A stretch of 64,000 nt of DNA from Candidatus Hebobacterum abditum (lineage in GTDB: Bacteria > Armatimonadota > Hebobacteria > Hebobacterales > Hebobacteraceae): assembly GCA_029821875.1 (NCBI GenBank), contig JALGXW010000004.1, forward strand, positions 62,001 to 126,000, given 5' to 3'. The number at the start of each line of letters is the position of its first letter. The first letter of the stretch is position 1. This document shows positions 1-64,000 of the stretch, piece by piece. The notes under the pieces are model-generated. The model made no database searches, was not told the DNA's origin, and saw only the letters and a list, made by a program, of their open reading frames with translations. Position numbers and translations under genes: made by a program.

Positions 1-1051
1 CGCTCATGAGAATCACTGGTGTCTGATACTCGTGCGCGATTTCTAGGGCGTGGCGGGTGAGGTCATAGCACTGCTGCGGCGTGCCAGGGGCGAAGACCGC
101 TCGCGGAAACTCGCCGTGGCCGGCGTGGACAGCGAAGAGGAGATCTTGCTGCGCGGTGCGGGTGGGCAGCCCGGTTGCCGGGCCGGGGCGCTGGCCGAGG
201 AAGATGTAGATGGGAAGTTCGAGCATGCCGGCGAGCGCGAGGCCCTCGACCATCAGCGCGAAGCCGCCGCCGGAGGTCGTCGTCATCGCAGGCACACCGG
301 CGTAAGTGGCCCCGCAGATCATGTTGACCGCGGCGATTTCGTCCTCGGCCTGCTCGACCACAATGCCGTAACGGTCGGCAACGTTCGCGAGGAATGTGAT
401 CACGCCGGTCGACGGCGTCATCGGGTAGCTCGTGACGAACTTCACCCCGGCCGTTGCCGCCGCGAGCCCGATGGCCTCGTTCCCGCTGCAAATGGCCGTC
501 GGCGCGTCCGATGACTCCGGGCCTGTGAGCTTCCCGACATGGTCGGCGACGAGCTCGGCTCCCTTGCGCGCGCAGGCGATGTTCGCATCCACGACTTCGT
601 CTCCCTTGCGGCCGAACCGTTCGCGAAGACCGGATTCGAGGCCGGTGAAGTCGTGGCCGAGGAGCGCGACGACCGCGCCGGCCGCGACGGTGTTGGCCAT
701 GATAGCAGAGCCACCGACCTCCTTGGCGACGCTCTCGAACTCGATCGCAACCACGCCGTCGTTGTCCGCTCCATTGAACAGCACCAGGCCGCCATCGTTC
801 ACATCAGCGCGCAGCCAGTTCAGAGTATCTTCATTGAGCGCGACGAGTAGGTCCGCTTTCCCGCGGCCGGAGAAGAGCTCGCGGTCGGCGATGCGGATGT
901 CATACCAGTTCAGGCCGCCCCGTATACGAGACATGTAGGTCTGGGTGGAGAAACAGTGAACTGCCTGTCCGGCGAATGTCTCCACAAGCAGATCGCCAGT
1001 CGTCTCGACGCCTTGGCCGGCCGCTCCGGCGATGCGTATGTTCAGGTCCAT
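1..1051 (-). CDS. korA: 2-oxoacid:acceptor oxidoreductase, fused gamma-alpha subunit (partial)
   Basis: This frame is open from an ATG at 1051 to the window edge, giving 350 residues. It reads as the alpha subunit of a ferredoxin-type 2-oxoacid oxidoreductase (KorA/VorB type), which makes acyl-CoA from a 2-oxoacid with a beta subunit expected beyond the left edge. Residues about 1-180 match the gamma domain, with a glycine-rich start (IRIAGAAGQGVETTG) and the SRIRGG stretch. From about residue 190 the alpha (pyrimidine-binding) domain begins, with SGNEAIGLAAATAGVKF and SYPMTPST. A GGGGGAC Shine-Dalgarno lies 8 bases before the ATG. The gene is divergent from tsaD. The substrate (2-oxoglutarate or another oxoacid) cannot be told from this part. 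The 3' end is missing. Confidence 0.88.
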   Translation of the reverse strand, partial: MDLNIRIAGAAGQGVETTGDLLVETFAGQAVHCFSTQTYMSRIRGGLNWYDIRIADRELFSGRGKADLLVALNEDTLNWLRADVNDGGLVLFNGADNDGVVAIEFESVAKEVGGSAIMANTVAAGAVVALLGHDFTGLESGLRERFGRKGDEVVDANIACARKGAELVADHVGKLTGPESSDAPTAICSGNEAIGLAAATAGVKFVTSYPMTPSTGVITFLANVADRYGIVVEQAEDEIAAVNMICGATYAGVPAMTTTSGGGFALMVEGLALAGMLELPIYIFLGQRPGPATGLPTRTAQQDLLFAVHAGHGEFPRAVFAPGTPQQCYDLTRHALEIAHEYQTPVILMS

Positions 1052-1195
1052 GCTTCGTCCCCCGTTGCGTTTACTCGGCGTGACGGCGATTCGCCTCCAG
1101 GCCGAGTTGTCCTGGGCGGCGCAGCCAAGCCTTGTCTCGATCAGCTCCCATCTCCGGTGGCAGGTTCGCCTTGCGGAATCCCGAAATCGCGAAGC

Positions 1196-2224
1196 GTGCT
1201 CACTCTCGGTATCGAGACAAGCTGTGACGAGACGGCGGCCGCAGTTGTGAGAGGCCCCGGCGAGGCCGGCGTGGAGCTGCTGTCGAGCGTGGTCGCGTCA
1301 CAGGACGACCTGCACGCGCACTTCGGAGGGATCGTGCCGGAGGTCGCCTCGCGGCGGCACATCGAGATGATCGTGCCGGTGGTGCGCGAGGCCCTGCAGA
1401 GGGCAGACGTCGGCTGGGCCGATCTGAGCGCGATCGCTGTGACGGTCGGGCCGGGCCTCATCGGGTCGCTGGTCGTAGGAGTGGCCGCGGCAAAGGGACT
1501 CGCTATCGCCCGCGACCTGCCCCTGGTGGGCGTACACCACCTCGAGGGACACATCTACAGCGCTACCGTAGAGGCGACGCTGCCATTCCCGTCGGTGGTC
1601 CTTATCGCCTCCGGCGGCCACTCTCATCTGGTGTTCATGCGCCACCACGGCGACTACGAGGTGCTCGGCCGGACGCTCGACGACGCGCCGGGCGAGGCCT
1701 TCGACAAGGGAGCGCGGCTGCTCGGCCTCCCCTACCCCGGAGGACCGGCTCTTGCGGAGCTGGCAGACTCCTACGACGGGCGCGCCGACCCCCTGCCCCG
1801 CGCGCGGCTCCCCGGATCCCTAGACTTCAGCTTCAGCGGCGTGAAGACCGCGCTTGCCCGGCTCGTAAAGGAGCAGGAACTCGATGCCGAAGGCAGAGCA
1901 CGCGCAGCAGCCGCCTACCAAGAGTCCATTGCGCTGTCGCTCTGCGAGCGCGCCATTGAGGCCGCTGAAGAGAGCGGGTACCTGCCGATTATCGCGGTTG
2001 GCGGTGTAGCCTGCAATCGCAGGCTGCGCGCGTTGCTCAGCGCGAAGGCCGAGGAGGCAGGCCTCCGCGCGATCTTCCCCGAGGCGAAGCTGTGCACGGA
2101 CAACGGTGCCATGGTTGCCGCGGCCGGCGCGCACAAGTTCGCTCACGGCGGAGGCGAGTCGCTCGATCTCGACTGCGCGGCGAATCTACCACTGAAGAGT
2201 TGGGCGCGCGGCAATCGCGCTTGA
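1196..2224 (+). CDS. tsaD: tRNA N6-adenosine threonylcarbamoyltransferase TsaD
   Basis: TsaD transfers the threonylcarbamoyl group onto A37 of ANN-decoding tRNAs, working with TsaB and TsaE in the cytoplasm. The 342-residue protein has the usual family length. It carries the N-terminal LTLGIETSCDET motif, the metal-binding histidines in HHLEGH (about H115 and H119), the nucleotide loop ASGGHSHLV and the C-terminal CTDNGAM with the metal aspartate near 302. The frame stays open upstream, but the family begins right at this GTG, so I start there; a clear Shine-Dalgarno is lacking. tsaB and tsaE are not in the window. The gene stands alone, divergent from korA. Confidence 0.95.
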   Translation: MLTLGIETSCDETAAAVVRGPGEAGVELLSSVVASQDDLHAHFGGIVPEVASRRHIEMIVPVVREALQRADVGWADLSAIAVTVGPGLIGSLVVGVAAAKGLAIARDLPLVGVHHLEGHIYSATVEATLPFPSVVLIASGGHSHLVFMRHHGDYEVLGRTLDDAPGEAFDKGARLLGLPYPGGPALAELADSYDGRADPLPRARLPGSLDFSFSGVKTALARLVKEQELDAEGRARAAAAYQESIALSLCERAIEAAEESGYLPIIAVGGVACNRRLRALLSAKAEEAGLRAIFPEAKLCTDNGAMVAAAGAHKFAHGGGESLDLDCAANLPLKSWARGNRA

Positions 2225-2306
2225 GGCGCCGTGCAGCTGCCCAGACTTGCTTTGTGTCACATTCTTCATATGCAGAAAAAACGCGCGAAGAAACGCTCGA
2301 ACCCCC

Positions 2307-2335
2307 TTGCCAATCAAAGACTCCTGTGCTATAGT
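2307..2335 (+). promoter_or_regulatory. sigma-70 promoter ahead of the sigma factor gene
   Basis: TTGCCA (2307-2312) and TATAGT (2330-2335) are 17 bases apart. The -10 is extended (TGTGCTATAGT). The predicted start near 2342 leaves a leader of about 275 bases before the sigma factor ATG. Confidence 0.7.
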
Positions 2336-2617
2336 TCCGCCGGACAAATGGAGTTCGGGATGAAGGAAGTAGCCCATTCGCCGAACGATCCCGATCTCTG
2401 TGGGGGCGAGGTGGTAAGCGCGCCGTCACGCGTCGACCTATGCTCTTTCCTTACTTTCCCGAAACTCTCATGCTCGGACGCTAGCCGCGCGCGTGTGGCC
2501 GAGGGCGGCGCAAGCGCGGCTCCGGGCACGTTTGACTGAAAGGAGGCGATAGGCGGGGCAGCAGTCGTCTAGGTAGTCTGAATCTCGGCAACAGCCGTCA
2601 CAGGAGACATCGCAGCC
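2336..2617 (+). other. long untranslated leader with an orphan strong ribosome-binding site
   Basis: No convincing gene lies between tsaD and the sigma factor. A 64-codon frame from ATG 2348 is open but resembles no known protein. At 2538-2550 the text GAAAGGAGGCGAT is almost a full complement of the 16S 3' end, yet no ATG, GTG or TTG follows within usable distance. The real sigma gene has its own CAGGAG site further on. GTTCGG near 2352 can pair with CCGAAC near 2380. This may be a regulatory leader or a relic. Confidence 0.35.
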
Positions 2618-3208
2618 ATGGAAGCAGCAGTAGCACACCAGGTTTGGAACTACATCGGCATGCTGGGGGTAGATAGGGAGACAGCTCGAGACCTCTACCA
2701 AGAGGCAGAAACGGCCATATGGGAAGCTGCGGCACATCGCGCCACTCACGAGTGCCATAGCTACCTTGTTAAGACTGGGATCGGAGCCATTCGACACTGG
2801 CTTCGAGATCGGTATTCGTTGGTGCGCATTCCCGGGTACCTGCATGACAGGGGCGAGGCAGCGCGCCACATGAAGACGATCGTCCCCCTCGAAGACATGA
2901 ACGAGACCGTGGGGCATCGCTTCGAGGATGATCTGCTAGAGCGCCTCGACGTTGCCATCCTCCGGCGACGCGTTGTTCGGCTCCTTCCTCGACTCACCCG
3001 CGCAGAGCGAGACGTCATGGAAGCTCTGCTGTCCGGACAGACCATTCGTGATGTTGCGCGGCGGCGGAAGGTACGCGTGGGTTGCGTCTACGCACAACGG
3101 AGCAAGGCGATACTGAAGCTCCGTAGGCTCCTGGCGGAGGAGAACGCAGGTATGGAGCAGCGGGCCGAGCAGCGCCGACCGCGGGCTGCAGTCGCCGCCA
3201 GGGCCTAG
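2618..3208 (+). CDS. RNA polymerase sigma factor, sigma-70 family (regions 2 and 4)
   Basis: This 196-residue protein looks like a small sigma factor that directs RNA polymerase to a special promoter set. Region 2 covers about residues 1-80, including a 2.4-like helix (AIRHWLRDRYSLVRIPGYL) that resembles those of the stress and sporulation group. Region 4 is at about 120-170, with LTRAERDVMEALLSGQTIRDVA followed by a recognition helix. Region 3 is very short. CAGGAG sits 8-12 bases before the ATG. No anti-sigma factor is adjacent, which is unusual for an ECF-type gene, so control may act through the long leader. The C-terminal tail is Arg/Ala-rich and not conserved-looking. Confidence 0.78.
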   Translation: MEAAVAHQVWNYIGMLGVDRETARDLYQEAETAIWEAAAHRATHECHSYLVKTGIGAIRHWLRDRYSLVRIPGYLHDRGEAARHMKTIVPLEDMNETVGHRFEDDLLERLDVAILRRRVVRLLPRLTRAERDVMEALLSGQTIRDVARRRKVRVGCVYAQRSKAILKLRRLLAEENAGMEQRAEQRRPRAAVAARA

Positions 3209-3303
3209 CATCAGGCGAGTCCGGGCTCGTCACTGACTTGGCTGCCGCCGCGACGCCGCGCGAGGCGGGCGGCCAGGGCAGATGGTTGACGTGGCGGCCT
3301 CGC

Positions 3304-3567
3304 TCAACCCGATGGGTCAGACATATGCTCGGCCAGCCAGCGAGTCCTCTCGGACGCAACTGGCTCGGACTGCCGAGGCGAGCGGCCGGTGCCCGGGTAG
3401 AAGCAACCTGCGCATTGGAACACCCGGGAGCCTGATGTAGACGCCTGGGAAGAGGGAAGTCGAAGCAGCGGCTTGCCGCACGTGCAGCAGCGCGGCACGT
3501 CTGCAGGCACCACTCCGCCTGCCCTCAGCCTGGCAGTTGATCGCTTTTTCTTGCGTCGACGCCTCAT
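3304..3567 (-). CDS. small zinc-ribbon-like protein, unknown function
   Basis: An 87-residue frame with a very basic start (MRRRRKKKR). It has two cysteine pairs, CCTCGKPL and FQCAGC, spaced about 25 residues apart as in a zinc ribbon. Nothing else is recognisable. The ribosome-binding site is poor, because AGGAGG lies 18 bases before the ATG. It sits in a 572-base gap between the sigma factor and the MRGGG genes, and the rest of that gap holds only the promoter at 3690. I accept it mainly because of the paired cysteines; it could be spurious. Confidence 0.4.
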   Translation of the reverse strand: MRRRRKKKRSTARLRAGGVVPADVPRCCTCGKPLLRLPSSQASTSGSRVFQCAGCFYPGTGRSPRQSEPVASERTRWLAEHMSDPSG

Positions 3568-3689
3568 GACCGTGTCGGCTTCAAGCCTCCTGCTTTTCCC
3601 CTACCCCATGCAGTATTCCCCAAAACCAGGGAACTCTGCGCTGTGATTTCCCGTCTAACACGCAGACGGAACGTGCGTGCCCTTCGGCG

Positions 3690-3719
3690 TTGACACCGGC
3701 CGCAGCTTTGTGCTAGACT
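3690..3719 (+). promoter_or_regulatory. sigma-70 promoter for the MRGGG gene pair
   Basis: A consensus TTGACA (3690-3695) is followed 18 bases later by TAGACT (3714-3719). The -10 carries the extended TGTGC seen at several promoters here. It lies 62 bases before the ATG at 3781. Confidence 0.75.
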
Positions 3720-3780
3720 GCCGCCGTGTCCGGTGGGAAACTGGGGCGTGTTCGCGCGGCAGCGTAAGGAGGTCCTCTGG

Positions 3781-4722
3781 ATGCGAAAAGCACTCTGGGC
3801 CTGCGTCAGTCTGGGTGTCCTCGTTGGCTTCGCCGCACCCTGCAGTTGGGCCGTCGAGCGAGAACTCTCGGGCGTGCGGCTCGGCGAGACTGCCATGGAC
3901 TTGCTGGACAAGCCTGGCTACGGCGAGCCGGATTTCGTTGGCCCGCTTGGCACGATCGCCATAGCAGTTGAAGAGCCGCAGGGGGCTGCGGCATCCCGAG
4001 CGGGGGGAGCGGGCCGATCGGGGCCGGCCGGCCCGGCGGGCGCCAGAGCTGGCGGCGCCCGCGGCATGCGCGGCGGCGGCATGCGTGGTGGCGGCATGCG
4101 CGGCGGCGGCATGCGTGGTGGCGGCATGCGCGGCGGCGGCATGCGTGGTGGCGGCATGCGCGGCGGCGGCATGCGCGGTGGCGGCATGCGCGGTGGCGGC
4201 ATGCGCGGTGGCGGCATGCGCGGTGGCGGCATGCGTGGTGGCGGAATGCGCGGTGGCGGCATGCGCGGCGGCGGCATGCGTGGTGGCATGGGTGGCGCGA
4301 CCGGCGCGCGGGGCCGGACTGCGGCAGCGGGCGAGCGGCCTGGCATGTACTGGTACTACAAGCGCCCAGGGAATGCCACGGTGGTGCTCTCGCTGGACGC
4401 GGAAGGCGAAGTGAAGGCCATTACGCTTACGGGCAGAGCCCCCTCGCTGGGCGGAGTCACAAGCCGCGGCATCGGGCTGGCCAGCGATTACATGGAGATC
4501 ATCGCGCAGTATAGCTATCCCGACCAGACAGTGTCCGCGGGCACGGCACTGGAGCTGACCTACGTTGACCATGGCGTGCGGTTCACGCTCGACGCGATGC
4601 GAGTCCGAGAGATCGCCATAGGCGCGCATATCGCGGCTCAGGCGGAAGTGGCGCCCGCGGTTCCCGAGCCGACGCTACCGCCTGCTGGAATGAGCATTGA
4701 GGAACTCCGAGGCTATCTGTAG
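3781..4722 (+). CDS. secreted protein with 14 tandem MRGGG repeats, unknown function (paralogue 1)
   Basis: A 313-residue exported protein. The start is ATG 3781, since AAGGAGG lies 9 bases before it and a signal peptide follows at once (MRKALWACVSLGVLVG, cleavage near SWA). Residues about 20-60 form a short module (SGVRLGETAMDLLDKPGYG). Residues 96-165 are 14 perfect MRGGG pentapeptides. Residues about 180-290 form a second module with GIGLASDYMEIIAQY and YVDHGVRFTLDAMRVREI. The two modules recall repeated scaffolds that read a start helix followed by a beta hairpin (BamE-like in outline only). The next gene is a paralogue 38 bases downstream, so the pair is likely one operon. No function is known to me; RG-rich stretches elsewhere bind RNA or polyanions. 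Confidence 0.8.
   Translation: MRKALWACVSLGVLVGFAAPCSWAVERELSGVRLGETAMDLLDKPGYGEPDFVGPLGTIAIAVEEPQGAAASRAGGAGRSGPAGPAGARAGGARGMRGGGMRGGGMRGGGMRGGGMRGGGMRGGGMRGGGMRGGGMRGGGMRGGGMRGGGMRGGGMRGGGMRGGGMRGGMGGATGARGRTAAAGERPGMYWYYKRPGNATVVLSLDAEGEVKAITLTGRAPSLGGVTSRGIGLASDYMEIIAQYSYPDQTVSAGTALELTYVDHGVRFTLDAMRVREIAIGAHIAAQAEVAPAVPEPTLPPAGMSIEELRGYL
4066..4275 (+). repeat. 14 tandem 15-bp repeats coding MRGGG
   Basis: Fourteen uninterrupted units of ATGCGYGGYGGCGGM run from 4066 to 4275. They differ only at codon third positions (cgc/cgt, ggc/ggt, one gga). Silent variation with perfect protein identity suggests the peptide is selected, or that recent expansion was followed by silent drift. The unit contains no stop in other frames, which creates false open frames on both strands. 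Confidence 0.95.
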
Positions 4723-4760
4723 GTGCCTCACCCTTCCGAATAAGGCGAGGAAGAGAACAA

Positions 4761-5903
4761 ATGCATCGCACAGCTGAGCATCTGGTCTTCACCGCTCTCG
4801 TGCTGACGATCGGCCTTTTGCTGGCGTCCGCGCCGGCCAAGGCGGTCGAGGACGGCCTGTTTGGCGTCCGCATTGGCGCGTCGTACCGTCAGCTCGTCGA
4901 GGATTTCGGCACCCCCCACGGCATCTTGTTCCCCTCGGGCTCCGGATTGGTCTTCCAGACAACTTCGCCTGCAGCGCTCGGGGCAGGGCTCCCCGACTTC
5001 TCACAGCAGACGGCTCAGATGCCGGTGTACGTACTGCCGATTCGCGCCTCCGTGCTCGAGGCGAACCAAGTCCAGTGGACCTACAACTTGCGCGATACCA
5101 AGGGCATTGCTATCGGCATCGTGCTCAAGGGCGAGGGCGCCGATGCTATCGTGAGCGACGTGGTAGTCGCCGGCTTCCCCAAGTACCTCAAGGGCAAGTC
5201 AGAGCCGGTGCGAACAGCGAAGGGCGTCGTCTTGCAGAGCACGTTCGAGGAGGTCGTGAAGAAGTACGGCTATCCGCCGCTGATAGAGATCTATCCGCCG
5301 TCGGTGTCGACACCCGGCGCCGCCCGGGGAGCGGGCGGCGCGATGCGAGCCGGTGGCGGGCGAGGGGGCATGAGGGCCGGTGGCGCGCGAGGCGGGATGC
5401 GTGGTGGCATGCGCGGTGGTGGCATGCGCGGTGGCGGCAGGCGTGGTGGCATGCGCGGTGGCGGCAGGCGTGGTGGTATGCGCGGTCGCGGTCGCGCTGA
5501 GGCCCCTGATCTTGGCACGGAAATGAGGCAGGCTGGCAGCGACTCCCTCCAGATAGTCCTCACCGCGGCTCCTGGCAGGCGTGGTGGCAGGCGCGGCGGC
5601 GGCATGCGCGGTGGGGGCATGCGCGGCGGCGGCATGCGCGGTGGCGGCATGCGCGGCGGTGGCATGCGCGGCGGTGGCATGCGCGGTGGCATGCGCGGTG
5701 GCGGCATGCGAGGCGGCCGCGGTGGGCGTACGACGCTCCCTCCATTGGGTACACGTGCCTCTGGGCCGGAGGAGCAATTCACGGCTACCGCCGTCGTCGA
5801 TCATCAGGCCATCACGTTCTCGCGAAGCTGCCTCATGATCTACGAAGGTATCGCGTTCACGCTGCACGACATGAGGGTGTATCGCATCCACGTATCAGAG
5901 TAA
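4761..5903 (+). CDS. secreted protein with MRGGG/RRGG repeats, unknown function (paralogue 2)
   Basis: A 380-residue exported paralogue of the preceding gene. It has a signal peptide (MHRTAEHLVFTALVLTIGLL, cleavage near AKA). A first module follows (FGVRIGASYRQLVEDFGTPHG), then a longer globular part with two beta-rich segments to about residue 190. Two low-complexity blocks, at about 195-245 and 272-325, are made of MRGGG, GGRRGG and MRAGG units. They are separated by a 25-residue linker. The last 50 residues (ITFSRSCLMIYEGIAFTLHDMRVYRIHV) match the C-terminal module of paralogue 1. GAGGAAGAG lies shortly before the ATG. Repeat number and arrangement differ between the two proteins, so the arrays evolve quickly while the modules are kept. 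Confidence 0.8.
   Translation: MHRTAEHLVFTALVLTIGLLLASAPAKAVEDGLFGVRIGASYRQLVEDFGTPHGILFPSGSGLVFQTTSPAALGAGLPDFSQQTAQMPVYVLPIRASVLEANQVQWTYNLRDTKGIAIGIVLKGEGADAIVSDVVVAGFPKYLKGKSEPVRTAKGVVLQSTFEEVVKKYGYPPLIEIYPPSVSTPGAARGAGGAMRAGGGRGGMRAGGARGGMRGGMRGGGMRGGGRRGGMRGGGRRGGMRGRGRAEAPDLGTEMRQAGSDSLQIVLTAAPGRRGGRRGGGMRGGGMRGGGMRGGGMRGGGMRGGGMRGGMRGGGMRGGRGGRTTLPPLGTRASGPEEQFTATAVVDHQAITFSRSCLMIYEGIAFTLHDMRVYRIHVSE
5581..5730 (+). repeat. second MRGGG repeat block (paralogue 2)
   Basis: Mostly 15-bp units (ATGCGCGGYGGYGGC) with some 12-bp units, coding GGRRGGGMRGGG then further MRGGG/MRGG. A related, less regular block lies at about 5338-5500. Loss of single codons shows slippage in multiples of three. 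Confidence 0.85.
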
Positions 5904-5961
5904 GCCGTTACCCCGCTCTTACTCGCGTGTTACAGCCATAGCTATCTGTTCGTGACCGGCA

Positions 5962-5983
5962 GCGAGGGGCTTCGGCTCCTCGC
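5962..5983 (+). terminator. stem-loop with TTCG tetraloop after the MRGGG operon
   Basis: GCGAGGGGC, loop TTCG, GCTCCTCGC forms a 9-bp stem (one G-T pair) 58 bases after the stop. No run of T follows, so it may only stabilise the 3' end. Confidence 0.45.
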
Positions 5984-6040
5984 CGTCCTTTGGTCGCCTG
6001 GGCGCGAGCAGGAGCCATCGGCGCACAGAGGTGCTTGGCA

Positions 6041-7420
6041 ATGAGAATACGGTATCAGTTGGTCGTGGCGCTACTGGTCCTCACCCTGATGGTCAGCTGC
6101 TTCGTTGCAGGCGCGGAGTTCGGCGTTCTGAAGACCTCTGCCCCCAATGCTACAGCCGCGAGGGTGTTGGGCGGGCTGCTGGGGCTTGGCGATCGGGGCA
6201 CGGCCGTCGCAGAGATTGAAAACGTCAGCCTGCGGCCGCTGGAGGCTTTTCAGGAGGTGCTGTCGCACCTTCGACGCCAATACGTGTCACCGATCGAGGA
6301 CGAGTCCCAGTTGACGCATGGCGCGATCCGCGGCATGCTCGCGGTGCTTCGAGGCGAGCCATACCAGGACCGATATAGCCGTCTCCTCGATCCCCAGGAC
6401 TACCGCTCCTTCCTGCAGGAGAACGAGGGGCACTTCGGCGGGATCGGCGCTGAGATCGGACTCAGAGAGGCCGAAGTGCCTGCTGACGTCGCCGAGGCCC
6501 TGGCCGGCTTGAGCTGCTCCGTCTGTGGCGCCGGGATCGCAGACCCCAAGCGCCTCCAGGTCGTGATAATCGCGCCTCTGCCCGACAGCCCGGCCGTCCG
6601 AGCAGGCATCCAAGCCGGGGATCACATACTTCGCGTGGGCGATACCCTGACCGCGGGCATGAGCCTTAGCGAAGTAGTGCGCCTCATCAAGGGCCCGCCA
6701 GGCACCCCCGTCAAGCTCCTCGTTGCGCGCGAAGCAGAGCCACAGCCTCTGGAGGTCGAGATCACGAGGGCCGTCATCCAGGTGCGCAGTGTAGAGCACG
6801 AAATGCTGCCGGGTCGCGTCGGCTATCTCCGGATAACGACCTTCAATGAGACGACACCGGAACTCGTGACGGAAGCGCTTCAAGACCTTCGTGCGGGTGG
6901 CATGCGCGGTCTCCTGCTCGACCTCCGCAACAACGCCGGCGGCGGTCTCGAGGTGTGCGTACAGACGGCAAGCCTCTTCCTGGGCTCGGGTCCTGTCGTC
7001 TATATCCAGGAGCGTGGTGGGCCGCGCGAGGCCAGGCACGCCGTCGGCGGCTCCACGACCTTCGACCTGCCACTAGTCGTAGTGACGAACATAGGAACCG
7101 CGAGCGCCGCTGAGATACTCGCGGGAGCGATTCAGGACGCCCAGCTCGGCAAGCTGGTGGGTGAGAAGACGTTCGGCAAGGGCCTGGTCCAGACCGTCAT
7201 TCGACTGGAGGATGGTTCCGCTCTCGCCCTGACGACTGCGCGCTACTTCACCCCCAATCAGCGCGACATAGATCGCAAGGGCATCGAGCCCGATGAATCG
7301 GTCGAGCAGCCGCCGGCCAGACAATACATTCCGCCGCTGAGCGAGCAGGACGCTCAGGGCGCGAGGGCGCTCGAGATACTGCGAGAGATGATGGCGAGAC
7401 CAGTTGGTGTCGCCGCCTGA
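6041..7420 (+). CDS. S41 family C-terminal processing peptidase
   Basis: A 459-residue periplasmic or extracellular serine protease of the CtpA/Prc family, which trims or degrades proteins from their C-termini. The start is ATG 6041, with AGAGGTG 8 bases before it and a membrane anchor or signal right after (LVVALLVLTLMVSCFVAG). A PDZ domain spans about residues 165-260 (SPAVRAGIQAGDHILRVGD). The catalytic pair is Ser355 in GTASAAE and Lys380 in GEKTFGKG, at the 25-residue spacing known for Tsp. An odd insertion of about 25 residues before the PDZ core carries CSVC, a possible metal or disulfide site. It follows the MRGGG pair in the same direction, so it could process those proteins; that is inference. 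Confidence 0.92.
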   Translation: MRIRYQLVVALLVLTLMVSCFVAGAEFGVLKTSAPNATAARVLGGLLGLGDRGTAVAEIENVSLRPLEAFQEVLSHLRRQYVSPIEDESQLTHGAIRGMLAVLRGEPYQDRYSRLLDPQDYRSFLQENEGHFGGIGAEIGLREAEVPADVAEALAGLSCSVCGAGIADPKRLQVVIIAPLPDSPAVRAGIQAGDHILRVGDTLTAGMSLSEVVRLIKGPPGTPVKLLVAREAEPQPLEVEITRAVIQVRSVEHEMLPGRVGYLRITTFNETTPELVTEALQDLRAGGMRGLLLDLRNNAGGGLEVCVQTASLFLGSGPVVYIQERGGPREARHAVGGSTTFDLPLVVVTNIGTASAAEILAGAIQDAQLGKLVGEKTFGKGLVQTVIRLEDGSALALTTARYFTPNQRDIDRKGIEPDESVEQPPARQYIPPLSEQDAQGARALEILREMMARPVGVAA

Positions 7421-7503
7421 GGTCACAGTTCCATGGGAACGACCGATCTGAAGATCCGCTGAGGGGTCGGTCAGACTGTGCCCGCGACCACATCCATTGG
7501 GGC

Positions 7504-8316
7504 ATGAGGGCTCGACCAGTGAGCGCCGAACGGCGTCTCAGGAAGGTCATCAGTGCCTCCCGCCGCACGGAGCTGGTGGCACACTATCCAGACTACCTTG
7601 CGCGCCGCCTCCGTGAGCTTGACCCGGGGAACGTCCACACCGTCGTCGTATGGACAAAGGACCCCACCAACCTACTAGCCCACCGTGAACTCAGGGAGGT
7701 CCTCTCCCAAGTCGGACAGGTCTTCGTTCACTGGACCATCAGCGGGCTCGGGGGCACGTTCCTCGAGCCGAATGTGCCGCCGTCCGAGCATCAGCTCGCC
7801 CTCCTCGATCGCCTCGTCGACTACGTTGGCGATCCTCGTCGCATCCACTGGCGGTTCGATCCGCTTGTCTCGGCGAGCCAGGGAGAGCGTCGGACGAGCA
7901 ACATCAATCTGGACCTGTTTCGGTCGCTCGCCGAGGCAATGGGCCGGGCCGGCGTCCCCGTAGTCCGTACCTCCTTCGTCACCATCTACCGCAAGGTCGC
8001 CCAGCGTCTGGCGAAGAGGGGGATTGAGTTCGAGGAGTATCCTCCCGAGCGCCGGCGGAGCTTCCTCGCCCAGCTCGCAAGCACGGCCGACGAGATGGGA
8101 CTCGAGCTCGTTACCTGTTGCGAGCCCGGCTTCCCCATGGGGCGCTGCATTGACGGCGAGCTTCTGAGCAGGCTCCACCCGCGAGAGGAGCCGTGCAGAA
8201 TCGATCGCGCGCGCGGCCAGCGGAGGCTCTGCGGCTGCACCGCAAGCTTGGACGTCGGCCGCTACCTCCGTTGCCCCAACGGCTGTCTCTACTGCTACGC
8301 GCATCCGGCGGCGTGA
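7504..8316 (+). CDS. DUF1848 family protein
   Basis: A 270-residue cytoplasmic protein of the DUF1848 family. Family marks are VISASRRTELVAHYPDYL near the start, VVWTKDPTNLL, HWTISGLG and HWRFDPLV. The C-terminal cysteine cluster is CGCTASLDVGRYLRCPNGC followed by LYCYAH. The TIM-barrel-like fold and the cysteines have been read as distantly radical-SAM-like, but the function is not established. ATG 7504 is chosen; GTG 7519 is an alternative. The gene is followed 57 bases later by a zinc-ribbon protein and is not clearly in an operon with the S41 protease. Confidence 0.88.
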   Translation: MRARPVSAERRLRKVISASRRTELVAHYPDYLARRLRELDPGNVHTVVVWTKDPTNLLAHRELREVLSQVGQVFVHWTISGLGGTFLEPNVPPSEHQLALLDRLVDYVGDPRRIHWRFDPLVSASQGERRTSNINLDLFRSLAEAMGRAGVPVVRTSFVTIYRKVAQRLAKRGIEFEEYPPERRRSFLAQLASTADEMGLELVTCCEPGFPMGRCIDGELLSRLHPREEPCRIDRARGQRRLCGCTASLDVGRYLRCPNGCLYCYAHPAA

Positions 8317-8373
8317 GAGAAGCAGGGAACTGGCAGCCCGTTCCGGAAGGAGCGCTGCAAGAGGAGCCCTCGC

Positions 8374-8784
8374 ATGCGCCACTGTCCGCAGTGCCAGTTC
8401 GAGTATCGGCGAGATGTGTCCCGCTGCCCCGACTGCGGCGCGACGCTCAAGGACGGCCCGGCGCCCCCTCCGCCCGCTGTGGAGCAGGCGCTTACCTCAC
8501 CTGAGACCGAGGTCGTCCGGCTCTGTCGCGTGACTGATCCCAGTGAGGGGGATATACTTCGCGCGGCGCTCGCCGAGGCGGGCATTCTGGCAACTGTCCG
8601 CAGACACGGACCCATCACCGGAGAGCTCGGGCGTGTCACCGACGGGCTGACGGAAGACTATGCCTCCGTCTACGTCACCCGGAACCGACTCGAAGAGGCC
8701 CGCCGCGTGCTCGAGGCGGTCCAATCGGCCGAGGTTGAATGGCCGGAAGGTATGGAGCCGGACGACTCGACGGACGAGGTCTGA
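8374..8784 (+). CDS. zinc-ribbon protein with DUF2007-like signalling domain
   Basis: A 136-residue protein. Residues 3-24 form a zinc ribbon (CPQCQFEYRRDVSRCPDCG). A proline-rich linker follows, then a domain at about 45-118 (LCRVTDPSEGDILRAALAEAG and YASVYVTRNRLEEARRVL) like DUF2007, a putative signal-transducing domain of unknown ligand. The acidic tail (PDDSTDEV) is probably disordered. GGAGCGC lies upstream of the ATG with loose spacing. It is likely co-transcribed with the DUF1848 gene. Confidence 0.78.
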   Translation: MRHCPQCQFEYRRDVSRCPDCGATLKDGPAPPPPAVEQALTSPETEVVRLCRVTDPSEGDILRAALAEAGILATVRRHGPITGELGRVTDGLTEDYASVYVTRNRLEEARRVLEAVQSAEVEWPEGMEPDDSTDEV

Positions 8785-9062
8785 TAGCCCGCGCCGACTT
8801 GCCCCCTGCCGATCGCCGGTTGCGGTGGGGGGCCGCGCCACGCGGGAACTCCTCTGTGGGGCTGAGACAGCCGCTCCCCGTGCCTGAGAACCGCTGAGGG
8901 AAGTTTGGCCGGCCCGAGAACAGGACGTCTCCAAGGCGCGTCTAATAGATCAAGCAGGAGCGGGCATCTGGCCTGCCGGTTGAGTTCCCCCCTTCTGAGC
9001 TCCTGTCGAGCGCACTGCGCCTTGCGCAGCGCAGAGCCTTCCAGCATCACCGGAGGATGGAC

Positions 9063-12000
9063 ATGGGGCGAGCACAGCGGCGCATCTCCCTGTACGTCGT
9101 TCTTCTCCTCTCTCTCACGACCCCAGCGGCGGCCGACATGTGGATCGAGTTGGCCCCCATGCACTACGCGCGCGCCGAAGCGGGCGTTATCACATTCGAT
9201 GGGAAGGTGTGGGTCTTTGGCGGGAGGGACTATGGTCCTCCTGAAGTCTGGCACGACACTGTGGAAGTGTACGATCCGGCCACAGACACCTGGGCGATGA
9301 AGGCCCCCATGCCCCAGCCCCGAGCCAGCACCGCGGCAACCACGTACGACGGTAAGATCTACGTTTTCGGCGGAAACATCGGCGCCTCCAAGTACCGCAA
9401 CACATGGGTCTACGATCCCGGCGACGACACCTGGTCTACCGGCGCCGACATCCCCGGCCACTACAAGGACAAGGGCCGCACTGGCGCAATGGCCATCGAG
9501 GTAGACGACGAGATCTGGCTCATCGGGGGCTACGGTGGGTCCACGCCTCAGGAGTCCAGAGTCGACATCTACGACCCGGCCACGGACACCTGGCGTGACG
9601 GCCCGCCGCTCAATAGTCCTCTCCAGGGCTCAGGCGTCTTCGAGTACGAAGGTATCCTCTATGGCCTACTGACGATCCGCGACCCGCATGCCTATCCGCC
9701 CAAGAACGGCGGCGTCGAGATCTGCGACCCGTCGGACGTGTCGCCGAGCTGGAACGAGGTGTCCGTGTTCTACCCGGGGCGGTTTGCCGCGTGGGCTTTG
9801 CTCGGGGACAAGATCTATGGTATCGGCGGAAGCGACGGCGCGGTCAGTTACTACCACGACGTGCTAGTCTACGACATCGCCGGCAACTCCTGGTCCTACG
9901 CCGATCCCTCGCCGCCCGAGTACCCGGTCTCAGGAACCGGAGGCGGAGGAAGCGGGGCCGCGGTTATCGGAGACGCGATATATGTGCCGGGAGGGTTCTG
10001 GGGGAGCTCTCTCGCCCGCCTCCTCGCATACGTCCCCGGGCCGGCCAAGCCGCCCGTCTGGCCGCCTGTGGACGACTTCGAGTCGTATCCCGCGCCGCCC
10101 AGCCCCCCGTGGGAGCCGATCCACTGCAAACCAGGCTGGACAAGCTCCGACTCGTTCTATGGAGTGGGCTGGACCATCACCGATGACGGGGCCGACCCCG
10201 CGGGCCACAAGTATCTCCGCTTCTGGCCCTCGCCGTGGCCCGGCGGATACGACGCCGCGTCCAACTACGCCAGGTGGCACGTCCGATCGCCCACCACCAT
10301 CACTGATCTCGGTCTGGCGCTGGACTACATCGTGCAGGCGAACGCGGATGTGCAGGTGCTCATATCGGGCGACGGGACAAGCTGGACTGACGTCACTCAC
10401 CTGCTTGGCATTGAGCACTTCGACTCAGGGCCATTCCGCGAGGCGGTAGCTGACCTGTCATCGCTGATAGGCTCAGCAGGCATCACAACAGATGTGTACG
10501 TGGAGCTGCGGGCGGCCGCCTATGCGGGCATCAACTGGGTCGTCGGCATCGACCGCATTGAACTGCTCGTCAACGAACAGCCGCCGGTGCCGGGACTCGA
10601 CCTTCTCGCCTTCGAGTCCGACCGCGCCGGCAACCTCGACATCTGGACCATCTGGTCGGACGGAAGCAATCTCACCCAGATCACGACCGATCCGGCCCGC
10701 GACAGCGAGCCGGCCTGGTCTCCTGATGGCAGGAAGATCGCATTCTCCTCCCACCGGGCCGGCAATGGTGATGCCGACATCTGGGTGATCGATGCCGAAA
10801 CGCGAGAGCTCTGGCAGATCACGTCTGACGCCGCTGATGAGATCGCGGCCACCTGGTCTCCCGATGGCGCCAGGATCGCCTACTGGCACGACTACGCGTC
10901 AGTGCGCATCGTTGACGTCGCCGATCTGGGCAATCCGGGGACGCCGACGCTCTTGACTGAGAAGCATGCAACGACGCCCGACTGGTGCGTGAACGGTTAT
11001 GTCGCGTTCATGTCCAACCACGGGCACTGGGGCGTCTACAGCATCTGGGCGAAGAATCCCGACACGGGGCACGAGTACGAGGTGGTGCAGTACGTCGGTG
11101 GCGCGGGCGCCTACCATCCCTCCTGGTCATCAGACGGTCTGGAGCTCGCCTATGCCAATCTCCAGACTGGCAGCGCCAGCTCCCACAACGAGGACATCTT
11201 CGTGTCGCCCAAGGATGGTCCGCTCCCGAACCTCGGAGAGCAGATCACCTTCGACTCTGTCATCGGCAATACGGGGACAGCGGACCATCACCCCGACTGG
11301 TCGCCGTCGGGACGGTGGATCTACTTCACGAGGCTGGTGCACCAATCCCCGATCGAAGAGGCGGACATCTGGGTCGTCAACCGCGATGGGACCGGTCTGC
11401 GAAACGTCACGAACCGACCAGATGGCCGGGACACCTGGCCATCAGTCACGTCTGTGCAGTACGCGGATCCGTGTTGGGCAGAGAGCTTCGAGTATGAGGA
11501 CACGCCGCTGAACCACGGCTGGACAGTCTACTCGCCAGGCGCGAAAGGGACGCCCTACACCACGACGGAGCTGGCATCGGATGGGCTGAGGAGTCTCAGA
11601 TGCGAGGGCTACACGGACTCCCTCCATTATCGCTTCCCTGACGAGTTGGATGCCACGCGCGTCACCGCCAGATTCTACGACGACGGAGATTGGGGGTACC
11701 ACGATGAGGCGGTAGTTGCCACGTACTGGGACGATGACACCCAGTTTCTGGGACTGGGGAAGTACATGGGCCCCGGCAGTAACTACTACGTCTTCGACGG
11801 TACCGGGACCCACGGGACGCCTGTCCCCGTCTCTGTCGGATGGCACCTGTTCGAGTGGGTGCACGATGCTGGCAGCGTGCACCTGTACATAGACGGAGTG
11901 CATTGCGGCACCTATGCCGCTTCCACACTTAGTACAGTTGCCCTGGGAGCCGGCGAGGTGGGGATGTACGTCGACGACATGAAGGTCTACTGCACGCTCT

Positions 12001-13784
12001 ACGAGCCGTTCGATCAGGACCTGATAGCCTTCGAGTCCGACCGCTCCGGCAACTTCGACATCTGGACGATGTGGTCCGATGGGACCCACCTTACCCAGAT
12101 CACGACCGATCCGGCCGATGATCGCTATGCAGACTGGTCACCGGACGGGACCAAGATAGCATTCACCTCCCACCGGGCCGGCAATGGTGATGCCGACATC
12201 TGGGTGATCGATGCCGAAACGCGAGAGCTCTGGCAGATTACGTCTGACGCCGTCGATGAGATCGCGGCCACCTGGTCTCCCGATGGCGCCAGGATCGCCT
12301 ACTGGTACGACTACACGTTAGTGCGCATCGTTGACGTCTCCGATCTGGGCAGTCCCGGGACGCCGACGCTCTTGACTGAGAAGCACTCAATGGGGCCCGA
12401 CTGGTGTGTAAACGGGTACATCGCGTTCCAGTCGAACCACGGGCACTGGGGCGTCTACAGCATCTGGGCGAAGAACCCCGACACGGGACACGAGTACGAG
12501 GTGGTGCAGTACGTCGGCGGCGCGGGCGCCTACGATCCGGCCTGGTCGCCAGACGGGCTAGAAGTGGCCTATTCGAACCTCCAGAGCGGCAGCCCGAGCA
12601 TACACAACGACGACATCTATGTCGCTCCAAAAGACGGGCCCCTTCCCAACCTTGGGGAGCAGATCACCAGCGACTCCGTGGTCGCTCACGCGGGCGTTGG
12701 CGACACCAACTCGGCATGGTCTCCTTCAGGCGCTCGCATCTACTTCACGCGCTGGGTCTATGACCTCGGACAGCATGACATCTTCGTCGTGAACCGCGAT
12801 GGTACCGGCTTGAGGAACATAACGAACAGGCCGGAAGGTATCGATAGCTGGCCATCGGTGACGAGTCTGATCGAATACGAATGCCTCCCCGTCGAGATCG
12901 ACATCAAGCCGGGAAGCGAACACAATCCCGTCAATCCAAAGTCGCAGGGAGTCCTGCCGGTCGCCGTGTTCTCCTCCGAGAGCTTCGATGCGACCGACAT
13001 AGACGCGAGCACGGTCCTGCTCGCCGGCGCGCCGGTGGAGCAGAGCCCCGATGACGGGCGCTACCTTGTCCACGAGCAAGACGTGGACGGCGACGGCCTG
13101 ACGGACCTGATGCTCCACTTCGACACCGAAGGGTTGGATGAGGAAGAGCTGGCCACCGGCTGGGCCATGTTGGTCGGCAGCACGTACGGCGATATCTGCT
13201 TTGAAGGCCACGACAACGTCACCGTCGTGCCACACGACATCCCCAACGACCACTGGGCCATCGAGTACATCGCCGCCTGCATGAACGCCGATACCGTGTA
13301 TGGCTACGCTGACGGCACCTATCAGCCCACGTGGGACGTGGGTCGTGACCAGATGGCGGCATATGTGTCCCGCGCCACGGCCGGCGGTGATGACAGTGTG
13401 CCTGACGCGGTCGCCGACCCCACCTTCCCGGATGTGCCCGACGATCATTGGGCCTACAGCTACATCGAGTACGTGGTGAGCACAGAGATCGTCGAGGGCT
13501 ATCCCGATGGCGAGTACAAGCCGGCTGAAGTGGTCACCCGCGATCAGCTGGCAGTGTACATCGCGCGTGCGCGCGGATGGCTTGGGATAGAGGACCCGCT
13601 GGACACAGCGCCGGAGATCTTCCCTGATGTGCCGGCAGGCTATTGGGCCGGGGAGGCCATCGCTGCCTGTCTGAACCACGGCGTCGCAAAGGGGTACGAA
13701 GATGGTTCCTATCTCCCCGACGAGGCCGTGAGCCGGGACCAGATGGCAGCTTACATCTCGCGAGCCTTCGAGTTGTTGAACTAG
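9063..13784 (+). CDS. very large surface protein: Kelch repeats, two TolB-like propellers, three SLH domains
   Basis: A 1573-residue exported protein held at the surface by SLH domains. GGAGG at 9052-9056 is six bases before ATG 9063, so this start is preferred to ATG 9057. A signal peptide is followed by a Kelch propeller at about 20-325 (units like VEVYDPATDTW, KIYVFGG). A jelly-roll-like segment comes next. There are two TolB/WD40-like blocks (ESDRAGNLDIWTIWSDG, IDAETRELWQI) that are near copies, separated by a concanavalin-like segment. A domain beginning VEIDIKPGSEHNPVN follows at about 1277-1385, and then SLH domains at about 1395-1570 (DHWAIEYIAACMN, YPDGEYKPAEVVTRDQ). SLH domains bind pyruvylated or other cell-wall polymers. 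Confidence 0.9.
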   Translation: MGRAQRRISLYVVLLLSLTTPAAADMWIELAPMHYARAEAGVITFDGKVWVFGGRDYGPPEVWHDTVEVYDPATDTWAMKAPMPQPRASTAATTYDGKIYVFGGNIGASKYRNTWVYDPGDDTWSTGADIPGHYKDKGRTGAMAIEVDDEIWLIGGYGGSTPQESRVDIYDPATDTWRDGPPLNSPLQGSGVFEYEGILYGLLTIRDPHAYPPKNGGVEICDPSDVSPSWNEVSVFYPGRFAAWALLGDKIYGIGGSDGAVSYYHDVLVYDIAGNSWSYADPSPPEYPVSGTGGGGSGAAVIGDAIYVPGGFWGSSLARLLAYVPGPAKPPVWPPVDDFESYPAPPSPPWEPIHCKPGWTSSDSFYGVGWTITDDGADPAGHKYLRFWPSPWPGGYDAASNYARWHVRSPTTITDLGLALDYIVQANADVQVLISGDGTSWTDVTHLLGIEHFDSGPFREAVADLSSLIGSAGITTDVYVELRAAAYAGINWVVGIDRIELLVNEQPPVPGLDLLAFESDRAGNLDIWTIWSDGSNLTQITTDPARDSEPAWSPDGRKIAFSSHRAGNGDADIWVIDAETRELWQITSDAADEIAATWSPDGARIAYWHDYASVRIVDVADLGNPGTPTLLTEKHATTPDWCVNGYVAFMSNHGHWGVYSIWAKNPDTGHEYEVVQYVGGAGAYHPSWSSDGLELAYANLQTGSASSHNEDIFVSPKDGPLPNLGEQITFDSVIGNTGTADHHPDWSPSGRWIYFTRLVHQSPIEEADIWVVNRDGTGLRNVTNRPDGRDTWPSVTSVQYADPCWAESFEYEDTPLNHGWTVYSPGAKGTPYTTTELASDGLRSLRCEGYTDSLHYRFPDELDATRVTARFYDDGDWGYHDEAVVATYWDDDTQFLGLGKYMGPGSNYYVFDGTGTHGTPVPVSVGWHLFEWVHDAGSVHLYIDGVHCGTYAASTLSTVALGAGEVGMYVDDMKVYCTLYEPFDQDLIAFESDRSGNFDIWTMWSDGTHLTQITTDPADDRYADWSPDGTKIAFTSHRAGNGDADIWVIDAETRELWQITSDAVDEIAATWSPDGARIAYWYDYTLVRIVDVSDLGSPGTPTLLTEKHSMGPDWCVNGYIAFQSNHGHWGVYSIWAKNPDTGHEYEVVQYVGGAGAYDPAWSPDGLEVAYSNLQSGSPSIHNDDIYVAPKDGPLPNLGEQITSDSVVAHAGVGDTNSAWSPSGARIYFTRWVYDLGQHDIFVVNRDGTGLRNITNRPEGIDSWPSVTSLIEYECLPVEIDIKPGSEHNPVNPKSQGVLPVAVFSSESFDATDIDASTVLLAGAPVEQSPDDGRYLVHEQDVDGDGLTDLMLHFDTEGLDEEELATGWAMLVGSTYGDICFEGHDNVTVVPHDIPNDHWAIEYIAACMNADTVYGYADGTYQPTWDVGRDQMAAYVSRATAGGDDSVPDAVADPTFPDVPDDHWAYSYIEYVVSTEIVEGYPDGEYKPAEVVTRDQLAVYIARARGWLGIEDPLDTAPEIFPDVPAGYWAGEAIAACLNHGVAKGYEDGSYLPDEAVSRDQMAAYISRAFELLN
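10606..12868 (+). repeat. internal direct duplication of the TolB-like block
   Basis: Copy 1 (about 10606-11455) and copy 2 (about 12025-12868) are shifted by 1419 bases, or 473 codons, falling to 1413 near the end through a small deletion. The stretches 10751-10900 and 12170-12319 are almost identical in DNA. That points to a recent duplication or ongoing gene conversion. Confidence 0.9.
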
Positions 13785-13973
13785 CCCGTCAGGCGCTCGA
13801 TCACAGGCGAGGCCCGAGAACACGAGCGAGCTGATTTGGGGCTGACTGGACGGCGTTCGGCGGCACTCGCGCGCGGTCTGCAAGCGAGAGGCCAACTGCT
13901 GAGGGCGCGGCGACAGCGTATGCGACTTCGAGACCACGGCTGACCTAGAGGTGCATGCCCGGCTGGTGCATCC

Positions 13974-14423
13974 TCACCATGTGTTGTAGGCAGTGCCGCC
14001 GAGAGACGCCGGCGTGCTGCTGCTATGCACTGTACCGGTCGTGTTGTCGTAATTCCAGTCGGGTGCGGCGGTGAAGGGGTCCTTCGGTAGCTGACCGTCG
14101 CCGGTCAGGAGGTACGGGCCGTCGTAGGCGGTTCGATCCACCCAGCCACCGCGCCCGTCGAAGTTGGCGCTGATCGCAGCGCCGCTGGCCGCCATCACAT
14201 CCGACAGAGCAGGCGGCCAGGCGGCCGAAGTAGCCTCGAATCTCTCGATTCCGTCGCGAAGCTGCTTGAGATTGCCTCTCAGCTGTGCTTCCTTCGCTCT
14301 CCGGCGAGCCGCGGTAGCACGCGGGATCACGAGAATGCTCAGAATCGCTATTATCGTAACGACTATAAGCACCTCAATGAGCGTGAACCCGAAGCGGCGC
14401 CGGTTCACGGGCCACGAGGTCAC
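13974..14423 (-). CDS. type IV pilin/type II secretion pseudopilin (GspG-like)
   Basis: A 149-residue prepilin-like protein. The start is GTG 14423 with GAGAGG six bases before it. A short basic leader (VTSWPVNRRRFG) ends at the prepilin peptidase site G|FTLIEVL, followed by a hydrophobic helix (IVVTIIAILSILVIPRA). The mature head has an alpha-helical region (LRGNLKQLRDGIERF) and a GspG-like end (DGQLPKDPFTAAPDWNYD). It would be cleaved and methylated by a PilD-type peptidase and built into a pilus or pseudopilus. A GspF-like protein lies at 38274, far from here. The gene is divergent from the SIS-domain gene. Confidence 0.88.
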   Translation of the reverse strand: MTSWPVNRRRFGFTLIEVLIVVTIIAILSILVIPRATAARRRAKEAQLRGNLKQLRDGIERFEATSAAWPPALSDVMAASGAAISANFDGRGGWVDRTAYDGPYLLTGDGQLPKDPFTAAPDWNYDNTTGTVHSSSTPASLGGTAYNTW

Positions 14424-14595
14424 TGTTTGCCTCTCGTTACCGGTCCTACTGGTACTACTCCATGCTCGGCTAGCAAGCTGACAATGCCCAGGGCGCCCCT
14501 TTGGCATGCACGAGCGGCAAGATTCCCGTTCCGTCCCAAGGAGCCCGTATGGCCCGCCTGGAACTGATTGGGCAGCGTTTGTAGGCAATCGGCAC

Positions 14596-15147
14596 ATGGG
14601 ATTCGACGATTCTCTGAAGGCCATTCTCGAGGAACTGGAGGAGACGCTGGGGGGCGTCAGCGAGCGGCAAGTCGGTGCCCTCCAGGAGTTGCTCTCGGGG
14701 CCGAGGGCCGTCTTCGTCACGGGCGAGGGCCGCTCCGGTCTGGTGGCCCGGTGCTTCGCCATGCGGCTCATGCACCTCGGGGTGCCGGCGCACGTCGTGG
14801 GGGGCACCACGACGCCGGCCTTTGGCGAGGGCGATCTGCTGATCGCCGTGTCCGGCAGCGGCGAGACCGACCTCACCTGTGCGGTCGCGCGCCTGGCCAA
14901 GGAGGCCGGCGGCCGCGTCGCGGCCGTGACCGCTTCTGACAGATCTCCTCTCGCCAGCGCTGCCGATCTCGCGCTCGTCATCCCGGCCGCATACGGGTCC
15001 GGCGGGAAAGGGGCCTCGGCCCAGTACGGCCGGTCGCTCTTCGAGCAGGCGGCTCTCCTCGTGCTGGATGCCGTCGCCCTTCGGCTCCAGCGGGAGCTGG
15101 ACCAAGCAGCCGAGAAGATGGACACACGCCACGCGAACCTCGAATGA
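14596..15147 (+). CDS. hxlB: SIS-domain protein, 6-phospho-3-hexuloisomerase-like
   Basis: A 183-residue sugar-phosphate isomerase domain. It has GPRAVFVTGEGRSGLVARCFA, VSGSGETDLTCAVARLAKE and a C-terminal QYGRSLFEQAALLVLDAVA. The last motif is typical of 6-phospho-3-hexuloisomerase (PHI/HxlB), which interconverts hexulose 6-phosphate and fructose 6-phosphate in the ribulose monophosphate pathway. The length agrees with PHI. ATG 14596 is chosen because the family begins here; the Shine-Dalgarno is weak. No hexulose-phosphate synthase partner is adjacent, so the true substrate is open. A secreted protein gene starts 25 bases after it. Confidence 0.75.
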   Translation: MGFDDSLKAILEELEETLGGVSERQVGALQELLSGPRAVFVTGEGRSGLVARCFAMRLMHLGVPAHVVGGTTTPAFGEGDLLIAVSGSGETDLTCAVARLAKEAGGRVAAVTASDRSPLASAADLALVIPAAYGSGGKGASAQYGRSLFEQAALLVLDAVALRLQRELDQAAEKMDTRHANLE

Positions 15148-15172
15148 TCTGCCGAGCAACTGGGAGGGGAAG

Positions 15173-15757
15173 ATGCGCGCCCTGAGACTCCTCGCCTTCA
15201 GTCTCACCTGCACTGCACTTGTGGCTGCTCCGCCCCTCAGCCCGGCAGCCGAGATGAGGTCCTCCGGCGCGGCGCCACAGGTGACGATCAGCAACACCGG
15301 CATGGAGGGACTGTCGGAAGTGCAGGTTCAGGTGCACCTGGCGGGAGGGGCGGACTGGCGCGAGCTGGCCGATCTGGACGAGACCAAGCTCAGGGGGCAC
15401 GTCGAAGACCTCGTAAAGGGCACGCCCGGACTGGTCCTGATCGAAGGGCACGGCTCAGTCCGGGCTCCTCGCCTCCTGGTGATGGCCGTTGGTCACCTCA
15501 TTGCTGACCCAGAAGGGAACAAGGATACCTCGGCAACCAATCTCTCAATCAGCCTCAATCAGCCGGTGTCGGTCCGGCGCTCTCCGCCCTCTGGCAGGCC
15601 GATCCTGACCAGCGGCATGACCTGGCATAGGAGCATCCTCATCACTGGCCTGAACGACTCGATGCGCCAGCGTGTGGCCTACAAGCTGGCCTATCTGGTC
15701 GGGCAGTTCAAGGCCGAACATCTGAAGGCCAATCCTTCCGAAGCCGAAGAGGGGTAA
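15173..15757 (+). CDS. secreted protein of unknown function
   Basis: A 194-residue protein with a clear signal peptide (MRALRLLAFSLTCTALVAA, cleavage near SPA). GGGAGGGG lies just before the ATG. The mature part has a beta-rich segment (LSEVQVQVHLAGG), an acidic helix and an ending LAYLVGQFKAEHLKANPSE. I do not recognise a family. It sits 25 bases after the hexuloisomerase-like gene and is probably co-transcribed. Its last 50 bases overlap the convergent nucleotidyltransferase gene. Confidence 0.7.
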   Translation: MRALRLLAFSLTCTALVAAPPLSPAAEMRSSGAAPQVTISNTGMEGLSEVQVQVHLAGGADWRELADLDETKLRGHVEDLVKGTPGLVLIEGHGSVRAPRLLVMAVGHLIADPEGNKDTSATNLSISLNQPVSVRRSPPSGRPILTSGMTWHRSILITGLNDSMRQRVAYKLAYLVGQFKAEHLKANPSEAEEG

Positions 15758-16367
15758 CGTTCGCGTCGGCCTGGAGCACGAGCGACAGGAACCGATCCAG
15801 GGCCTTCTGCGGCACGCTGGTCTCCGCCGCCCGATGGCGGAAGTACGCCGCATCGAAGTTGGGCTCGAACGCGGGCGAGGCGGTGATCTCTCGCAGCTTC
15901 TCCCACCTCTCCATCAGGACCGAGACGAGCAGCGACTCCTCCAGTGGGATCACCGGCAGGCGCTGGTCACCGAGGGGGAAGAACGCGATCCGATCGCGGA
16001 ACCGAGAGAAGCGGCCGACGTAGTGTGAGTCCCCCGCCCGTATCTCGCAGTCGACACAGATGTCGACACGTGCCCCGCAGACCTCGTAGTGCCCCATCTT
16101 GCTCAGCCAGCCGCGGGCGTCCGTGTGGTGCGGTAGCGAGACCTGGTAGCTCGCGAGGGCGCGGGCCACCACACACTCATGCTCTTCGGGCACATCGACG
16201 TCGATGTCCTGCGGCACCACGTCGAAGCCGCGGAGCCGCTGCGCGACGCTCCCGCCCAGTGCCCATACCACTCCCGGTAGGGGCAAGGTGTCTGCAAGCA
16301 GGCACAGCGCCTCGCCGATGCTGGCCGGCAGCGGATATCTCGGAGTGATCCCTTCCTTGTCCGACAT
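15708..16367 (-). CDS. nucleotidyltransferase-fold protein
   Basis: A 219-residue protein with a minimal nucleotidyltransferase signature: VVWALGGSVAQRLRGFDVVPQDIDVDV at about 32-58 gives the GGS and the metal-binding D-x-D. A further acidic strand RVDICVD follows near 105. The family includes AbiEii-like and antibiotic-type transferases as well as proteins of unknown role. No HEPN or antitoxin gene is adjacent, so a toxin role is not supported. It overlaps the convergent secreted-protein gene by 50 bases. It follows rpmB on the same strand after a strong hairpin and so probably has its own transcript. Confidence 0.65.
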   Translation of the reverse strand: MSDKEGITPRYPLPASIGEALCLLADTLPLPGVVWALGGSVAQRLRGFDVVPQDIDVDVPEEHECVVARALASYQVSLPHHTDARGWLSKMGHYEVCGARVDICVDCEIRAGDSHYVGRFSRFRDRIAFFPLGDQRLPVIPLEESLLVSVLMERWEKLREITASPAFEPNFDAAYFRHRAAETSVPQKALDRFLSLVLQADANVTPLRLRKDWPSDVRP

Positions 16368-16449
16368 CGCAACGCGACTTCGGCGGAGTCGCGCGGTGAT
16401 CCTCCGTGGCCGTCAGTCATCTCATCGGCAGCAGCGCCGGCAGCCCAAC

Positions 16450-16482
16450 AGCGAAGGGCGGGGCCAGCGCCCGCCCTTCGCT
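16450..16482 (-). terminator. terminator-like hairpin after rpmB
   Basis: AGCGAAGGGCGGG and CCCGCCCTTCGCT form a perfect 13-bp stem with a 7-base loop, 10 bases after the rpmB stop. Only a short TGTT follows on the minus strand. Confidence 0.6.
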
Positions 16483-16492
16483 TCAAGACACC

Positions 16493-16726
16493 TCAGCTGC
16501 GGGGCCGCGCCACCCGGCCGGCCTTCAAGCACTTTGCGCAGACTCTGAGGCGGACGACGCGCCCGTTGACGGACGTTCTCACACTCTGTAGATTTGGCAA
16601 CTGCCGGCGCCTGGACCGCTTGACGACCCGGGAACCGACTCCCCCCTCCTTCTTGGGCTTGCCACGCCGTGAGATCTTCGAACCCGTCAGCGGCCCCTTG
16701 CCGCAGATAGTGCAGACTCGTGACAT
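16493..16726 (-). CDS. rpmB: 50S ribosomal protein L28
   Basis: A 77-residue protein of the bL28 family, part of the large ribosomal subunit. It shows the family start [20 protein letters not shown] and a basic core ([13 protein letters not shown]). The C-terminal [10 protein letters not shown], with CTIC, completes a four-cysteine zinc site (C+ form of L28). ATG 16726 has AAGGAG just before it; an in-frame upstream start would lengthen the protein without homology. The gene has a distant consensus promoter and a structured leader. The usual partner rpmG is not adjacent. Confidence 0.95.
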
Positions 16727-16752
16727 CTCGTTCTCCTTCCCCGGAGAACGAG
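16727..16752 (-). promoter_or_regulatory. hairpin sequestering the rpmB ribosome-binding site
   Basis: Read on the minus strand, CTCGTTCTCC, loop GGGGAA, GGAGAACGAG forms a perfect 10-bp stem that ends directly at the ATG. Most of the AAGGAG ribosome-binding site lies in the 3' arm and would be hidden when the stem forms. This suggests translational control of L28 synthesis. Confidence 0.6.
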
Positions 16753-16768
16753 CAGGGATCATAGGAAA

Positions 16769-16798
16769 GCCGCCGGTCTACGGAAGAAGACCGGCGGC
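16769..16798 (-). promoter_or_regulatory. terminator-like hairpin in the rpmB leader
   Basis: On the minus strand GCCGCCGGTCT, an 8-base loop and AGACCGGCGGC form an 11-bp perfect stem followed by TTTCC. It lies inside the predicted rpmB transcript, about 43 bases before the ATG. It could be an attenuator, or the terminator of a short leader RNA. Confidence 0.55.
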
Positions 16799-16961
16799 CG
16801 CTGGTTGACACATCGCGCACAGCCCTGCCGTTCTCTCCGGGTAGACGCATCGCTGCTGCGCGCGCCGGCATCTCAGCGCCAGAGCGCGTGCTCCTCGACT
16901 TCAGCGTTTGCGTCCACCCGTCAATCCGGCATAGGACCTCGTTGCGTCGTGGAATGACGAG

Positions 16962-16990
16962 ATACTACTCCGCGCGGGCCGAGGTGTCAA
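16962..16990 (-). promoter_or_regulatory. sigma-70 promoter for rpmB
   Basis: TTGACA (16985-16990) and TAGTAT (16962-16967) on the minus strand are 17 bases apart. The start near 16955 gives a leader of about 230 bases before rpmB. The region 16763-17089 otherwise holds no gene I can support. Confidence 0.7.
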
Positions 16991-17089
16991 CCCGGCATCA
17001 TGACGGGGACATCAGCCCCCCGCCGGCCACCCGGGAAGGTCATGTCCGAGCACGCGTCGTATCGCGCCCCGAGTTAGGAGCTGAAGTCC

Positions 17090-18148
17090 ATGCAGTTCTG
17101 TCAGAAGTACCCCGAGATCTGCGAGCGGTTCGACCGGTTCTGGGCGGGAGCGGACACCGACCGGCCTCTGCTGTTCGTCACCGCACCCAGAGGTGCCCCT
17201 GATGACTCCGTGTCGCCGCCCGACTTCGAGAATCCCGCCGACCGCGTCCTGCCGGAGAACATGGTAGCCCAGGCGCGCTACAGGCTGGCACAGACCGCCT
17301 ACCTCGCGGAGGGCTACCCGCACGTCTTCGTGAACTTCGGCCCCGGGGTCCTCCACGCGTGCATCGGCGGCGATGCGAACTTCAGCTCCATGGACACGAC
17401 ATGGTTCCCCGAGTTCCTCTCGGACATCAGCGAGTTCACCGGTCTGCGCTTCCAGCCTGAAGGGAAGTGGTGGACTGCGATCGAGCGCGCGACGAACGCG
17501 CTGCTCGATGAACTGGGGGACGAGCTTGTCGTAAGCTTCACCGACCTCGGCGGCGTCGCAGACGTCGTAGCGAGCACGATCGGCGCCGAGCAGTTGCTCA
17601 TTGACTGCATAGAGCGCCCGGAAGCTGTCAAGCAGGCGGTGGCGCACGGACACCGGCTCTGGGTCGAAGCCTTCGAGTCGAACTATCAGTCGCTGAGAGA
17701 CGGGCAGGACGTCACCACGCCATGGTGGCCCGTTCTGTCCCGAGGTCGGACCTATATGACCCAGTGTGACTTCAACTCCATGATCTCGCCGAAGGTCTTC
17801 GCCGAGCTGTTCGTCGAGGAGCTGGGAGAGACGTACAAGATCCTCGATCAGGGATGCTTCCACCTCGATGGAATCGGGACCGAGGTGCACGTGCCGACCC
17901 TCCTCGCACAGGAGAACCTCCAGTGCATACAGTGGGTGCCTGAGCCCGGCACAAGCGCGCTCAGGCACAAGAAGATGCTGAGAGAGATTCAGGAGGCCGG
18001 GGCCTCGATCACGTTCGGGCTGAGGCCGGAAGAGGTGGAAGCCGCCTGCCGCGAGTTTGACCCGCGACGTCTGCTCCTCTGCATCGATTGCGAGAGCGAA
18101 GCCCAGGGGCGGGAACTGATCGAGAACGCCCTGCGATGGTGCGAGTAG
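17090..18148 (+). CDS. uroporphyrinogen decarboxylase-like (URO-D/MtaA superfamily) protein
   Basis: A 352-residue protein of the URO-D barrel superfamily, which includes uroporphyrinogen decarboxylases and cobalamin-dependent methyltransferases such as MtaA/CmuA. Features are an N-terminal helical part (EICERFDRFWAGADTDRPLL), a central DLGGVADVVASTIGAEQLL, CDFNSMISPKVFAELFVEEL and the late HLDGIGTEVHVPTLLA. The end LCIDCESEAQGRELIENALRW is also typical. The heme-pathway enzyme itself has a different active-site pattern, so a methyltransferase-like or unknown role is more likely. TTAGGAG sits 9 bases before the ATG. It is monocistronic, with a convergent gene 18 bases downstream. No corrinoid protein is nearby. 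Confidence 0.78.
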   Translation: MQFCQKYPEICERFDRFWAGADTDRPLLFVTAPRGAPDDSVSPPDFENPADRVLPENMVAQARYRLAQTAYLAEGYPHVFVNFGPGVLHACIGGDANFSSMDTTWFPEFLSDISEFTGLRFQPEGKWWTAIERATNALLDELGDELVVSFTDLGGVADVVASTIGAEQLLIDCIERPEAVKQAVAHGHRLWVEAFESNYQSLRDGQDVTTPWWPVLSRGRTYMTQCDFNSMISPKVFAELFVEELGETYKILDQGCFHLDGIGTEVHVPTLLAQENLQCIQWVPEPGTSALRHKKMLREIQEAGASITFGLRPEEVEAACREFDPRRLLLCIDCESEAQGRELIENALRWCE

Positions 18149-18166
18149 AGTGACCTCCGCTGCCGG

Positions 18167-18334
18167 CTAGGCGGCCCCGAGGGACGCGCTCGCGGCTGCC
18201 TCCCTAACCTCCGGCGCGGGAGCCGGGGGAATCCCGATGAACAGCCGGTACAGCAACCACATGCACAGCAGGAGCACCGCGATCAAAGCGACCAGCCGAC
18301 CCGTGCTTGCCTTCCGCCGTCGAGGAGAGATCAT
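18167..18334 (-). CDS. 55-residue single-pass membrane protein
   Basis: This short gene begins in ATGA, where its ATG (18334-18332) overlaps the TGA stop of the upstream LysM gene, and it ends at TAG (18169-18167). It codes a basic N-terminus (MISPRRRKASTGR), one hydrophobic helix (LVALIAVLLLCMWLLYRLFI) and a short Pro/Ala-rich tail. The four-base overlap suggests translational coupling to the LysM protein. No family is recognised. Length, overlap and one clean membrane helix make it likely real despite its size. Confidence 0.65.
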   Translation of the reverse strand: MISPRRRKASTGRLVALIAVLLLCMWLLYRLFIGIPPAPAPEVREAAASASLGAA

Positions 18335-19284
18335 TCCGGTATCTCATCGCGCCAGCGCCACCGATCGTCGGGCGCGCTCGGCGGGGGAGGCTGGAGCCTC
18401 TCCTGGGAACGCGCCGTCCGGCCGATCACCTCACGCTTCACTTCGGCGCCATTCTCATACGTGATCCGAACCCTCCGCGGCCCTGCTTCACCGCCCTCGG
18501 ACGGGAGTTCGATGTCCCGGTAGGCGACCACGGTCAAGGGCACCAGCTTGCCGGGAATCTTGAGCTTCTGTCCCACCTGAAGATGGTCCATATCCAGCTC
18601 TGGGTTCGCCGCGGCCAGTCTGCCCAGAGACACGCCATGGTCCCGCGCGAGCTTCCATGCGGAGTCTCCCGGCACGATCTCATGCTCCGCCTTGGGAGCA
18701 CTTTCGTCGAGTAGTGCCCTGACCGCCTCCTGGGCCGACGAGAAGAATCTGTCCGCCGGCACATCCCGCACCTCGACCTTGATGTTCTCTTTGAAGTACG
18801 GGGGCGCGATCACATCCCGCGGCGACAACTCCCTTAGCACAAGTGAAAGAGTCCTGACGGCCTGCTCTTGGTCAGGCAGCCCAACGACGATTTGGCCCTG
18901 TGCGAGGATGGCTGCCGCCGTGACTACGAGGTCCAGCGTCTCGGACAGCGCCTTCATAGCGTCGCCATCGGACTGGGCTGGGTTGCGGGACGCCGCGACC
19001 GAGTGGAACGTGACCGTCTGCGCAAACCCGACCTTGTCGCTGGGGAGGCCCGAGGCCAATCTGACCTGCTCCAGCAACCGACGGGCGTCCCTCTCGCTCG
19101 GCACGACTGTAACTGGCTGACCGTCGGCCGAAACCAGAGTAGCCTGTCGGTCGCCCGGCAGAAGGCCGAAGCCAACCACGGCAAGGAGGACGAGCAGGAC
19201 CAGCGATACGACACGCTCTATCCATAGTCGCCGCCGCAGCCGCCACATGGTCTCCTGCGGGTCAGATGAATCTGACTGCGACAT
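18331..19284 (-). CDS. membrane-anchored LysM-domain protein with G5-like end
   Basis: A 317-residue protein. A membrane helix at about 24-43 (VVSLVLLVLLAVVGFGLL) anchors it facing outward. Residues about 45-200 form a region with no known family. A LysM domain follows at about 205-250 (HEIVPGDSAWKLARDHGVS, ANPELDMDHLQVGQKLKIP), which usually binds peptidoglycan. The end (LTVVAYRDIELPSEGGE, VRITYENGAEVKREVIG) resembles a G5 domain. AGGAG lies nine bases before the ATG. It overlaps the 55-residue membrane protein by four bases, so the two probably act together at the cell wall. About 200 bases separate it from the glycogen cluster. Confidence 0.82.
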   Translation of the reverse strand: MSQSDSSDPQETMWRLRRRLWIERVVSLVLLVLLAVVGFGLLPGDRQATLVSADGQPVTVVPSERDARRLLEQVRLASGLPSDKVGFAQTVTFHSVAASRNPAQSDGDAMKALSETLDLVVTAAAILAQGQIVVGLPDQEQAVRTLSLVLRELSPRDVIAPPYFKENIKVEVRDVPADRFFSSAQEAVRALLDESAPKAEHEIVPGDSAWKLARDHGVSLGRLAAANPELDMDHLQVGQKLKIPGKLVPLTVVAYRDIELPSEGGEAGPRRVRITYENGAEVKREVIGRTARSQERLQPPPPSAPDDRWRWRDEIPE

Positions 19285-19487
19285 GAGCTGTAACTCCTAC
19301 TCTTGTAAGACCCTACTGCGCCCGACGAGTCCGATTCCGCAGGCCCACAAACCAGGGCCGACCCACCTGAATTCCGAGTCCGGGAGGTCGTCGACCCCGA
19401 CTGATTGCCAGGAGAAGCAGGCGTCCGTCTCAGAGCATCAAGAAGAGGCGGCGGCGCCGCGGCGAGGGAGCGCCGGTCTTTCTCCAT

Positions 19488-21260
19488 TCACCCCGAGGCC
19501 GGCCGCTCCACCGATGACCACCAGGCGAGGTCGAGGTCGGGGAAGAGCACGTCCTGCTCCTTGCAGCGCTCGAGAAACTCCTCGTCTTCTTTGCTTGAGA
19601 CGTCCCCTACTGCTCTCTTCCTGGCCATGTCCACCAGTCGAGTGAAGGCCTCATAGTGGAGCGCGGCCCTTTGCTCGGCGTAGTCGCGGGCGCTCCACGT
19701 CGATATGAGGAACGGCCAGTCGGAGGCTTCGAGCAGGAGCAGCTCGCGCGCCGCTTGCGTCACGATCTCGTGCAGTTTCTGATCCCGCGATTCCAGGGCC
19801 TCCCTCACGAGACTCGGGAAGTCCATTTCGGCGCCGTAAATCCGTTCCCAGATCCAAGTGGTCCAATCGTTGAGCCAGATCCAGTGGAACCCCCCCTGAC
19901 CCCAGGAGCCCTCCGGCAGGGCCACCGCGGCCTCTGGAGTGTTCGTCTCGAGGTACTCCGAACAGGTGACTAGGTCAACCGCAGGGTCCATCCCGATACC
20001 TCGCAGCGTGCGGTAGAGCCACTCGGGGCCTTCGAACCACCAGTGGCCGAGCAACTCTGCGTCGTAAGGCGCGCAGACGATTCCGTACTTCCCACTCTCG
20101 GCGTGGTGCCGGGTCACCATGTCGTGCACCAAACTGCAGAAATGATCGGCGTTCTCGGGCACGCGCTCTGCCGCACGCTGGGGGTCGTACCGCTCCTTCG
20201 CCGCGAGATCAGATTCCGATGAAGTCACCCGCCAGTATCGATGTCCGCCAGGAAAGCGCTTCTTGTGGAAGTCCAGATACCAACCGTCGCCGGGGTACCC
20301 GTGCTGGCCGCTCCAGACCTGAACGCCTGTGCGCTCGTCCCGCCCGAACACCGCCACCGGCGGCCGGTCCTCCACAGCTGAGTGAACCAGGTAGGGCTCA
20401 TAGGCGGTCTTGTCCGCCGCCACCGCGCCGGGCTTGTAGGAGGCTCGGAACTGCTCCCACAGCCGCTGAAGCCCTTCGAAGCGCTCCACGTAGACGCCGG
20501 TGGCGGCCCCGCCCAGAATCGTCGCCGTGTCGACAATGAAGTACTGCAGGCCGTTCTCGGCCAGGAACTCCTCGACTCCCTTTCGGAGTCGGGGTTCCTG
20601 CGGTCCCGCCCCCGCTAACGGGGACGCCCAAGCGTATCGCGGCCGGTAGGCGCACTCCGGCAGCCAGAACCCGCGCGGCTGTCGTCCGAAGTGACGCCTG
20701 TAGGAAGACACGGCCTGCTTGACCTGGGCCTGCACGCTCTCGTCAGTTCCGAGCAGTGGCAGATACCCGTGCGTTGCCGCCGAGGTCATGACCTCGATAT
20801 GCCCATCGTCTTGCAGGCGGCGGAAGGCCGCGATGAGGTCGCCGCTGTAGTCGTCCAAGAACGCTCGCCTCGTCTGTCGGAAGTGGTCATCCCACATTTC
20901 GGCGAGGTCGGCCCCCGCGGCATCCTTGTCCTTGGTGAACTGATCCCTGTCCTCCGCCGCCGCGCGAATCCTCATATCGAGATAATCCGCGAACTGCTGC
21001 TTGAAGCCGGGATCGGAGAGCTGCTCCGCGAGCACCGGCGTTATGCCAAGAGTGGTCTTGGGCGAGATACCCTCGCCCACAAGCTGGTCGAATGTCCGCA
21101 ACAATGGGAGGTAGCTCTCCGCGGCACACTCGAACAGCATGTCGGAGCCATGCGGCCAGGTGCCATGTGTGAGAACATACGGGAGGTGCCCGTGGAGCAC
21201 AAAGCTGAAGGCCCCGCGAGCTTTGGTGGATGTATCCTGTGACACTGCGCGTATCTCCAT
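19488..21260 (-). CDS. GH57 family 1,4-alpha-glucan branching enzyme
   Basis: A 590-residue cytoplasmic glycoside hydrolase of family 57. HGHLPYV lies near the start, the predicted nucleophile is Glu202 in WLPECAYRP and the acid/base is Asp400 in APYDAELLGHWWFEGP. These agree with the branching-enzyme subgroup, which makes alpha-1,6 branches in glycogen, rather than with GH57 amylases. The C-terminal helical domain (LNDWTTWIWERIYGAE, EASDWPFLISTWSARDYAEQR) is also typical. The start lies 6 bases after the GH15 stop, in one transcription unit with glgA. It would be the branching step of glycogen synthesis. Confidence 0.9.
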   Translation of the reverse strand: MEIRAVSQDTSTKARGAFSFVLHGHLPYVLTHGTWPHGSDMLFECAAESYLPLLRTFDQLVGEGISPKTTLGITPVLAEQLSDPGFKQQFADYLDMRIRAAAEDRDQFTKDKDAAGADLAEMWDDHFRQTRRAFLDDYSGDLIAAFRRLQDDGHIEVMTSAATHGYLPLLGTDESVQAQVKQAVSSYRRHFGRQPRGFWLPECAYRPRYAWASPLAGAGPQEPRLRKGVEEFLAENGLQYFIVDTATILGGAATGVYVERFEGLQRLWEQFRASYKPGAVAADKTAYEPYLVHSAVEDRPPVAVFGRDERTGVQVWSGQHGYPGDGWYLDFHKKRFPGGHRYWRVTSSESDLAAKERYDPQRAAERVPENADHFCSLVHDMVTRHHAESGKYGIVCAPYDAELLGHWWFEGPEWLYRTLRGIGMDPAVDLVTCSEYLETNTPEAAVALPEGSWGQGGFHWIWLNDWTTWIWERIYGAEMDFPSLVREALESRDQKLHEIVTQAARELLLLEASDWPFLISTWSARDYAEQRAALHYEAFTRLVDMARKRAVGDVSSKEDEEFLERCKEQDVLFPDLDLAWWSSVERPASG

Positions 21261-21265
21261 TCGAG

Positions 21266-23218
21266 TCAGTCGCGCCCCTCGGCCCCCAGCCTATGGAGCA
21301 AGAGGCAGGCCATGACGAAGGCGGCCATGGTCCAGGCGTGGGGAGCGGCCCAGTGTGACCCCGGGCCGCTGCCCATCATCTCGGGCAGCAGTCCCGTGGG
21401 GGTGCCGGCGCGAAGAACGGCCCGCATCGAAGCGACCGCGCGCGCGCGGTGGGCCGCAGCCGTCTCTGGGTCGGTGCCGGGGGACAGGGCAAGTCGCAGC
21501 AGGCCACGTGCAAACCAGAGGGTCGTCAGAGCTCCCGGCCCGCCGCCGGCGTAGCCGTCCCCCTCGAACCGCAGTACTGTCTCGTCGCCGCCGACGTCCT
21601 TGCCCAGCTTGCGGGCGATGGTGTCGAGAGACTGTTCTGCCATCTCCCGCTCGCGGGGATCATCGAGTCGGAGGAACTCGAAGGGTGTGATCATGCCGAC
21701 GGCGGAGGCGTCGGCAGCCGCGTCCAACTCGCCGTCGACTCCGCGTCCGCGCGCGAAGTGGTCGCCCTGCCAGAGGCGAGACATCACTGCGCGCTTGACC
21801 TGGTCGCCCGTCTCCGCCCATCTCTCGGCCGGTCCCGTCTGCCCCGAGTTCGATGCCAGATAGGCGGCCTCGGACAGCGCGGCCGCAATGGCGGCGTTCG
21901 AGTAGGTGAACGTGCCCCTGAAAGTCTCCCAGAGATCGAAGGCGCTGGTGTGGAGGCCGGTGTCGGGCGAGATTGAAGCTGCGAGGTAGTCGGCTGCCCG
22001 GCGAGCGGAGTCCCAGACGTCCTCCAGGAAGGCCAGCCTCTCGGGCTCTGCGAGCGCCCTTGCGTGCCGTCCCATTGCGAACAACACGGAGGCGGTCTGA
22101 TCTATCTGCAGAGAGTCCTCGGCCGTACACCACGCCGGCCCGCGCTCCCCGCTCAGCCAGTAGCGCTGCTCCCAATATCCCTCAGGTCGCTGCGTCCGCT
22201 TGGCCCAGGACAGGAAGCGCGCCAGGTAGTCAGGAAACCCCGCCGCTTCCATGGCCAGGCAGACCTCAACGGCGTCCCGCGGCCAGCAGTAGCCATATCC
22301 CCCCGATCTCTCGAAGAACGGATCGAACTCGGGCGCCGCCAGGATCGACCCGGTACTGGGATCGGCCAGGAGGTCTATCGCCAGCAGACACCGGTAGTAG
22401 GCCCCGGCCAGATCGTCCTCAATGTCGATGGGGAGGGCCTTGCCCGCGTGCCCTTCCCACCGTTCACGCGTCCATCCGAGGACGGCATCCCAGCCCAGGC
22501 TCTGCAGTCCCTCCGCCCGGGCCACGGCCGCCACTTCGTTCGAGTCGGCCGCTATGATGAAGTCTCGTGACGTGCGCTCGCCCGCGTCAAGCGAGAGATC
22601 CCAGCCCACGGCAAGATCAACGTCACCTATCTCCTCGGGCTGGCGGTTGAGCGAGCCGCGCTCGAGCTGGCGCTTGGCAGAATTGTGGCTTCCCGCGGAG
22701 GCGCGACCGCACCCATATTCGTCGAACGCGGTCCCCCCGAAGGCGAAGCAGATATTCCGCCAGTAGGCGACGCCGAGATTCCGCTCGGCGTGAAAGTGCA
22801 CCGCGTTCTTGTGCTCCACTTCCCCCAGCTGCACATCGAGGTATTGGAAGAGCTTCGCGCGGATCGGCTTCTGGGAGCGATTCGTGGCCACGAACCGCCT
22901 CACCAGAGCGCATTCCTCCGAATGCACGAGATCCGTGATAGCGAGGGCGAGCCCGGACGACGTGTGAGTGAGGTCTGTCTGCACGATGTTCGTGCGGCCC
23001 ACATAGTGCTGGTTCGACTCCCAGGCGTCGTCGAACGTCCACGTGAGGCGCCCCGGCCGGCCCTCCTTCCCGGGCAGGTAGACGGCCGGCATACCCTCAT
23101 GGAGGTTCTGGCTGAAGTCGATGTGGGGGTAGAAGAACGTCATCAGCTCGCCGCGCGAGCCAAGAGTGATGAGGACGTGCGAGTTGCCGACGACGGCGTT
23201 TGGCTGGTAGACAGGCAA
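21266..23218 (-). CDS. GH15 family glucoamylase/glucodextranase-like hydrolase
   Basis: A 650-residue protein. The N-terminal beta-sandwich (about 1-270, NAVVGNSHVLITLGSRGEL) precedes an (alpha/alpha)6 barrel of GH15. Barrel motifs are GGYGYCWPRDAVEVCLAM, PEGYWEQRYWLSG and TGLLPEMMG, the last holding a catalytic glutamate. GH15 enzymes release glucose from alpha-glucan ends by inversion. No signal peptide is seen, so it acts in the cytoplasm on glycogen or maltodextrins. The start is TTG 23218, preceded by GGGG at about eight bases. It lies between glgA and the GH57 gene with gaps of only a few bases. Confidence 0.88.
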   Translation of the reverse strand: MPVYQPNAVVGNSHVLITLGSRGELMTFFYPHIDFSQNLHEGMPAVYLPGKEGRPGRLTWTFDDAWESNQHYVGRTNIVQTDLTHTSSGLALAITDLVHSEECALVRRFVATNRSQKPIRAKLFQYLDVQLGEVEHKNAVHFHAERNLGVAYWRNICFAFGGTAFDEYGCGRASAGSHNSAKRQLERGSLNRQPEEIGDVDLAVGWDLSLDAGERTSRDFIIAADSNEVAAVARAEGLQSLGWDAVLGWTRERWEGHAGKALPIDIEDDLAGAYYRCLLAIDLLADPSTGSILAAPEFDPFFERSGGYGYCWPRDAVEVCLAMEAAGFPDYLARFLSWAKRTQRPEGYWEQRYWLSGERGPAWCTAEDSLQIDQTASVLFAMGRHARALAEPERLAFLEDVWDSARRAADYLAASISPDTGLHTSAFDLWETFRGTFTYSNAAIAAALSEAAYLASNSGQTGPAERWAETGDQVKRAVMSRLWQGDHFARGRGVDGELDAAADASAVGMITPFEFLRLDDPREREMAEQSLDTIARKLGKDVGGDETVLRFEGDGYAGGGPGALTTLWFARGLLRLALSPGTDPETAAAHRARAVASMRAVLRAGTPTGLLPEMMGSGPGSHWAAPHAWTMAAFVMACLLLHRLGAEGRD

Positions 23219-23222
23219 CTCG

Positions 23223-24671
23223 TTAGCCCCGACGCCGCTCGGCGGCCTTGCCGTAGAGCTCGGCGTACTTTGCCGCCGAGCGCTCCCACGAGAAGTCAGC
23301 CGCCATGGCGTTCTGCATCAGGCGCGGCCAGCTCCTTCCGTCCTGATAGGTCATCACCGCTCGGCCGATGGCACCCAACAGGGACACCGCACTGTACTGC
23401 TCGAACGAGAAGCCGTTGCCCTCGCCACTGTCCAGGTCGAAGTCATCGATGGTGTCCGCGAGGCCGCCTGTGCTGCGGACGATGGGTATGGCGCCATACC
23501 GGAGGCTGATCATCTGGCCCAGCCCACACGGCTCGTAGCGCGATGGCATCAGAAACATGTCCGAGCCGGCATAGATCTGGTGGGCCAGCCGATTGTCGAA
23601 CTCCAGGACAGCTGCCATCTTGCTCGGGTGGCCTGCAGCCAGGCCGGACAGGAGATCGTGGTAGTAATGCTCTCCCGTGCCCAGCAGCACGAACTGCGCA
23701 TCCCATCTGAGGAGATGTGGGAGTGCCTCAGCGAGGACGTCCAGGCCCTTCTGGGCCGCGAGCCGAGAGACGAGGCCGATCAACGGCACATCCGGGCGCT
23801 CGGAGAGTCCGCACTGCCGCTGCAGGGCAGCCTTGCTGGCGGCCTTCCCCCCAAGGTCATCTGAGTCGTAGTTCGCCTCCAGGAGCCGGTCGGCGGATGG
23901 GCTCCACACCTCGTAGTCGATGCCGTTGAGAATCCCATATAGGTCTCCGCTGCGCTCCGTGAGAACGCCCTCGAGCCGCTCGCCGAACTCCCTCGTCTGG
24001 ATCTCCTCGGCGTACTTCTCGCTCACCGTGTTCAGCAGGTCGGCGAAGACGAGCCCCCCCTTGAGAAAATTGACCTTCCCATAGAACTCCAGCCCGCGAA
24101 GCGAGAAGAGCGACTGGTCCAAGCCAACTGCGTCCATGACTGACGCGTCGAACATGCCCTGGTAGGCCAGATTGTGGATCGTGTGAAGCGTTCCGATCTT
24201 CGACAGTTCCGGATGCTCCGCGTAGGCCGTCTTCAGCAGCACCGGGATGAGTGCCGTCTGCCAGTCGTTGCCGTGAATCGCGTCCGGCCGCCAAGTGTCT
24301 TCCTCGAGGAAGCGAAGCACCGCCCGGCAGAACAGCGAAAACCGCTCGGCATCGTCCGGATGGCCGTAGAGGCCTTCGCGTTGGAAGAAGTCGGGGCAGT
24401 CGAAGAGGTAGGTCGGTACGCCCTTTATGGCATCGCTGACCTCGACTCCGACGCGCAGGCTGTGGCCGCCAAGCATCACGTCAATCGCGCCGCCGGTCGG
24501 TCGCGACTCGATCTTCTCCGCATCTATCGCGCTGTACTTGGGCACGGCCAGGCGGACATCGTGCCCGAGCCTGGCGAGCGCGGGCGGCAGAGAACCGGCC
24601 ACGTCGGCCAGCCCGCCGGTCTTGGCGAACGGCACGGCCTCAGATGTGCAGAGCAGGACGCGGAGACTCAT
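23223..24671 (-). CDS. glgA: glycogen synthase (GT5)
   Basis: A 482-residue GT5 glycogen synthase that extends alpha-1,4-glucan from ADP- or UDP-glucose. It has VLLCTSEAVPFAKTGGLADVAG with the nucleotide-sugar KTGGL motif. The C-terminal GT-B half has LIGLVSRLAAQKGLDVL and SRYEPCGLGQMISLRYG. The start ATG 24671 has GGGAGGG nine bases before it. An alternative ATG at 24680 overlaps the stop of the upstream gene (ATGA) but abuts the Shine-Dalgarno. The last base of the gene is five bases from the GH15 start codon. glgC is not in the window. Confidence 0.95.
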   Translation of the reverse strand: MSLRVLLCTSEAVPFAKTGGLADVAGSLPPALARLGHDVRLAVPKYSAIDAEKIESRPTGGAIDVMLGGHSLRVGVEVSDAIKGVPTYLFDCPDFFQREGLYGHPDDAERFSLFCRAVLRFLEEDTWRPDAIHGNDWQTALIPVLLKTAYAEHPELSKIGTLHTIHNLAYQGMFDASVMDAVGLDQSLFSLRGLEFYGKVNFLKGGLVFADLLNTVSEKYAEEIQTREFGERLEGVLTERSGDLYGILNGIDYEVWSPSADRLLEANYDSDDLGGKAASKAALQRQCGLSERPDVPLIGLVSRLAAQKGLDVLAEALPHLLRWDAQFVLLGTGEHYYHDLLSGLAAGHPSKMAAVLEFDNRLAHQIYAGSDMFLMPSRYEPCGLGQMISLRYGAIPIVRSTGGLADTIDDFDLDSGEGNGFSFEQYSAVSLLGAIGRAVMTYQDGRSWPRLMQNAMAADFSWERSAAKYAELYGKAAERRRG

Positions 24672-24676
24672 CGGTG

Positions 24677-25441
24677 TCATCCCTCCCGCAGATGGTAATC
24701 CCGGGCCGCGGCCGCGAAGGCGGCGAAGATCTCCCGGGCTTCCCCGGACTGGCGCATCCGCTCCGGGTGCCACTGAACGCCGAGTGCGAATCCGGTCTCC
24801 GTGAGCTCGATCGCCTCAGTCACCCCGTCCTCTGACCAGGCGGCTCGAGTCAGGCCCTGGCCGAGACGCGAGTTGGCCTGGTGGTGGGCGCTGTTTACTT
24901 TAGCTCGCGTGCTGCCGAGAATCGCTCCGAGCCGGCTGCCTTCTGCTATCTCGATCCGATGGTGCGGCTCTGGCTGATCCCCGACCCTCCGATGACATTG
25001 CGCCTCGTTCACTTCGGATGTAATGTCCCAGAGAAGGCTGCCGCCAAGCGCGACGCCGAGAACCTGGGCACCCCGGCAGATTCCCAGAACGGGCATCGCC
25101 CGGCCCAGCGCAGCATGGCAGAGGCCAAACTCCAGTTCATCGCGCGCGCGATCGACGTGCTTCAGTTTGGCTAGATCCGGCTGGGAGTCGTAGCGACAGA
25201 GCTCAGAGTCTATGTCGCCGCCGCCGGCCAGCACCAGCCCGTCGAGCCCATCCAGCTCGGTCGAGGTCTGAGGTGTCAACGACCGCGCGATCACTCCCTC
25301 CCTCTCAATGGCCTCGCGGTAAAGCTTCGCCTGCCGCGCCGCTCTCGGGTCGGCGTCCGGGCCAAGCGCGCGGGAGGAGAGCGAGATGCCGATTGTGGGA
25401 CTGACCGCGCCTTCACCCATCGCCGCGAAAACCCGCGGCAT
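24677..25441 (-). CDS. class I glutamine amidotransferase-like peptidase C26
   Basis: A 254-residue protein of the C26 family, whose known members hydrolyse gamma-glutamyl compounds such as gamma-glutamyl-GABA (PuuD). The nucleophile cysteine is in LGICRGAQVLGVALGG and the catalytic His-x-x-Glu is in GVQWHPERM. DGLVLAGGGDID is the family strand. ATG 25441 is chosen; TTG 25468 and ATG 25420 are possible. The stop overlaps the first possible glgA start, so it heads the glycogen operon. Why an amidotransferase precedes glgA is not clear. Confidence 0.85.
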   Translation of the reverse strand: MPRVFAAMGEGAVSPTIGISLSSRALGPDADPRAARQAKLYREAIEREGVIARSLTPQTSTELDGLDGLVLAGGGDIDSELCRYDSQPDLAKLKHVDRARDELEFGLCHAALGRAMPVLGICRGAQVLGVALGGSLLWDITSEVNEAQCHRRVGDQPEPHHRIEIAEGSRLGAILGSTRAKVNSAHHQANSRLGQGLTRAAWSEDGVTEAIELTETGFALGVQWHPERMRQSGEAREIFAAFAAAARDYHLREG

Positions 25442-25537
25442 TCTACCGGACCTGCCCGCCGGGGTCAACGCGCGCTTGTGGCCGCGTCAGACAAGCTCGC
25501 TGGCTGCGCTCGTCAGCGGGTGAGAACTCAGCGAGCC

Positions 25538-25810
25538 CTACTCGACCGCGCTGAGCCTGGCGAGGCGACGGGCCAAACGTGACTTCCGGCGCGCTGCCTG
25601 CCGAGGGTGGATGACGCTCCTGCTGGCGGCCTTGTCGAGCTGCCGACATGCCTGACGTGAAAGCTCCATGGACACCGTGGGATCTCCCGAGGAAATCGCT
25701 GTGCGCGCCTTTCTCACCAGTGTCTTGCACCGAGACTTCCACGCCATGTTGCTCAGGCGCCGCTTGCGAGAGCGGATGATGTCCTTCTTGGACGATTTGA
25801 TGTTGGCCAA
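25538..25810 (-). CDS. rpsT: 30S ribosomal protein S20
   Basis: A 90-residue basic protein of the bS20 family (ANIKSSKKDIIRSRKRRLSN, C-terminal SVIHPRQAARRKSRLARRL), which binds 16S rRNA early in 30S assembly. It begins with TTG at 25810, with GGAGG eight bases before; no ATG fits the family start. E. coli rpsT also starts with UUG, linked there to autogenous control of translation, so this rare start may be kept for the same reason. The promoter at 25841-25870 gives a very short leader of about 25 bases. Confidence 0.95.
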   Translation of the reverse strand: MANIKSSKKDIIRSRKRRLSNMAWKSRCKTLVRKARTAISSGDPTVSMELSRQACRQLDKAASRSVIHPRQAARRKSRLARRLARLSAVE

Positions 25811-25840
25811 ACGAGTCGTACCTCCAGGAATGCGAGGTCA

Positions 25841-25870
25841 AGTATAGCACAAGCCGGCGCAGCGCCACAA
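25841..25870 (-). promoter_or_regulatory. sigma-70 promoter for rpsT
   Basis: On the minus strand TTGTGG (25865-25870) and TATACT (25841-25846) are 18 bases apart, with the extended TGTGC before the -10. I see no gene between here and 26126. Confidence 0.65.
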
Positions 25871-26114
25871 GGGGGGCTCGGCCAAGCTCCCGCGCGAGGC
25901 TGGCGGGAGTCGCGTACGGCCGATGGGGGCTCGGCATGACCAAGGGAGGTCAGCCCTCACGGGAAGCACGTGGTGCGCCGGAGCGCTCGGATTCGAGCGG
26001 ACGAACCAAGGCTGCGGCGTGCCCAGACTGTCTGAGCTTGGGCTTGCACCGCGGGAGCTACTTGCCTGCCCGCGCGGCGAGACTGTGTCCTACGCGATCC
26101 GAGAGCAATGAGTG

Positions 26115-26136
26115 GTTGCCGAAGCCCTACGGCAAC
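26115..26136 (-). terminator. hairpin at the end of the transglutaminase-like gene
   Basis: GTTGCCG and CGGCAAC form a 7-bp stem around the stop codon region of the gene ending at 26127. There is no T run, so the evidence is weak. Confidence 0.3.
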
Positions 26137-27824
26137 GTTGCGACTGCGCGCTCGATGGCCGCCCGCACCCACTCTCGCTCCTTCGGCGCGCAGTGGAGCC
26201 GCACATGTATGACACGCTCGGGAGCAACGACGGCTATAGTCGGGAACTCTCCCTGTCGACTCAATTCCACTGACTCGATGGAGTCCGTCGGAACGGATTC
26301 CACTCTCCCATCGGCCCACCGGAACCGGAGCTGTCCCTCCGCCACATCCACCCGCGAGCCGCCAAGCCAGGCCAGTATCTCCTCCCTTAGCGAGATTGCA
26401 GCATAGATGGTCATCGCCAGGAATACAGCCGACGTGCACCAGAGCACCCAGGCACCGATGTTAACAGGAAACCTGGCCACCACAACCGTCGCCAGGATGC
26501 CCGCGCCGCCGGCTACGCCGGCCATCACGAGCAGTGTGCGCACTGCCCCAGCTTCACGAAGCGGATAGCCGATGGCCCAGCCCGACGCGGACTCCTCCAC
26601 GGCCAGGTGCAGATCACGGGGCAGCGAGAAGACGGCGGCCTGCGGCCGCGTTGCGGCCCGCTGGCGCAGACTGAGGCCGATCTCATCGGCCGGCGTCCAG
26701 TAGTCGGTGGCATCGGCACGCACGACCGTCGGGCGGGAGGCCTGCGCCGCAAGCCGTCGGAGTGCTGCCCGCGCGGCAATCTCGCTCCCGTACCTCAAGA
26801 GCCTCACGCGCTTGCCTGACCGCAAAGCCGCAGAGATCAGCCATCCAGCAAAGGTGAGGCGCGACTGCGCCAGCTCGAACTGCGCGAGCTCGGACTCATC
26901 AATGTCCGAAGAACCGCGCAGGAGGCCCAACGACCATGACCGCCGCATCTGGCCCGCATCCAGAGTCACCGCGAGGCGCGGCCGAATGCCCATAGACCAG
27001 GCCAGGAATGCCCCCACGAGAGCTGATAGGGCCAGCACCTCGCGAATGTCGGCAAGCGTCCATGGCGGCCCACGGACCGCTGGGCCCAACTCGAACGCTG
27101 CTACGATCGAGGCGAAGGCAAGCAAGGCCAGCCAGGCGGTCTTCCGGCAGTAGGCGCGGATCGGCATTCGCCAGTCCGAGGCCAAGTCCCCACGGAGCGG
27201 CGGACCGCGGACGAGGGCGACCGCAAGGACGACCCAGATGAGCCCGAGCACCCAGATAGCTTTGCGCGCGAGCGGCATAGCCGTCCAGAGCTGCTCCCGC
27301 TGGGTGGAGAGGAAGGCCCGCCACTCCACGTGCGCTGGCCAACGCGCAGACAGCTTGGCGGCATCACCCTCGAGGTAGGCCAACTCGCCCGATTCGCCAG
27401 GACGGGGAGCGCGGCCCTCATAGTCCACCCATATGTGGCTGAACGATGCCTGGATCTCGTAGGGGATTCCCTTGCCTTCGAGCAGGCTCGCGAGGACGAG
27501 AGTCTTCGCCTCGCAGTCGCCATGGGTCATGTCGGCCGCCTCCAGCGCCGTCGGCACATACCAGGGGACGCGGAAGAGCGTCCAGTCGGGGGTCGACAGC
27601 AGGAGACTGTCCACGAAGAGCTCGATCGTGCCCGGGTCCTCGGGCAGCTTCCACCCCCTCTTCTGCTCCAGGCCGGGGTCAATCGGGAGGCGTCGGTAGC
27701 GGGCGAAGTTGCGGATCAACACGCTCGGATTCGGATACATCGCGAACAGCGTCCACGCAGCCGCGAGAGCAACGAAGACGATGAGCCGGAGCCCCGCGCG
27801 GCGCCGGGGAGTGCTCGCGCTCAC
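26127..27824 (-). CDS. multi-pass membrane protein with transglutaminase-like domain
   Basis: A 565-residue protein. A signal/anchor helix (LIVFVALAAAWTLFAMY) precedes a transglutaminase-like domain at about 40-165, with THGDCEAKTLVLASLL (catalytic Cys) and ASFSHIWVDYEG (His and Asp). At least five hydrophobic helices follow (VLGLIWVVLAVALV, LALLAFASIVAAFEL, TLLVMAGVAGGAGILAT, LWCTSAVFLAMTIYAA). The end is a soluble PH-like segment (RFRWADGRVESVPTDSIESVEL). The start is GTG in a GTGA overlap with the Mut7-C gene, so the two are coupled. The substrate is unknown; related proteins sit near proteases or peptide modification systems. Confidence 0.72.
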   Translation of the reverse strand: MSASTPRRRAGLRLIVFVALAAAWTLFAMYPNPSVLIRNFARYRRLPIDPGLEQKRGWKLPEDPGTIELFVDSLLLSTPDWTLFRVPWYVPTALEAADMTHGDCEAKTLVLASLLEGKGIPYEIQASFSHIWVDYEGRAPRPGESGELAYLEGDAAKLSARWPAHVEWRAFLSTQREQLWTAMPLARKAIWVLGLIWVVLAVALVRGPPLRGDLASDWRMPIRAYCRKTAWLALLAFASIVAAFELGPAVRGPPWTLADIREVLALSALVGAFLAWSMGIRPRLAVTLDAGQMRRSWSLGLLRGSSDIDESELAQFELAQSRLTFAGWLISAALRSGKRVRLLRYGSEIAARAALRRLAAQASRPTVVRADATDYWTPADEIGLSLRQRAATRPQAAVFSLPRDLHLAVEESASGWAIGYPLREAGAVRTLLVMAGVAGGAGILATVVVARFPVNIGAWVLWCTSAVFLAMTIYAAISLREEILAWLGGSRVDVAEGQLRFRWADGRVESVPTDSIESVELSRQGEFPTIAVVAPERVIHVRLHCAPKEREWVRAAIERAVATLP

Positions 27825-28306
27825 TCTTCCGTCTCTCCTGTCAGGCAGGCCTCGGACAGCCGGACCAGCTCTCTGCGGATGCGCGGACCGTGCGTTCCCT
27901 CCCAGTAGACGCGAGCACAGCCGGGGCAGCGCGCATAGGTCTCATTGGTGAGGTAGACGAAGGGCGGCACACGATCCCACACCTCGTCTCGGGCGGCGGG
28001 CACGAGCGGCTCATTGCACACCGTGCAGCGGGTCAGCGGGCGAGCGGCTTCGAGGTCGAGGGGGACCTCTCTCGCCACTTGGACGAGTTGATCGGAGACG
28101 TGATCGCCCCCGATCAGCACTACTTCCACGTCTGCGGGATCGGGGAACCGCGTGTCGCGGGTCAGTGCGATGGCGTCGCGCTCTCTGGCGCGAGCGATGA
28201 CCTCGTGGTCGCTCAGCAAGGGATCGTAGAACACGTCGAAGCCAAGGGCGCGCAACCACCTTGCCAACCGCCCTAGCATGCTATCGGCGACGAACCGCGG
28301 GGGCAT
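27821..28306 (-). CDS. Mut7-C RNase-domain protein with zinc ribbon
   Basis: A 161-residue protein of the Mut7-C (PIN-like) family. It begins [22 protein letters not shown], with the acidic D of the PIN fold, and has [10 protein letters not shown] and [12 protein letters not shown]. The C-terminus has a zinc ribbon, CTVCNEPL and [13 protein letters not shown], usual for this family. A role in RNA cleavage is inferred from the fold. GGGAGG sits eight bases before ATG 28306. The GTGA overlap with the transglutaminase-like membrane gene is probably an operon effect, not a functional link. It is divergent from secA. Confidence 0.88.
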
Positions 28307-28397
28307 CAGGCAATCCTCCCCTACGCCGCGCCTCTGTTCTGCATGCTCGCCCTCCATCCTGCCGGCGGGCGCCGCAGAGGGCGCCCTAGGGCCGGGC

Positions 28398-28426
28398 CTG
28401 ACAGCGCGTGTCGGCCGTGGTATAAT
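28398..28426 (+). promoter_or_regulatory. sigma-70 promoter for secA
   Basis: CTGACA (28398-28403) and a perfect TATAAT (28421-28426) are 17 bases apart, with TGG before the -10. The leader is about 40 bases. Confidence 0.8.
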
Positions 28427-28471
28427 GACACGAGCGGGCCGCGTTGGCGGCCTTGCGTCCTCAGGGGACGA

Positions 28472-31400
28472 ATGTCGATACTCTCTTTCTTCTTCGATTC
28501 GACCCGCAGAGAGCTCACGCGGGCGCGCGGTATGGCTGCGCGTATACGCGCGCTGGGCCCGGAGATGCGCGAGCTCACCGATGAGCAGATGCGGGCAAAG
28601 ACGGACGAGTTCCGCGATCGCCTGGCCCGCGGCGAGACGCTGGACGATCTGCTCATCGAGGCCTGCGCGCTCGTTCGGGAGGCAACCTGGCGGCACCTGG
28701 GAAACAGGCAGGTTCGCTTCCGCGTGTACAGGGAGGAAAGCCGCATCCCCGAGGAAGTCATCGTGCCCTTGGAGGAGGCCGACCACCACGAGCGGCGCCT
28801 CGAAGCTGACGGACTGCGGCATGAGCGCGAGGACTTCATGGCCCACTTCGACGTGCAGATGGTCGGGGCCATCATGCTCCACTGGGGGCGGGTCGCAGAG
28901 ATGAGAACCGGTGAGGGGAAGACACAGGTTGCCGTCGCCGCCCTCTACCTGAACGCGCTGGAGGGCAAGGGCGCGCATCTCCTGACCCACAACGACTACC
29001 TGGCCCAGCGAGACCGAGACTGGATGGCGCCGATCTACGAGTCACTGGGCCTGACCGTGGGCGCCATCCAGCACGATATGAACCATGAGGAGCGCCAGCA
29101 GGCCTATGCCTGCGACGTCACCTATGCCACGAACTCGGAGGTCGGCTTCGACTACCTTCGGGATAACACAGTGGACTACGCTGACTGGCTCGTGCTTCGG
29201 GACCTGAACTACGCCATCGTCGATGAGGCAGACAGCTTGCTAGTCGACGAGGCGCGCACTCCGCTGATCCTGGCGGGGGCGGGGACGAAGCCGACGGAGC
29301 TCTACCGGAAAGTCGACAGGGTGATCCCCCGGCTGACAAGGGATACTGACTACATCGTCGACGAGAAGAGCCGGACGGCGGCGCTCACCGAAGACGGCAT
29401 CCAGAAGATGGAGAGAGAGCTCGGGGTCTCCAATCTCGCGGATCCCGAGAACCTCGAGCTGTACCAACACGTCAACGCGGCGATGCGGGCACATGCTTGC
29501 TACAAGCGGGATGTGGACTATGTCGTACGAGACGGCAAGGTCATCATCGTCGACGAGTTCACCGGCCGGCTGATGCACGGAAGGCGCTATTCGGAGGGAC
29601 TCCATCAAGCGATCGAGGCCAAAGAGAAAGTGCAGATCGAGCGGGAGAACGTAACGACCGCGACGATCACGCATCAGAACTTCTTCCGGCTATACAAGAA
29701 GTTGGCCGGCATGACTGGCACCGCCAAGACGGAGGAGCCGGAGTTCATAAAGGTCTTCGGGATGCCTGTCGCCGTTGTTCCCACACACCGCCCGATGATC
29801 CGCGGCGACAACCCGGACGTGATCTACAAGACCGAGGAGGCCAAGTACCACGGCATCACGGCAGAGATTCTGCGGATGCGGAGCCTCGGGCGACCCACGC
29901 TCGTCGGAACCCGGTCGATACAGGTCTCGGAGCGCCTGAGCGAGCGGCTGAAGGCCGAGAAGCTGCAACTCCTGGCGCAGCTCATCCTTCTGGAGTACGC
30001 CCTGCTCGATTCCGACGGTCTGGCGGAGGGGCAGCGCCGCGAGCTCGCCCGCGCTCTGCGGGCGCGCCTGACCGAGGTGGAACGAGAGGCGCGCCATCTG
30101 GAAGCGGCCGTCTCGAAGTTCGACTACTCGTCCCTGCGCCTGGCGCAGCCCGAGGAGCAGCGACGCATCGAACACCGGCTCGCTCGCATCGCGCGCCTGT
30201 CGGAGGAGATACAGGGCCTAATCGGCACTCTCGAAGGCGGGGATGGCGTCAGTGGCGGCGAGGTGCGCCGCATCGCCGAGATCATCTGCTTCCAAGCATT
30301 GGAGGGAGTCCCGATGGGTCGCCCCGGCGCCCTGCTTCGGGCGCTCGGCATTGACCCGGAGGTCACCAAGGCCCACAACACGAGGCGGCTCGCCGAGCTG
30401 ATAGGCCTCGACGAGAGAGAGCACGAGAGCCTTGGGGAGGTGCTCCAGCGCGGCATCCCCCATCGCGTTCTCAACGCGAAGTACCACGAAATGGAGGCTC
30501 ACATCATCGCTCAGGCCGGCCGTCCGGGAGCCCTCACCATCGCCACCAACATGGCCGGCCGGGGCGTCGACATCCTTCTCGGCGGCAACCCGCAGGAGGT
30601 CGCCAGAGAACTCCTCCAGCGCGATGGTACCGACCCCGACCAGGCGACTCAGGAGCAGCTCGACGCGGCTCTCAAGGAGGCCCAGACTATCTGCGCTCGG
30701 GACAAGGAGAACGTGCTCGCCCTCGGCGGGTTGCACATCCTGGGCACCGAGCGCCACGAGAGCCGTCGCATAGACAACCAGCTGCGCGGCCGGGCGGGCC
30801 GACAGGGCGATCCTGGTTCTTCTCGCTTCTATGTATCCTTCCAAGATGAGCTCATGCGGCTCTTCGGCCCCGAGCGCCTCGACTTCCTTCTGAGCAAGTG
30901 GCCGGAGAACGAGCCCCTGGAGGCGAAGATCACGAGCCGCATGATCGAGAACGCGCAGAAGAAAGTCGAGGCCCACAACTTCGAGATCCGGAAGCACCGT
31001 CTGCAATACGACGACATCATGAACCATCAGCGGGCGCTGATATACGAGCAGCGCCACCGCGTACTGCTCGGCGAAGACCTCCAAAGCAGCGTGCTGACTC
31101 ACATGGACGAGTTCGTCGAGGCCCGGACCAAGGAGTTCGCCAGCCCGGAGGTGCATCCCGACGAGTGGAATGTGGAAGCCCTGCACCAGGCGCTGGCCGA
31201 GGCCTATCCCATCGGTGTGTCGGTCGATCACATGGCCGAGTACCGAGGCCACGAGGAGCTGGTCGAGTTCCTGCAAGGCGACATAGCGGCGGCCTATCGG
31301 GGGAGGGAGCGAGCGGCCGGCGATGAGCAGATGCGCGAGCTCGAGCGGCTGGTGACGCTGAGGGTCGTGAGCGCACGCTGGATAGACCACCTTGCTGCGA

Positions 31401-31843
31401 TGGAGGACCTCGAAGAGGGCATCGGGCTCCGCGGATACTCGGGCGTCGACCCTCTGATCATCTATCGGAAGGAAAGCTACGACTACTGGCAGCGCCTGCT
31501 CGAGACGATCCGCGAAGACATCATCAGATTCCTCTTCCGCGTCGAGATCGAGGCGCAGGAGACGGAAGAGCAGCGCCGCGCGCGGCTGGGCCTGGGGCGG
31601 ACGCCGCAGGGCCGCCCTGTTGAGGCATCGGAGGCGGACGGAATCGCGGCTGCGGCCGGGGCCGCTCGCACATCTACTGCAGAGGCCCCCGCCGCCACGG
31701 CCGTGAAGGCGCCACCCGGCCGCGAGGCGCCGACACGGCGTGCTGCGCGGCGCGCCGGGCCGAAGGTCGGGCGGAACGACCCCTGCCCTTGCGGCAGCGG
31801 GAAGAAGTACAAGCGGTGCTGTGGCCGCGCCGGCGGCCGCTAG
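28472..31843 (+). CDS. secA: protein translocase ATPase SecA, with large insertion
   Basis: SecA drives preproteins through SecYEG. This copy has 1123 residues against the usual 830-950. The start ATG 28472 is followed by the normal N-terminus ([18 protein letters not shown]). The Walker A MRTGEGKT is at 144, DEAD-type [18 protein letters not shown] near 250, and [17 protein letters not shown] in NBD2. The zinc tail [16 protein letters not shown], which binds SecB and lipids, ends the protein. Between SERLSERL (about 490) and [15 protein letters not shown] (about 661), where normal SecA has only a few residues, there is an insertion of about 165 residues. It is rich in Leu, Glu and Arg and probably forms helical coiled coils. 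A proline/alanine linker precedes the zinc tail. It has its own promoter and prfB follows 34 bases later. Confidence 0.97.
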
Positions 31844-31877
31844 CCCGCGCCATCTAACGGAAGGTAGGTGATTCGCA

Positions 31878-33006
31878 TTGGCTGGTCAACGCGAGCTGCG
31901 AGAGCGCGCGGAGCAATTGCTCAATCAAGCGCGAGAACTGAGGGATCGTCTTTGACCTCGCATCTCGCGAGGCAGAGCTGAGCGATCTCGAGGAGCGGGC
32001 CGCCGCTCCGGATGTGTGGAACGATTCCCAAGCCGCACAGAGACTGCACGCCGATCTGGCCCGGCGGCGGCGCGAGCTCGAGCCCCTGCGGGAACTTCTC
32101 TCGAAAGCCGAAGACACCGCAGTGCTGGCCCAATTGGCGGAGGAAGAGGGCTCGGGGGCAGAGGCCGACGAGATCGTTGCGGGTCTAACCCTAGTGGAGC
32201 GTATGATCGATGAACAGGAGGTCATACGCCTGTTCTCTGGTGAGTACGACTCGCACAGCGCGCTCGTTCACATCAACGCCGGCGCCGGCGGCACCGAGTC
32301 CTGCGACTGGGTCGACATGCTGGCGCGCATGTACGGCCGGTGGGCCGAGCGGCACGAGTACTCCTGGGAGATCATCGACCGCACGCCGGGCGATGAGGCC
32401 GGCAGCCGGAGCATCACAGCCAGCGTCGACGGCGATCACGCCTATGGTCGGCTGCGCGGAGAGCGCGGAGTGCACCGCCTGGTCCGCATCTCTCCCTTCG
32501 ACGCCGCGAGTCGGCGGCACACGTCGTTCGCGTCTGTGGACGTGATGCCGGAGGTCGAGGAAGCCGATGAAGTGGAGATCGGTCCAGAGGACCTCAAGAT
32601 CGATACCTTCCGCGCGAGCACCGCAGGCGGACAGCACGTCAACAAGACCGACTCGGCGGTGCGCATCACGCACCTCCCGACGGGCATTGTCGTTTCGTGT
32701 CAGAACGAGCGCTCCCAGCACAAGAACCGGTCATTCGCCATGCGAGTGCTCAAAGCGCGCCTGCTCGATCTCCAGCGGCAGGAGCGCGAGGCGAAGCTGG
32801 CGGAGCTGCGCGGCGAGCAGACCGAGATCGCCTGGGGACACCAGATCCGCTCTTATGTGCTGCACCCCTATCAGATGGTCAAGGACCACCGCACGGAGCA
32901 CCAGTCAGGAAATGCGGGGCCCATGCTCAACGGCGAGATCGATGAGTTCCTCGAAGCCTACCTGCGCTACGATATGGCGCTGCGCGCCAAGTCGGGTGCC
33001 CTGTAG
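31878..33006 (+). CDS. prfB: peptide chain release factor 2, programmed +1 frameshift
   Basis: RF2 releases peptides at UGA and UAA. The reading starts at TTG 31878 (AAGGTAGGTG before it) and runs 25 codons to CTT TGA at 31950-31955. A +1 shift lets translation continue from GAC at 31954, giving about 375 residues: join 31878-31952 and 31954-33006. Downstream residues include the codon-reading SPF motif (VRISPFDAASRRHTSF) and the catalytic GGQ (STAGGQHVNKTDSAVR). Before the shift the peptide is a normal RF2 start (LRERAEQLLNQARELRDRL). As in other bacteria, low RF2 makes the ribosome pause at UGA and shift, so RF2 controls its own synthesis. Confidence 0.96.
31941..31956 (+). promoter_or_regulatory. 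prfB +1 frameshift site
   Basis: The slippery CTT and in-frame TGA followed by C (CTTTGAC, 31950-31956) match the known RF2 site. A Shine-Dalgarno-like GAGGGA lies four to six bases upstream to push the ribosome forward. Confidence 0.93.
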
Positions 33007-33069
33007 GCTCTGCAAGCGGGCCGCCAGCGCGAACGGCGGGGTCGCGCCGGCGATCCCGGGTGGAGTGAG

Positions 33070-35382
33070 ATGAGACGCAGGCCCAATCTGAGACACGTCG
33101 TCTGGTGGATCCTGCGGATCATCAACCTGTCCCTGCTCGTCACCATTGCGGGGACGGCCGGGCTGCTGCTGGGCACGTACGCCGGGATCGCGCAGATCAT
33201 CCCCAACGCGCGCGACCTCGCGGGCATCCGGCCGGGGCAGTCCTCCCGCGTGCTCTCATCGGACGGCAAGCTGCTCGGGCAGATCGCGACCGAGCACCGC
33301 CAGTTCGTGCAGCTCGAGACGATTCCCGAGGCCCTCCCGCAGGCGTTCGTGTCCATCGAAGACCACGACTTCTACCAACACCTCGGAGTCGACCCCAGAG
33401 GGATCATCAGGGGCGTGCTCTACGGGCGGGGCACGAGCACGATCACGCAGCAGCTCGTCCGGAACGTGTACCTCACTCCGGCCAGGACGCTCTCGCGGAA
33501 GCTGTCGGAACTGGTCCTGGCGGTCCAGCTCGAGCGAGCCTACACGAAGCCGGAGATCATGGAGCTCTACCTGAACCAGATCTACTTCGGCGAGGGAGCA
33601 TATGGCGTACAGGTGGCCTCGAAGACATACTTCGGAAAGGACGTTTCCGAGCTGAGCCTTGCGGAGTGCGCCCTGCTCGCCGGGCTGCCGAAGCGACCAG
33701 AGCACTATTCCCCCTTCGAAGACCAGCAGCGGTCGATCGACCGGCGGAACTTGGTGCTATCGATGATGGCCGAGCAGGGCCTCATAACCGCCGATGAAGC
33801 CGGGGAAGCGAGAGAGGCTCCACTGGAGCTGGTGGACGAGAAGAAGCCGCTTGGGTTGGAGGCCTACCGCGCGCCGTACTTCACGAACTACGTCCTGCGC
33901 GAGGTCTCTCGGCTATACGGGGCAGATACCCTCTACCGCGGCGGTCTCACAATCCAGACAACGCTCAACCTCGAGATGCAGGAGGCCGCCGAAGAGGCCG
34001 TGAAGTGGGGCATGGAGGACGTCAAGAGGCGTAGGTTCAGCTGCGGCCATATCGCGCTCGTGGCACTGGATCAGCGCACCGGTGCGATCAAGGCGATGGT
34101 CGGCGATCTTGACTACGAGCAGAACCAGTACAATTTGGCAGTTCAGGGCGGCAGGCAGGCGGGTTCTGCCTTCAAGCCTTTTGTGTATACGGCCGCGCTC
34201 GAAGCGGGCTATACGCCCGATACTCTCGTCGACGACAGCCCGGTTACCTACGAGAGCGTTGTCGGCGAGCCCTACACACCGCGGAACTACGACGGGGAGT
34301 TCCACGGTGTCGTGCCTTTCCGCATGGCTCTCGCGAGGTCGTTCAACATCGCAGCGGTGAAGGTCGGCGACGAGGTGGGGATGACCGCTGTCATCGATGT
34401 GGCGAGGCGAATGGGCATCTACCATCCGATGGATCCCTATCTCTCGCTCGCAATTGGCTCGTGCGATGTGGCGCCGCTCGAGATGGCGGCCGCCTATGCC
34501 GTTTTCGCGACACGGGGCCTGCGCACCGAGCCCTTCGGGATCCGGAGCATCCGGGATGCGACCGGCCGCACGATCTTCGAGCACCGGGCCGTGACCTGGC
34601 GCGCGCTCAATGAACGCGTTGCCGAACAGATGCGCGGTATGCTCTCAGCAGTGACCCGGAGCCCGGGCACAGGCTGGTATGTCGGAAGTGCCCTCAACTT
34701 CCCCACAGCCGGGAAGACCGGTACTTCGAACGAGTACAAGGACGCCTGGTTTGTCGGCTATACCGACGCGCTGGTCGCTGCCGTCTGGATGGGCAACGAG
34801 CCGCCCGCGCCCACCGCGCCGCCTGGCAGAGAGAAGGGGATTTCCGGAGCAACCATCCCAGCCCCCGTATGGGTGCAGTTCATGAAGAAGGCTCATCCTA
34901 TCGCGACTGCGGCTCAGGAGAGCGAGGGTCAACTCCGCGTCGTCCACATCAGAGCCACCGGGCGCGGGGGCACCGAGGCGCCGGAGGCGCCCGATGACTC
35001 CCTTCCCAGCGAAACCGCCGGACCTTCGGCGGAAGTCCCCGCGATGGCCACAAAGCGGATCTGTCCGAGCTCAGCCATGCTCGCAGGGCCTCATTGCCCC
35101 CGGGCCGTCCAGGTCACGTACGACCTCGAGTCCGGCGGGCAGCCGCCAACAGCGACCTGCGACATGCACACCTTCGCGCCCGAGGTCCAGCCGGAAGGCC
35201 CCGCCCCGGTTGAGCCCCCCGAGCCGCCGGTCGATGAGCGGGTCACCCTCCCCATCTGCGCGATATCCGAGAAGATCGCGACTGCTCGTTGCCCTCTCGT
35301 CGTCAACCGCACCTTCAAGAATGCGAGTGCAGCACCCACGGAGAACTGCGAGCGACACATGCGCAGCTCCCTCGGACCGTAG
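33070..35382 (+). CDS. class A penicillin-binding protein (transglycosylase/transpeptidase)
   Basis: A 770-residue PBP1-type enzyme that polymerises and cross-links peptidoglycan outside the inner membrane. A membrane helix lies at about 20-42. The GT51 domain has Glu97 in EDHDFYQHLG and STITQQLVRN. The transpeptidase has the SxxK serine near 366 (SAFKPF), SFN near 417 and KTGTS near 548. The C-terminus after about 600 is Pro/Glu-rich. It carries two similar cysteine units (ICPSSAMLAGPHCPRAV and ICAISEKIATARCPLVV), each closed by a further Cys-x-x-His, which may form disulfide-stapled modules. GGAGTGAG precedes the ATG. It lies 63 bases after prfB and 18 bases before the M50 protease gene. 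Confidence 0.93.
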   Translation: MRRRPNLRHVVWWILRIINLSLLVTIAGTAGLLLGTYAGIAQIIPNARDLAGIRPGQSSRVLSSDGKLLGQIATEHRQFVQLETIPEALPQAFVSIEDHDFYQHLGVDPRGIIRGVLYGRGTSTITQQLVRNVYLTPARTLSRKLSELVLAVQLERAYTKPEIMELYLNQIYFGEGAYGVQVASKTYFGKDVSELSLAECALLAGLPKRPEHYSPFEDQQRSIDRRNLVLSMMAEQGLITADEAGEAREAPLELVDEKKPLGLEAYRAPYFTNYVLREVSRLYGADTLYRGGLTIQTTLNLEMQEAAEEAVKWGMEDVKRRRFSCGHIALVALDQRTGAIKAMVGDLDYEQNQYNLAVQGGRQAGSAFKPFVYTAALEAGYTPDTLVDDSPVTYESVVGEPYTPRNYDGEFHGVVPFRMALARSFNIAAVKVGDEVGMTAVIDVARRMGIYHPMDPYLSLAIGSCDVAPLEMAAAYAVFATRGLRTEPFGIRSIRDATGRTIFEHRAVTWRALNERVAEQMRGMLSAVTRSPGTGWYVGSALNFPTAGKTGTSNEYKDAWFVGYTDALVAAVWMGNEPPAPTAPPGREKGISGATIPAPVWVQFMKKAHPIATAAQESEGQLRVVHIRATGRGGTEAPEAPDDSLPSETAGPSAEVPAMATKRICPSSAMLAGPHCPRAVQVTYDLESGGQPPTATCDMHTFAPEVQPEGPAPVEPPEPPVDERVTLPICAISEKIATARCPLVVNRTFKNASAAPTENCERHMRSSLGP

Positions 35383-35400
35383 CCTCAGGAAGGTGGCGCC

Positions 35401-36525
35401 ATGACGCGGGCATTCCGCATCGGACGCATATTCGGGATCAACATCGAGGTCGACTACACCTGGTTCATCATCTTCTTCATCATCCTCGTGGGGCTCTACA
35501 CCGGCTTCTTCGCGCGGTACCTGCCAGGTATTTCACAGGCGGCCCGCTGGCTGGTCGCGGCTGTCACGGCGCTTCTGTTCTTCACGAGCGTGTTACTCCA
35601 CGAGCTCGCCCATTCCATCGTCGCGGTCCGGTCCGGCATGAAGATCAGTGGCATTACGCTGTTCCTCTTCGGCGGCATGTCCAAGATGACGGACGAGCCG
35701 AAGTCGCCGGAGATCGAGTTCAAGATGGCCATCGCCGGGCCGCTCATGAGCCTGGCGCTCGCGGCCATATTCTTCGCCGCTTCGATCGCTCTGAGCTTCG
35801 CCTCTGGGGGAGGCGTGTTCGGGACGGTTTTCCGCTGGCTCGGAATCGTGAACGGCATGTTGGCGGTCTTCAACTTGCTGCCAGGATTCCCGCTGGACGG
35901 CGGCAGGGTGCTTCGCGCGGGCCTCTGGAAGTCGATGGCGAGCCTCGGGGACGCCACCCGAATCGCCGCGACGTTCGGTCAGGGCCTGGGGGTGCTGATG
36001 ATCGTCGGCGGCATCTTCGCGTTCTTCAGCGGGGCGGGGTTTGGAGGTCTCTGGCTTGCGTTCATCGGCTGGTTCTTGATGCAGGCCGCGCAGTCCAGCT
36101 ACCAGCAACTGATCTTACGCCAGGCCCTGTCTGGCATGCCGGTCGGTGCGGTGATGACCGAAGATGTGGACGTCGTGCCCGACTATCTCACGCTCGATCG
36201 AGTCGTCCAGGATTACATCATGGGCCGGAACCATCCGGCCTTTCCCGTCCAAGGCGACGACCGGGTGCGTGGGCTGATCTGTCTCAATGACATCCGCAGT
36301 GTACCGCGGGACCGATGGCATCAGGTGACCGCGGGCGAAGCTGCGCCCGCGCTTTCCGAGCGCAACACGATTGCTCCCACCGCCGACGCTTGGGAGGCAC
36401 TCGTCAGGATGAGCACCGAGAACTGCGGGAGGCTCGTGGTCATCGAGAACGGCCTCCTTCGCGGCATCGTGAGCCGAACCGACATCATGCGCCTGATGAG
36501 GAACAGACTCGAACTGGGGATATAG
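35401..36525 (+). CDS. site-2 protease (M50B) with CBS domains
   Basis: A 374-residue intramembrane zinc metalloprotease. HELAH at 67-71 and the metal aspartate 166 in LLPGFPLDGGR lie in hydrophobic segments. There are about six membrane helices (TWFIIFFIILVGLYTGFF, AAVTALLFFTSVLL, MAIAGPLMSLALAA and others). Two CBS motifs follow at about 245-300 and 318-372 (VGAVMTEDVDVVPDYLTLDRV, GRLVVIENGLLRGIVSRTDI), which may sense adenine nucleotides. Such proteases cleave membrane-bound regulators such as anti-sigma factors. AAGGTGG lies shortly before the ATG. It is likely co-transcribed with the PBP gene. Confidence 0.92.
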   Translation: MTRAFRIGRIFGINIEVDYTWFIIFFIILVGLYTGFFARYLPGISQAARWLVAAVTALLFFTSVLLHELAHSIVAVRSGMKISGITLFLFGGMSKMTDEPKSPEIEFKMAIAGPLMSLALAAIFFAASIALSFASGGGVFGTVFRWLGIVNGMLAVFNLLPGFPLDGGRVLRAGLWKSMASLGDATRIAATFGQGLGVLMIVGGIFAFFSGAGFGGLWLAFIGWFLMQAAQSSYQQLILRQALSGMPVGAVMTEDVDVVPDYLTLDRVVQDYIMGRNHPAFPVQGDDRVRGLICLNDIRSVPRDRWHQVTAGEAAPALSERNTIAPTADAWEALVRMSTENCGRLVVIENGLLRGIVSRTDIMRLMRNRLELGI

Positions 36526-36535
36526 CAGCGCGACC

Positions 36536-37156
36536 GTGAGCACCCGCCATCTGATGCTCGCCGCTGCCGCCGGCCTCGCTGTTACGCTGCTGATCCTCAT
36601 CAGCGGCAGTCGTGCGCCCTGGGCAAGGAGCCCGACGACTCGGATCGCGCCTCCCGCCGACCTATCCTCCCTGCCCGACGAGTGCCCGACCGACGGCGAG
36701 CGCGTGGTAGTGATCCACAAGGCAAAGCGCGCGCTCGGCCTGTACGTTGGTGGGCAGCTCGCGGCCGCCTATCCCATCGGCCTTGGTCCCCGGCCCGAGG
36801 GGCACAAGGAGCGAGAGGGAGACCGGCGGACACCCGAGGACGAGTACTACGTCTGTACCCGGAACGCGCGCTCCAGGTTCCATCTTTTCCTGGGGATATC
36901 GTACCCGAACCATCGCGACGCGGCGCAAGCCCTGAGCGAAGGGCATATCACCCAACAGCAGCACGACTCAGTTGTCGGAGCAATGGCGCGCCGACACCAG
37001 CCGCCGTAGGACACCCCGCTCGGCGGCGAGATCGGGCTTCACGGGGGCGGTGCTGGTGCCGACTGGACGCTGGGCTGCATCGCGATGGAGAACGACGCAA
37101 TAGAGCACCTCTGGGACACGCTCCGTCTGGGTGACCCTGTCCTCATCCAGCCCTGA
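36536..37156 (+). pseudogene. L,D-transpeptidase (YkuD) interrupted by an in-frame TAG
   Basis: The frame opens at GTG 36536 with a signal/anchor (LMLAAAAGLAVTLLILISG) and the first part of a YkuD domain (VVVIHKAKRALGLYVGGQL, GPRPEGHKEREGDRRTPEDE, FHLFLGISYPNHRDA). It stops at TAG 37007-37009, codon 158. The same frame then continues without shift to TGA 37154-37156 and supplies exactly the missing active site, LHGGGAGADWTLGCIAM, with the catalytic Cys. Relatives read Gln at the stop position (PPQ-DT), so one C-to-T change would explain it. TAG is a normal stop for many genes here. It could be a fresh nonsense mutation, a sequencing error or readthrough. The 157-residue product alone lacks the catalytic cysteine. 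Confidence 0.8.
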
Positions 37157-37173
37157 GGCGCGCTTCCTGGGGC

Positions 37174-38181
37174 CTAGCTCGACAGCGATTCCGCGTAGGG
37201 TGCCCCCATGACGCCTCGCTCCGTTACGATGCCGGCTATCAGCTCCGCCGGCGTCACGTCAAATGCGGGGTTGAACACAGCAGCCCCCGGCGGGGCACTC
37301 TTGGCGCCGGCGAAGGCGAGCACCTCGTCGGAATCGCGTTCCTCGATCGGAATCTCTGAGCCGCTCGCCAGCGAGAGATCGACGGTGGACATCGGCGCGG
37401 CGATGTAGAATGGGAGCCCGTGGTGCCGCGCGAGGACGGCGAGCGAGTACGTGCCAATCTTGTTCGCCGTGTCCCCGTTCCGCGCGATGCGGTCTGCGCC
37501 GGCGATGACCAGATCGGCCATTCCGCGAGCCATGCAGGTCCCGGCCATCCCGTCCGTAACGAGGGTGGCGGGGATACCGTCCCGCATCAACTCCCACATC
37601 GTGAGCCGCGCGCCCTGAAGAAGCGGCCTCGTCTCACACGCGAGCACGCGCAACGAGTTGCCCACTGCATACGCGGAGCGGATCACGCCCAGCGCCGTGC
37701 CCTCTCCCCCCGTAGCGAGCGAGCCAGTGTTGCAGATCGTCATGACGCCGGCGCCTTGCGGGATCAGCGTCGCGCCGTGCTCTCCAATCGAGCGGCAGGT
37801 CTGCGCGTCCTCTTCGTGTATCGCGACGGCTTCCCCGAGCAGCTCCTCCGGTCGGGCTCCCTCCTCTGCCGCGGACAGCATTCGTTCCAGCGCCCAGAAG
37901 AGGTTCCGCGCGGTCGGGCGAGTGGATTGGAGCAGCTTGGCAGCGCTCCGCACGCGCTCCTGCAGCGAACCGCCGGAGCTGTGGGCGGCCAGCGCGATGC
38001 CATAGGCGGCTGCGATGCCGATGAGCGGCGCGCCTCGGACGCGCAGCGACCTGATCGCCTCCGCCACCTCCTCCACCCGCCTGCACGGCAAGTGCTCCTC
38101 GCGATGTGGCAGCAAGGTCTGGTCGAGGATTACGACGTTGCCGTCGGCCCATTCGATCGGCCGGATCGCTGATGGTCGCAT
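37174..38181 (-). CDS. mtnA: S-methyl-5-thioribose-1-phosphate isomerase
   Basis: A 335-residue isomerase of the methionine salvage pathway that turns methylthioribose-1-phosphate into methylthioribulose-1-phosphate. Motifs are IRSLRVRGAPLIGIAAAYG, MTICNTGSLATGGEGTALG with the catalytic Cys, and VIAGADRIARNGDTANKIGTY with the catalytic Asp. The end FNPAFDVTPAELIAGIVTE is typical. ATG 38181 is preferred to an upstream TTG. No other salvage gene is adjacent, but an MTA/SAH deaminase is at 45066. Some MtnA-like proteins act on other sugar phosphates, but the fit here is close. Confidence 0.93.
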   Translation of the reverse strand: MRPSAIRPIEWADGNVVILDQTLLPHREEHLPCRRVEEVAEAIRSLRVRGAPLIGIAAAYGIALAAHSSGGSLQERVRSAAKLLQSTRPTARNLFWALERMLSAAEEGARPEELLGEAVAIHEEDAQTCRSIGEHGATLIPQGAGVMTICNTGSLATGGEGTALGVIRSAYAVGNSLRVLACETRPLLQGARLTMWELMRDGIPATLVTDGMAGTCMARGMADLVIAGADRIARNGDTANKIGTYSLAVLARHHGLPFYIAAPMSTVDLSLASGSEIPIEERDSDEVLAFAGAKSAPPGAAVFNPAFDVTPAELIAGIVTERGVMGAPYAESLSS

Positions 38182-38201
38182 AGCTGTCTCGCTCTCCCGC
38201 G

Positions 38202-38231
38202 CTGTCAATTCCGTCGAGAACGGACTATAAT
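38202..38231 (+). promoter_or_regulatory. sigma-70 promoter for the zinc-ribbon/GspF-like gene
   Basis: CTGTCA (38202-38207) and a perfect TATAAT (38226-38231) are 18 bases apart, 43 bases before GTG 38274. It is divergent from mtnA and overlaps the mtnA upstream region. Confidence 0.6.
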
Positions 38232-38273
38232 CCTGAGGCGGAGCTCCGCTGCAGCGAAGGAGTCCGAGCGGCC

Positions 38274-39596
38274 GTGCGCATGCGAAGCTGCCCCCACTGC
38301 GGGGCCGACAACAGCACCAGGCGGCAGACCTGTTACCAGTGCCAGAACCCGTTGCGGCCGGAGGCCGGCCCCGAGCCGGGACGGCCTGCCCCCGCCTCCC
38401 GCTGGGAGGCCATCGAGCTCACTCGGCAGGGCTCGGGGCGCCGCTCCGAGCGCCCTGCCCTGGACGCGAGTTCGGTTTCGCGAGTGCGCGTCCCTGCCGC
38501 CCCGGACCAGGCACCGCGCAGGTATGTTCCAGCGCGCCGCAGCAGTCTCCGGCATGTGCGCAGGATGGGGGCGTTCTTCCAGGAGCTGCGGACTCTCACC
38601 GGGAGCGGCATCGCCCTCGCGCCCGCCTGCCGCGAGGTTGAGCGCCGCGCGCCGGGGCAGCTCCGTACAGTGGCGCAGGATATGGCCCAGGCCGCCGAAT
38701 CCGGCGAACCCATCTCCACCGTCATGGAGAGCTATCGCGCCCTGTTCTACCCGTGGCACATCGGCGTCGTGAGGGCGGCCGAGGCGGGAGGCTTCCTTCC
38801 CGAGGCCTTCGAGCAGATCGCTCACGCCTACGAAGTCGAGTGGGAGACGCGCGCCGCGCTGCGGCTCAGGCTCTTCGTCTATACTGCGCTGGGCGTGCCC
38901 GCGATACTGGTGTCGGCTCCCCTGCTGCTGACGGTTGCACAGCCGATCCCAGAGGATGGGTGGACGCCGAAGCTCGTGGTGGAGAGCATCTTCTACCACG
39001 TCAAGACTGTGTCCCTGCCGATTGCGGCCGGCCTCGCCGGCCTCATCTTGCTCTGGCAGCTGCTGGCTGCAACCATCTGGTTCCAGTCCTTCCAGCAGCG
39101 GGTCGTGCTGCGTCTGCCGGTCGCCGGCCGAGTCGCTCAGACCGCTGCTCTCGACCGCTACCTCGCCACCTTGGGACTGATGCTTCGCAGTGGGCTGCCC
39201 ATCGCCGCGGCCGCGGAGGAGGCGGCGCTCGCGGCCGGCAACCCGGTGCTGACTCCGCGGCTTCTCGAATTCGTCCCCGCCTTGCGGGAGGGGGCACCGC
39301 TCTCTAGCCTCCTGGCACAGTCCCGCGTGTTCGACGCGGATACGCTCAACATGGCGGCCACGGGGGAGGCCTCGGGAAGCCTGCCCGACATGCTGTCGCG
39401 CGCGGCCGGCTACTACCGGGAGGACAGCGCCGCGAAGCGCGCCCTGCTCGTGCGTGCCGGAGGTATCGTCGTTGGCGTCATCTACCTCTTCGCCTTCGGG
39501 GCTCTAATCTACTTCGGCGCGAAGATCTACTTCGACTTCGCCTTTCGGATTGAGTCCTGGGTGAGCGGCGAGGACCTGCCGAGCGTTGACTGGTAA
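38274..39596 (+). CDS. type II secretion/type IV pilus GspF-like protein with N-terminal zinc ribbon
   Basis: A 440-residue inner membrane protein. Residues 5-25 form a zinc ribbon (CPHCGADNSTRRQTCYQCQ), followed by a basic linker. Two T2SF domains lie at about 98-205 (FFQELRTLTGSGIALAPACREV) and 285-395 (LATLGLMLRSGLPIAAAAEEAAL, TGEASGSLPDMLSRAAGYY). Membrane helices are at about 205-225, 255-275 and 400-425. GspF/PilC proteins couple the cytoplasmic ATPase to the pseudopilus. The zinc ribbon is not normal for the family. GTG 38274 has AAGGAG 11 bases before it; ATG 38280 is an alternative. The usual gspE/gspG neighbours are absent here. Confidence 0.87.
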   Translation: MRMRSCPHCGADNSTRRQTCYQCQNPLRPEAGPEPGRPAPASRWEAIELTRQGSGRRSERPALDASSVSRVRVPAAPDQAPRRYVPARRSSLRHVRRMGAFFQELRTLTGSGIALAPACREVERRAPGQLRTVAQDMAQAAESGEPISTVMESYRALFYPWHIGVVRAAEAGGFLPEAFEQIAHAYEVEWETRAALRLRLFVYTALGVPAILVSAPLLLTVAQPIPEDGWTPKLVVESIFYHVKTVSLPIAAGLAGLILLWQLLAATIWFQSFQQRVVLRLPVAGRVAQTAALDRYLATLGLMLRSGLPIAAAAEEAALAAGNPVLTPRLLEFVPALREGAPLSSLLAQSRVFDADTLNMAATGEASGSLPDMLSRAAGYYREDSAAKRALLVRAGGIVVGVIYLFAFGALIYFGAKIYFDFAFRIESWVSGEDLPSVDW

Positions 39597-39653
39597 CGCA
39601 TTCCCGCTCCGGATGTATGACTACATGTTGGGGTGAGCAATGGAGGAGATGAC

Positions 39654-40043
39654 TTGAGGCTCGGCGTCGATGATATGTGTTTCGCCTGTGGGCAGAAGAA
39701 CCCGATCGGGTTGAAGCTCGCCTTCCGCTTCGAAGGTGAGGACTACGTCACGGACTTCGAGGTCAGGCCCGAATACCAGGGATGGGCGGGACTCGTTCAC
39801 GGCGGCCTGCTCGCCACCGCCCTCGACGAGGCCATGGCGCGTCTGCTCTGGGAGAAGGACCTCAACGCCATTACCGGCCGGCTGACCGTCCGCTACCACA
39901 AGCCGCTGACCATCGGCGAAGCGGTGCAGATACGCGCTCGCATCGCCAAGCGGCGCTCTCCCATGATCGAGACGACGGCCGAAGCCGTGATGGCCGACGG
40001 GAGCTTCGCGGCCGAGGCCACGGCCGTGAGCATGGAGGTATAG
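39654..40043 (+). CDS. PaaI-type hotdog thioesterase
   Basis: A 129-residue hotdog-fold acyl-CoA thioesterase-like protein. It begins MCFACGQKNPIGLKLAF, typical of the group, and has WAGLVHGGLLATALDEAMARLLW, which holds the catalytic acid in the central helix. LTVRYHKPLTIGE and the C-terminal strands complete the fold. TTG 39654 is chosen because GGAGGAG lies five bases before it; GTG 39633 in frame would add seven residues. The substrate is not known. It converges on the HAD gene. Confidence 0.85.
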   Translation: MRLGVDDMCFACGQKNPIGLKLAFRFEGEDYVTDFEVRPEYQGWAGLVHGGLLATALDEAMARLLWEKDLNAITGRLTVRYHKPLTIGEAVQIRARIAKRRSPMIETTAEAVMADGSFAAEATAVSMEV

Positions 40044-40076
40044 CCGACTGGCTCGACCAGGCGCCCTGCAGGCCGG

Positions 40077-40739
40077 CTAGGGCTGCGCGCGGGCCATGAG
40101 TTGCCGCGCCGCTTCCGGAAGGTCGGACACGTCGTCTATCAGCACATCTGCCCCGGCCACCTCTCCCCTCCCGCCGTATCCGTAGGCTGCCCCGATGCCC
40201 ATGATGCTGTTGGCGCGAGCGGCCGCCACATCGTCCTCGCGGTCGCCGACGACAACCGCCGGCCTCGCCCGCAACTCGCGCAGGAGGTCGGCGACCATCT
40301 CGGGTTTGCCGGGGCCCTCCTCGGTGCGCCAGCGCACCAGATCGAAGAAGTCCAGCAGGTCGTGGGCTTCGAGCACAGTGCGCACATAGGCCTCCGGGCC
40401 GTTGGAGCAGATCGCCATCTGGGCGACCGTCCTCCGCAGCTCTGCGAGCGATGCCCGAGCACCAGGGTAGAGCTCGCCGGTCCTCGGGACCATGTCCCGT
40501 TCTTTCTGCCACACGGCGGCCGCTATGGCTTCGGCGCGGCCCCCGGGGGCCCGCTCGTCGAGCCAAGCGACGAACTCCTCGTCGGGCTTGCCGAAGAACT
40601 GCCGTATCTCCGTCTTGGAGGGTAGCGCGAGTCCGTGCTCGGCGAACACCGATTCGATGGCGGGGATCGTCGCGGTCTCGGTCTTGAAGAGAGTGCCATC
40701 TACGTCGAGCACGACGAGACCCCGCACGCGCGTCGTCAA
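40077..40739 (-). CDS. HAD-superfamily phosphatase (phosphoglycolate phosphatase-like)
   Basis: A 220-residue HAD hydrolase. Motif I is VVLDVDGTLF, motif II CSNG, the motif III lysine lies in GPGKPEMVADLL, and motif IV is VVGDREDDVAAARAN. The helical cap follows motif I, as in Gph/PGMB-type enzymes. The start is TTG 40739 in a TTGA overlap with the acetyltransferase stop, with AGGGAG about seven bases upstream. The substrate may be phosphoglycolate or another small phosphate ester. Confidence 0.87.
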   Translation of the reverse strand: MTTRVRGLVVLDVDGTLFKTETATIPAIESVFAEHGLALPSKTEIRQFFGKPDEEFVAWLDERAPGGRAEAIAAAVWQKERDMVPRTGELYPGARASLAELRRTVAQMAICSNGPEAYVRTVLEAHDLLDFFDLVRWRTEEGPGKPEMVADLLRELRARPAVVVGDREDDVAAARANSIMGIGAAYGYGGRGEVAGADVLIDDVSDLPEAARQLMARAQP

Positions 40740-41356
40740 CGGACGCGCTCCCTGGAGCTGCGCCCACCTCGGCCCTCTGCTTCGCCGTGCTCGTCCTCGC
40801 GGCCGAGCGGCTCTCCCGCCGACTCCCCGTCCTCGCCGACGTCCCGTCGGGGAAGCCACGCTTCGCGCTCGACCGCCATCTGCACGTCTTCAAGTCTGAC
40901 ACGCCCTCGCTCTGGCTTGCGGGAGCTCGGCCGGAACCCCGCTTTCTCGTAGCAGCGCAGAGCACGGCGATTGTCCCGGTGGCAGGACAGCCGGACCTCG
41001 CGAAGCCCCAAGTCATGGAAGGCATATTCCAGCAGCCCGCTCGTCGCGACGGTGCCGTAGCCCTTGTCCCAGAGCCTCTTCTCGCCGATCATGATGCCCA
41101 GGAATGCGGTCCCGGCCTCACTGTCAATGCCGCGCAGCCCGCACGTTCCTATCGGCCTCCCATCCTCGTCCTCGACGATGAAGCCGCGCTGGTGCTCCTT
41201 GTCCGCTAGTATGCCCGCGATCCAAGCGCGCTCCTGCTCTAGAGTGCGCGCCGGCTGGAGGAGCCCCAGAAACCGATGCACGTCTGGATCTGAGACCCAG
41301 CGGAAACAGACCTCCGCGTCACTGATTCGAATCGGCCGAAGGCTGATCCGGGGCAT
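40736..41356 (-). CDS. GNAT acetyltransferase (RimJ/RimL-like)
   Basis: A 206-residue N-acetyltransferase. The body matches the Acetyltransf_3 group: ISLRPIRISDAEVCFRWVSDP, GTCGLRGIDSEAGTAFLGIMIGE, KGYGTVATSGLLEYAFHDLGL (acetyl-CoA loop) and RALRCYEKAGF. Such enzymes acetylate N-terminal amines, polyamines or antibiotics. The last 45 residues are Glu/Gly/Arg-rich and probably disordered. ATG 41356 is chosen as the family start, though the frame stays open to a GTG at 41488. It is coupled to the HAD gene by a TTGA overlap. Confidence 0.85.
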   Translation of the reverse strand: MPRISLRPIRISDAEVCFRWVSDPDVHRFLGLLQPARTLEQERAWIAGILADKEHQRGFIVEDEDGRPIGTCGLRGIDSEAGTAFLGIMIGEKRLWDKGYGTVATSGLLEYAFHDLGLREVRLSCHRDNRRALRCYEKAGFRPSSRKPERGRVRLEDVQMAVEREAWLPRRDVGEDGESAGEPLGREDEHGEAEGRGGRSSRERVR

Positions 41357-41405
41357 GGGCCTTAGCTTCGCCGGTCTGTCGAGCCACCCTTCGGGCCACC
41401 CATTC

Positions 41406-41435
41406 TTTACAGCCCATACCTGCTTTCCGTATAAT
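41406..41435 (+). promoter_or_regulatory. sigma-70 promoter for the large secreted protein gene
   Basis: TTTACA (41406-41411) and a perfect TATAAT (41430-41435) are 18 bases apart, 46 bases before ATG 41482. Confidence 0.75.
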
Positions 41436-41481
41436 GTCGCCCAGTGCGTCCGCCAAGCCAGGACGCGCCGCGAGGTGAACA

Positions 41482-44400
41482 ATGGCACCGAGTCGCAGCC
41501 ACAGTTGCATCAGGCCCGGCCGACGCTCCCGGGCGCTCCTCATCGCCGCGATGGCAGCTCTATGTCTGCTGCCGCTCGACGGCGCTTCCGGGCTCCGTCT
41601 TCCCGTCGACGAGCAGGGCCGGCAAGTGCGCGTCTACGTCATGTGGAACCGAGATTACCTTTCTATTGCGGCGAAGGTGCCCGACACGATGATCACGGCC
41701 ACCAGCACCGCGCCCATGTCCGTGCCCGAACAGGACGACGCGATCGAACTCGCCTTCGAGATGTCGGGCCAGCCTGGCACGCCGGCCTATCGGCTCATCA
41801 TCAGTGCTGCGGGCGGCATGACGCTCTACGCCCGAGACGGCTGGGGGCGCTGGCGAGCCGATCGCTCCTGGATATCGGGGCCTCGCACTGTCAAGTACGC
41901 GGTGTCCGTTGACGGCACGCTCAATGACCCCCACAGCGAGGATACGGGGTTCACTGTCGAGTGTGCCATCCCTTGGGAATTCCTGAGTGAATCGCCCCCC
42001 GGCGGCGCGGACATCGGCTTCAACGTTGTCTGTTGGATGCAAGGCGAGAACCAGGGCATTGCCAGCTGGTCGCCTGCTGTGCGGGAACCGGCGCACGTCG
42101 GCGACGCCGCCCGCTGGGGCAGGATGCACGTCAGGCTGGGGTCAGAGCTGGCGAAGGCCACGGGCACCCGGGTGCCCTGCCCCATCGTCGCCCAGACGCC
42201 GTTCATCGACGGCATGCTGGCCGCCAACGAATGGTTGGCCGCGTCGACGCTCGAGTTCGACAAACCGGAGCCGCTGATCGACTCTCTGCCCGAACCGCAG
42301 CAGGGGAGCCCCCGCGCCACCACGCTGATGGCGATCTATCGGTACGACTGGTGTGGCGGCATTGCCCCGCAGGATGGCGCGCCCTTCTGGACGGCGGATG
42401 GCATGCCCGCGACGAGCGATCAGCCCCAAGGTGGCACAGGCCCTTGGGTTAGCTACGCGAGCGTTGCCTGGCACGCCAGGCAACTCGAGGAAGTCCAGCG
42501 GGCCGGCATCGATGTCATACTTGCGCGCTACTCCGGCGAGGAGGATGCCCGGCGAAGCTGGGCTCGGATCGGCCTGAGTCGCCTCGGGCAAGCGCTGAAG
42601 GAGCGCCGGGCCGAGGGCCTCGGCTATCCGCTAGTAGGGATGATGCTGGATACGGCCGCGCTCCGGGGCGCCGATCTGACGTCGGAGCCAGGCAAGCAGC
42701 TCCTCTACGGGATGGTCCGGGAGTTCTTCCTCCACGTGCCCAGGGAGTACTGGGCCGAGGTCGGTCGTGCGCCGGAGAAGGGCGCGCCGGGCGGAGTTCC
42801 TATCCTTCTCGGTGAGCCGGACGGCCTGGCTGACTGGGACGGAGGCTTCCTGGACTTCGGCCAGGGGCGCTTCGGCGAGGACCTCCTCGGCGCGAGGCTC
42901 GTCTGGCTTGGGAGCAGTGCTTGGCGACGGAAAGGCGCCGAGCTCTACTCGCACATCAGCCTCCCGCGAGAGACCGGGTTCTCGGTATCCAGTCCCGTCG
43001 GAGCGACAGCGGTTGCGCTCTCCCCGGGCCGCTGTCCGGCGCCCGGAACGAGCGGGGCGATACGAAGTCGAGCCGAGGGACGCGCCTACCGTAGCGACTG
43101 GCAGCGCGCGCTGGCCGCGAAGCCCGAACTCATCATCATCGATAGCTGGAATGACTATGCCAACGGGACGGAGGTCGGCCCGAGCCGCCAGTACGGCGTG
43201 CTCTATGTTGACGCGACTCGCTACTTCCAGTCACGCCTCGGAAGCCAGCAGCCACAACGCCTCGCGCTGAAACAGCATCGCGTGCCGACGCCGGTGCCGC
43301 CGGGGAGCGACTGCCAGGCCGAGTTGCTCGTCGAGAACACCACCACCGAAGACCTGCAGACGGGCGCTCGGGTCTCTGTCGACTACGAGATCCGCCGGCT
43401 CGCCGATGGCGCGGTCGTCCGCACACAGAAGGGGGCCCAAGCGCTCGCCGTGAGCGCAGGACAGACAAGGCGCGTCCCGGCGCGGATTCCCGCGAAGGAC
43501 GACGAGGGCCGCCCTCTGTCGCCCGGCGACTACGTCTACACCGTCCGAGTCGTGCGCAGTAGAGTAGCGTACCTCTCATCGGAGTGGTTTACGCGTACGC
43601 TCGCTGAGTTGAGCATGGCAATTCGCGTCGGATACCCACCACCCTACAAGGCCACGCTGATCAGCTCGTCGCTTCCGTCTGCGATTGCGCCTGGTGCCAG
43701 ACGAGAGATCACCGTGCGCCTTCGAAACGACGGTGCCGAGGCGTGGCACCCGGCGCGGGTGCAGCTGTCCTATCACTGGACGCGGCACCTGAACGACCTG
43801 AGAGTGTCATCCGACGGTGCGAGCGAGATCGTCGTCCGGGACGCCGCTCGCGTCGACCTCCCGAGGGATGTGCTGCCGGGAGATATCGTCTCGCTCACGA
43901 TCCCCCTCGTCGCGGCCGACCAGGACGGTGACGCGCTGCCTCCGGCGAGTCCGGACCACCTGTGGCACTACCGCGTCCAGTGGGCCCTCGTGGAGGGAGA
44001 CAGCAACTGGTTCTCCTCCCACGGAACCGCCCCCGGAGACGAGGCAATCCAAGTCGTGCACGGAGGAAGCAGCGCGGTGATCGAGTCCGTCTCGGCGCCG
44101 GCGGAGCTGAACGCGGAAGAGTCGACGAACGCTGAAGTAGTCATTGCTAACGCCACCGACGATCTACTTCGAGCCGGCGACGCCCGCGTAGTCGTCCGCT
44201 GGCATCGGTGGGACGGTAGGCCTGCAGAGGCGCGCGTTGAGCCGGCCGACCTTCCCGTCGACATAGAGCCCGGCACGAGGGCGTTCGTCAGGGTACCTCT
44301 TGCGGCCCCCCTCGAGCCAGGCCCGTATCGGCTCATCGCGTGGCTGGCGACCGGCGGGGGCAGGGCCGACACCCTATGCGGGGATTCCGCCAGCTGTAGC

Positions 44401-45012
44401 CCTCCGATTCAGGTCTTCGTGCGTTCAGATCGTTTCCGCACGATCGACCTATCTCCATACACGAACGTCGTGGCCGTCGTCTCCGACAACCACCGGTCGC
44501 GGGGCGACTTCGACGGGCGGGGCCGTAGCCTGCCGGCCGAGTGGCTCCCGCCCGACCAGTCGGCGCCGCGCGAGCACCTCTACCCCGGTGGATACTGCGC
44601 GCCCGGCCAGGCGCAGACCAGCGTGGTGTTCGCGTTCCCCTCCACCAGTGCCGGCATCGCCGGAGCAGTGGCGTGTAACAAGCAGTCGCTCCCATTTGGC
44701 GAGCAGGGCGCCAGGCACATCCACATCGTGGCCGCCAGCACCGCCGGAGCGTACGAGACGAGGTTCGGCCTGACGAGTGCGACGGGGGAGACGGAGTTCG
44801 CCGACGTGCTTGTCCCCTCGTGGGACGAGAGATCGGCCGGCGTGCCCGTGGCCGCTTACTGCCCGTACGTACGCACGCTGTCCGAGGACACACTTCAGAA
44901 CGTCTATCTGTATCACCTCACCCTTACGCCTCGGGCCGCGGCCGCCGTTTCGCTGGAGCTTCCGGAGGCGCCATGGATCAAGATACTGGCCGTCACCGTC
45001 GAGTCCCCGTAG
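41482..45012 (+). CDS. large secreted protein: CBM9-like, DUF5010-like and Ig-like domains
   Basis: A 1176-residue exported protein. After a signal peptide (LLIAAMAALCLLPLDGASG) a CBM9/DOMON-like sandwich lies at about 45-215 (VYVMWNRDYLSIAAKVPDT, IELAFEMSG, IGFNVVCWM). A TIM-barrel-like part at about 285-590 (YASVAWHARQLEEVQRAGID, ELIIIDSWNDYANGTEVGPS) resembles DUF5010, a putative glycoside-hydrolase fold. Three Ig or CARDB-like domains follow at about 600-970 (ELLVENTTTEDL, EITVRLRNDGAEAWHPARV). A last beta domain ends the protein. It probably binds or cleaves external polysaccharide. The enzyme activity is unproven. Confidence 0.78.
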   Translation: MAPSRSHSCIRPGRRSRALLIAAMAALCLLPLDGASGLRLPVDEQGRQVRVYVMWNRDYLSIAAKVPDTMITATSTAPMSVPEQDDAIELAFEMSGQPGTPAYRLIISAAGGMTLYARDGWGRWRADRSWISGPRTVKYAVSVDGTLNDPHSEDTGFTVECAIPWEFLSESPPGGADIGFNVVCWMQGENQGIASWSPAVREPAHVGDAARWGRMHVRLGSELAKATGTRVPCPIVAQTPFIDGMLAANEWLAASTLEFDKPEPLIDSLPEPQQGSPRATTLMAIYRYDWCGGIAPQDGAPFWTADGMPATSDQPQGGTGPWVSYASVAWHARQLEEVQRAGIDVILARYSGEEDARRSWARIGLSRLGQALKERRAEGLGYPLVGMMLDTAALRGADLTSEPGKQLLYGMVREFFLHVPREYWAEVGRAPEKGAPGGVPILLGEPDGLADWDGGFLDFGQGRFGEDLLGARLVWLGSSAWRRKGAELYSHISLPRETGFSVSSPVGATAVALSPGRCPAPGTSGAIRSRAEGRAYRSDWQRALAAKPELIIIDSWNDYANGTEVGPSRQYGVLYVDATRYFQSRLGSQQPQRLALKQHRVPTPVPPGSDCQAELLVENTTTEDLQTGARVSVDYEIRRLADGAVVRTQKGAQALAVSAGQTRRVPARIPAKDDEGRPLSPGDYVYTVRVVRSRVAYLSSEWFTRTLAELSMAIRVGYPPPYKATLISSSLPSAIAPGARREITVRLRNDGAEAWHPARVQLSYHWTRHLNDLRVSSDGASEIVVRDAARVDLPRDVLPGDIVSLTIPLVAADQDGDALPPASPDHLWHYRVQWALVEGDSNWFSSHGTAPGDEAIQVVHGGSSAVIESVSAPAELNAEESTNAEVVIANATDDLLRAGDARVVVRWHRWDGRPAEARVEPADLPVDIEPGTRAFVRVPLAAPLEPGPYRLIAWLATGGGRADTLCGDSASCSPPIQVFVRSDRFRTIDLSPYTNVVAVVSDNHRSRGDFDGRGRSLPAEWLPPDQSAPREHLYPGGYCAPGQAQTSVVFAFPSTSAGIAGAVACNKQSLPFGEQGARHIHIVAASTAGAYETRFGLTSATGETEFADVLVPSWDERSAGVPVAAYCPYVRTLSEDTLQNVYLYHLTLTPRAAAAVSLELPEAPWIKILAVTVESP

Positions 45013-45065
45013 CCTGACGGCCCGCCACGCGCGTTCATACAGACACGGTACGCGGAGGTATCGCA

Positions 45066-46364
45066 TTGGAGACATGGCTGATAAGAAACGCCACCATCAT
45101 CACCATGGACGACGACCGTCGTGTCTTGAGCGACAGCGATCTGCTGATCGAAGGCAGTGAGATCAAAAGTCTACAGCCAGACGGCAGCGAGACCTCAAGC
45201 GTGCCCCGCGACCGCGTCATCGACGCCTCGGGCCTCGTCGCGATCCCCGGGTTCGTCAACGCGCACACGCACTGCGCAATGACCCTCCTTAGAGGCTATG
45301 CGGACGACATGCCGCTCATGCCCTGGCTGGAGGAGCGAGTCTGGCCTTTGGAGATGAAGCTCGGGGAGGAAGACGTCTACTGGGGCACGATGCTGGGCAT
45401 CGCTGAGATGATCCGGGCGGGGGTGACGTGCTTCAACGACATGTACCACTACTTCGAGGCGGCTGCTCGAGCCGCGATAGACGCGGGCATGAGAGCAGTG
45501 GTCTCAGGCGTACTGCTGGCGTTCCTCCCCGACGCCGATGAACGCCTCGGCCGCGCCATCGAGTTCGCCCGCGACTGGAAGGAGAAGGGCGACGGCCTCG
45601 TTGTGACGATGCTGGGGCCGCACGCTCCCTACACGGTCCCCGACCACTTTCTGGAGAGAGTCGTGGAGGGAGCGAAGTCGGCCGGGGTGGGCATACACAT
45701 CCACGTGTCGGAGACGGAGGGAGAAGTCGCGGACAGCCAGCGGGAGTTCGGGCAGACGCCTGTCGAGCGCCTCGATGGGCTCGGCCTTCTCGATGTTCAT
45801 CCCGTGGCGGCCGCCCACTGTGTTCACCTAACCGATGCGGACATCGAGACGCTCGTCGAGAAAAGAGTCGGCGTGTGTCACTGCCCCGGCAGCAACATGA
45901 AGCTCGCCTCGGGCGCGGCCCCCATCCCGAAGCTGCTGGCCGCGGACGCCGTCGTCGGCCTCGGCACCGATGGACCGGCCAGCAACAACAATCTCGATAT
46001 GATCGAGGAGGTGAGGCTCTCGGCCCTTCTGCACAAGCTGCACAGCGGCGACCCGACCGCTGTGCCCGCCTGGCAGGCCCTCGAGATGGGGACCCGCGGC
46101 AGCGCGCGCGCCCTCGGCATCGGAGACCGCGTAGGGCAGATCAAGCCGGGCATGAAGGCTGACGTCGCCCTCATCGACTTCCGGCAGCCTCACCTGTTCC
46201 CTCGACACGACGTCGTTTCGCACGTCGTCTACGCGGCGCGGGCCGGCGACGTGCACAGCGTGTTCATCAACGGCCGGCCTGTAATGCTCAACCGAGAGCT
46301 TCAGACGTTGGACGAGTCACGCATCTTCCAAGAGGTGAACGACCGCCTGGAGCGGCTGACATAG
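45066..46364 (+). CDS. mtaD: 5-methylthioadenosine/S-adenosylhomocysteine deaminase
   Basis: A 432-residue amidohydrolase that deaminates MTA and/or SAH to the inosyl forms. Metal ligands are His67 and His69 in NAHTHCAMTLLRGYADD, followed by GPHAPYTV, HIHVSETEGE, AAHCVHL and GTDGPASNNNLDM. The last stretch marks the MTA/SAH rather than the cytosine deaminase branch. The start is TTG 45066 with GGAGG seven bases before; the nearby ATG is in another frame. The product would feed methionine salvage together with MtnA. The next gene overlaps by one base. Confidence 0.93.
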   Translation: METWLIRNATIITMDDDRRVLSDSDLLIEGSEIKSLQPDGSETSSVPRDRVIDASGLVAIPGFVNAHTHCAMTLLRGYADDMPLMPWLEERVWPLEMKLGEEDVYWGTMLGIAEMIRAGVTCFNDMYHYFEAAARAAIDAGMRAVVSGVLLAFLPDADERLGRAIEFARDWKEKGDGLVVTMLGPHAPYTVPDHFLERVVEGAKSAGVGIHIHVSETEGEVADSQREFGQTPVERLDGLGLLDVHPVAAAHCVHLTDADIETLVEKRVGVCHCPGSNMKLASGAAPIPKLLAADAVVGLGTDGPASNNNLDMIEEVRLSALLHKLHSGDPTAVPAWQALEMGTRGSARALGIGDRVGQIKPGMKADVALIDFRQPHLFPRHDVVSHVVYAARAGDVHSVFINGRPVMLNRELQTLDESRIFQEVNDRLERLT

Positions 46365-47170
46365 TGCCCGCCCGGCACGCCAACCTGCTCTCAGGCTCGG
46401 CCGACCTCGACCCGGCGCGATCGACGCGCCGCGCGGAGCGCCACGGGCTGTTCCGTTCTCTGGAGCGCATCTATGCAGACCTGCCCGACACAGTCTGCGA
46501 GAACTGCGCTCGGTGCTGCTTCGAGAGCCCTGGGATATTCTACGTCGAGTACCTTCACGCACTGGACCTGATCGGCCGCTATGCCGAGCGCCGCAGGGAA
46601 GACACCGCGAGACGGGCCTTCGGCGAGCTGCTCTTCTCCTGGGTCGAGCCGGAGCGGACGTGCATCTTCCTTCAGTCCCAGCGCTGCACCATCTATGACC
46701 GTCGTCCGCTCGCCTGTCGCCTCTTTGGGCTCGTCCCGGCCCCCGAGCGCGAACGCGCCGAGGCGGAGGCACGCCTGGCAGCACGGCAGGAGGCCCGACG
46801 GCTGCAGCAGTTCGGGATCGACGTGCCGGAGGCGGTCGTGCGCCGATCGCTGACCAGCTGCGACAAGGTCACGGATGCCGCGGGCCGCGCTGTCACGGTC
46901 GACGGCGAAGGCTATGCAGCGAGAGTGGCCAGGCTCGACGCGGTCCTCCTCCCGAAGCAGACCGTGATAGAGGAGTTCTGCTTCCGTTCTCTTCCGGAGA
47001 GGCTCGCAGCTGCTGCCTTCGGAGCAGAGGCCGTGGACGGGATGCGCACACAGCTGCTGAGGCGCGCCCAGGCGGGCGCGAGTGCGGAGGAACTCGTGCG
47101 TCTAGTGCTCAGACAGACGAGGCTCCCTCGGCCCTTCCTGGCACAGCGTAGACGCGCGCACGACGGCTGA
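46364..47170 (+). CDS. YkgJ-family cysteine-cluster protein
   Basis: A 268-residue protein with a CxxCxxCC cluster (CENCARCC, about residues 46-53), later CTIYDRRPLACRLFG and further cysteines at about 167 and 206. This is the YkgJ pattern, thought to bind zinc or an iron-sulfur cluster. The length is about twice that of simple YkgJ proteins, and the C-terminal half has no known domain. GTG 46364 shares a base with the TAG of the deaminase gene, so the two are translationally coupled. The function is not known. Confidence 0.8.
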   Translation: MPARHANLLSGSADLDPARSTRRAERHGLFRSLERIYADLPDTVCENCARCCFESPGIFYVEYLHALDLIGRYAERRREDTARRAFGELLFSWVEPERTCIFLQSQRCTIYDRRPLACRLFGLVPAPERERAEAEARLAARQEARRLQQFGIDVPEAVVRRSLTSCDKVTDAAGRAVTVDGEGYAARVARLDAVLLPKQTVIEEFCFRSLPERLAAAAFGAEAVDGMRTQLLRRAQAGASAEELVRLVLRQTRLPRPFLAQRRRAHDG

Positions 47171-47220
47171 AAAAGGACCGTCGGCGCGCCCACCACGTGG
47201 GAGCCAGCACCGTCTCTGCG

Positions 47221-47421
47221 CTACAGTGGCAACACGTTGTTAGCGTGTGGCCCCCTCTCGCCGTCCTGCAGATCGAACTGGACCTGCTGACCTTCCTCGA
47301 GAGTCTTAAACCCGGGCATCTGGATGACGGAGTAGTGGACGAAGACGTCTACACTTCCCTCGACCTCAATGAATCCGTAGCCCTTCTGCGCGTTGAACCA
47401 CTTGACCCGCCCCCGCGCCAT
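47221..47421 (-). CDS. csp: cold-shock protein (CspA family)
   Basis: A 66-residue single cold-shock domain. RNP1 is KGYGFIEV and RNP2 is [10 protein letters not shown]; the start ARGRVKWFN and end [10 protein letters not shown] are also typical. It would act as an RNA chaperone. GGGAGG lies ahead of the ATG. The consensus promoter at 47474-47503 leaves a leader of about 45 bases, much shorter than the long thermosensing leader of E. coli cspA, so it may be constitutive. Confidence 0.96.
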
Positions 47422-47473
47422 CTCCGCACCTCCCTTGGTCCGCCGATCACCCGACGGGGAAGCAGTCAGGCGG

Positions 47474-47503
47474 AAGTTAGCACAAGGGACATGGCACTGT
47501 CAA
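47474..47503 (-). promoter_or_regulatory. sigma-70 promoter for the cold-shock gene
   Basis: TTGACA (47498-47503) and TAACTT (47474-47479) on the minus strand are 18 bases apart, with the extended TGTGC before the -10. Confidence 0.7.
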
Positions 47504-47545
47504 GCCAGAAAGCGATTGCTGGTAACGACGGACATTGAGCACGAG

Positions 47546-47731
47546 CTAAGGGATCAGCTCGGCCAGGAAGCGCCGATACACGGGGCACTGCCGATAGCCC
47601 TTCTCCGAACTCAAGCACCACTCGCGATCCACCGGGTCTTCGACCGACACCTCCCGAAGATCGTCGTCCTCCTCTTGGTCGTCGCGGAGAAGGCACTCAC
47701 CGCTTTGGTTCGAGAAGTGCGGGCAGGGCAC
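47546..47731 (-). CDS. small cysteine-containing protein, unknown function
   Basis: A 61-residue protein with a cysteine pattern CPHFSNQSGECLL, then EWCLSS and YRQCPVYRRFL at the end. Such layouts occur in small metal- or cluster-binding proteins, but I know no function. The middle is very acidic (RDDQEEDDDLRE). GTG 47731 has AGGAGGAG close upstream. It lies 21 bases after tatA on the same strand, so it should share the tatA promoter. Confidence 0.6.
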   Translation of the reverse strand: MPCPHFSNQSGECLLRDDQEEDDDLREVSVEDPVDREWCLSSEKGYRQCPVYRRFLAELIP

Positions 47732-47752
47732 ACGTCTCCTCCTGAGGGCTGG

Positions 47753-47947
47753 TCAGGATGATTTCGTTGACGACTCCTCGTCACTCTCGGAGACTTCCTC
47801 GCCCATCTCCTTCACCGACTTGCGGAACTCCTTCACTCCCTGGCCAAGCGAGCGGGCGAGCTCCGGGAGCCGCTTCGCCCCGAAAAGCAACAGCACGAGC
47901 ACGAGAATTCCGATAATCTCCGGCGGTCCGAGTGTCCACGCTAGCAT
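47753..47947 (-). CDS. tatA: twin-arginine translocase subunit TatA/E
   Basis: A 64-residue protein with the TatA layout: a short start, one membrane helix ([16 protein letters not shown]), the hinge [16 protein letters not shown], an amphipathic helix ([11 protein letters not shown]) and an acidic tail. TatA forms the pore that exports folded twin-arginine substrates. GGGGAGA lies eight bases before ATG 47947. tatC and tatB are not adjacent. The promoter TTGCCA-17-TATAAT lies 43 bases upstream. Confidence 0.95.
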
Positions 47948-47989
47948 GGGTCGGTTCTCCCCAGTTCTGTCTCCCCAAGCGCCACTGGG

Positions 47990-48018
47990 ATTATAGCTTC
48001 CACCGGCGGGAGTGGCAA
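47990..48018 (-). promoter_or_regulatory. sigma-70 promoter for tatA
   Basis: On the minus strand TTGCCA (48013-48018) and a perfect TATAAT (47990-47995) are 17 bases apart. It is divergent from the tRNA-Leu promoter. Confidence 0.8.
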
Positions 48019-48035
48019 GGCCCGTCGGGCGAGAC

Positions 48036-48064
48036 TTGACGGCGCCAGTACCATTGCCTAAAAT
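48036..48064 (+). promoter_or_regulatory. sigma-70 promoter for tRNA-Leu
   Basis: TTGACG (48036-48041) and TAAAAT (48059-48064) are 17 bases apart. The start would lie only a few bases before the mature tRNA 5' end. Confidence 0.8.
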
Positions 48065-48077
48065 GGCCCCTACCGGT

Positions 48078-48164
48078 GCCGAGGTGGCGGAACTGGCAGA
48101 CGCGCTAGGTTCAGGACTTAGTGGGCTTACGCCCGTCGGGGTTCGACTCCCCGCCTCGGCACCA
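48078..48164 (+). tRNA. tRNA-Leu (CAG)
   Basis: An 87-base class II tRNA. The acceptor stem pairs GCCGAGG (48078-48084) with CCTCGGC (48154-48160), discriminator A and an encoded CCA. The anticodon loop TTCAGGA (48110-48116) gives anticodon CAG at 48112-48114, reading CUG leucine codons. The long variable arm (GGGCTTACGCCC) and the T-loop GGTTCGACTCC confirm the class. Confidence 0.97.
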
Positions 48165-48363
48165 GTTCGCGTCTCTCCGCCCGTGACGTCTCCCGGGTGG
48201 CTTGCCGAGGAGGGCTGGCTCGCCAAGCGCCCCCCAGTCGGCCGGCGGCCTAGGGGTTCTCGCAGGGGTCTAGCCTCCTGCCACGCGCCAGAGACGTGCA
48301 GCAGAACGCGCACAGCAGGATTGCCGGCCCGCCCAGCCGAAATGTGCGATGGAGGGACGTGGC

Positions 48364-48909
48364 GTGCGGATGTCTCCACACGGGCCTGGCTACGAATGGC
48401 GCGACGAACTCCCCATCCCTGGCGTGCGATGCGTCACGCCTGGCGAGAAGAAGCTCGTCGCGGGGGTGAAGGCGCGGCTGTTGCCCGCCATTCCCGACGA
48501 GCGCGGGGTGCTCACAGAGATCCTGCGCGCCGACGATCCGGAGTATCCTGAGTTCGGGCAGGTCTACATGACGACGACCTATCCCGGTGTCGTCAAGGGC
48601 TGGCACCGCCACGAGCACCAGACGGACATGGTGTGCTGCGTCTCCGGCGAGCTGAAGCTCGTCCTGTATGACAGCCGGACGGAGTCTCCCAGTCGTGGGC
48701 TCGTGAACGAGGTGTTCCTGGGCGACTCCAACCGCCTCGTCGTCAAGATCCCCAAGGGCATTCATCACGGGTGGAAGTGTGCCGGCGAAGAGACGGCGCT
48801 GGTCCTCAACATACCCGACCGGGTCTACGACTACAACTCTCCGGACGAGCACAGGGCAGATCCCCACGACAACGACATCCCGTACGACTGGCAGCGAAGA
48901 GACGGCTGA
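48364..48909 (+). CDS. dTDP-4-dehydrorhamnose 3,5-epimerase-like cupin
   Basis: A 181-residue RmlC-like cupin. It has [24 protein letters not shown], the active-site region [42 protein letters not shown] and the ending [21 protein letters not shown]. These fit the dTDP-4-dehydrorhamnose 3,5-epimerase superfamily, though the HRH order differs from classical RmlC. Rhamnose or another deoxysugar may be the target. GTG 48364 (GGAGGG at seven bases) is preferred; ATG 48370 is possible. It lies upstream of a sugar-nucleotide operon. Confidence 0.83.
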
Positions 48910-49043
48910 TCCACATGGCCTGACGCAATCTGCGGTTCTTGTCGCGACGGGGGCGGAACCGTGCCGCAGATCAACACAGGTCTCCTGTTCGGGTGAAGGC
49001 CGCGGCACTGCCTGCTGTGAAGACGAGAGGAGCGGGTCGCAGC

Positions 49044-50030
49044 ATGCCAGACGAGTCCAGAGATCTAGACCGAGCACTGGCGAAGGCAAGAGACGCCATT
49101 GAGATAGAGGCGGCCGCAGTGGGAGCACTGTCGGACAGGATCGACGACAGCTTCCGGCGCGCGATTGAGTTGATCCTCGACTGCACGGGCCGCGTCGTCG
49201 TCACGGGGATGGGGAAGTCCGGCGCCATCGGGAGGAAGCTGGCCGGCACGCTCGCCAGCACGGGCACGCCCGCCCTCTTCCTGCATCCGGCCGAGGGCCT
49301 GCACGGCGATCTGGGGATGGTGGCGGCCGGGGATGTCCTCATCGTCCTCTCCCAAAGTGGATGGACCGACGAGGTGAATGCGATCATCTCGGCGATGAAG
49401 AGGATCGCAGTCCCGATCATTGCCTTCACCGGCCGACTGCCCAGCCCCCTGGCGGATCAGGCGGAGGTGACGGTAAACGTGTCTGTGGAGCGCGAGGCGT
49501 GCCCTCTCGGTCTCGCGCCGACGGCCTCCACAACGGCCCAGATGGCGATGGGCGACGCGTTGGCGGCCGCGGTCATGACCGCCCGCCAATTCTCGCGCGC
49601 GGATTTCGCGGCACTACACCCGGGCGGCCAGCTCGGCCACAAGGCCGGGAAGAGCGTCGCCGACCTCATGCGCGTGGGCGACGAGGTGGCGGCCGTCGGC
49701 AAGGAGGTCCTGCTCCGGGAGGCGCTGTTCGCGGTCACGCGCGCCCGCGCCGGCGCTGCCGCCGTAGTGGACGAGCAACAGCGGCTCGCCGGCATCATAA
49801 CCGATGGGGACATTCGGCGTGCACTCCTGGCGGACGGGGAGGCGCTTCAGAGGCCGGCCCGCGACGTGATGACACGCGATCCGAAGATAGCGCGGCCGGA
49901 GGAAGCTGCTGTTGAGGCGCTGCGCCTCATGGAGGAGTACAAGATCGGGGACATGCCCGTGGTCGATGCTGAGCGCCGACTGCAGGGTATGCTCAACCTC
50001 AAGGACATGCTCGACTTGGGAATGGAGTGA
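49044..50030 (+). CDS. kdsD: arabinose-5-phosphate isomerase
   Basis: A 328-residue enzyme, the same length as E. coli KdsD, that turns ribulose-5-phosphate into arabinose-5-phosphate for KDO. The SIS domain is at about 40-175 (VVVTGMGKSGAIGRKLAGTLA, FLHPAEGLHGDLGM, LSQSGWTDEV). The family tail FAALHPGGQLG is followed by two CBS domains at 210-328 (AGIITDGDIRRALL, DMPVVDAERRLQGMLNLKDML). Its presence supports an LPS-type outer membrane. GAGAGGAG precedes the ATG. The stop overlaps the next start (GTGA). Confidence 0.95.
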   Translation: MPDESRDLDRALAKARDAIEIEAAAVGALSDRIDDSFRRAIELILDCTGRVVVTGMGKSGAIGRKLAGTLASTGTPALFLHPAEGLHGDLGMVAAGDVLIVLSQSGWTDEVNAIISAMKRIAVPIIAFTGRLPSPLADQAEVTVNVSVEREACPLGLAPTASTTAQMAMGDALAAAVMTARQFSRADFAALHPGGQLGHKAGKSVADLMRVGDEVAAVGKEVLLREALFAVTRARAGAAAVVDEQQRLAGIITDGDIRRALLADGEALQRPARDVMTRDPKIARPEEAAVEALRLMEEYKIGDMPVVDAERRLQGMLNLKDMLDLGME

Positions 50031-51454
50031 CGCAGGTGCAGTCCATCCGCTTTGGCACCGAGGGCTGGCGGGCCGTCCTCGCCGAGGAATATACTTTCGA
50101 CAACGTGAGGGCGGTGGCGCGCGCTACTGCACACTGGTTTCAGAACCTGTCACGAGAAGGCCCGGTAGCAGTTGGCCACGACACGCGATTCATGGGGGGC
50201 AGGTTCGCCTGCGCGGTTGCAGACGAACTCGCCGCCCTCGGCGTAGTGCCCGTGTTGAGCAGCGGCCCGGTGCCCACGCCCGCGGTCTGTTACTATGTCG
50301 CCGAGCATGGGCTCGCCGGCGCGGTCGTACTGACCGCGAGCCACAATCCGGCGGAGTACAACGGCTTCAAAGTGAAGACCGGCGTCGGCGCCTCTGTCGC
50401 AGCCGAAGACGCGGCCTGGATTGGGAGGGAGGCGAACCGTCTGGTGGCGTCCGGACCTGACGGCCCGGCACCGCCTGCCGCTCACGAGCGCTTCGACGTA
50501 AGGGAGGAGTACCTGGAGCGCGTTCTCTCTCTCGTCGACCGAGACGCGATAGCGGAGGCCAAGCTTCGCGTCGTTGCGGACTGCATGCACGGCTCCGGCG
50601 GCGGCTACTTCGACGAGGCGCTGCGACGCGCCGGCTGTGCGCAGGTCAATGCCCTTCGGACGAGTCCGGATCCGACCTTTGGGTGGAGGCACCCCGAACC
50701 GATCGGGCCGAACCTGGAGGCGAGCATCCCTCTAAGCGCGGAGCCAGACGTCGACATCGGCCTGGCCACCGACGGTGATGCCGATCGGTTCGGCATGATG
50801 GCCGACGGCGACTACATCGACATACAGCGCACCATTGCTTTCGTTCTGTATCACCTGCTGAAGAACCGGGGCTGGCGCGGCCGTGTCGTCCGTGCCATCA
50901 ACGTGACGTCGATGGTCGACCGGCTGTGCGAACACTACGGCTGCGATGTCACCGAGGCATCGGTGGGATTCAAGAACATAGCGCCTGAGATGATCGGGTC
51001 TGATGAGGTGATCCTAGGCGTCGAAGAGAGCGGCGGGTTCGGCATCAGGGGCCACATCCCGGACCGCGATGGCACGCTGGCCGCCCTCGTCGCTTGCGAG
51101 GCCCTGGCCGCAGAGGCGAAGCCCGTGCGCGAGATTCTTCAGGATATCTTCGAACTCGTCGGCGGCCGGCGGTTCTTCGACCGCGTCGACCTTCGCCTCA
51201 CTCACCAGCAACGAGACCGGGTTCAGGCAGCGCTGCCTTCGCTCGAACCGGCCGAGCTTGCCGGTCAGCGGGTGGCATCGGTGAACCGGCTCGACGGCGT
51301 GAAGATCGTGGGCACTGACGGAAGTTGGGTCTTGGCTCGGCTATCTGGCACCGAGCCGCTCGTGCGCATCTACGCGGAGGCGCGAAGCGAGGCCGAGGTG
51401 AAGGCCTTGCTCGCGGCCGGGCAGCGCCTCATCGAAGACGCCGCAGGAGGATAG
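50027..51454 (+). CDS. phosphoglucomutase/phosphomannomutase
   Basis: A 475-residue alpha-D-phosphohexomutase. The phosphoserine is Ser105 in VLTASHNPAEYNGFK. The metal loop is ATDGDADRFG (Asp249, 251, 253), the sugar loop is EESGGFG and the phosphate loop LSGTEPLVRIYAE. The sugar loop and the GFGIRGHIPDRDGT segment suit glucose/mannose mutases. GTG 50027 is in a GTGA overlap with kdsD. Followed by manC, it most likely makes mannose-1-phosphate for GDP-mannose. Confidence 0.94.
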   Translation: MTQVQSIRFGTEGWRAVLAEEYTFDNVRAVARATAHWFQNLSREGPVAVGHDTRFMGGRFACAVADELAALGVVPVLSSGPVPTPAVCYYVAEHGLAGAVVLTASHNPAEYNGFKVKTGVGASVAAEDAAWIGREANRLVASGPDGPAPPAAHERFDVREEYLERVLSLVDRDAIAEAKLRVVADCMHGSGGGYFDEALRRAGCAQVNALRTSPDPTFGWRHPEPIGPNLEASIPLSAEPDVDIGLATDGDADRFGMMADGDYIDIQRTIAFVLYHLLKNRGWRGRVVRAINVTSMVDRLCEHYGCDVTEASVGFKNIAPEMIGSDEVILGVEESGGFGIRGHIPDRDGTLAALVACEALAAEAKPVREILQDIFELVGGRRFFDRVDLRLTHQQRDRVQAALPSLEPAELAGQRVASVNRLDGVKIVGTDGSWVLARLSGTEPLVRIYAEARSEAEVKALLAAGQRLIEDAAGG

Positions 51455-51458
51455 AGCT

Positions 51459-52535
51459 GTGGCGACTGAAGACAGCATGCACGTCATCATAGTGAGCGGT
51501 GGTGTGGGCACCCGACTCTGGCCCATCTCGCGGCGAAGCCGACCGAAGCAGTTCCAGCCACTGCTATCCGAACGGACGATGCTGGTCGACACCTATGAGC
51601 GGATCTTGCCTCTGACGTCTCCGGACCATGTCTGGGTCGTCACAGGCGCCGACTTTGTCGACCTGGTCCGCGGGCAACTTCCCGATGTCTCCTCTGAGCA
51701 TATCCTCGGTGAGCCAGTCGGGCGGAACAGCGCGCCCGCCATCATGTTGGCCGCCGCTCGCATCGTCCGCTCGGAGCCTGAGGCAACCGTGTTGGCCACG
51801 CCGGCCGATAGCTACATCGGCGATGCGGCCGCCTACTGCGACTATGTCGGGGTGGCCGCCGAGACTGCCGCTCAGGGATTCATCGTCACCCTCGGAGTCA
51901 TCCCGGCTCATCCGGATACCGGCTACGGCTACATCAAGCGCGGCCACCGCCTCGGCACCGTCGGCGGCGCCTATCGCGTCGACACGTTCACCGAGAAGCC
52001 CGACCTCGAGACCGCGGAGCGCTATCTGGCCGATGGCGGCTACTACTGGAACATGGGTCACTTCATCTTTCGGGCCGGGAACTTCATGGAACGGTGCGCG
52101 GTCCACCTGCCAGAGGTTGCTGCCGCGATGGCGAAGCTCGCCGAGTCCGACGACCCCGCCGGCGAGCTTCTGGACAGGACGTACGAGACGCTGCCCTCCA
52201 TCTCCATCGACTACGGCATCGCAGAGAAGGAGGAGGACATGGCCGTCGTTCCGACGGCCGTGGAGTGGAGCGATGTTGGGCACTGGCGCGCCGTCAAGGA
52301 TATCGCCGGACGACACGGATCACTCGACCTCGAGTCGGAGAACCACATAGCAGTCGAGAGTCGCAACTGCTTCGTGATGGCTGAGTCCGGCCGGCTTGTG
52401 GTCACCGTCGGCGTGGAGGACTACGTCATCGTCGACACCGAAGACGCCGTCCTCATTGTCCATGAAGACAAGGCCCAGGAAGTCCGCCAGGCACTCGAAG
52501 AGATCGAGAAGAAGGGCAAGGGTACCTGCCTGTAG
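51459..52535 (+). CDS. manC: mannose-1-phosphate guanylyltransferase
   Basis: A 358-residue nucleotidyltransferase making GDP-mannose. The GTP loop is VSGGVGTRLWPISRRSRPKQF. Further motifs are GEPVGRNSAPAIMLAA, ATPADSYIGD, TGYGYIKRG, FTEKPD, YYWNMGHFIF and EWSDVGHW. The C-terminal beta-helix is the short type, without an isomerase domain. GTG 51459 has GGAGG eight bases before it; ATG 51477 is the alternative. It is the last gene of the kdsD operon, four bases after the mutase. Confidence 0.94.
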   Translation: MATEDSMHVIIVSGGVGTRLWPISRRSRPKQFQPLLSERTMLVDTYERILPLTSPDHVWVVTGADFVDLVRGQLPDVSSEHILGEPVGRNSAPAIMLAAARIVRSEPEATVLATPADSYIGDAAAYCDYVGVAAETAAQGFIVTLGVIPAHPDTGYGYIKRGHRLGTVGGAYRVDTFTEKPDLETAERYLADGGYYWNMGHFIFRAGNFMERCAVHLPEVAAAMAKLAESDDPAGELLDRTYETLPSISIDYGIAEKEEDMAVVPTAVEWSDVGHWRAVKDIAGRHGSLDLESENHIAVESRNCFVMAESGRLVVTVGVEDYVIVDTEDAVLIVHEDKAQEVRQALEEIEKKGKGTCL

Positions 52536-52553
52536 GCCTGACGCCGGCCGCCG

Positions 52554-54341
52554 TCAGTCTGAGGCCAGCCGCACGAGGCCAAAGCCGCTGGCGTCCTCCC
52601 AGTTGTCAATCGTCCCATGCCACAGCAGCTGCAGCCGGCCGGCCGGGTCGGAATTGTCGTTGATGGCGAGGTCGAAGCCGATCAGCTCTCCCCGGGAGGG
52701 GAAGTTGCTCAGCGGAATGGCGACCTCCGCCTCGTACCCATCGGCGGTCTGCCGAGAGGCGAGCTCGATTCCGGCGAGTTCCGTGAACTGCTCCTCGGCG
52801 TACACGATGCGTGTCGCCTGGCCGTCGAGGGCCGGGATCATGACCAGGTAGGCCACGCCCTCGCTGTACTCTCCCTTCGCCAAGTCGGCTTCAGGCCGCC
52901 CGTCGAGGTAGATCTCGAAGGAGTCCCCGTTGGCTACGTGTCCGGTCTCGGGCTTTGGCTTCAGGTCGGGGTCGGTGATCCTCACGGCAACGTACAGATT
53001 CTCCGCGTCACAGCCCAGCCAGGCCACGCCTGAGCACAACTCAGGTCCGCCCCACAAACGCGGTCGGAGCACCACCTGGTCTTCTCGGTCAACAGAGATC
53101 GTCGGATCGCCGCCCCATTCGCCGAGAGATCCGTCGATCTTCACGCCCGGTTTCTGCCTGCACTCGACGGCGACCGGCTCCTTTGCCGTGACCGCGCGCC
53201 GGCCCTCCAGCTCTCCGCTCCCGGCAGCACTGAGGCGAAACCAGTAGGTCAAGTTATCCTCCATCTCGCCCCGGCTCGCGGTGATGGTGAACTGAAGCTC
53301 TGCCGCCCCCTGCGGCGCCAGGACGATCTCTCTCCTCTCAGGAACTACGCTCCAGCCCGGCACGCGGTCAAACTCCAGAGTCGCGGCCAGGGGCGTGTCG
53401 AAGGGATTCTGGAGGAGCAGCGCTCTCTTCACTATCGTCTCTTCAGTCCTGAGCAGCACAGCTCCCGCATCGAGCTGGCTAGTGACCTGCGCCCACGCGT
53501 CCCGCAGCCCTGTCGTCACCACATCCTGCCGCTCCACATTGCCAGTCCTGACGATGGCTAGTTGGGCCTTGTCCTCCCCCGCCGGTGGCACCGTCACCCA
53601 CACATAGTGGTAGAATCCGCCTCTCACCGGCTCGGTGCCGATCTCTGCTCCTCCGCCGCCGGTGACGACATATCGCACGCCGTCGCTTGTGCCCATGTCT
53701 TCGTAATGGTGCCAGTGCCCTGCGAACACCGTGTCCACTCCGGCCTCGGCCAGCAGCGGATGTACGTCCCGAACCCAGTTGCTGCCCGCAGCCGTGTAGT
53801 CGTCGGCCCACAGCGGCTTGTGCAGGAAGACGAAGATCCGTTTCCCCTTCGCCGACGATAGGTCAGCCTTCAGCCAGGCTAGCTGTCGCCCCGCGATCTT
53901 CACCCGGGGTGACTCATCCTCCGAGTCGAGAACGATCAGATGGCAGTGCTTGACATCGAAGCTGTACCAGAGGGGGCCGTAGCGCTCCTGATACACCTTC
54001 TCACTTGTCTCATCCCAGATGTCGTGGTTCCCGGCCGCCAGGTACACAGGCACCTCGAACTTGCCGGTTGCCCCATCGAAGGCTTCCCACTGCTGCACGA
54101 GTGTGTTCAGGTCCGTGTAGCCCAGGACCAGGTCTCCGACGTTGACCACGAACTCGGGCTGAAGCAGGTTGATTTCGTCAATTGCGCGGCAATACATCGG
54201 GGCGGGTGTGATGACATCGCCGCCGCTGCCGTCGGTTCGGGTATCGCCGATGACGACAAACTGGCACGGCTCGGCAGCCCAACCAGCGGCGACGCCGACG
54301 GCCAGCACGAGCAGAAGGACTAAGCAGACGCGAGGAAGCAT
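52554..54341 (-). CDS. secreted metallophosphoesterase with CBM9-like domain
   Basis: A 595-residue exported protein. After a signal peptide (VCLVLLLVLAVGVAAG) comes a calcineurin-like phosphoesterase at about 27-300: VIGDTRTDG (33), VNVGDLV (70), AAGNHDIWD (104-107), FLHKPLW and FAGHWHHYE near 205. The usual GDxH is GDTR here, which could change metal binding. An Ig-like segment follows. A CBM9-like domain is at about 405-595 (KIDGSLGEWGG, VAVRITDPD, SFEIYLDGRPEAD). The substrate is unknown, possibly external phosphate esters. GGGGAG precedes the ATG. It converges on manC. Confidence 0.88.
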   Translation of the reverse strand: MLPRVCLVLLLVLAVGVAAGWAAEPCQFVVIGDTRTDGSGGDVITPAPMYCRAIDEINLLQPEFVVNVGDLVLGYTDLNTLVQQWEAFDGATGKFEVPVYLAAGNHDIWDETSEKVYQERYGPLWYSFDVKHCHLIVLDSEDESPRVKIAGRQLAWLKADLSSAKGKRIFVFLHKPLWADDYTAAGSNWVRDVHPLLAEAGVDTVFAGHWHHYEDMGTSDGVRYVVTGGGGAEIGTEPVRGGFYHYVWVTVPPAGEDKAQLAIVRTGNVERQDVVTTGLRDAWAQVTSQLDAGAVLLRTEETIVKRALLLQNPFDTPLAATLEFDRVPGWSVVPERREIVLAPQGAAELQFTITASRGEMEDNLTYWFRLSAAGSGELEGRRAVTAKEPVAVECRQKPGVKIDGSLGEWGGDPTISVDREDQVVLRPRLWGGPELCSGVAWLGCDAENLYVAVRITDPDLKPKPETGHVANGDSFEIYLDGRPEADLAKGEYSEGVAYLVMIPALDGQATRIVYAEEQFTELAGIELASRQTADGYEAEVAIPLSNFPSRGELIGFDLAINDNSDPAGRLQLLWHGTIDNWEDASGFGLVRLASD

Positions 54342-54419
54342 GGCTGTTCTCCCCCCACGAAAGTGTGGCTCTCGATCGCCTTCCCCGTTGTGCAGCCTTC
54401 TCCCTGCACCGCGCCCGCC

Positions 54420-54449
54420 TTGAGGCGCGAGCTGATCGCGTGGTATTCT
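54420..54449 (+). promoter_or_regulatory. sigma-70 promoter for the methyltransferase gene
   Basis: TTGAGG (54420-54425) and TATTCT (54444-54449) are 18 bases apart, with TGG before the -10. Confidence 0.55.
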
Positions 54450-54482
54450 GAGCGCGCGAGGAAGTCTCTCCCCCAAGTGACC

Positions 54483-55442
54483 ATGAGACAAGGCGCCAAA
54501 GCTCATTGCTCAGCACCACCCCGGATCGACGATCCCTCCACTGTCTGGTCGACCTGGGTCCAGTCGGTCGAGTGGATCGATCCGATCCGGGAACAGAGGT
54601 TCCGGGATGAGGTTCGCGACCTGCTCTGGCCCGTCCTGGGTCTACGGCGGGGCGGAGTGGCCGTCGATGTCGGCTGCGGCGGGGGAGCCGTGACGCGCGC
54701 GTTGGCGCGATGGATGGGCCCCGGTTCCAAGGTCGTCGGCACCGACCGGGACGTCAACTTCCTCCACTACGCGCGCCGTCGAGCAAAGGAGGAGCGCCTA
54801 GGCCGCCGCCTCAGGTATCTCCAGGGCGACGCGCTGGACCTCCCCTTGCCTGACAACTTCGCCGATGCTATGACGTCGTATACGGTCCTGGGGCATATCT
54901 CCGATACGAAGCGTTTCCTGACGGAGAAGATGCGCGTGTGTCGTCCCGGCGGGCGCGTTTCTGTGCTCGAGGTCCGCGGCAAAGCAGGGCTGGCCTCCTC
55001 GCCGAGACGATCCGGTCGGCCCTCAGCCAGAGAGCAAGAGCTGTGGCGGCCCCTGGAGAAAGTCTGGAGAAAGTCAGTCGACGAGCCCTGGCGGGTCGCC
55101 TCGGCGGAGGTGGGGCTGGCCGAACTCCCAGACCTATTCGAGCAGCTCGGCCTCGTGGAGGTGATGCTCGAATCCTTTTCCAGCGTCAACACGCTGGAAG
55201 ATGCGCGCATCACGCCGGGGGAAGCCCTGCGCCACCTCTCCGCCCAAGAAAGGTGGCTGCTGGCCCAAGTGGACCGGTCCGCTGCCCTGCTGAAGCGTCC
55301 CCTTCCGCCGAGACATCTGTCCTCTCTGCGGCGCTGCATAAAGACACGGTACGAGAAGCTGCGCCGCTGGGTCAGGGATGGAGTTCACACGTGGGACTTC
55401 AGCGTCTCTCTCAGCCTGGCCGTCAGTGGCAGGAAGCCGTGA
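54483..55442 (+). CDS. class I SAM-dependent methyltransferase
   Basis: A 319-residue protein. The SAM domain lies at about 30-200: VDVGCGGGAVTRALARW (motif I), VVGTDRDVNFLHYARRRA, LQGDALDLPLPDNFADAM and VCRPGGRVSVLEVRG. The C-terminal 120 residues are helical and basic (LSSLRRCIKTRYEKLRRW) and have no known domain. ATG 54483 is chosen because the frame further upstream lacks homology and crosses the promoter. The methyl acceptor is unknown. Confidence 0.85.
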   Translation: MRQGAKAHCSAPPRIDDPSTVWSTWVQSVEWIDPIREQRFRDEVRDLLWPVLGLRRGGVAVDVGCGGGAVTRALARWMGPGSKVVGTDRDVNFLHYARRRAKEERLGRRLRYLQGDALDLPLPDNFADAMTSYTVLGHISDTKRFLTEKMRVCRPGGRVSVLEVRGKAGLASSPRRSGRPSAREQELWRPLEKVWRKSVDEPWRVASAEVGLAELPDLFEQLGLVEVMLESFSSVNTLEDARITPGEALRHLSAQERWLLAQVDRSAALLKRPLPPRHLSSLRRCIKTRYEKLRRWVRDGVHTWDFSVSLSLAVSGRKP

Positions 55443-55586
55443 CCCGAACACACTCACCTCGCCTCGCCGTGCTTCAGCAAAACGACAGACGCGAAGGAAA
55501 CGCGAACAGCGGCACCGAACGCCGCTCCGCCGCGCAACAGTCCATAGTGCATAGTGCACGCGTTGCGACACACGAAGGAGCTTGGC

Positions 55587-57206
55587 ATGGCCATCAGCTC
55601 AGGCACGCTCGTCATCTGGGCGGCTGATTCGCTCGAGAAGATCCCACAGGACGCCCAGCCCGACGCCGGACCCGATGCCATCGAGGCCGACGCCTGTCGC
55701 GGCGAGGTGGTTTCGGCGCAACTGGCAGTACGCGTCACCAAGTCGGTGCGTGATCTGCACATCCAGGTTTCTTCCCTCACGCACGCGGAGGCCGGCGCGA
55801 CCGGCATCGACGTCCGGCCCCGCTTCGTCGGCTACGTCCCCGTCGAAGCCAACACCCCAGACACACCCATGGAGGAGGTCATCTGCAACGCTCCCTGCCT
55901 CGTGGCGGACCCGCTGCTTGTCGACGAAACCGCAGGCGTCGAGGCCGACTCGACCCAGCCGGTCTGGCTCACGATCTCAGTGCCGACCGACGCGCCTCCC
56001 GGCCCATGGCTGGGCACGATCAGACTGAGCGCTGGCGGCGAGAAGGCAGAAGTCCCCCTCCGCCTGACCGTTCATCCAGTCACGTTGCCGGCAGAGCGGA
56101 GCCTGTGGGTGACCAACTGGATGAACCTGGGGAACTTCGCGACGTTCTACGGCACTGAGCCGTACACAGATCGCTTCTGGCGAGTCGTCGAGACCTTCGC
56201 AGCCAACATGGCTGCGCACCGCCAGAACGTCGTGCTCTGCCCCAATGACCTGATCCAGATCTTCCAGGAGGCGGATGGAGGCTTCGCCTTCGACTTCACG
56301 CGCTACGACAGGTGGGTCGGCATCTTCGACAAGGCGGGTTGCGCGGAGCTTCTCGAGGGCGGCCACCTTGGGCGCCGGGGAGAGGGCAAGTGGGAGACGC
56401 CGTGGTTCGAATGGCGCAGGTTCCCGGTCCGCCGCCGGGATGGCGCGCTGGTCGAGGCGGACGCGGAGACAGTCGTGCGAGAACTCGTTACGAACCTCCT
56501 CGCCCATGTGAGGGAGAGGGGCTGGCTCGACCGCTTCGTCATGCATATCGTCGATGAGCCCGCGCCGCACACCGAGGAGGACTACAAGAAGAAGTCCGAG
56601 CTCGTCCACCAGTGGGCTCCCGGGGTTCGATTCCTAGAGGCGATGAGCTTGATGGACGCGCGCGGGCACCTGGACATCTGGGTGCCTCAGCTCAGCCACT
56701 TCGACGAACACATGGACCACTACCTGAAGATGCGAGATGAGTCCGGCATCGAACTGTGGCACTACACCTGCATGTATCCCACGGGGCTCTACCCGAACAG
56801 ATTCCTCGACTTCAGTCTCGCGAAGACTCGCCTTCTCCATTGGATCAACTGGCGCTACCGACTGACCGGCTACCTCCACTGGGGGCTCAACTACTGGACA
56901 GAAAACCCGTTCCATGAGGACCGGCTGCGAGGGGATCTCCCGCCCGGGGACAGCTGGATCGTATATCCTGGGACCGATGGTCCGATTGACTCGATCCGAT
57001 GGGAACAGATGCGCGAGGGCATCCAGGACTACGAGCTCCTTCGCCTGTTGGACGCGCGGTCCAAGGAGACCGGGCGACTGGAGGGCAGAGCCGACGAAAT
57101 CTGTTCCGCGCTTGTGCCCGACCCCACGAGTTACTCGCGCGACCAGCAGTCGCTGCGACAAGCACGTGGGAACGTCATCTCCGCTCTGCAGGAGCTCGAG
57201 GGCTGA
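55587..57206 (+). CDS. DUF4091 domain protein (glycoside-hydrolase-like)
   Basis: A 539-residue protein. An N-terminal beta-sandwich (about 1-165, GEVVSAQLAVRVTKSVRDL, LTISVPTDAPPGPWLGTI) precedes a TIM-barrel-like part with DRFVMHIVDEPAPHTEEDY, whose acidic DEP is the likely catalytic site. The end (LTGYLHWGLNYW, SIRWEQMREGIQDYELLRLL) is the DUF4091 signature. No signal peptide is seen. Such proteins are common in organisms that degrade complex glycans, but their activity is not established. AAGGAG lies eight bases before the ATG. Confidence 0.87.
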   Translation: MAISSGTLVIWAADSLEKIPQDAQPDAGPDAIEADACRGEVVSAQLAVRVTKSVRDLHIQVSSLTHAEAGATGIDVRPRFVGYVPVEANTPDTPMEEVICNAPCLVADPLLVDETAGVEADSTQPVWLTISVPTDAPPGPWLGTIRLSAGGEKAEVPLRLTVHPVTLPAERSLWVTNWMNLGNFATFYGTEPYTDRFWRVVETFAANMAAHRQNVVLCPNDLIQIFQEADGGFAFDFTRYDRWVGIFDKAGCAELLEGGHLGRRGEGKWETPWFEWRRFPVRRRDGALVEADAETVVRELVTNLLAHVRERGWLDRFVMHIVDEPAPHTEEDYKKKSELVHQWAPGVRFLEAMSLMDARGHLDIWVPQLSHFDEHMDHYLKMRDESGIELWHYTCMYPTGLYPNRFLDFSLAKTRLLHWINWRYRLTGYLHWGLNYWTENPFHEDRLRGDLPPGDSWIVYPGTDGPIDSIRWEQMREGIQDYELLRLLDARSKETGRLEGRADEICSALVPDPTSYSRDQQSLRQARGNVISALQELEG

Positions 57207-57347
57207 GACTGCACGGGGTGGGCCGCGCGAGAAAAGTGCGCAGCTATTCGCACTAACGTAACACTCGTGCGGCACTCTCGCTACTGGGAGATCGTCCTGC
57301 AGCGCGCTGCAGGCGACCTCGCACATACATGTGCAAGAGGGGTCGGA

Positions 57348-57959
57348 TTGGCCGGATCGCTGCCCGATAGCAAGCCGAACGCGCAGACCCCCTCCTCGTG
57401 TCCCATCGTCTGCGGCGGGGCACGGCTCCTGAGTTGGGCGGCCTTGCGCGTTCCGCACGCTCTTCGCGCCGCTGCTCTACTTCTGGTCACGCTCGTGGCA
57501 GCCGCAGTCTACAACGCCGCCACCCCCTTTGGCATCCCGTGGGGGCCGTCCCCTGACAACCGCGTCGGGATCCCCCGGGTCTTCGAGTCGCGCCTGCCTC
57601 AGATCGACGCGGCGAAGGCGCTGTCGCTGTACGAAGCGGGCGAGGCACTGTTCGTGGACTCGCGCGACGAGGACGACTACGAGCGCGACCACATCCCAGG
57701 CGCCGTCAGCGCCCCCATGCGCAGATGGGCCGAGATCTGGCCCGACATCGAATCAGAGTTCCCACGAGATCGACTGCTGGTGCTCTACTGCTATGGCGCT
57801 CACTGCGGCCTGAGCACTCGTCAGGGCAAGGAACTCCTCAGGCAAGAGTACGGCAAGCTCGTCGTGCTCGACTATGGCTGGTCCGCGTGGACGGACCACG
57901 GACACCCCACCGTGGAGCACCCCGAGGGGCACCCGGGGGAAGCCGAGGGCGAGCACTGA
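57348..57959 (+). CDS. membrane-anchored rhodanese-domain protein
   Basis: A 203-residue protein with a membrane helix (ALRAAALLLVTLVAAAVYNAA) and an outward rhodanese domain (AKALSLYEAGEALFVDSRDEDDYERDHIPGA in part). The catalytic cysteine loop is LYCYGAHCGLSTRQGKEL and the end is DYGWSAW. It would carry sulfane sulfur or act as a redox thiol. TTG 57348 has AGAGGGG five bases before it; GTG 57267 in frame would add 27 residues without a ribosome-binding site. The next gene starts one base after the stop, so the two form an operon. Confidence 0.75.
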   Translation: MAGSLPDSKPNAQTPSSCPIVCGGARLLSWAALRVPHALRAAALLLVTLVAAAVYNAATPFGIPWGPSPDNRVGIPRVFESRLPQIDAAKALSLYEAGEALFVDSRDEDDYERDHIPGAVSAPMRRWAEIWPDIESEFPRDRLLVLYCYGAHCGLSTRQGKELLRQEYGKLVVLDYGWSAWTDHGHPTVEHPEGHPGEAEGEH

Positions 57960-57960
57960 C

Positions 57961-58392
57961 ATGCGGATGATCGGTCGGATCATCACACATCGGGTCTTCC
58001 TGCGGCTGGCAGGACTCATCGTCGGCGGGGTCTTCGTCTACGCCAGCTGGGACAAGATCACACAAGCGGACCGCTTTGCCGACATCGTGCACGACTACGA
58101 CATGCTGCCGCTGGTCTTCGTCAACGCCTTCGCTCTGATGATGCCATGGACCGAGCTCGTTGTCGGCGCGACGCTCATCGTGGGAGTCTGGCGCCGCGCG
58201 TCAGGCCTTCTGGCGACTGCTCTGACAGCCTCGTTCATGGTCGCGATTGCCCAGGCGGAGATACGAGGGCTCGACATCGAATGTGGGTGCTTCGACGTCA
58301 GCGGGATGAGCGGGACCGAGGCGAGCTGGGACCTCTTCGTGCGCGACATCGCGCTGCTGCTGGGCTCAGTGCTTCTCTGGAGAAGAGCCTGA
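57961..58392 (+). CDS. MauE/DoxX-like membrane protein
   Basis: A 143-residue protein with four membrane helices (LAGLIVGGVFVYASWDKI, LVFVNAFALMMPWTELVVGATLIVGV and others). It has the Cys pair ECGCFD near residue 100 that marks the MauE/DoxX group linked to thiol redox. It begins one base after the rhodanese stop. Together they look like a small membrane sulfur or thiol redox module. ATG 57961 is chosen; ATG 57967 is possible. Confidence 0.83.
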   Translation: MRMIGRIITHRVFLRLAGLIVGGVFVYASWDKITQADRFADIVHDYDMLPLVFVNAFALMMPWTELVVGATLIVGVWRRASGLLATALTASFMVAIAQAEIRGLDIECGCFDVSGMSGTEASWDLFVRDIALLLGSVLLWRRA

Positions 58393-58409
58393 TCAGAGGC
58401 CGGTGAATC

Positions 58410-59483
58410 TCACCGGACGCGAAGCTCTTCGTAGACCGGCTCGTTGACTTCGACCTCTGCCTCGCCGACCAGCTCGTCTATCAGCTCTTCGTACTTCTCG
58501 TCCACGTACCGGTTCCTGACGTTGTGCTTCATCTCTTCAAACGGCATATGGCCCAGTGATTCCCGCTCGACGCACTCGATGATGTAGAAGGCGCGATGCT
58601 CCTCGAACACGGGGCTCGTCTCCCCCACGGCAAGCTTCATCGCCTCGCCGCGGAGGATCGGCCGTATCCTCTCATCGAAGCGGGCACTCTCCTCATCGAG
58701 CACTCTCTCGTAGAGACCTCCGTGTGGGCCGTACTCGCGCGCGAGATCCTCGAGCCGTGCCCCCTCCTCCAGCTTCCTGAGCGCCTCGTCTATCTTCTCC
58801 TCGGCCTCCGCCCGGCTCGGCGCGTCCGAATCGTCTCGGCCGAACGGGATCGTGATGGCCTGGATCCTGACGCGGTCGCCGCGCTGATAGAGCCGGTCCT
58901 TCACGGTCTCGTAGTAGCTCCTCAGCGTGTCGTCTGAGGCGTGCAGCTTCGTGTCCCACAGCCGTCTCTTTGAACGGATGACCATGTTGGTGAAGACATA
59001 TGTGAAGTACTCGTCTTCTCGGTACTGTTTGGGGCCGTAGATCGGTTCGCCAGCTTCGAGCGCCGTCTGCCGCCTCTCGTTCTCTCGGCCCAAGGCTTTC
59101 AGAAAGGCGCTGTAGCTAATATCCGAGACGACGCCCTGCTCCCGAGCCACAATCTGCTCGACCTTGATGCGGACGCACTCGTCCAGTGTAACCTGCTTCA
59201 ACCAGCCCAGGGGGGTCATGCCCTCATGGGAGGTCGTCCAGAAGTCCGCGCTCTCTTCAGCTCCGTACTGCTGCCGGAAATGGCGGTAGGCCAGAGACCT
59301 GCTCCGAACCAGCCGACGCTGGAACAGCCGTGCCGAAATCGGCTCGCCGTTCACCTTCGCGACCCAGGCCGCCGCGAGGTACTGGGGCCCGCCCTCCTCG
59401 TCGGGTGCCAGCGCTGGCACAACCATCGCACCCAGCAACAGCCAGAGAACTCCGGCCACAACTCTCAACGTCTCCGCCGCCAT
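58410..59483 (-). CDS. parvulin-type peptidyl-prolyl isomerase (SurA-like)
   Basis: A 357-residue exported chaperone. A signal peptide (VVAGVLWLLLGAMVVPALA) is followed by a SurA-type N-domain (AAWVAKVNGEPISARLFQRRL, FLKALGRENERR). A degenerate PpiC parvulin domain lies at about 205-320 (RVRIQAITIPFG, RKLEEGARLEDLAREYGPHGG, AFYIIECVERESLG). It would help outer-membrane or surface proteins to fold, in keeping with a diderm envelope. It converges on the MauE-like gene. Confidence 0.83.
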   Translation of the reverse strand: MAAETLRVVAGVLWLLLGAMVVPALAPDEEGGPQYLAAAWVAKVNGEPISARLFQRRLVRSRSLAYRHFRQQYGAEESADFWTTSHEGMTPLGWLKQVTLDECVRIKVEQIVAREQGVVSDISYSAFLKALGRENERRQTALEAGEPIYGPKQYREDEYFTYVFTNMVIRSKRRLWDTKLHASDDTLRSYYETVKDRLYQRGDRVRIQAITIPFGRDDSDAPSRAEAEEKIDEALRKLEEGARLEDLAREYGPHGGLYERVLDEESARFDERIRPILRGEAMKLAVGETSPVFEEHRAFYIIECVERESLGHMPFEEMKHNVRNRYVDEKYEELIDELVGEAEVEVNEPVYEELRVR

Positions 59484-60029
59484 ACTCGCGCTCGCCCCCG
59501 TTGTCTGGACATGTGCTTCTCATGGGAGCCACATCTCTCCTGCCTGATCTGGCCGGCGACTCTAGGCAGCGGCAGGTCTCGACGGCCGTCTGCGTGTCAG
59601 TGGCATGAGGACAGGTCCCGCCCTCCGTGCCGGACACGACTGCTATCGATCTGGGCGTGTGCCTCGAAAGCGATGCCGAGCCGAATGCGAGGCTGGGGTC
59701 TCCGCTGAGTTGAGTGAGTGCTCCCACTCCTCCGATGGAAGGCAGGACAGGCCGGAGAGGAGCAGGCAGATGGAAGTTAGGTCCGAGATAGCTGGTGGTG
59801 GGAAGCAGGCGAGCCGGCAAACAGTAAAGCCAAAGCGCGGCGAGAAACGCGACGCCGGCGGCCGTCCTGCCCTCCGTCTTGTCAGGGCCACCACGAGTGC
59901 TGACGACTGGCCCTGCGCTGGTGATGGTTGTGTGGGCCCGTACCCGGAGCGGAGGTCCGGCCCCTGGATCTGGACCCTCCTCGTTGACAGAACGCCGGTG
60001 TGGGAGCTGGTTGCGTGGAGCCGCTTGCC
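59484..60029. other. 546-base region without a supportable gene
   Basis: Open frames here (142 codons plus, 83 codons minus) have compositions unlike proteins and no recognisable motif. I found no promoter, tRNA or strong terminator. It may hold the upstream control region of the parvulin gene or a decayed gene. Confidence 0.5.
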
Positions 60030-60560
60030 CTAGTTCGGCTTGCGGGCCCAGATGCGGTGGGTCCAGCCGCGCCTGGGAGCCTGTCTTGGCTTTGCCTGAG
60101 CCTGCTGGAACTCCAGCGCCTTCTCAAGGTCCGCCTCACCGATGAAGCCCATCGCCAGCAGGATCTCGCCGAGGCGACGGCCCTTCTCGGGCTCCTCACG
60201 CTGCTCTTCCAGCGCCTGCTCAAGTTGCCCCTCTGTCAGCACCTGGTACTTGTACACCAGGATCGCTCCCAGCTTCGGCATAGCGGGCTCGCCCCCCATC
60301 TGTGCCGCGCGATTACGCGCCTGGATCGCGCGGACTCCGGAGAGAGTCAGGAGCGCCCCAAGGAGGGCAGCGCCCGCGCCGATGGTCCACGCGGGGCCGT
60401 CTACATGCGTCTGGGCATGCGCATAGAGTGACGCGCCTTCGCCGATCAGTCCCAACCCAAGGAACAGCCGGCCCCAAGTGACAACGGCCCAGGCCAGCCC
60501 GGCTCGCGACTGACCGGTACCCTTTTTGGTGATCTCCTCTTTCGAGCTAGACTGGCTCAT
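60030..60560 (-). CDS. membrane protein with MshEN-like domain
   Basis: A 176-residue protein. Two hydrophobic helices (LAWAVVTWGRLFLGLGLIG and WTIGAGAALLGALLTLSG) precede a C-terminal domain at about 95-160. That domain has two copies of an LGxIL...LTxxQLExALExQ pattern (KLGAILVYKYQVLTEGQLEQ and RLGEILLAMGFIGEADLEKA), as in the MshEN/GspE N-terminal fold. MshEN domains bind cyclic di-GMP, usually in secretion ATPases; here the domain is on a small membrane protein. GAGAGGG lies six bases before ATG 60560. The target is unknown. Confidence 0.78.
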   Translation of the reverse strand: MSQSSSKEEITKKGTGQSRAGLAWAVVTWGRLFLGLGLIGEGASLYAHAQTHVDGPAWTIGAGAALLGALLTLSGVRAIQARNRAAQMGGEPAMPKLGAILVYKYQVLTEGQLEQALEEQREEPEKGRRLGEILLAMGFIGEADLEKALEFQQAQAKPRQAPRRGWTHRIWARKPN

Positions 60561-60882
60561 GCTCGTCCCTCTCCAGCAAAGGCGCTGCCCAGGTCTGCTG
60601 CATAATCGCGCCAGGTCATGCACTTCGGGCAAGACGCGGCTAGAAGCGCGAGACAGAGCGCCCATGTCCCGCTTGGTTCTGTTATTCCATGTTCGGGGGG
60701 TAAGTGCGGGGCCTGACAGTGTGAGCCGTCAGGGCGGCGGAGCACAGCCCTCCCCTCGGAGCCGGGCGTCGACATCGGCTGCCGCTCTGACTCTCGGGGA
60801 GGTCTCCATCCAGGGCAAGCGGGAAGGGCGCTCCGGGCACCGGTGTGCCCGCATACCCGGACCCGCCCGGGCCTGTGGTGCC
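60561..60882. other. 322-base region without a supportable gene
   Basis: I see no convincing coding frame. GGGCAC, CGGT, GTGCCC (60835-60850) is a perfect 6-bp hairpin just beyond galT and may end its transcript, although no T run follows. Confidence 0.45.
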
Positions 60883-61893
60883 CTAGCCTGAGACGAACTC
60901 ACGCAGATAGGAAGCCGCCTGCTCCGGCAGAACGGTGTTGATCCATATCCCTGTCCCAAGCTCGAAGCCGGCCGCGGTGGCGAGCCGCGGGAGAATCTCG
61001 ATGTGCCAGTGGTAGTAGTCCTCGCAGCTATCGCGCAAGGGAGCTTCATGCAGCACCAGGTTATAGGCGGGGTCCCCGAGAGCATCGTGCAGGGCCTTCA
61101 AGGTTGCCTGCAGGGCCTGGGCCAGTGGCTGGAGGAAGCCGGCACCCGATACGTCGAGCACCGCGGTGTGCTTCTTTGGCAGGAGCCATGTCTCGAATGG
61201 CCAGCGCGAAGCATATGGCTCAAACGCAAGGAAGTGGTCGGTCTCGAGGATGACTCTCTCGCCGGCCGCCATCTCCTGTTTGATTGTTTCACAGTAGACA
61301 CAGCTCATCCGGTCGTCACAGTACCGGCGCGCCTCCTCGATCTCCTGACGGACGTTGGTCGGCGCGACCGGGGTCGCTATGATCTGGGTATGAGGATGGG
61401 TGAGCGAGGAACCTGCGGGACGCCCGTGATTCCGGAAGAAGGCGATGTACCGAAGGCGAGGGTCCTGCTTCAGAGCGTCAAATCGCTCGACGGCCGCCGC
61501 AAGAACCTGAGCCGCGCCTTCCTCGCCGAGCTCAGCAGGGCCCGCATTGTGCAGTGGCGTCTCGATGAGGACCTCGTGCGCCCCGACCCCGGTGACGTTT
61601 GTGAACCAGTGCGGGTCGCGCACTTCGACCTCCCCTGCCGGACTCAGGGCCGGGAACCGGTTTGGCACCACGCGCACGCTCCAGCCTGGTGAGTCCGGCG
61701 GCCCATCCCCATCGCGGTAGGCGAGCACCTCCGGCGGCGTCATGTGCTCGTTGCCGGGACAGAATGGGCAGTCGGGTGCGCGCTCCTGCTGGTCCGCACT
61801 CGGCGCCACTGCCATGTCTCTCGGCCGCTTGGCTCGCTCGGTGGCGATGATCACCCATCTCTTCGTGGCCTCGTCCTGCCTTATCTCGGACAT
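60883..61893 (-). CDS. galT: galactose-1-phosphate uridylyltransferase
   Basis: A 336-residue HIT-superfamily enzyme that exchanges UMP between UDP-glucose and galactose-1-phosphate. The active site is SSLTHPHTQIIA with His166 and His168. Zinc ligands appear in CPFCPGNE and near CVYC. Further motifs are VRVVPNRFPAL and YYHWHIEILPRL. GGGAGGGG precedes ATG 61893; the frame stays open upstream without homology. galK and galE are not adjacent. Some members act as ADP-glucose phosphorylases, so the exact substrate is not certain. Confidence 0.92.
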   Translation of the reverse strand: MSEIRQDEATKRWVIIATERAKRPRDMAVAPSADQQERAPDCPFCPGNEHMTPPEVLAYRDGDGPPDSPGWSVRVVPNRFPALSPAGEVEVRDPHWFTNVTGVGAHEVLIETPLHNAGPAELGEEGAAQVLAAAVERFDALKQDPRLRYIAFFRNHGRPAGSSLTHPHTQIIATPVAPTNVRQEIEEARRYCDDRMSCVYCETIKQEMAAGERVILETDHFLAFEPYASRWPFETWLLPKKHTAVLDVSGAGFLQPLAQALQATLKALHDALGDPAYNLVLHEAPLRDSCEDYYHWHIEILPRLATAAGFELGTGIWINTVLPEQAASYLREFVSG

Positions 61894-62152
61894 GCTTCTC
61901 CCCTCCCGTTCCCCGGTGGGCGCACATCGCCAACTCGGAGATCCCGCCTCGGTCTTCGGCTCCCGTGAGTCCTCTCCCCCCTGGCCCTGTCGCGAAGCAC
62001 GCCATTCGACGGACTCGCCTGTGACAGTCTCTTTCCGCCACTTCGCACGGAAGTCATCGAGTGCACTCGGGCCCGCCGCAGGACGCTCGGACAAGCGCGT
62101 TGAGGGGCACTGCCAAGGGCAATATCATCTGGCACCACATTCGACAGCTGCC

Positions 62153-62656
62153 TCAGCAATCGCCTTCTCCAACGGCATTCGAAGGCGCCAGTCTGCGCGG
62201 AAGGAGCACCACCAGCGAGAGAACGACGATGGCTGCTTGGGTGCCGACCCCGAGAGGCCACTGGGAGGGACTCAGGTTATGCTGGAAGGCATGGTGGAAC
62301 TCGCTGAGCCACGCTGTCCCCGGCCAGGTCAGGAACCAGGGACCGAGGAACGGCACCCACTCGACCACGTCTATGAGTATGCCGAAGATGCCGCCGCCAA
62401 TCACTACGCGCCGATCTGGCTGCCCCCGGGCAAGCCAGCCGACCAACACGCAGCCAAGGACGAGGTTCAGGATCCCCGCCGCCGCCTCGGCAGCGGTCGG
62501 ACCTCGGCTCGCCGCTCCGAGCAAGGCGTGCTCGTCGAGGTGTGGTGTGAGGTCCAGCAGGAAGTGAGCGCCAAAGGCCGCCGGCCAGGCCAGCCACGGC
62601 CAGCGCAGACGCCTGCCGATAGCCGCTCCGGCCAGCATGTGAGGTGTTGCCATCAT
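62153..62656 (-). CDS. integral membrane protein, metal-dependent hydrolase-like (YdjM group)
   Basis: A 167-residue protein with about four membrane helices (LVLGCVLVGWLARG, IFGILIDVVEWVPFLG, AAIVVLSLVVLLP). The start MMATPHMLAGAAIGRRLRW and HFLLDLTPHLDEH have the early His and Asp typical of small membrane metal-dependent hydrolases. The activity is unknown. The region 61894-62152 before galT holds no gene I can support. It lies 34 bases after the quinate-dehydrogenase-like gene on the same strand. Confidence 0.7.
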   Translation of the reverse strand: MMATPHMLAGAAIGRRLRWPWLAWPAAFGAHFLLDLTPHLDEHALLGAASRGPTAAEAAAGILNLVLGCVLVGWLARGQPDRRVVIGGGIFGILIDVVEWVPFLGPWFLTWPGTAWLSEFHHAFQHNLSPSQWPLGVGTQAAIVVLSLVVLLPRRLAPSNAVGEGDC

Positions 62657-62690
62657 GTTCGTGTCTCTGTATGCATTACGATGACCAGCG

Positions 62691-63662
62691 CTATCCCCCG
62701 GCGGTCGACGTCCCGTCGCGTCCTTCCTCCGTCAGGCGAAGGACTCGCGGCCGCCATCCCAGCCGGCCGAGCAGCGCCAGGTAATCCTCAGGCTGCATCT
62801 CCTCGGGCGGTCTGCCGGCGAGCGCGATGAGCGCCGCCTCCATGACGTTGGTCCCGAAGGAACGTCCTTCGAGTTCTGGAGTCGTCGTAACCAGAGTCGC
62901 GGCGCCCCGTTCCCGCAGCAGCGCGACGTCGTCCGCCGTGGTCGTGTTCGTTATGATGACCTTTCCCGCCATGCTCTCCGGCAGGTTCCGACGTATGTAA
63001 TGGAAGTCACCGGCAACCACGTCTGACCATCGGAGCCATCGAGCGTGCCGAGGGCGTTCGCTCTCCTGCGACTTCCCGGTTGGGTAGAGGACGCTGATGG
63101 GAAGGCGCCGGACCACTGGCAGCAGCACTCTCGCAACTATGGTCATGGTGCGGAGGGATCGCACCGGCGCCGGCACTCCGAGGCCGAATATCAGGTCGCC
63201 GAAGATCGTGTCACAGCCGGCCTCTGAGAAGGCCTCCGCCATGCCGAAGCGGTCGACCGCGCTAACCAGGAGGACTCTCTTCCCGGCGAGCGTCAACTCG
63301 CCGTTGTCGACCAGCCAGCGGATCGTCTCCCGCTCGAGGGTATTCTTCAACCCGCTGCCGTCCACTACTGGTGTCACCCTGGCCGATTCGGCAAGGCGCC
63401 GCGACTGCTCGATGACGTACCTCCTCCCGCCGGCCACGAGAAACAGGTCGGTGCCCCCCAAGCCTATCGCCGCCACCTCGCCGTCCAGCTGTGCAATCAG
63501 ATGGCACGCCTTGCTGTAATCCCCGTCGACCCCAGTACGCTCGATGGTGAGCCGCTTCCCCAGCATCGTCACGTCGACGGAGTGGTCGCGCTTTGATGAC
63601 CCGAGACTGACGCTGACGATACGGAGGTGCTCTTCATCGGCCTGGCAAGCTGTGTTGCTCAT
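62691..63662 (-). CDS. quinate 5-dehydrogenase family protein (function unproven)
   Basis: A 323-residue protein of a family often named quinate 5-dehydrogenase. Family marks are IVSVSLGSSKRDHSVDV, AAIGLGGTDLFLVAGGRRY, PVVDGSGLKNTLERE, LLVSAVDRFGMAEAFSEAG, GDFHYIRRN and TTTPELEGRSFGTNVMEA. The middle has a Rossmann-like strand, but I do not see a classic shikimate/quinate dehydrogenase active site, so the name should be used with care. GGGGTGAGAG precedes ATG 63662. An extended -10 lies at 63733. Confidence 0.82.
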   Translation of the reverse strand: MSNTACQADEEHLRIVSVSLGSSKRDHSVDVTMLGKRLTIERTGVDGDYSKACHLIAQLDGEVAAIGLGGTDLFLVAGGRRYVIEQSRRLAESARVTPVVDGSGLKNTLERETIRWLVDNGELTLAGKRVLLVSAVDRFGMAEAFSEAGCDTIFGDLIFGLGVPAPVRSLRTMTIVARVLLPVVRRLPISVLYPTGKSQESERPRHARWLRWSDVVAGDFHYIRRNLPESMAGKVIITNTTTADDVALLRERGAATLVTTTPELEGRSFGTNVMEAALIALAGRPPEEMQPEDYLALLGRLGWRPRVLRLTEEGRDGTSTAGG

Positions 63663-63732
63663 GTCTCTCACCCCTGGGCGCGTCCGAGCATGAACGATCG
63701 CCACCAAGTTGCTCTGCTGCCGAACCACACCA

Positions 63733-63738
63733 ATCATA
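63733..63738 (-). promoter_or_regulatory. extended -10 promoter for the quinate-dehydrogenase-like gene
   Basis: TATGAT on the minus strand, preceded by TGG; a -35 is not clear. Confidence 0.4.
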
Positions 63739-63897
63739 CCAGGTGTACGGCCGCCGGGAATGAGGCAGAAGTCCTAGTTTCTGGCGAGAGCGCGTCCTAC
63801 AGCCCTGGGATGTTTACCTGTGTGAGGCGGGAGGAATGGGGCTCGGCGGCGAATCCAGGCGGGGAAGGCTCCACGGCAGGGCCAAGGACGGGGGGAG

Positions 63898-64000
63898 ATG
63901 GGCACATTGAGAGCCCGGTCTGTCACCTTCTTCGTTCAGTATCTCGTCTTGCTGCTGGCGGCTCTGGTCTGGGTGCAGATCGGGCCCGTACGCGAACGAA
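63898..64000 (+). CDS. membrane protein, N-terminal fragment
   Basis: The frame is open from ATG 63898 to the window edge (34 codons). It has a basic start (MGTLRARSV) and one hydrophobic helix (FFVQYLVLLLAALVWVQI). GGGGGAG abuts this ATG, so TTG 63907 may be the true start. Too little is present to name a family. Confidence 0.55.
   Translation, partial: MGTLRARSVTFFVQYLVLLLAALVWVQIGPVRER

Follow-up and report, generated by a model that had tools for sequence, protein, structure and literature searches.

The rpmB gene considered here lies in a stretch of 64,000 nucleotides (the window) from an Armatimonadota genome that has two genes for ribosomal protein L28, of which this is the second and divergent one. 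Its leader RNA is real, conserved and narrowly distributed. Four strands of that RNA are predicted to enter mutually exclusive pairings (1:2, 2:3 and 3:4), with the Shine-Dalgarno sequence (SD) of rpmB in strand 4, and the corresponding folds are predicted in all three genomes that carry the gene. The reading that we favor, at a probability of about one in two, is that the leader acts in cis as a translational switch of a transferable second rpmB, with a ribosome on a very short upstream open reading frame (the mini-ORF) as the likeliest occupant of strand 1. If such a switch travels with an alternative L28 gene, it would offer a concrete and testable example of ribosome heterogeneity under regulation; an open reading frame of three codons would be near the minimum for a ribosome-based attenuator.

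The gene is a real rpmB, as originally predicted, with a match to the Pfam family Ribosomal_L28 at E 3e-16; what had been taken for ‘the’ rpmB of the genome is the divergent second copy, and the ordinary copy is without such a leader. The latter (L001, on contig C42 of G000) is the usual Armatimonadota gene, behind a short leader. In a tree of L28 proteins the window copy falls in a separate clade, for which two other members were found: one in G001, of the same genus (84% identity), and one in G010, of the same class but a different family (67% identity). The closest L28s outside the clade are those of Omnitrophota. The clade is present in three of about 290 Armatimonadota genomes; a search of 397 relatives passed these same three copies only, and among viral contigs neither the DNA pattern nor the protein found a match. 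Third codon positions carry most of the changes between the second rpmB copies, which indicates that selection acts on the protein. Pairs of duplicated L28 genes, one with and one without a zinc ribbon, are known under the control of Zur. The present case resembles these in having two rpmB genes in one genome and differs in that both copies retain the four cysteines of the ribbon; a zinc-saving C+/C- pair is thereby ruled out.

Neighboring genes are common to the window and G001, whereas the window and G010 share rpmB only. Because the gene is accompanied by its leader even where the genomes have no neighbors in common, the two move as a unit; the recurrence of a separate clade in another family, among different neighbors, suggests from sequence that the second rpmB is transferable. 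The neighbors of rpmB in G010 are a gene for a LexA-like S24 peptidase and one of GH116 type. The LexA-like gene (HTH plus peptidase S24; L033, 2495-3181) is upstream of the rpmB paralog on the same strand, and is possibly a mobile-element context.

The leaders of the window, its genus mate (L032) and G010 (L033, from the other family) were aligned, two of the three being close. All three present the same order of parts: promoter, a hairpin element of about 120 nt, a GC-rich hairpin and an SD-hiding hairpin (Table 1 gives the parts in the window). The consensus promoter that had been proposed far from the gene is found there, and TTGACA-N17-TANNNT has the same position in both relatives. Transcription would start near 16955, making the leader about 229 nt long, in line with the ~230 bases first proposed. 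The whole leader folds with a z of -3.8, better than all 200 shuffles. Perfect hairpins (at least 10 bp, loop of at most 10) are scarce: the 64-kb window has four distinct ones, three of them at rpmB (two in the leader, one after the gene), and five dinucleotide shuffles of the whole window contained 0-2. Unconserved stems, or a transcript start close to the ATG, would have counted against the original prediction; judging by sequence, the stems recur in the relatives and the start is distant. That prediction did not include what proves to be the most informative part of the leader, the conserved element of ~120 nt and its complementarity to the anti-SD strand.

Table 1. The second rpmB, its leader and the hairpin that follows it, in the order of transcription (positions are those of the window)
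Feature	Sequence or description	Position	Strand	Remarks
Promoter	-35 TTGACA, 17-nt spacer, -10 TAGTAT	16962-16990	minus	10/12 consensus matches
Leader element	long interrupted hairpin: P1, P2, internal loop, P3, variable terminal loop	16822-16941	minus	from folding and covariance model
Putative mini-ORF Shine-Dalgarno	GAGG	16937-16940	minus	invariant in 3/3; two of four bases unpaired in the element
Strand 1	GGTCCT-AT-GCCG, 5' side of P1/P2	16927-16938	minus	pairs with strand 2 in 3/3
Putative mini-ORF	ATG CCG GAT TGA (Met-Pro-Asp-stop)	16921-16932	minus	inferred from sequence
P3, 5' arm	CGGGTGGACGC	16910-16920	minus	pairs with 16838-16848
Terminal loop of element	variable	16849-16909	minus	17/61 columns identical in all three leaders
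P3, 3' arm	GCGTCTACCCG	16838-16848	minus	pairs with 16910-16920
Strand 2	CCGGAGAGAACGGCAGGGC	16822-16840	minus	can pair with strand 1 or strand 3
GC-rich hairpin, 11 bp	GCCGCCGGTCT-TCTTCCGT-AGACCGGCGGC, 8-nt loop	16769-16798	minus	between strands 2 and 3
Strand 3 (anti-SD)	CCCTGCTCGTTCTCCGG	16741-16757	minus	complementary to strand 2
SD-hiding hairpin	perfect, 10 bp, 6-nt loop	16727-16752	minus	about -17 kcal/mol
Strand 4	GGAGAACGAG, 3' arm of the SD hairpin	16727-16736	minus	abuts the ATG; SD GGAG at 16733-16736
rpmB paralog	77 aa, zinc-ribbon L28 with insert	16493-16726	minus	ATG at 16726
Hairpin after rpmB	perfect, 13 bp, no T-run	16450-16482	minus	14-bp counterpart in the genus mate (L178, 6189-6223)

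The element consists of P1 (GGYCCU/AGGGCY), P2 (GCCG/CGGC), an internal loop and an 11-bp P3. Standard pairs occupy 63 of the 63 cells of this structure in the alignment, as against 33-41% when the partners are slid. The paired strands of the leader are near-invariant between families, and loops and spacers have diverged: in the three-leader alignment conservation is 16/17 for strand 3, 12/13 for strand 4 plus the ATG, 14/16 for strand 2, 17/23 for strand 1 plus the mini-ORF, and 8/11 and 9/11 for the arms of P3; it is 3/23 columns for the spacer and 4/20 for the stretch from the -10 to the element, the terminal loop being the third divergent part. Two pairs of P3 have changed on both sides, and one has gone from G-U to A-U. 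Compensatory pairs, proposed at the outset as the support to look for, are thus present in the main stem (2/21 in the element as a whole); the count is not significant by the shuffle control (117/500), as three sequences would lead one to expect.

Distribution follows the gene. A covariance model made from the genus pair alone retrieves the G010 copy (53 bits, E 1.3e-12, in 52 kb), and the three-sequence model places one element copy in each of the three genomes, only at the second rpmB; the ordinary rpmB of this genome, of the genus mate and of G010 carries none. The three-sequence model found no convincing element in the other 288 Armatimonadota genomes. Its three weak matches elsewhere in the phylum (21-25 bits, E 0.02-0.1 per genome) are at chance level, being fewer than chance expectation over 291 genomes. 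No element was found in 285 Omnitrophota genomes, a set without a positive control, and other L28 kin, 39 genomes in all, gave a single match at the level of chance. At permissive thresholds Rfam had no match in 10 kb with an E of 1 or below, and in 0.6 kb only chance matches (E 3-8, far below gathering scores); neither tRNA nor tmRNA was found within the leader.

At the other end of the leader, the perfect 10-bp stem that had been described as touching the ATG, with the SD in its 3' arm, was found as stated, and has counterparts of 10 bp in L032 and, with one G-U, in L033. Its stability across the three genomes, -15 to -17 kcal/mol, is too great for an RNA thermometer, which was put aside. 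Beyond the earlier description, the anti-SD strand finds a second complement in the 3' strand of the element, which is also the partner of strand 1. Across the three genomes the 2:3 duplex amounts to -31.7, -28.5 and -25.3 kcal/mol, as against the -15 to -17 of the SD hairpin, and its 20-nt comparison value was reached by leader shuffles in 0, 0 and 1 of 300; few stretches of genome beat the 2:3 value, and these must include the opposite-strand perfect complement of the anti-SD. Strand 3 includes a CCCTG that takes no part in the SD hairpin and is nevertheless the same in all three leaders; it is complementary to strand 2, and the 2:3 pairing explains its invariance.

Partition-function folding bears on which pairings would form, and when. 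The complete free leader is predicted to adopt 1:2 and 3:4 in all three genomes. For transcripts that stop at strand 3 the prediction is mainly 2:3 in the window and mainly 1:2 in L032, with a mixture in L033; with the mini-ORF side blocked it is wholly 2:3 in all three. When the leader is extended through the ATG with strand 1 blocked, equilibrium gives mostly 2:3 in the window, a mixture in L032 and the SD hairpin in L033, so that an ON state in L033 would need kinetics, strand 3 being made before strand 4. One exception arises in the window itself: 2:3 is not favored if the ribosome sits on the stop codon and the fold takes in 40 nt of coding sequence. On three sequences, two of them from one genus, it is a well-supported proposition that the alternative pairings function as a translational switch. 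A constitutively weak leader, whose structure merely keeps expression of the second copy low and answers to no signal, would fit a free leader always predicted OFF; it leaves unexplained why the CCCTG, outside the SD hairpin, is invariant and why strands 2 and 3 have stayed complementary, and we regard it as very unlikely.

What might occupy strand 1 is suggested by the sequence over it: GAGG, four bases, then ATG CCG GAY TRR, the stop adjoining P3 so closely that it ends one base before the first P3 base. The version in L033 is ATG CCG GAC TAG, in which three substitutions (GAT to GAC, TGA to TAG) keep both Asp and stop. Invariant unpaired bases in strand 1 are the GA of GAGG, the AT of ATG, the GA of GAY and the T of the stop; this set is suggestive, and fits a mini-ORF better than other readings. 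Three codons are also few enough to have arisen by chance. As the trigger of the switch, the putative mini-ORF is attractive, and we would give it slightly less than even odds.

The translational switch would then work as follows. In the OFF state strand 1 would pair with strand 2; strand 3, left free, would pair with strand 4 and hide the SD of rpmB. In the ON state strand 1 would be occupied, strand 2 would capture strand 3, and the SD would be free. The likeliest occupant would be a ribosome initiating or pausing on Met-Pro-Asp-stop, of which the putative SD and start codon are within or beside strand 1, and the signal might be slow initiation or termination there, for instance under ribosome stress. 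Conservation, predicted pairings, their energetics and the travelling of leader with gene are found in the data; the start of transcription, translation of the mini-ORF, the direction of control and the signal belong to the model.

Erm-type attenuators, the ermC leader among them, have a short upstream ORF over strand 1 and the SD of the gene in strand 4. The rpmB leader resembles them in its four strands, in the assignment of 1:2 and 3:4 to OFF and of 2:3 to ON, and in its putative short upstream ORF over strand 1, the stop of which here abuts the long stem. It differs in several respects: the ermC leader peptide is far longer than the three putative codons; the erm gene codes for a methyltransferase, that of the present leader for a ribosomal protein with no drug link known; and an extra GC-rich hairpin stands between strands 2 and 3. 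That a mobile second L28 gene is governed by an erm-like attenuator with a three-codon mini-ORF, so that the state of translation would trigger a swap of L28, is a tentative extension and on balance doubtful.

The main rival, which the original prediction preferred, is autoregulation: surplus L28 from either copy would bind the element and stabilize 1:2, so that the SD would stay hidden. Leaders that bind ribosomal proteins are the usual reason for a structured leader before a single ribosomal protein gene, such as the long, conserved one found here; the OFF geometry suits a repressor that stabilizes the element; and there is one element copy per genome, at the second rpmB only. The same restriction also tells against the idea, as the ordinary rpmB genes of this genome, the genus mate and G010 are without the element. 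Mimicry of 23S rRNA yielded no significant match in the stretches compared (the partial 23S of this genome and one G002 stretch), where 10 of 100 shuffles did as well as the window element in its best alignment; mimicry may escape a comparison of sequence. The internal loop, which would be the natural binding site, is the variable part of the element. Ribosomal protein leaders in Rfam and in the 20 treated by Eckert et al. 2020 (PMC7247131) are alike in preceding a ribosomal protein gene with structured RNA; no Rfam model matches the present leader, and its gene product is a candidate ligand only. Among those 20 none is for L28, rpmB appearing solely in the title of a reference. A 2024 review (PMC10931766, citing Aseev et al. 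2016) reports the E. coli rpmB-rpmG operon as unresponsive to excess of its products and without feedback regulation. In line with the original prediction, neither Rfam nor the literature searched contains an L28 leader, and no paper found there attributes a leader RNA to rpmB or L28. The predicted regulatory element is upheld as a structured leader of a single ribosomal protein gene, and its control by L28 seems to us unlikely.

The internal loop bears also on the idea of a new riboswitch class for a metabolite or ion, in which the element would serve as aptamer and the SD hairpin would be the expression platform. The layout, an aptamer-like hairpin followed by an anti-SD/SD platform, is that of the textbook, and the leader is like translational riboswitches in that its hairpin domain overlaps the platform. 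Riboswitch cores, however, are usually better conserved than their stems. Here the stems are near-invariant and the loop reads GAUUGA/GAGAGAA in one lineage and GACUAG/GAGCAA in the other, differing at 3/6 positions on the 5' side and by substitution plus deletion on the 3' side. An aptamer core of invariant unpaired bases was thus absent from the two lineages compared, and the variation argues against an aptamer for a metabolite and, to a weak degree, against an L28-specific site. Nor does the leader have an Rfam match or a metabolic gene: it precedes one gene only, for a ribosomal protein. A riboswitch is quite improbable.

Between strands 2 and 3 the 11-bp stem originally called terminator-like is present. 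The terminator part of that description fares less well: the stem keeps 7 bp in L033; the tail after it reads TTTCCTAT in the window, CTTATGAT in the genus mate, whose stem is longer, and CCTCTGCT in L033, which leaves a weak T-run within the genus and none in L033; and a terminator scan did not report it. Transcription attenuation at this stem would draw on the window tail, which with 5 T in 8 is the most T-rich among the window's 16 hairpins of at least 8 bp. Against this, the tail is not conserved, the scan is silent, no anti-terminator pairing was seen, and the stem remains intact in both alternative states; attenuation of this kind is hardly credible. Compatible as it is with both states and lacking a conserved T-run, the stem does not make with the SD hairpin ‘two stacked control elements’, as had been proposed. 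It is at most a weak or leaky terminator, and probably serves as a spacer by which strands 2 and 3 come close to each other.

The 13-bp hairpin after rpmB is the probable end of the transcription unit; end hairpins here are seemingly without T-runs. Downstream of rpmB on the same strand, an ORF at 15708-16367 belongs to no Pfam family, has a counterpart at the same place in L032, and by eye resembles a nucleotidyltransferase. In its catalogue entry the genus mate belongs to Candidatus Hebobacteria, which were described among Armatimonadota of marine sediment (PMC10290634). Elsewhere in the window, positions 9057-13784 encode a predicted protein of 1575 residues. Inspection by eye suggests that it is secreted or exposed at the surface, with repeats resembling those of beta-propellers and an S-layer-like region at the C-terminus.
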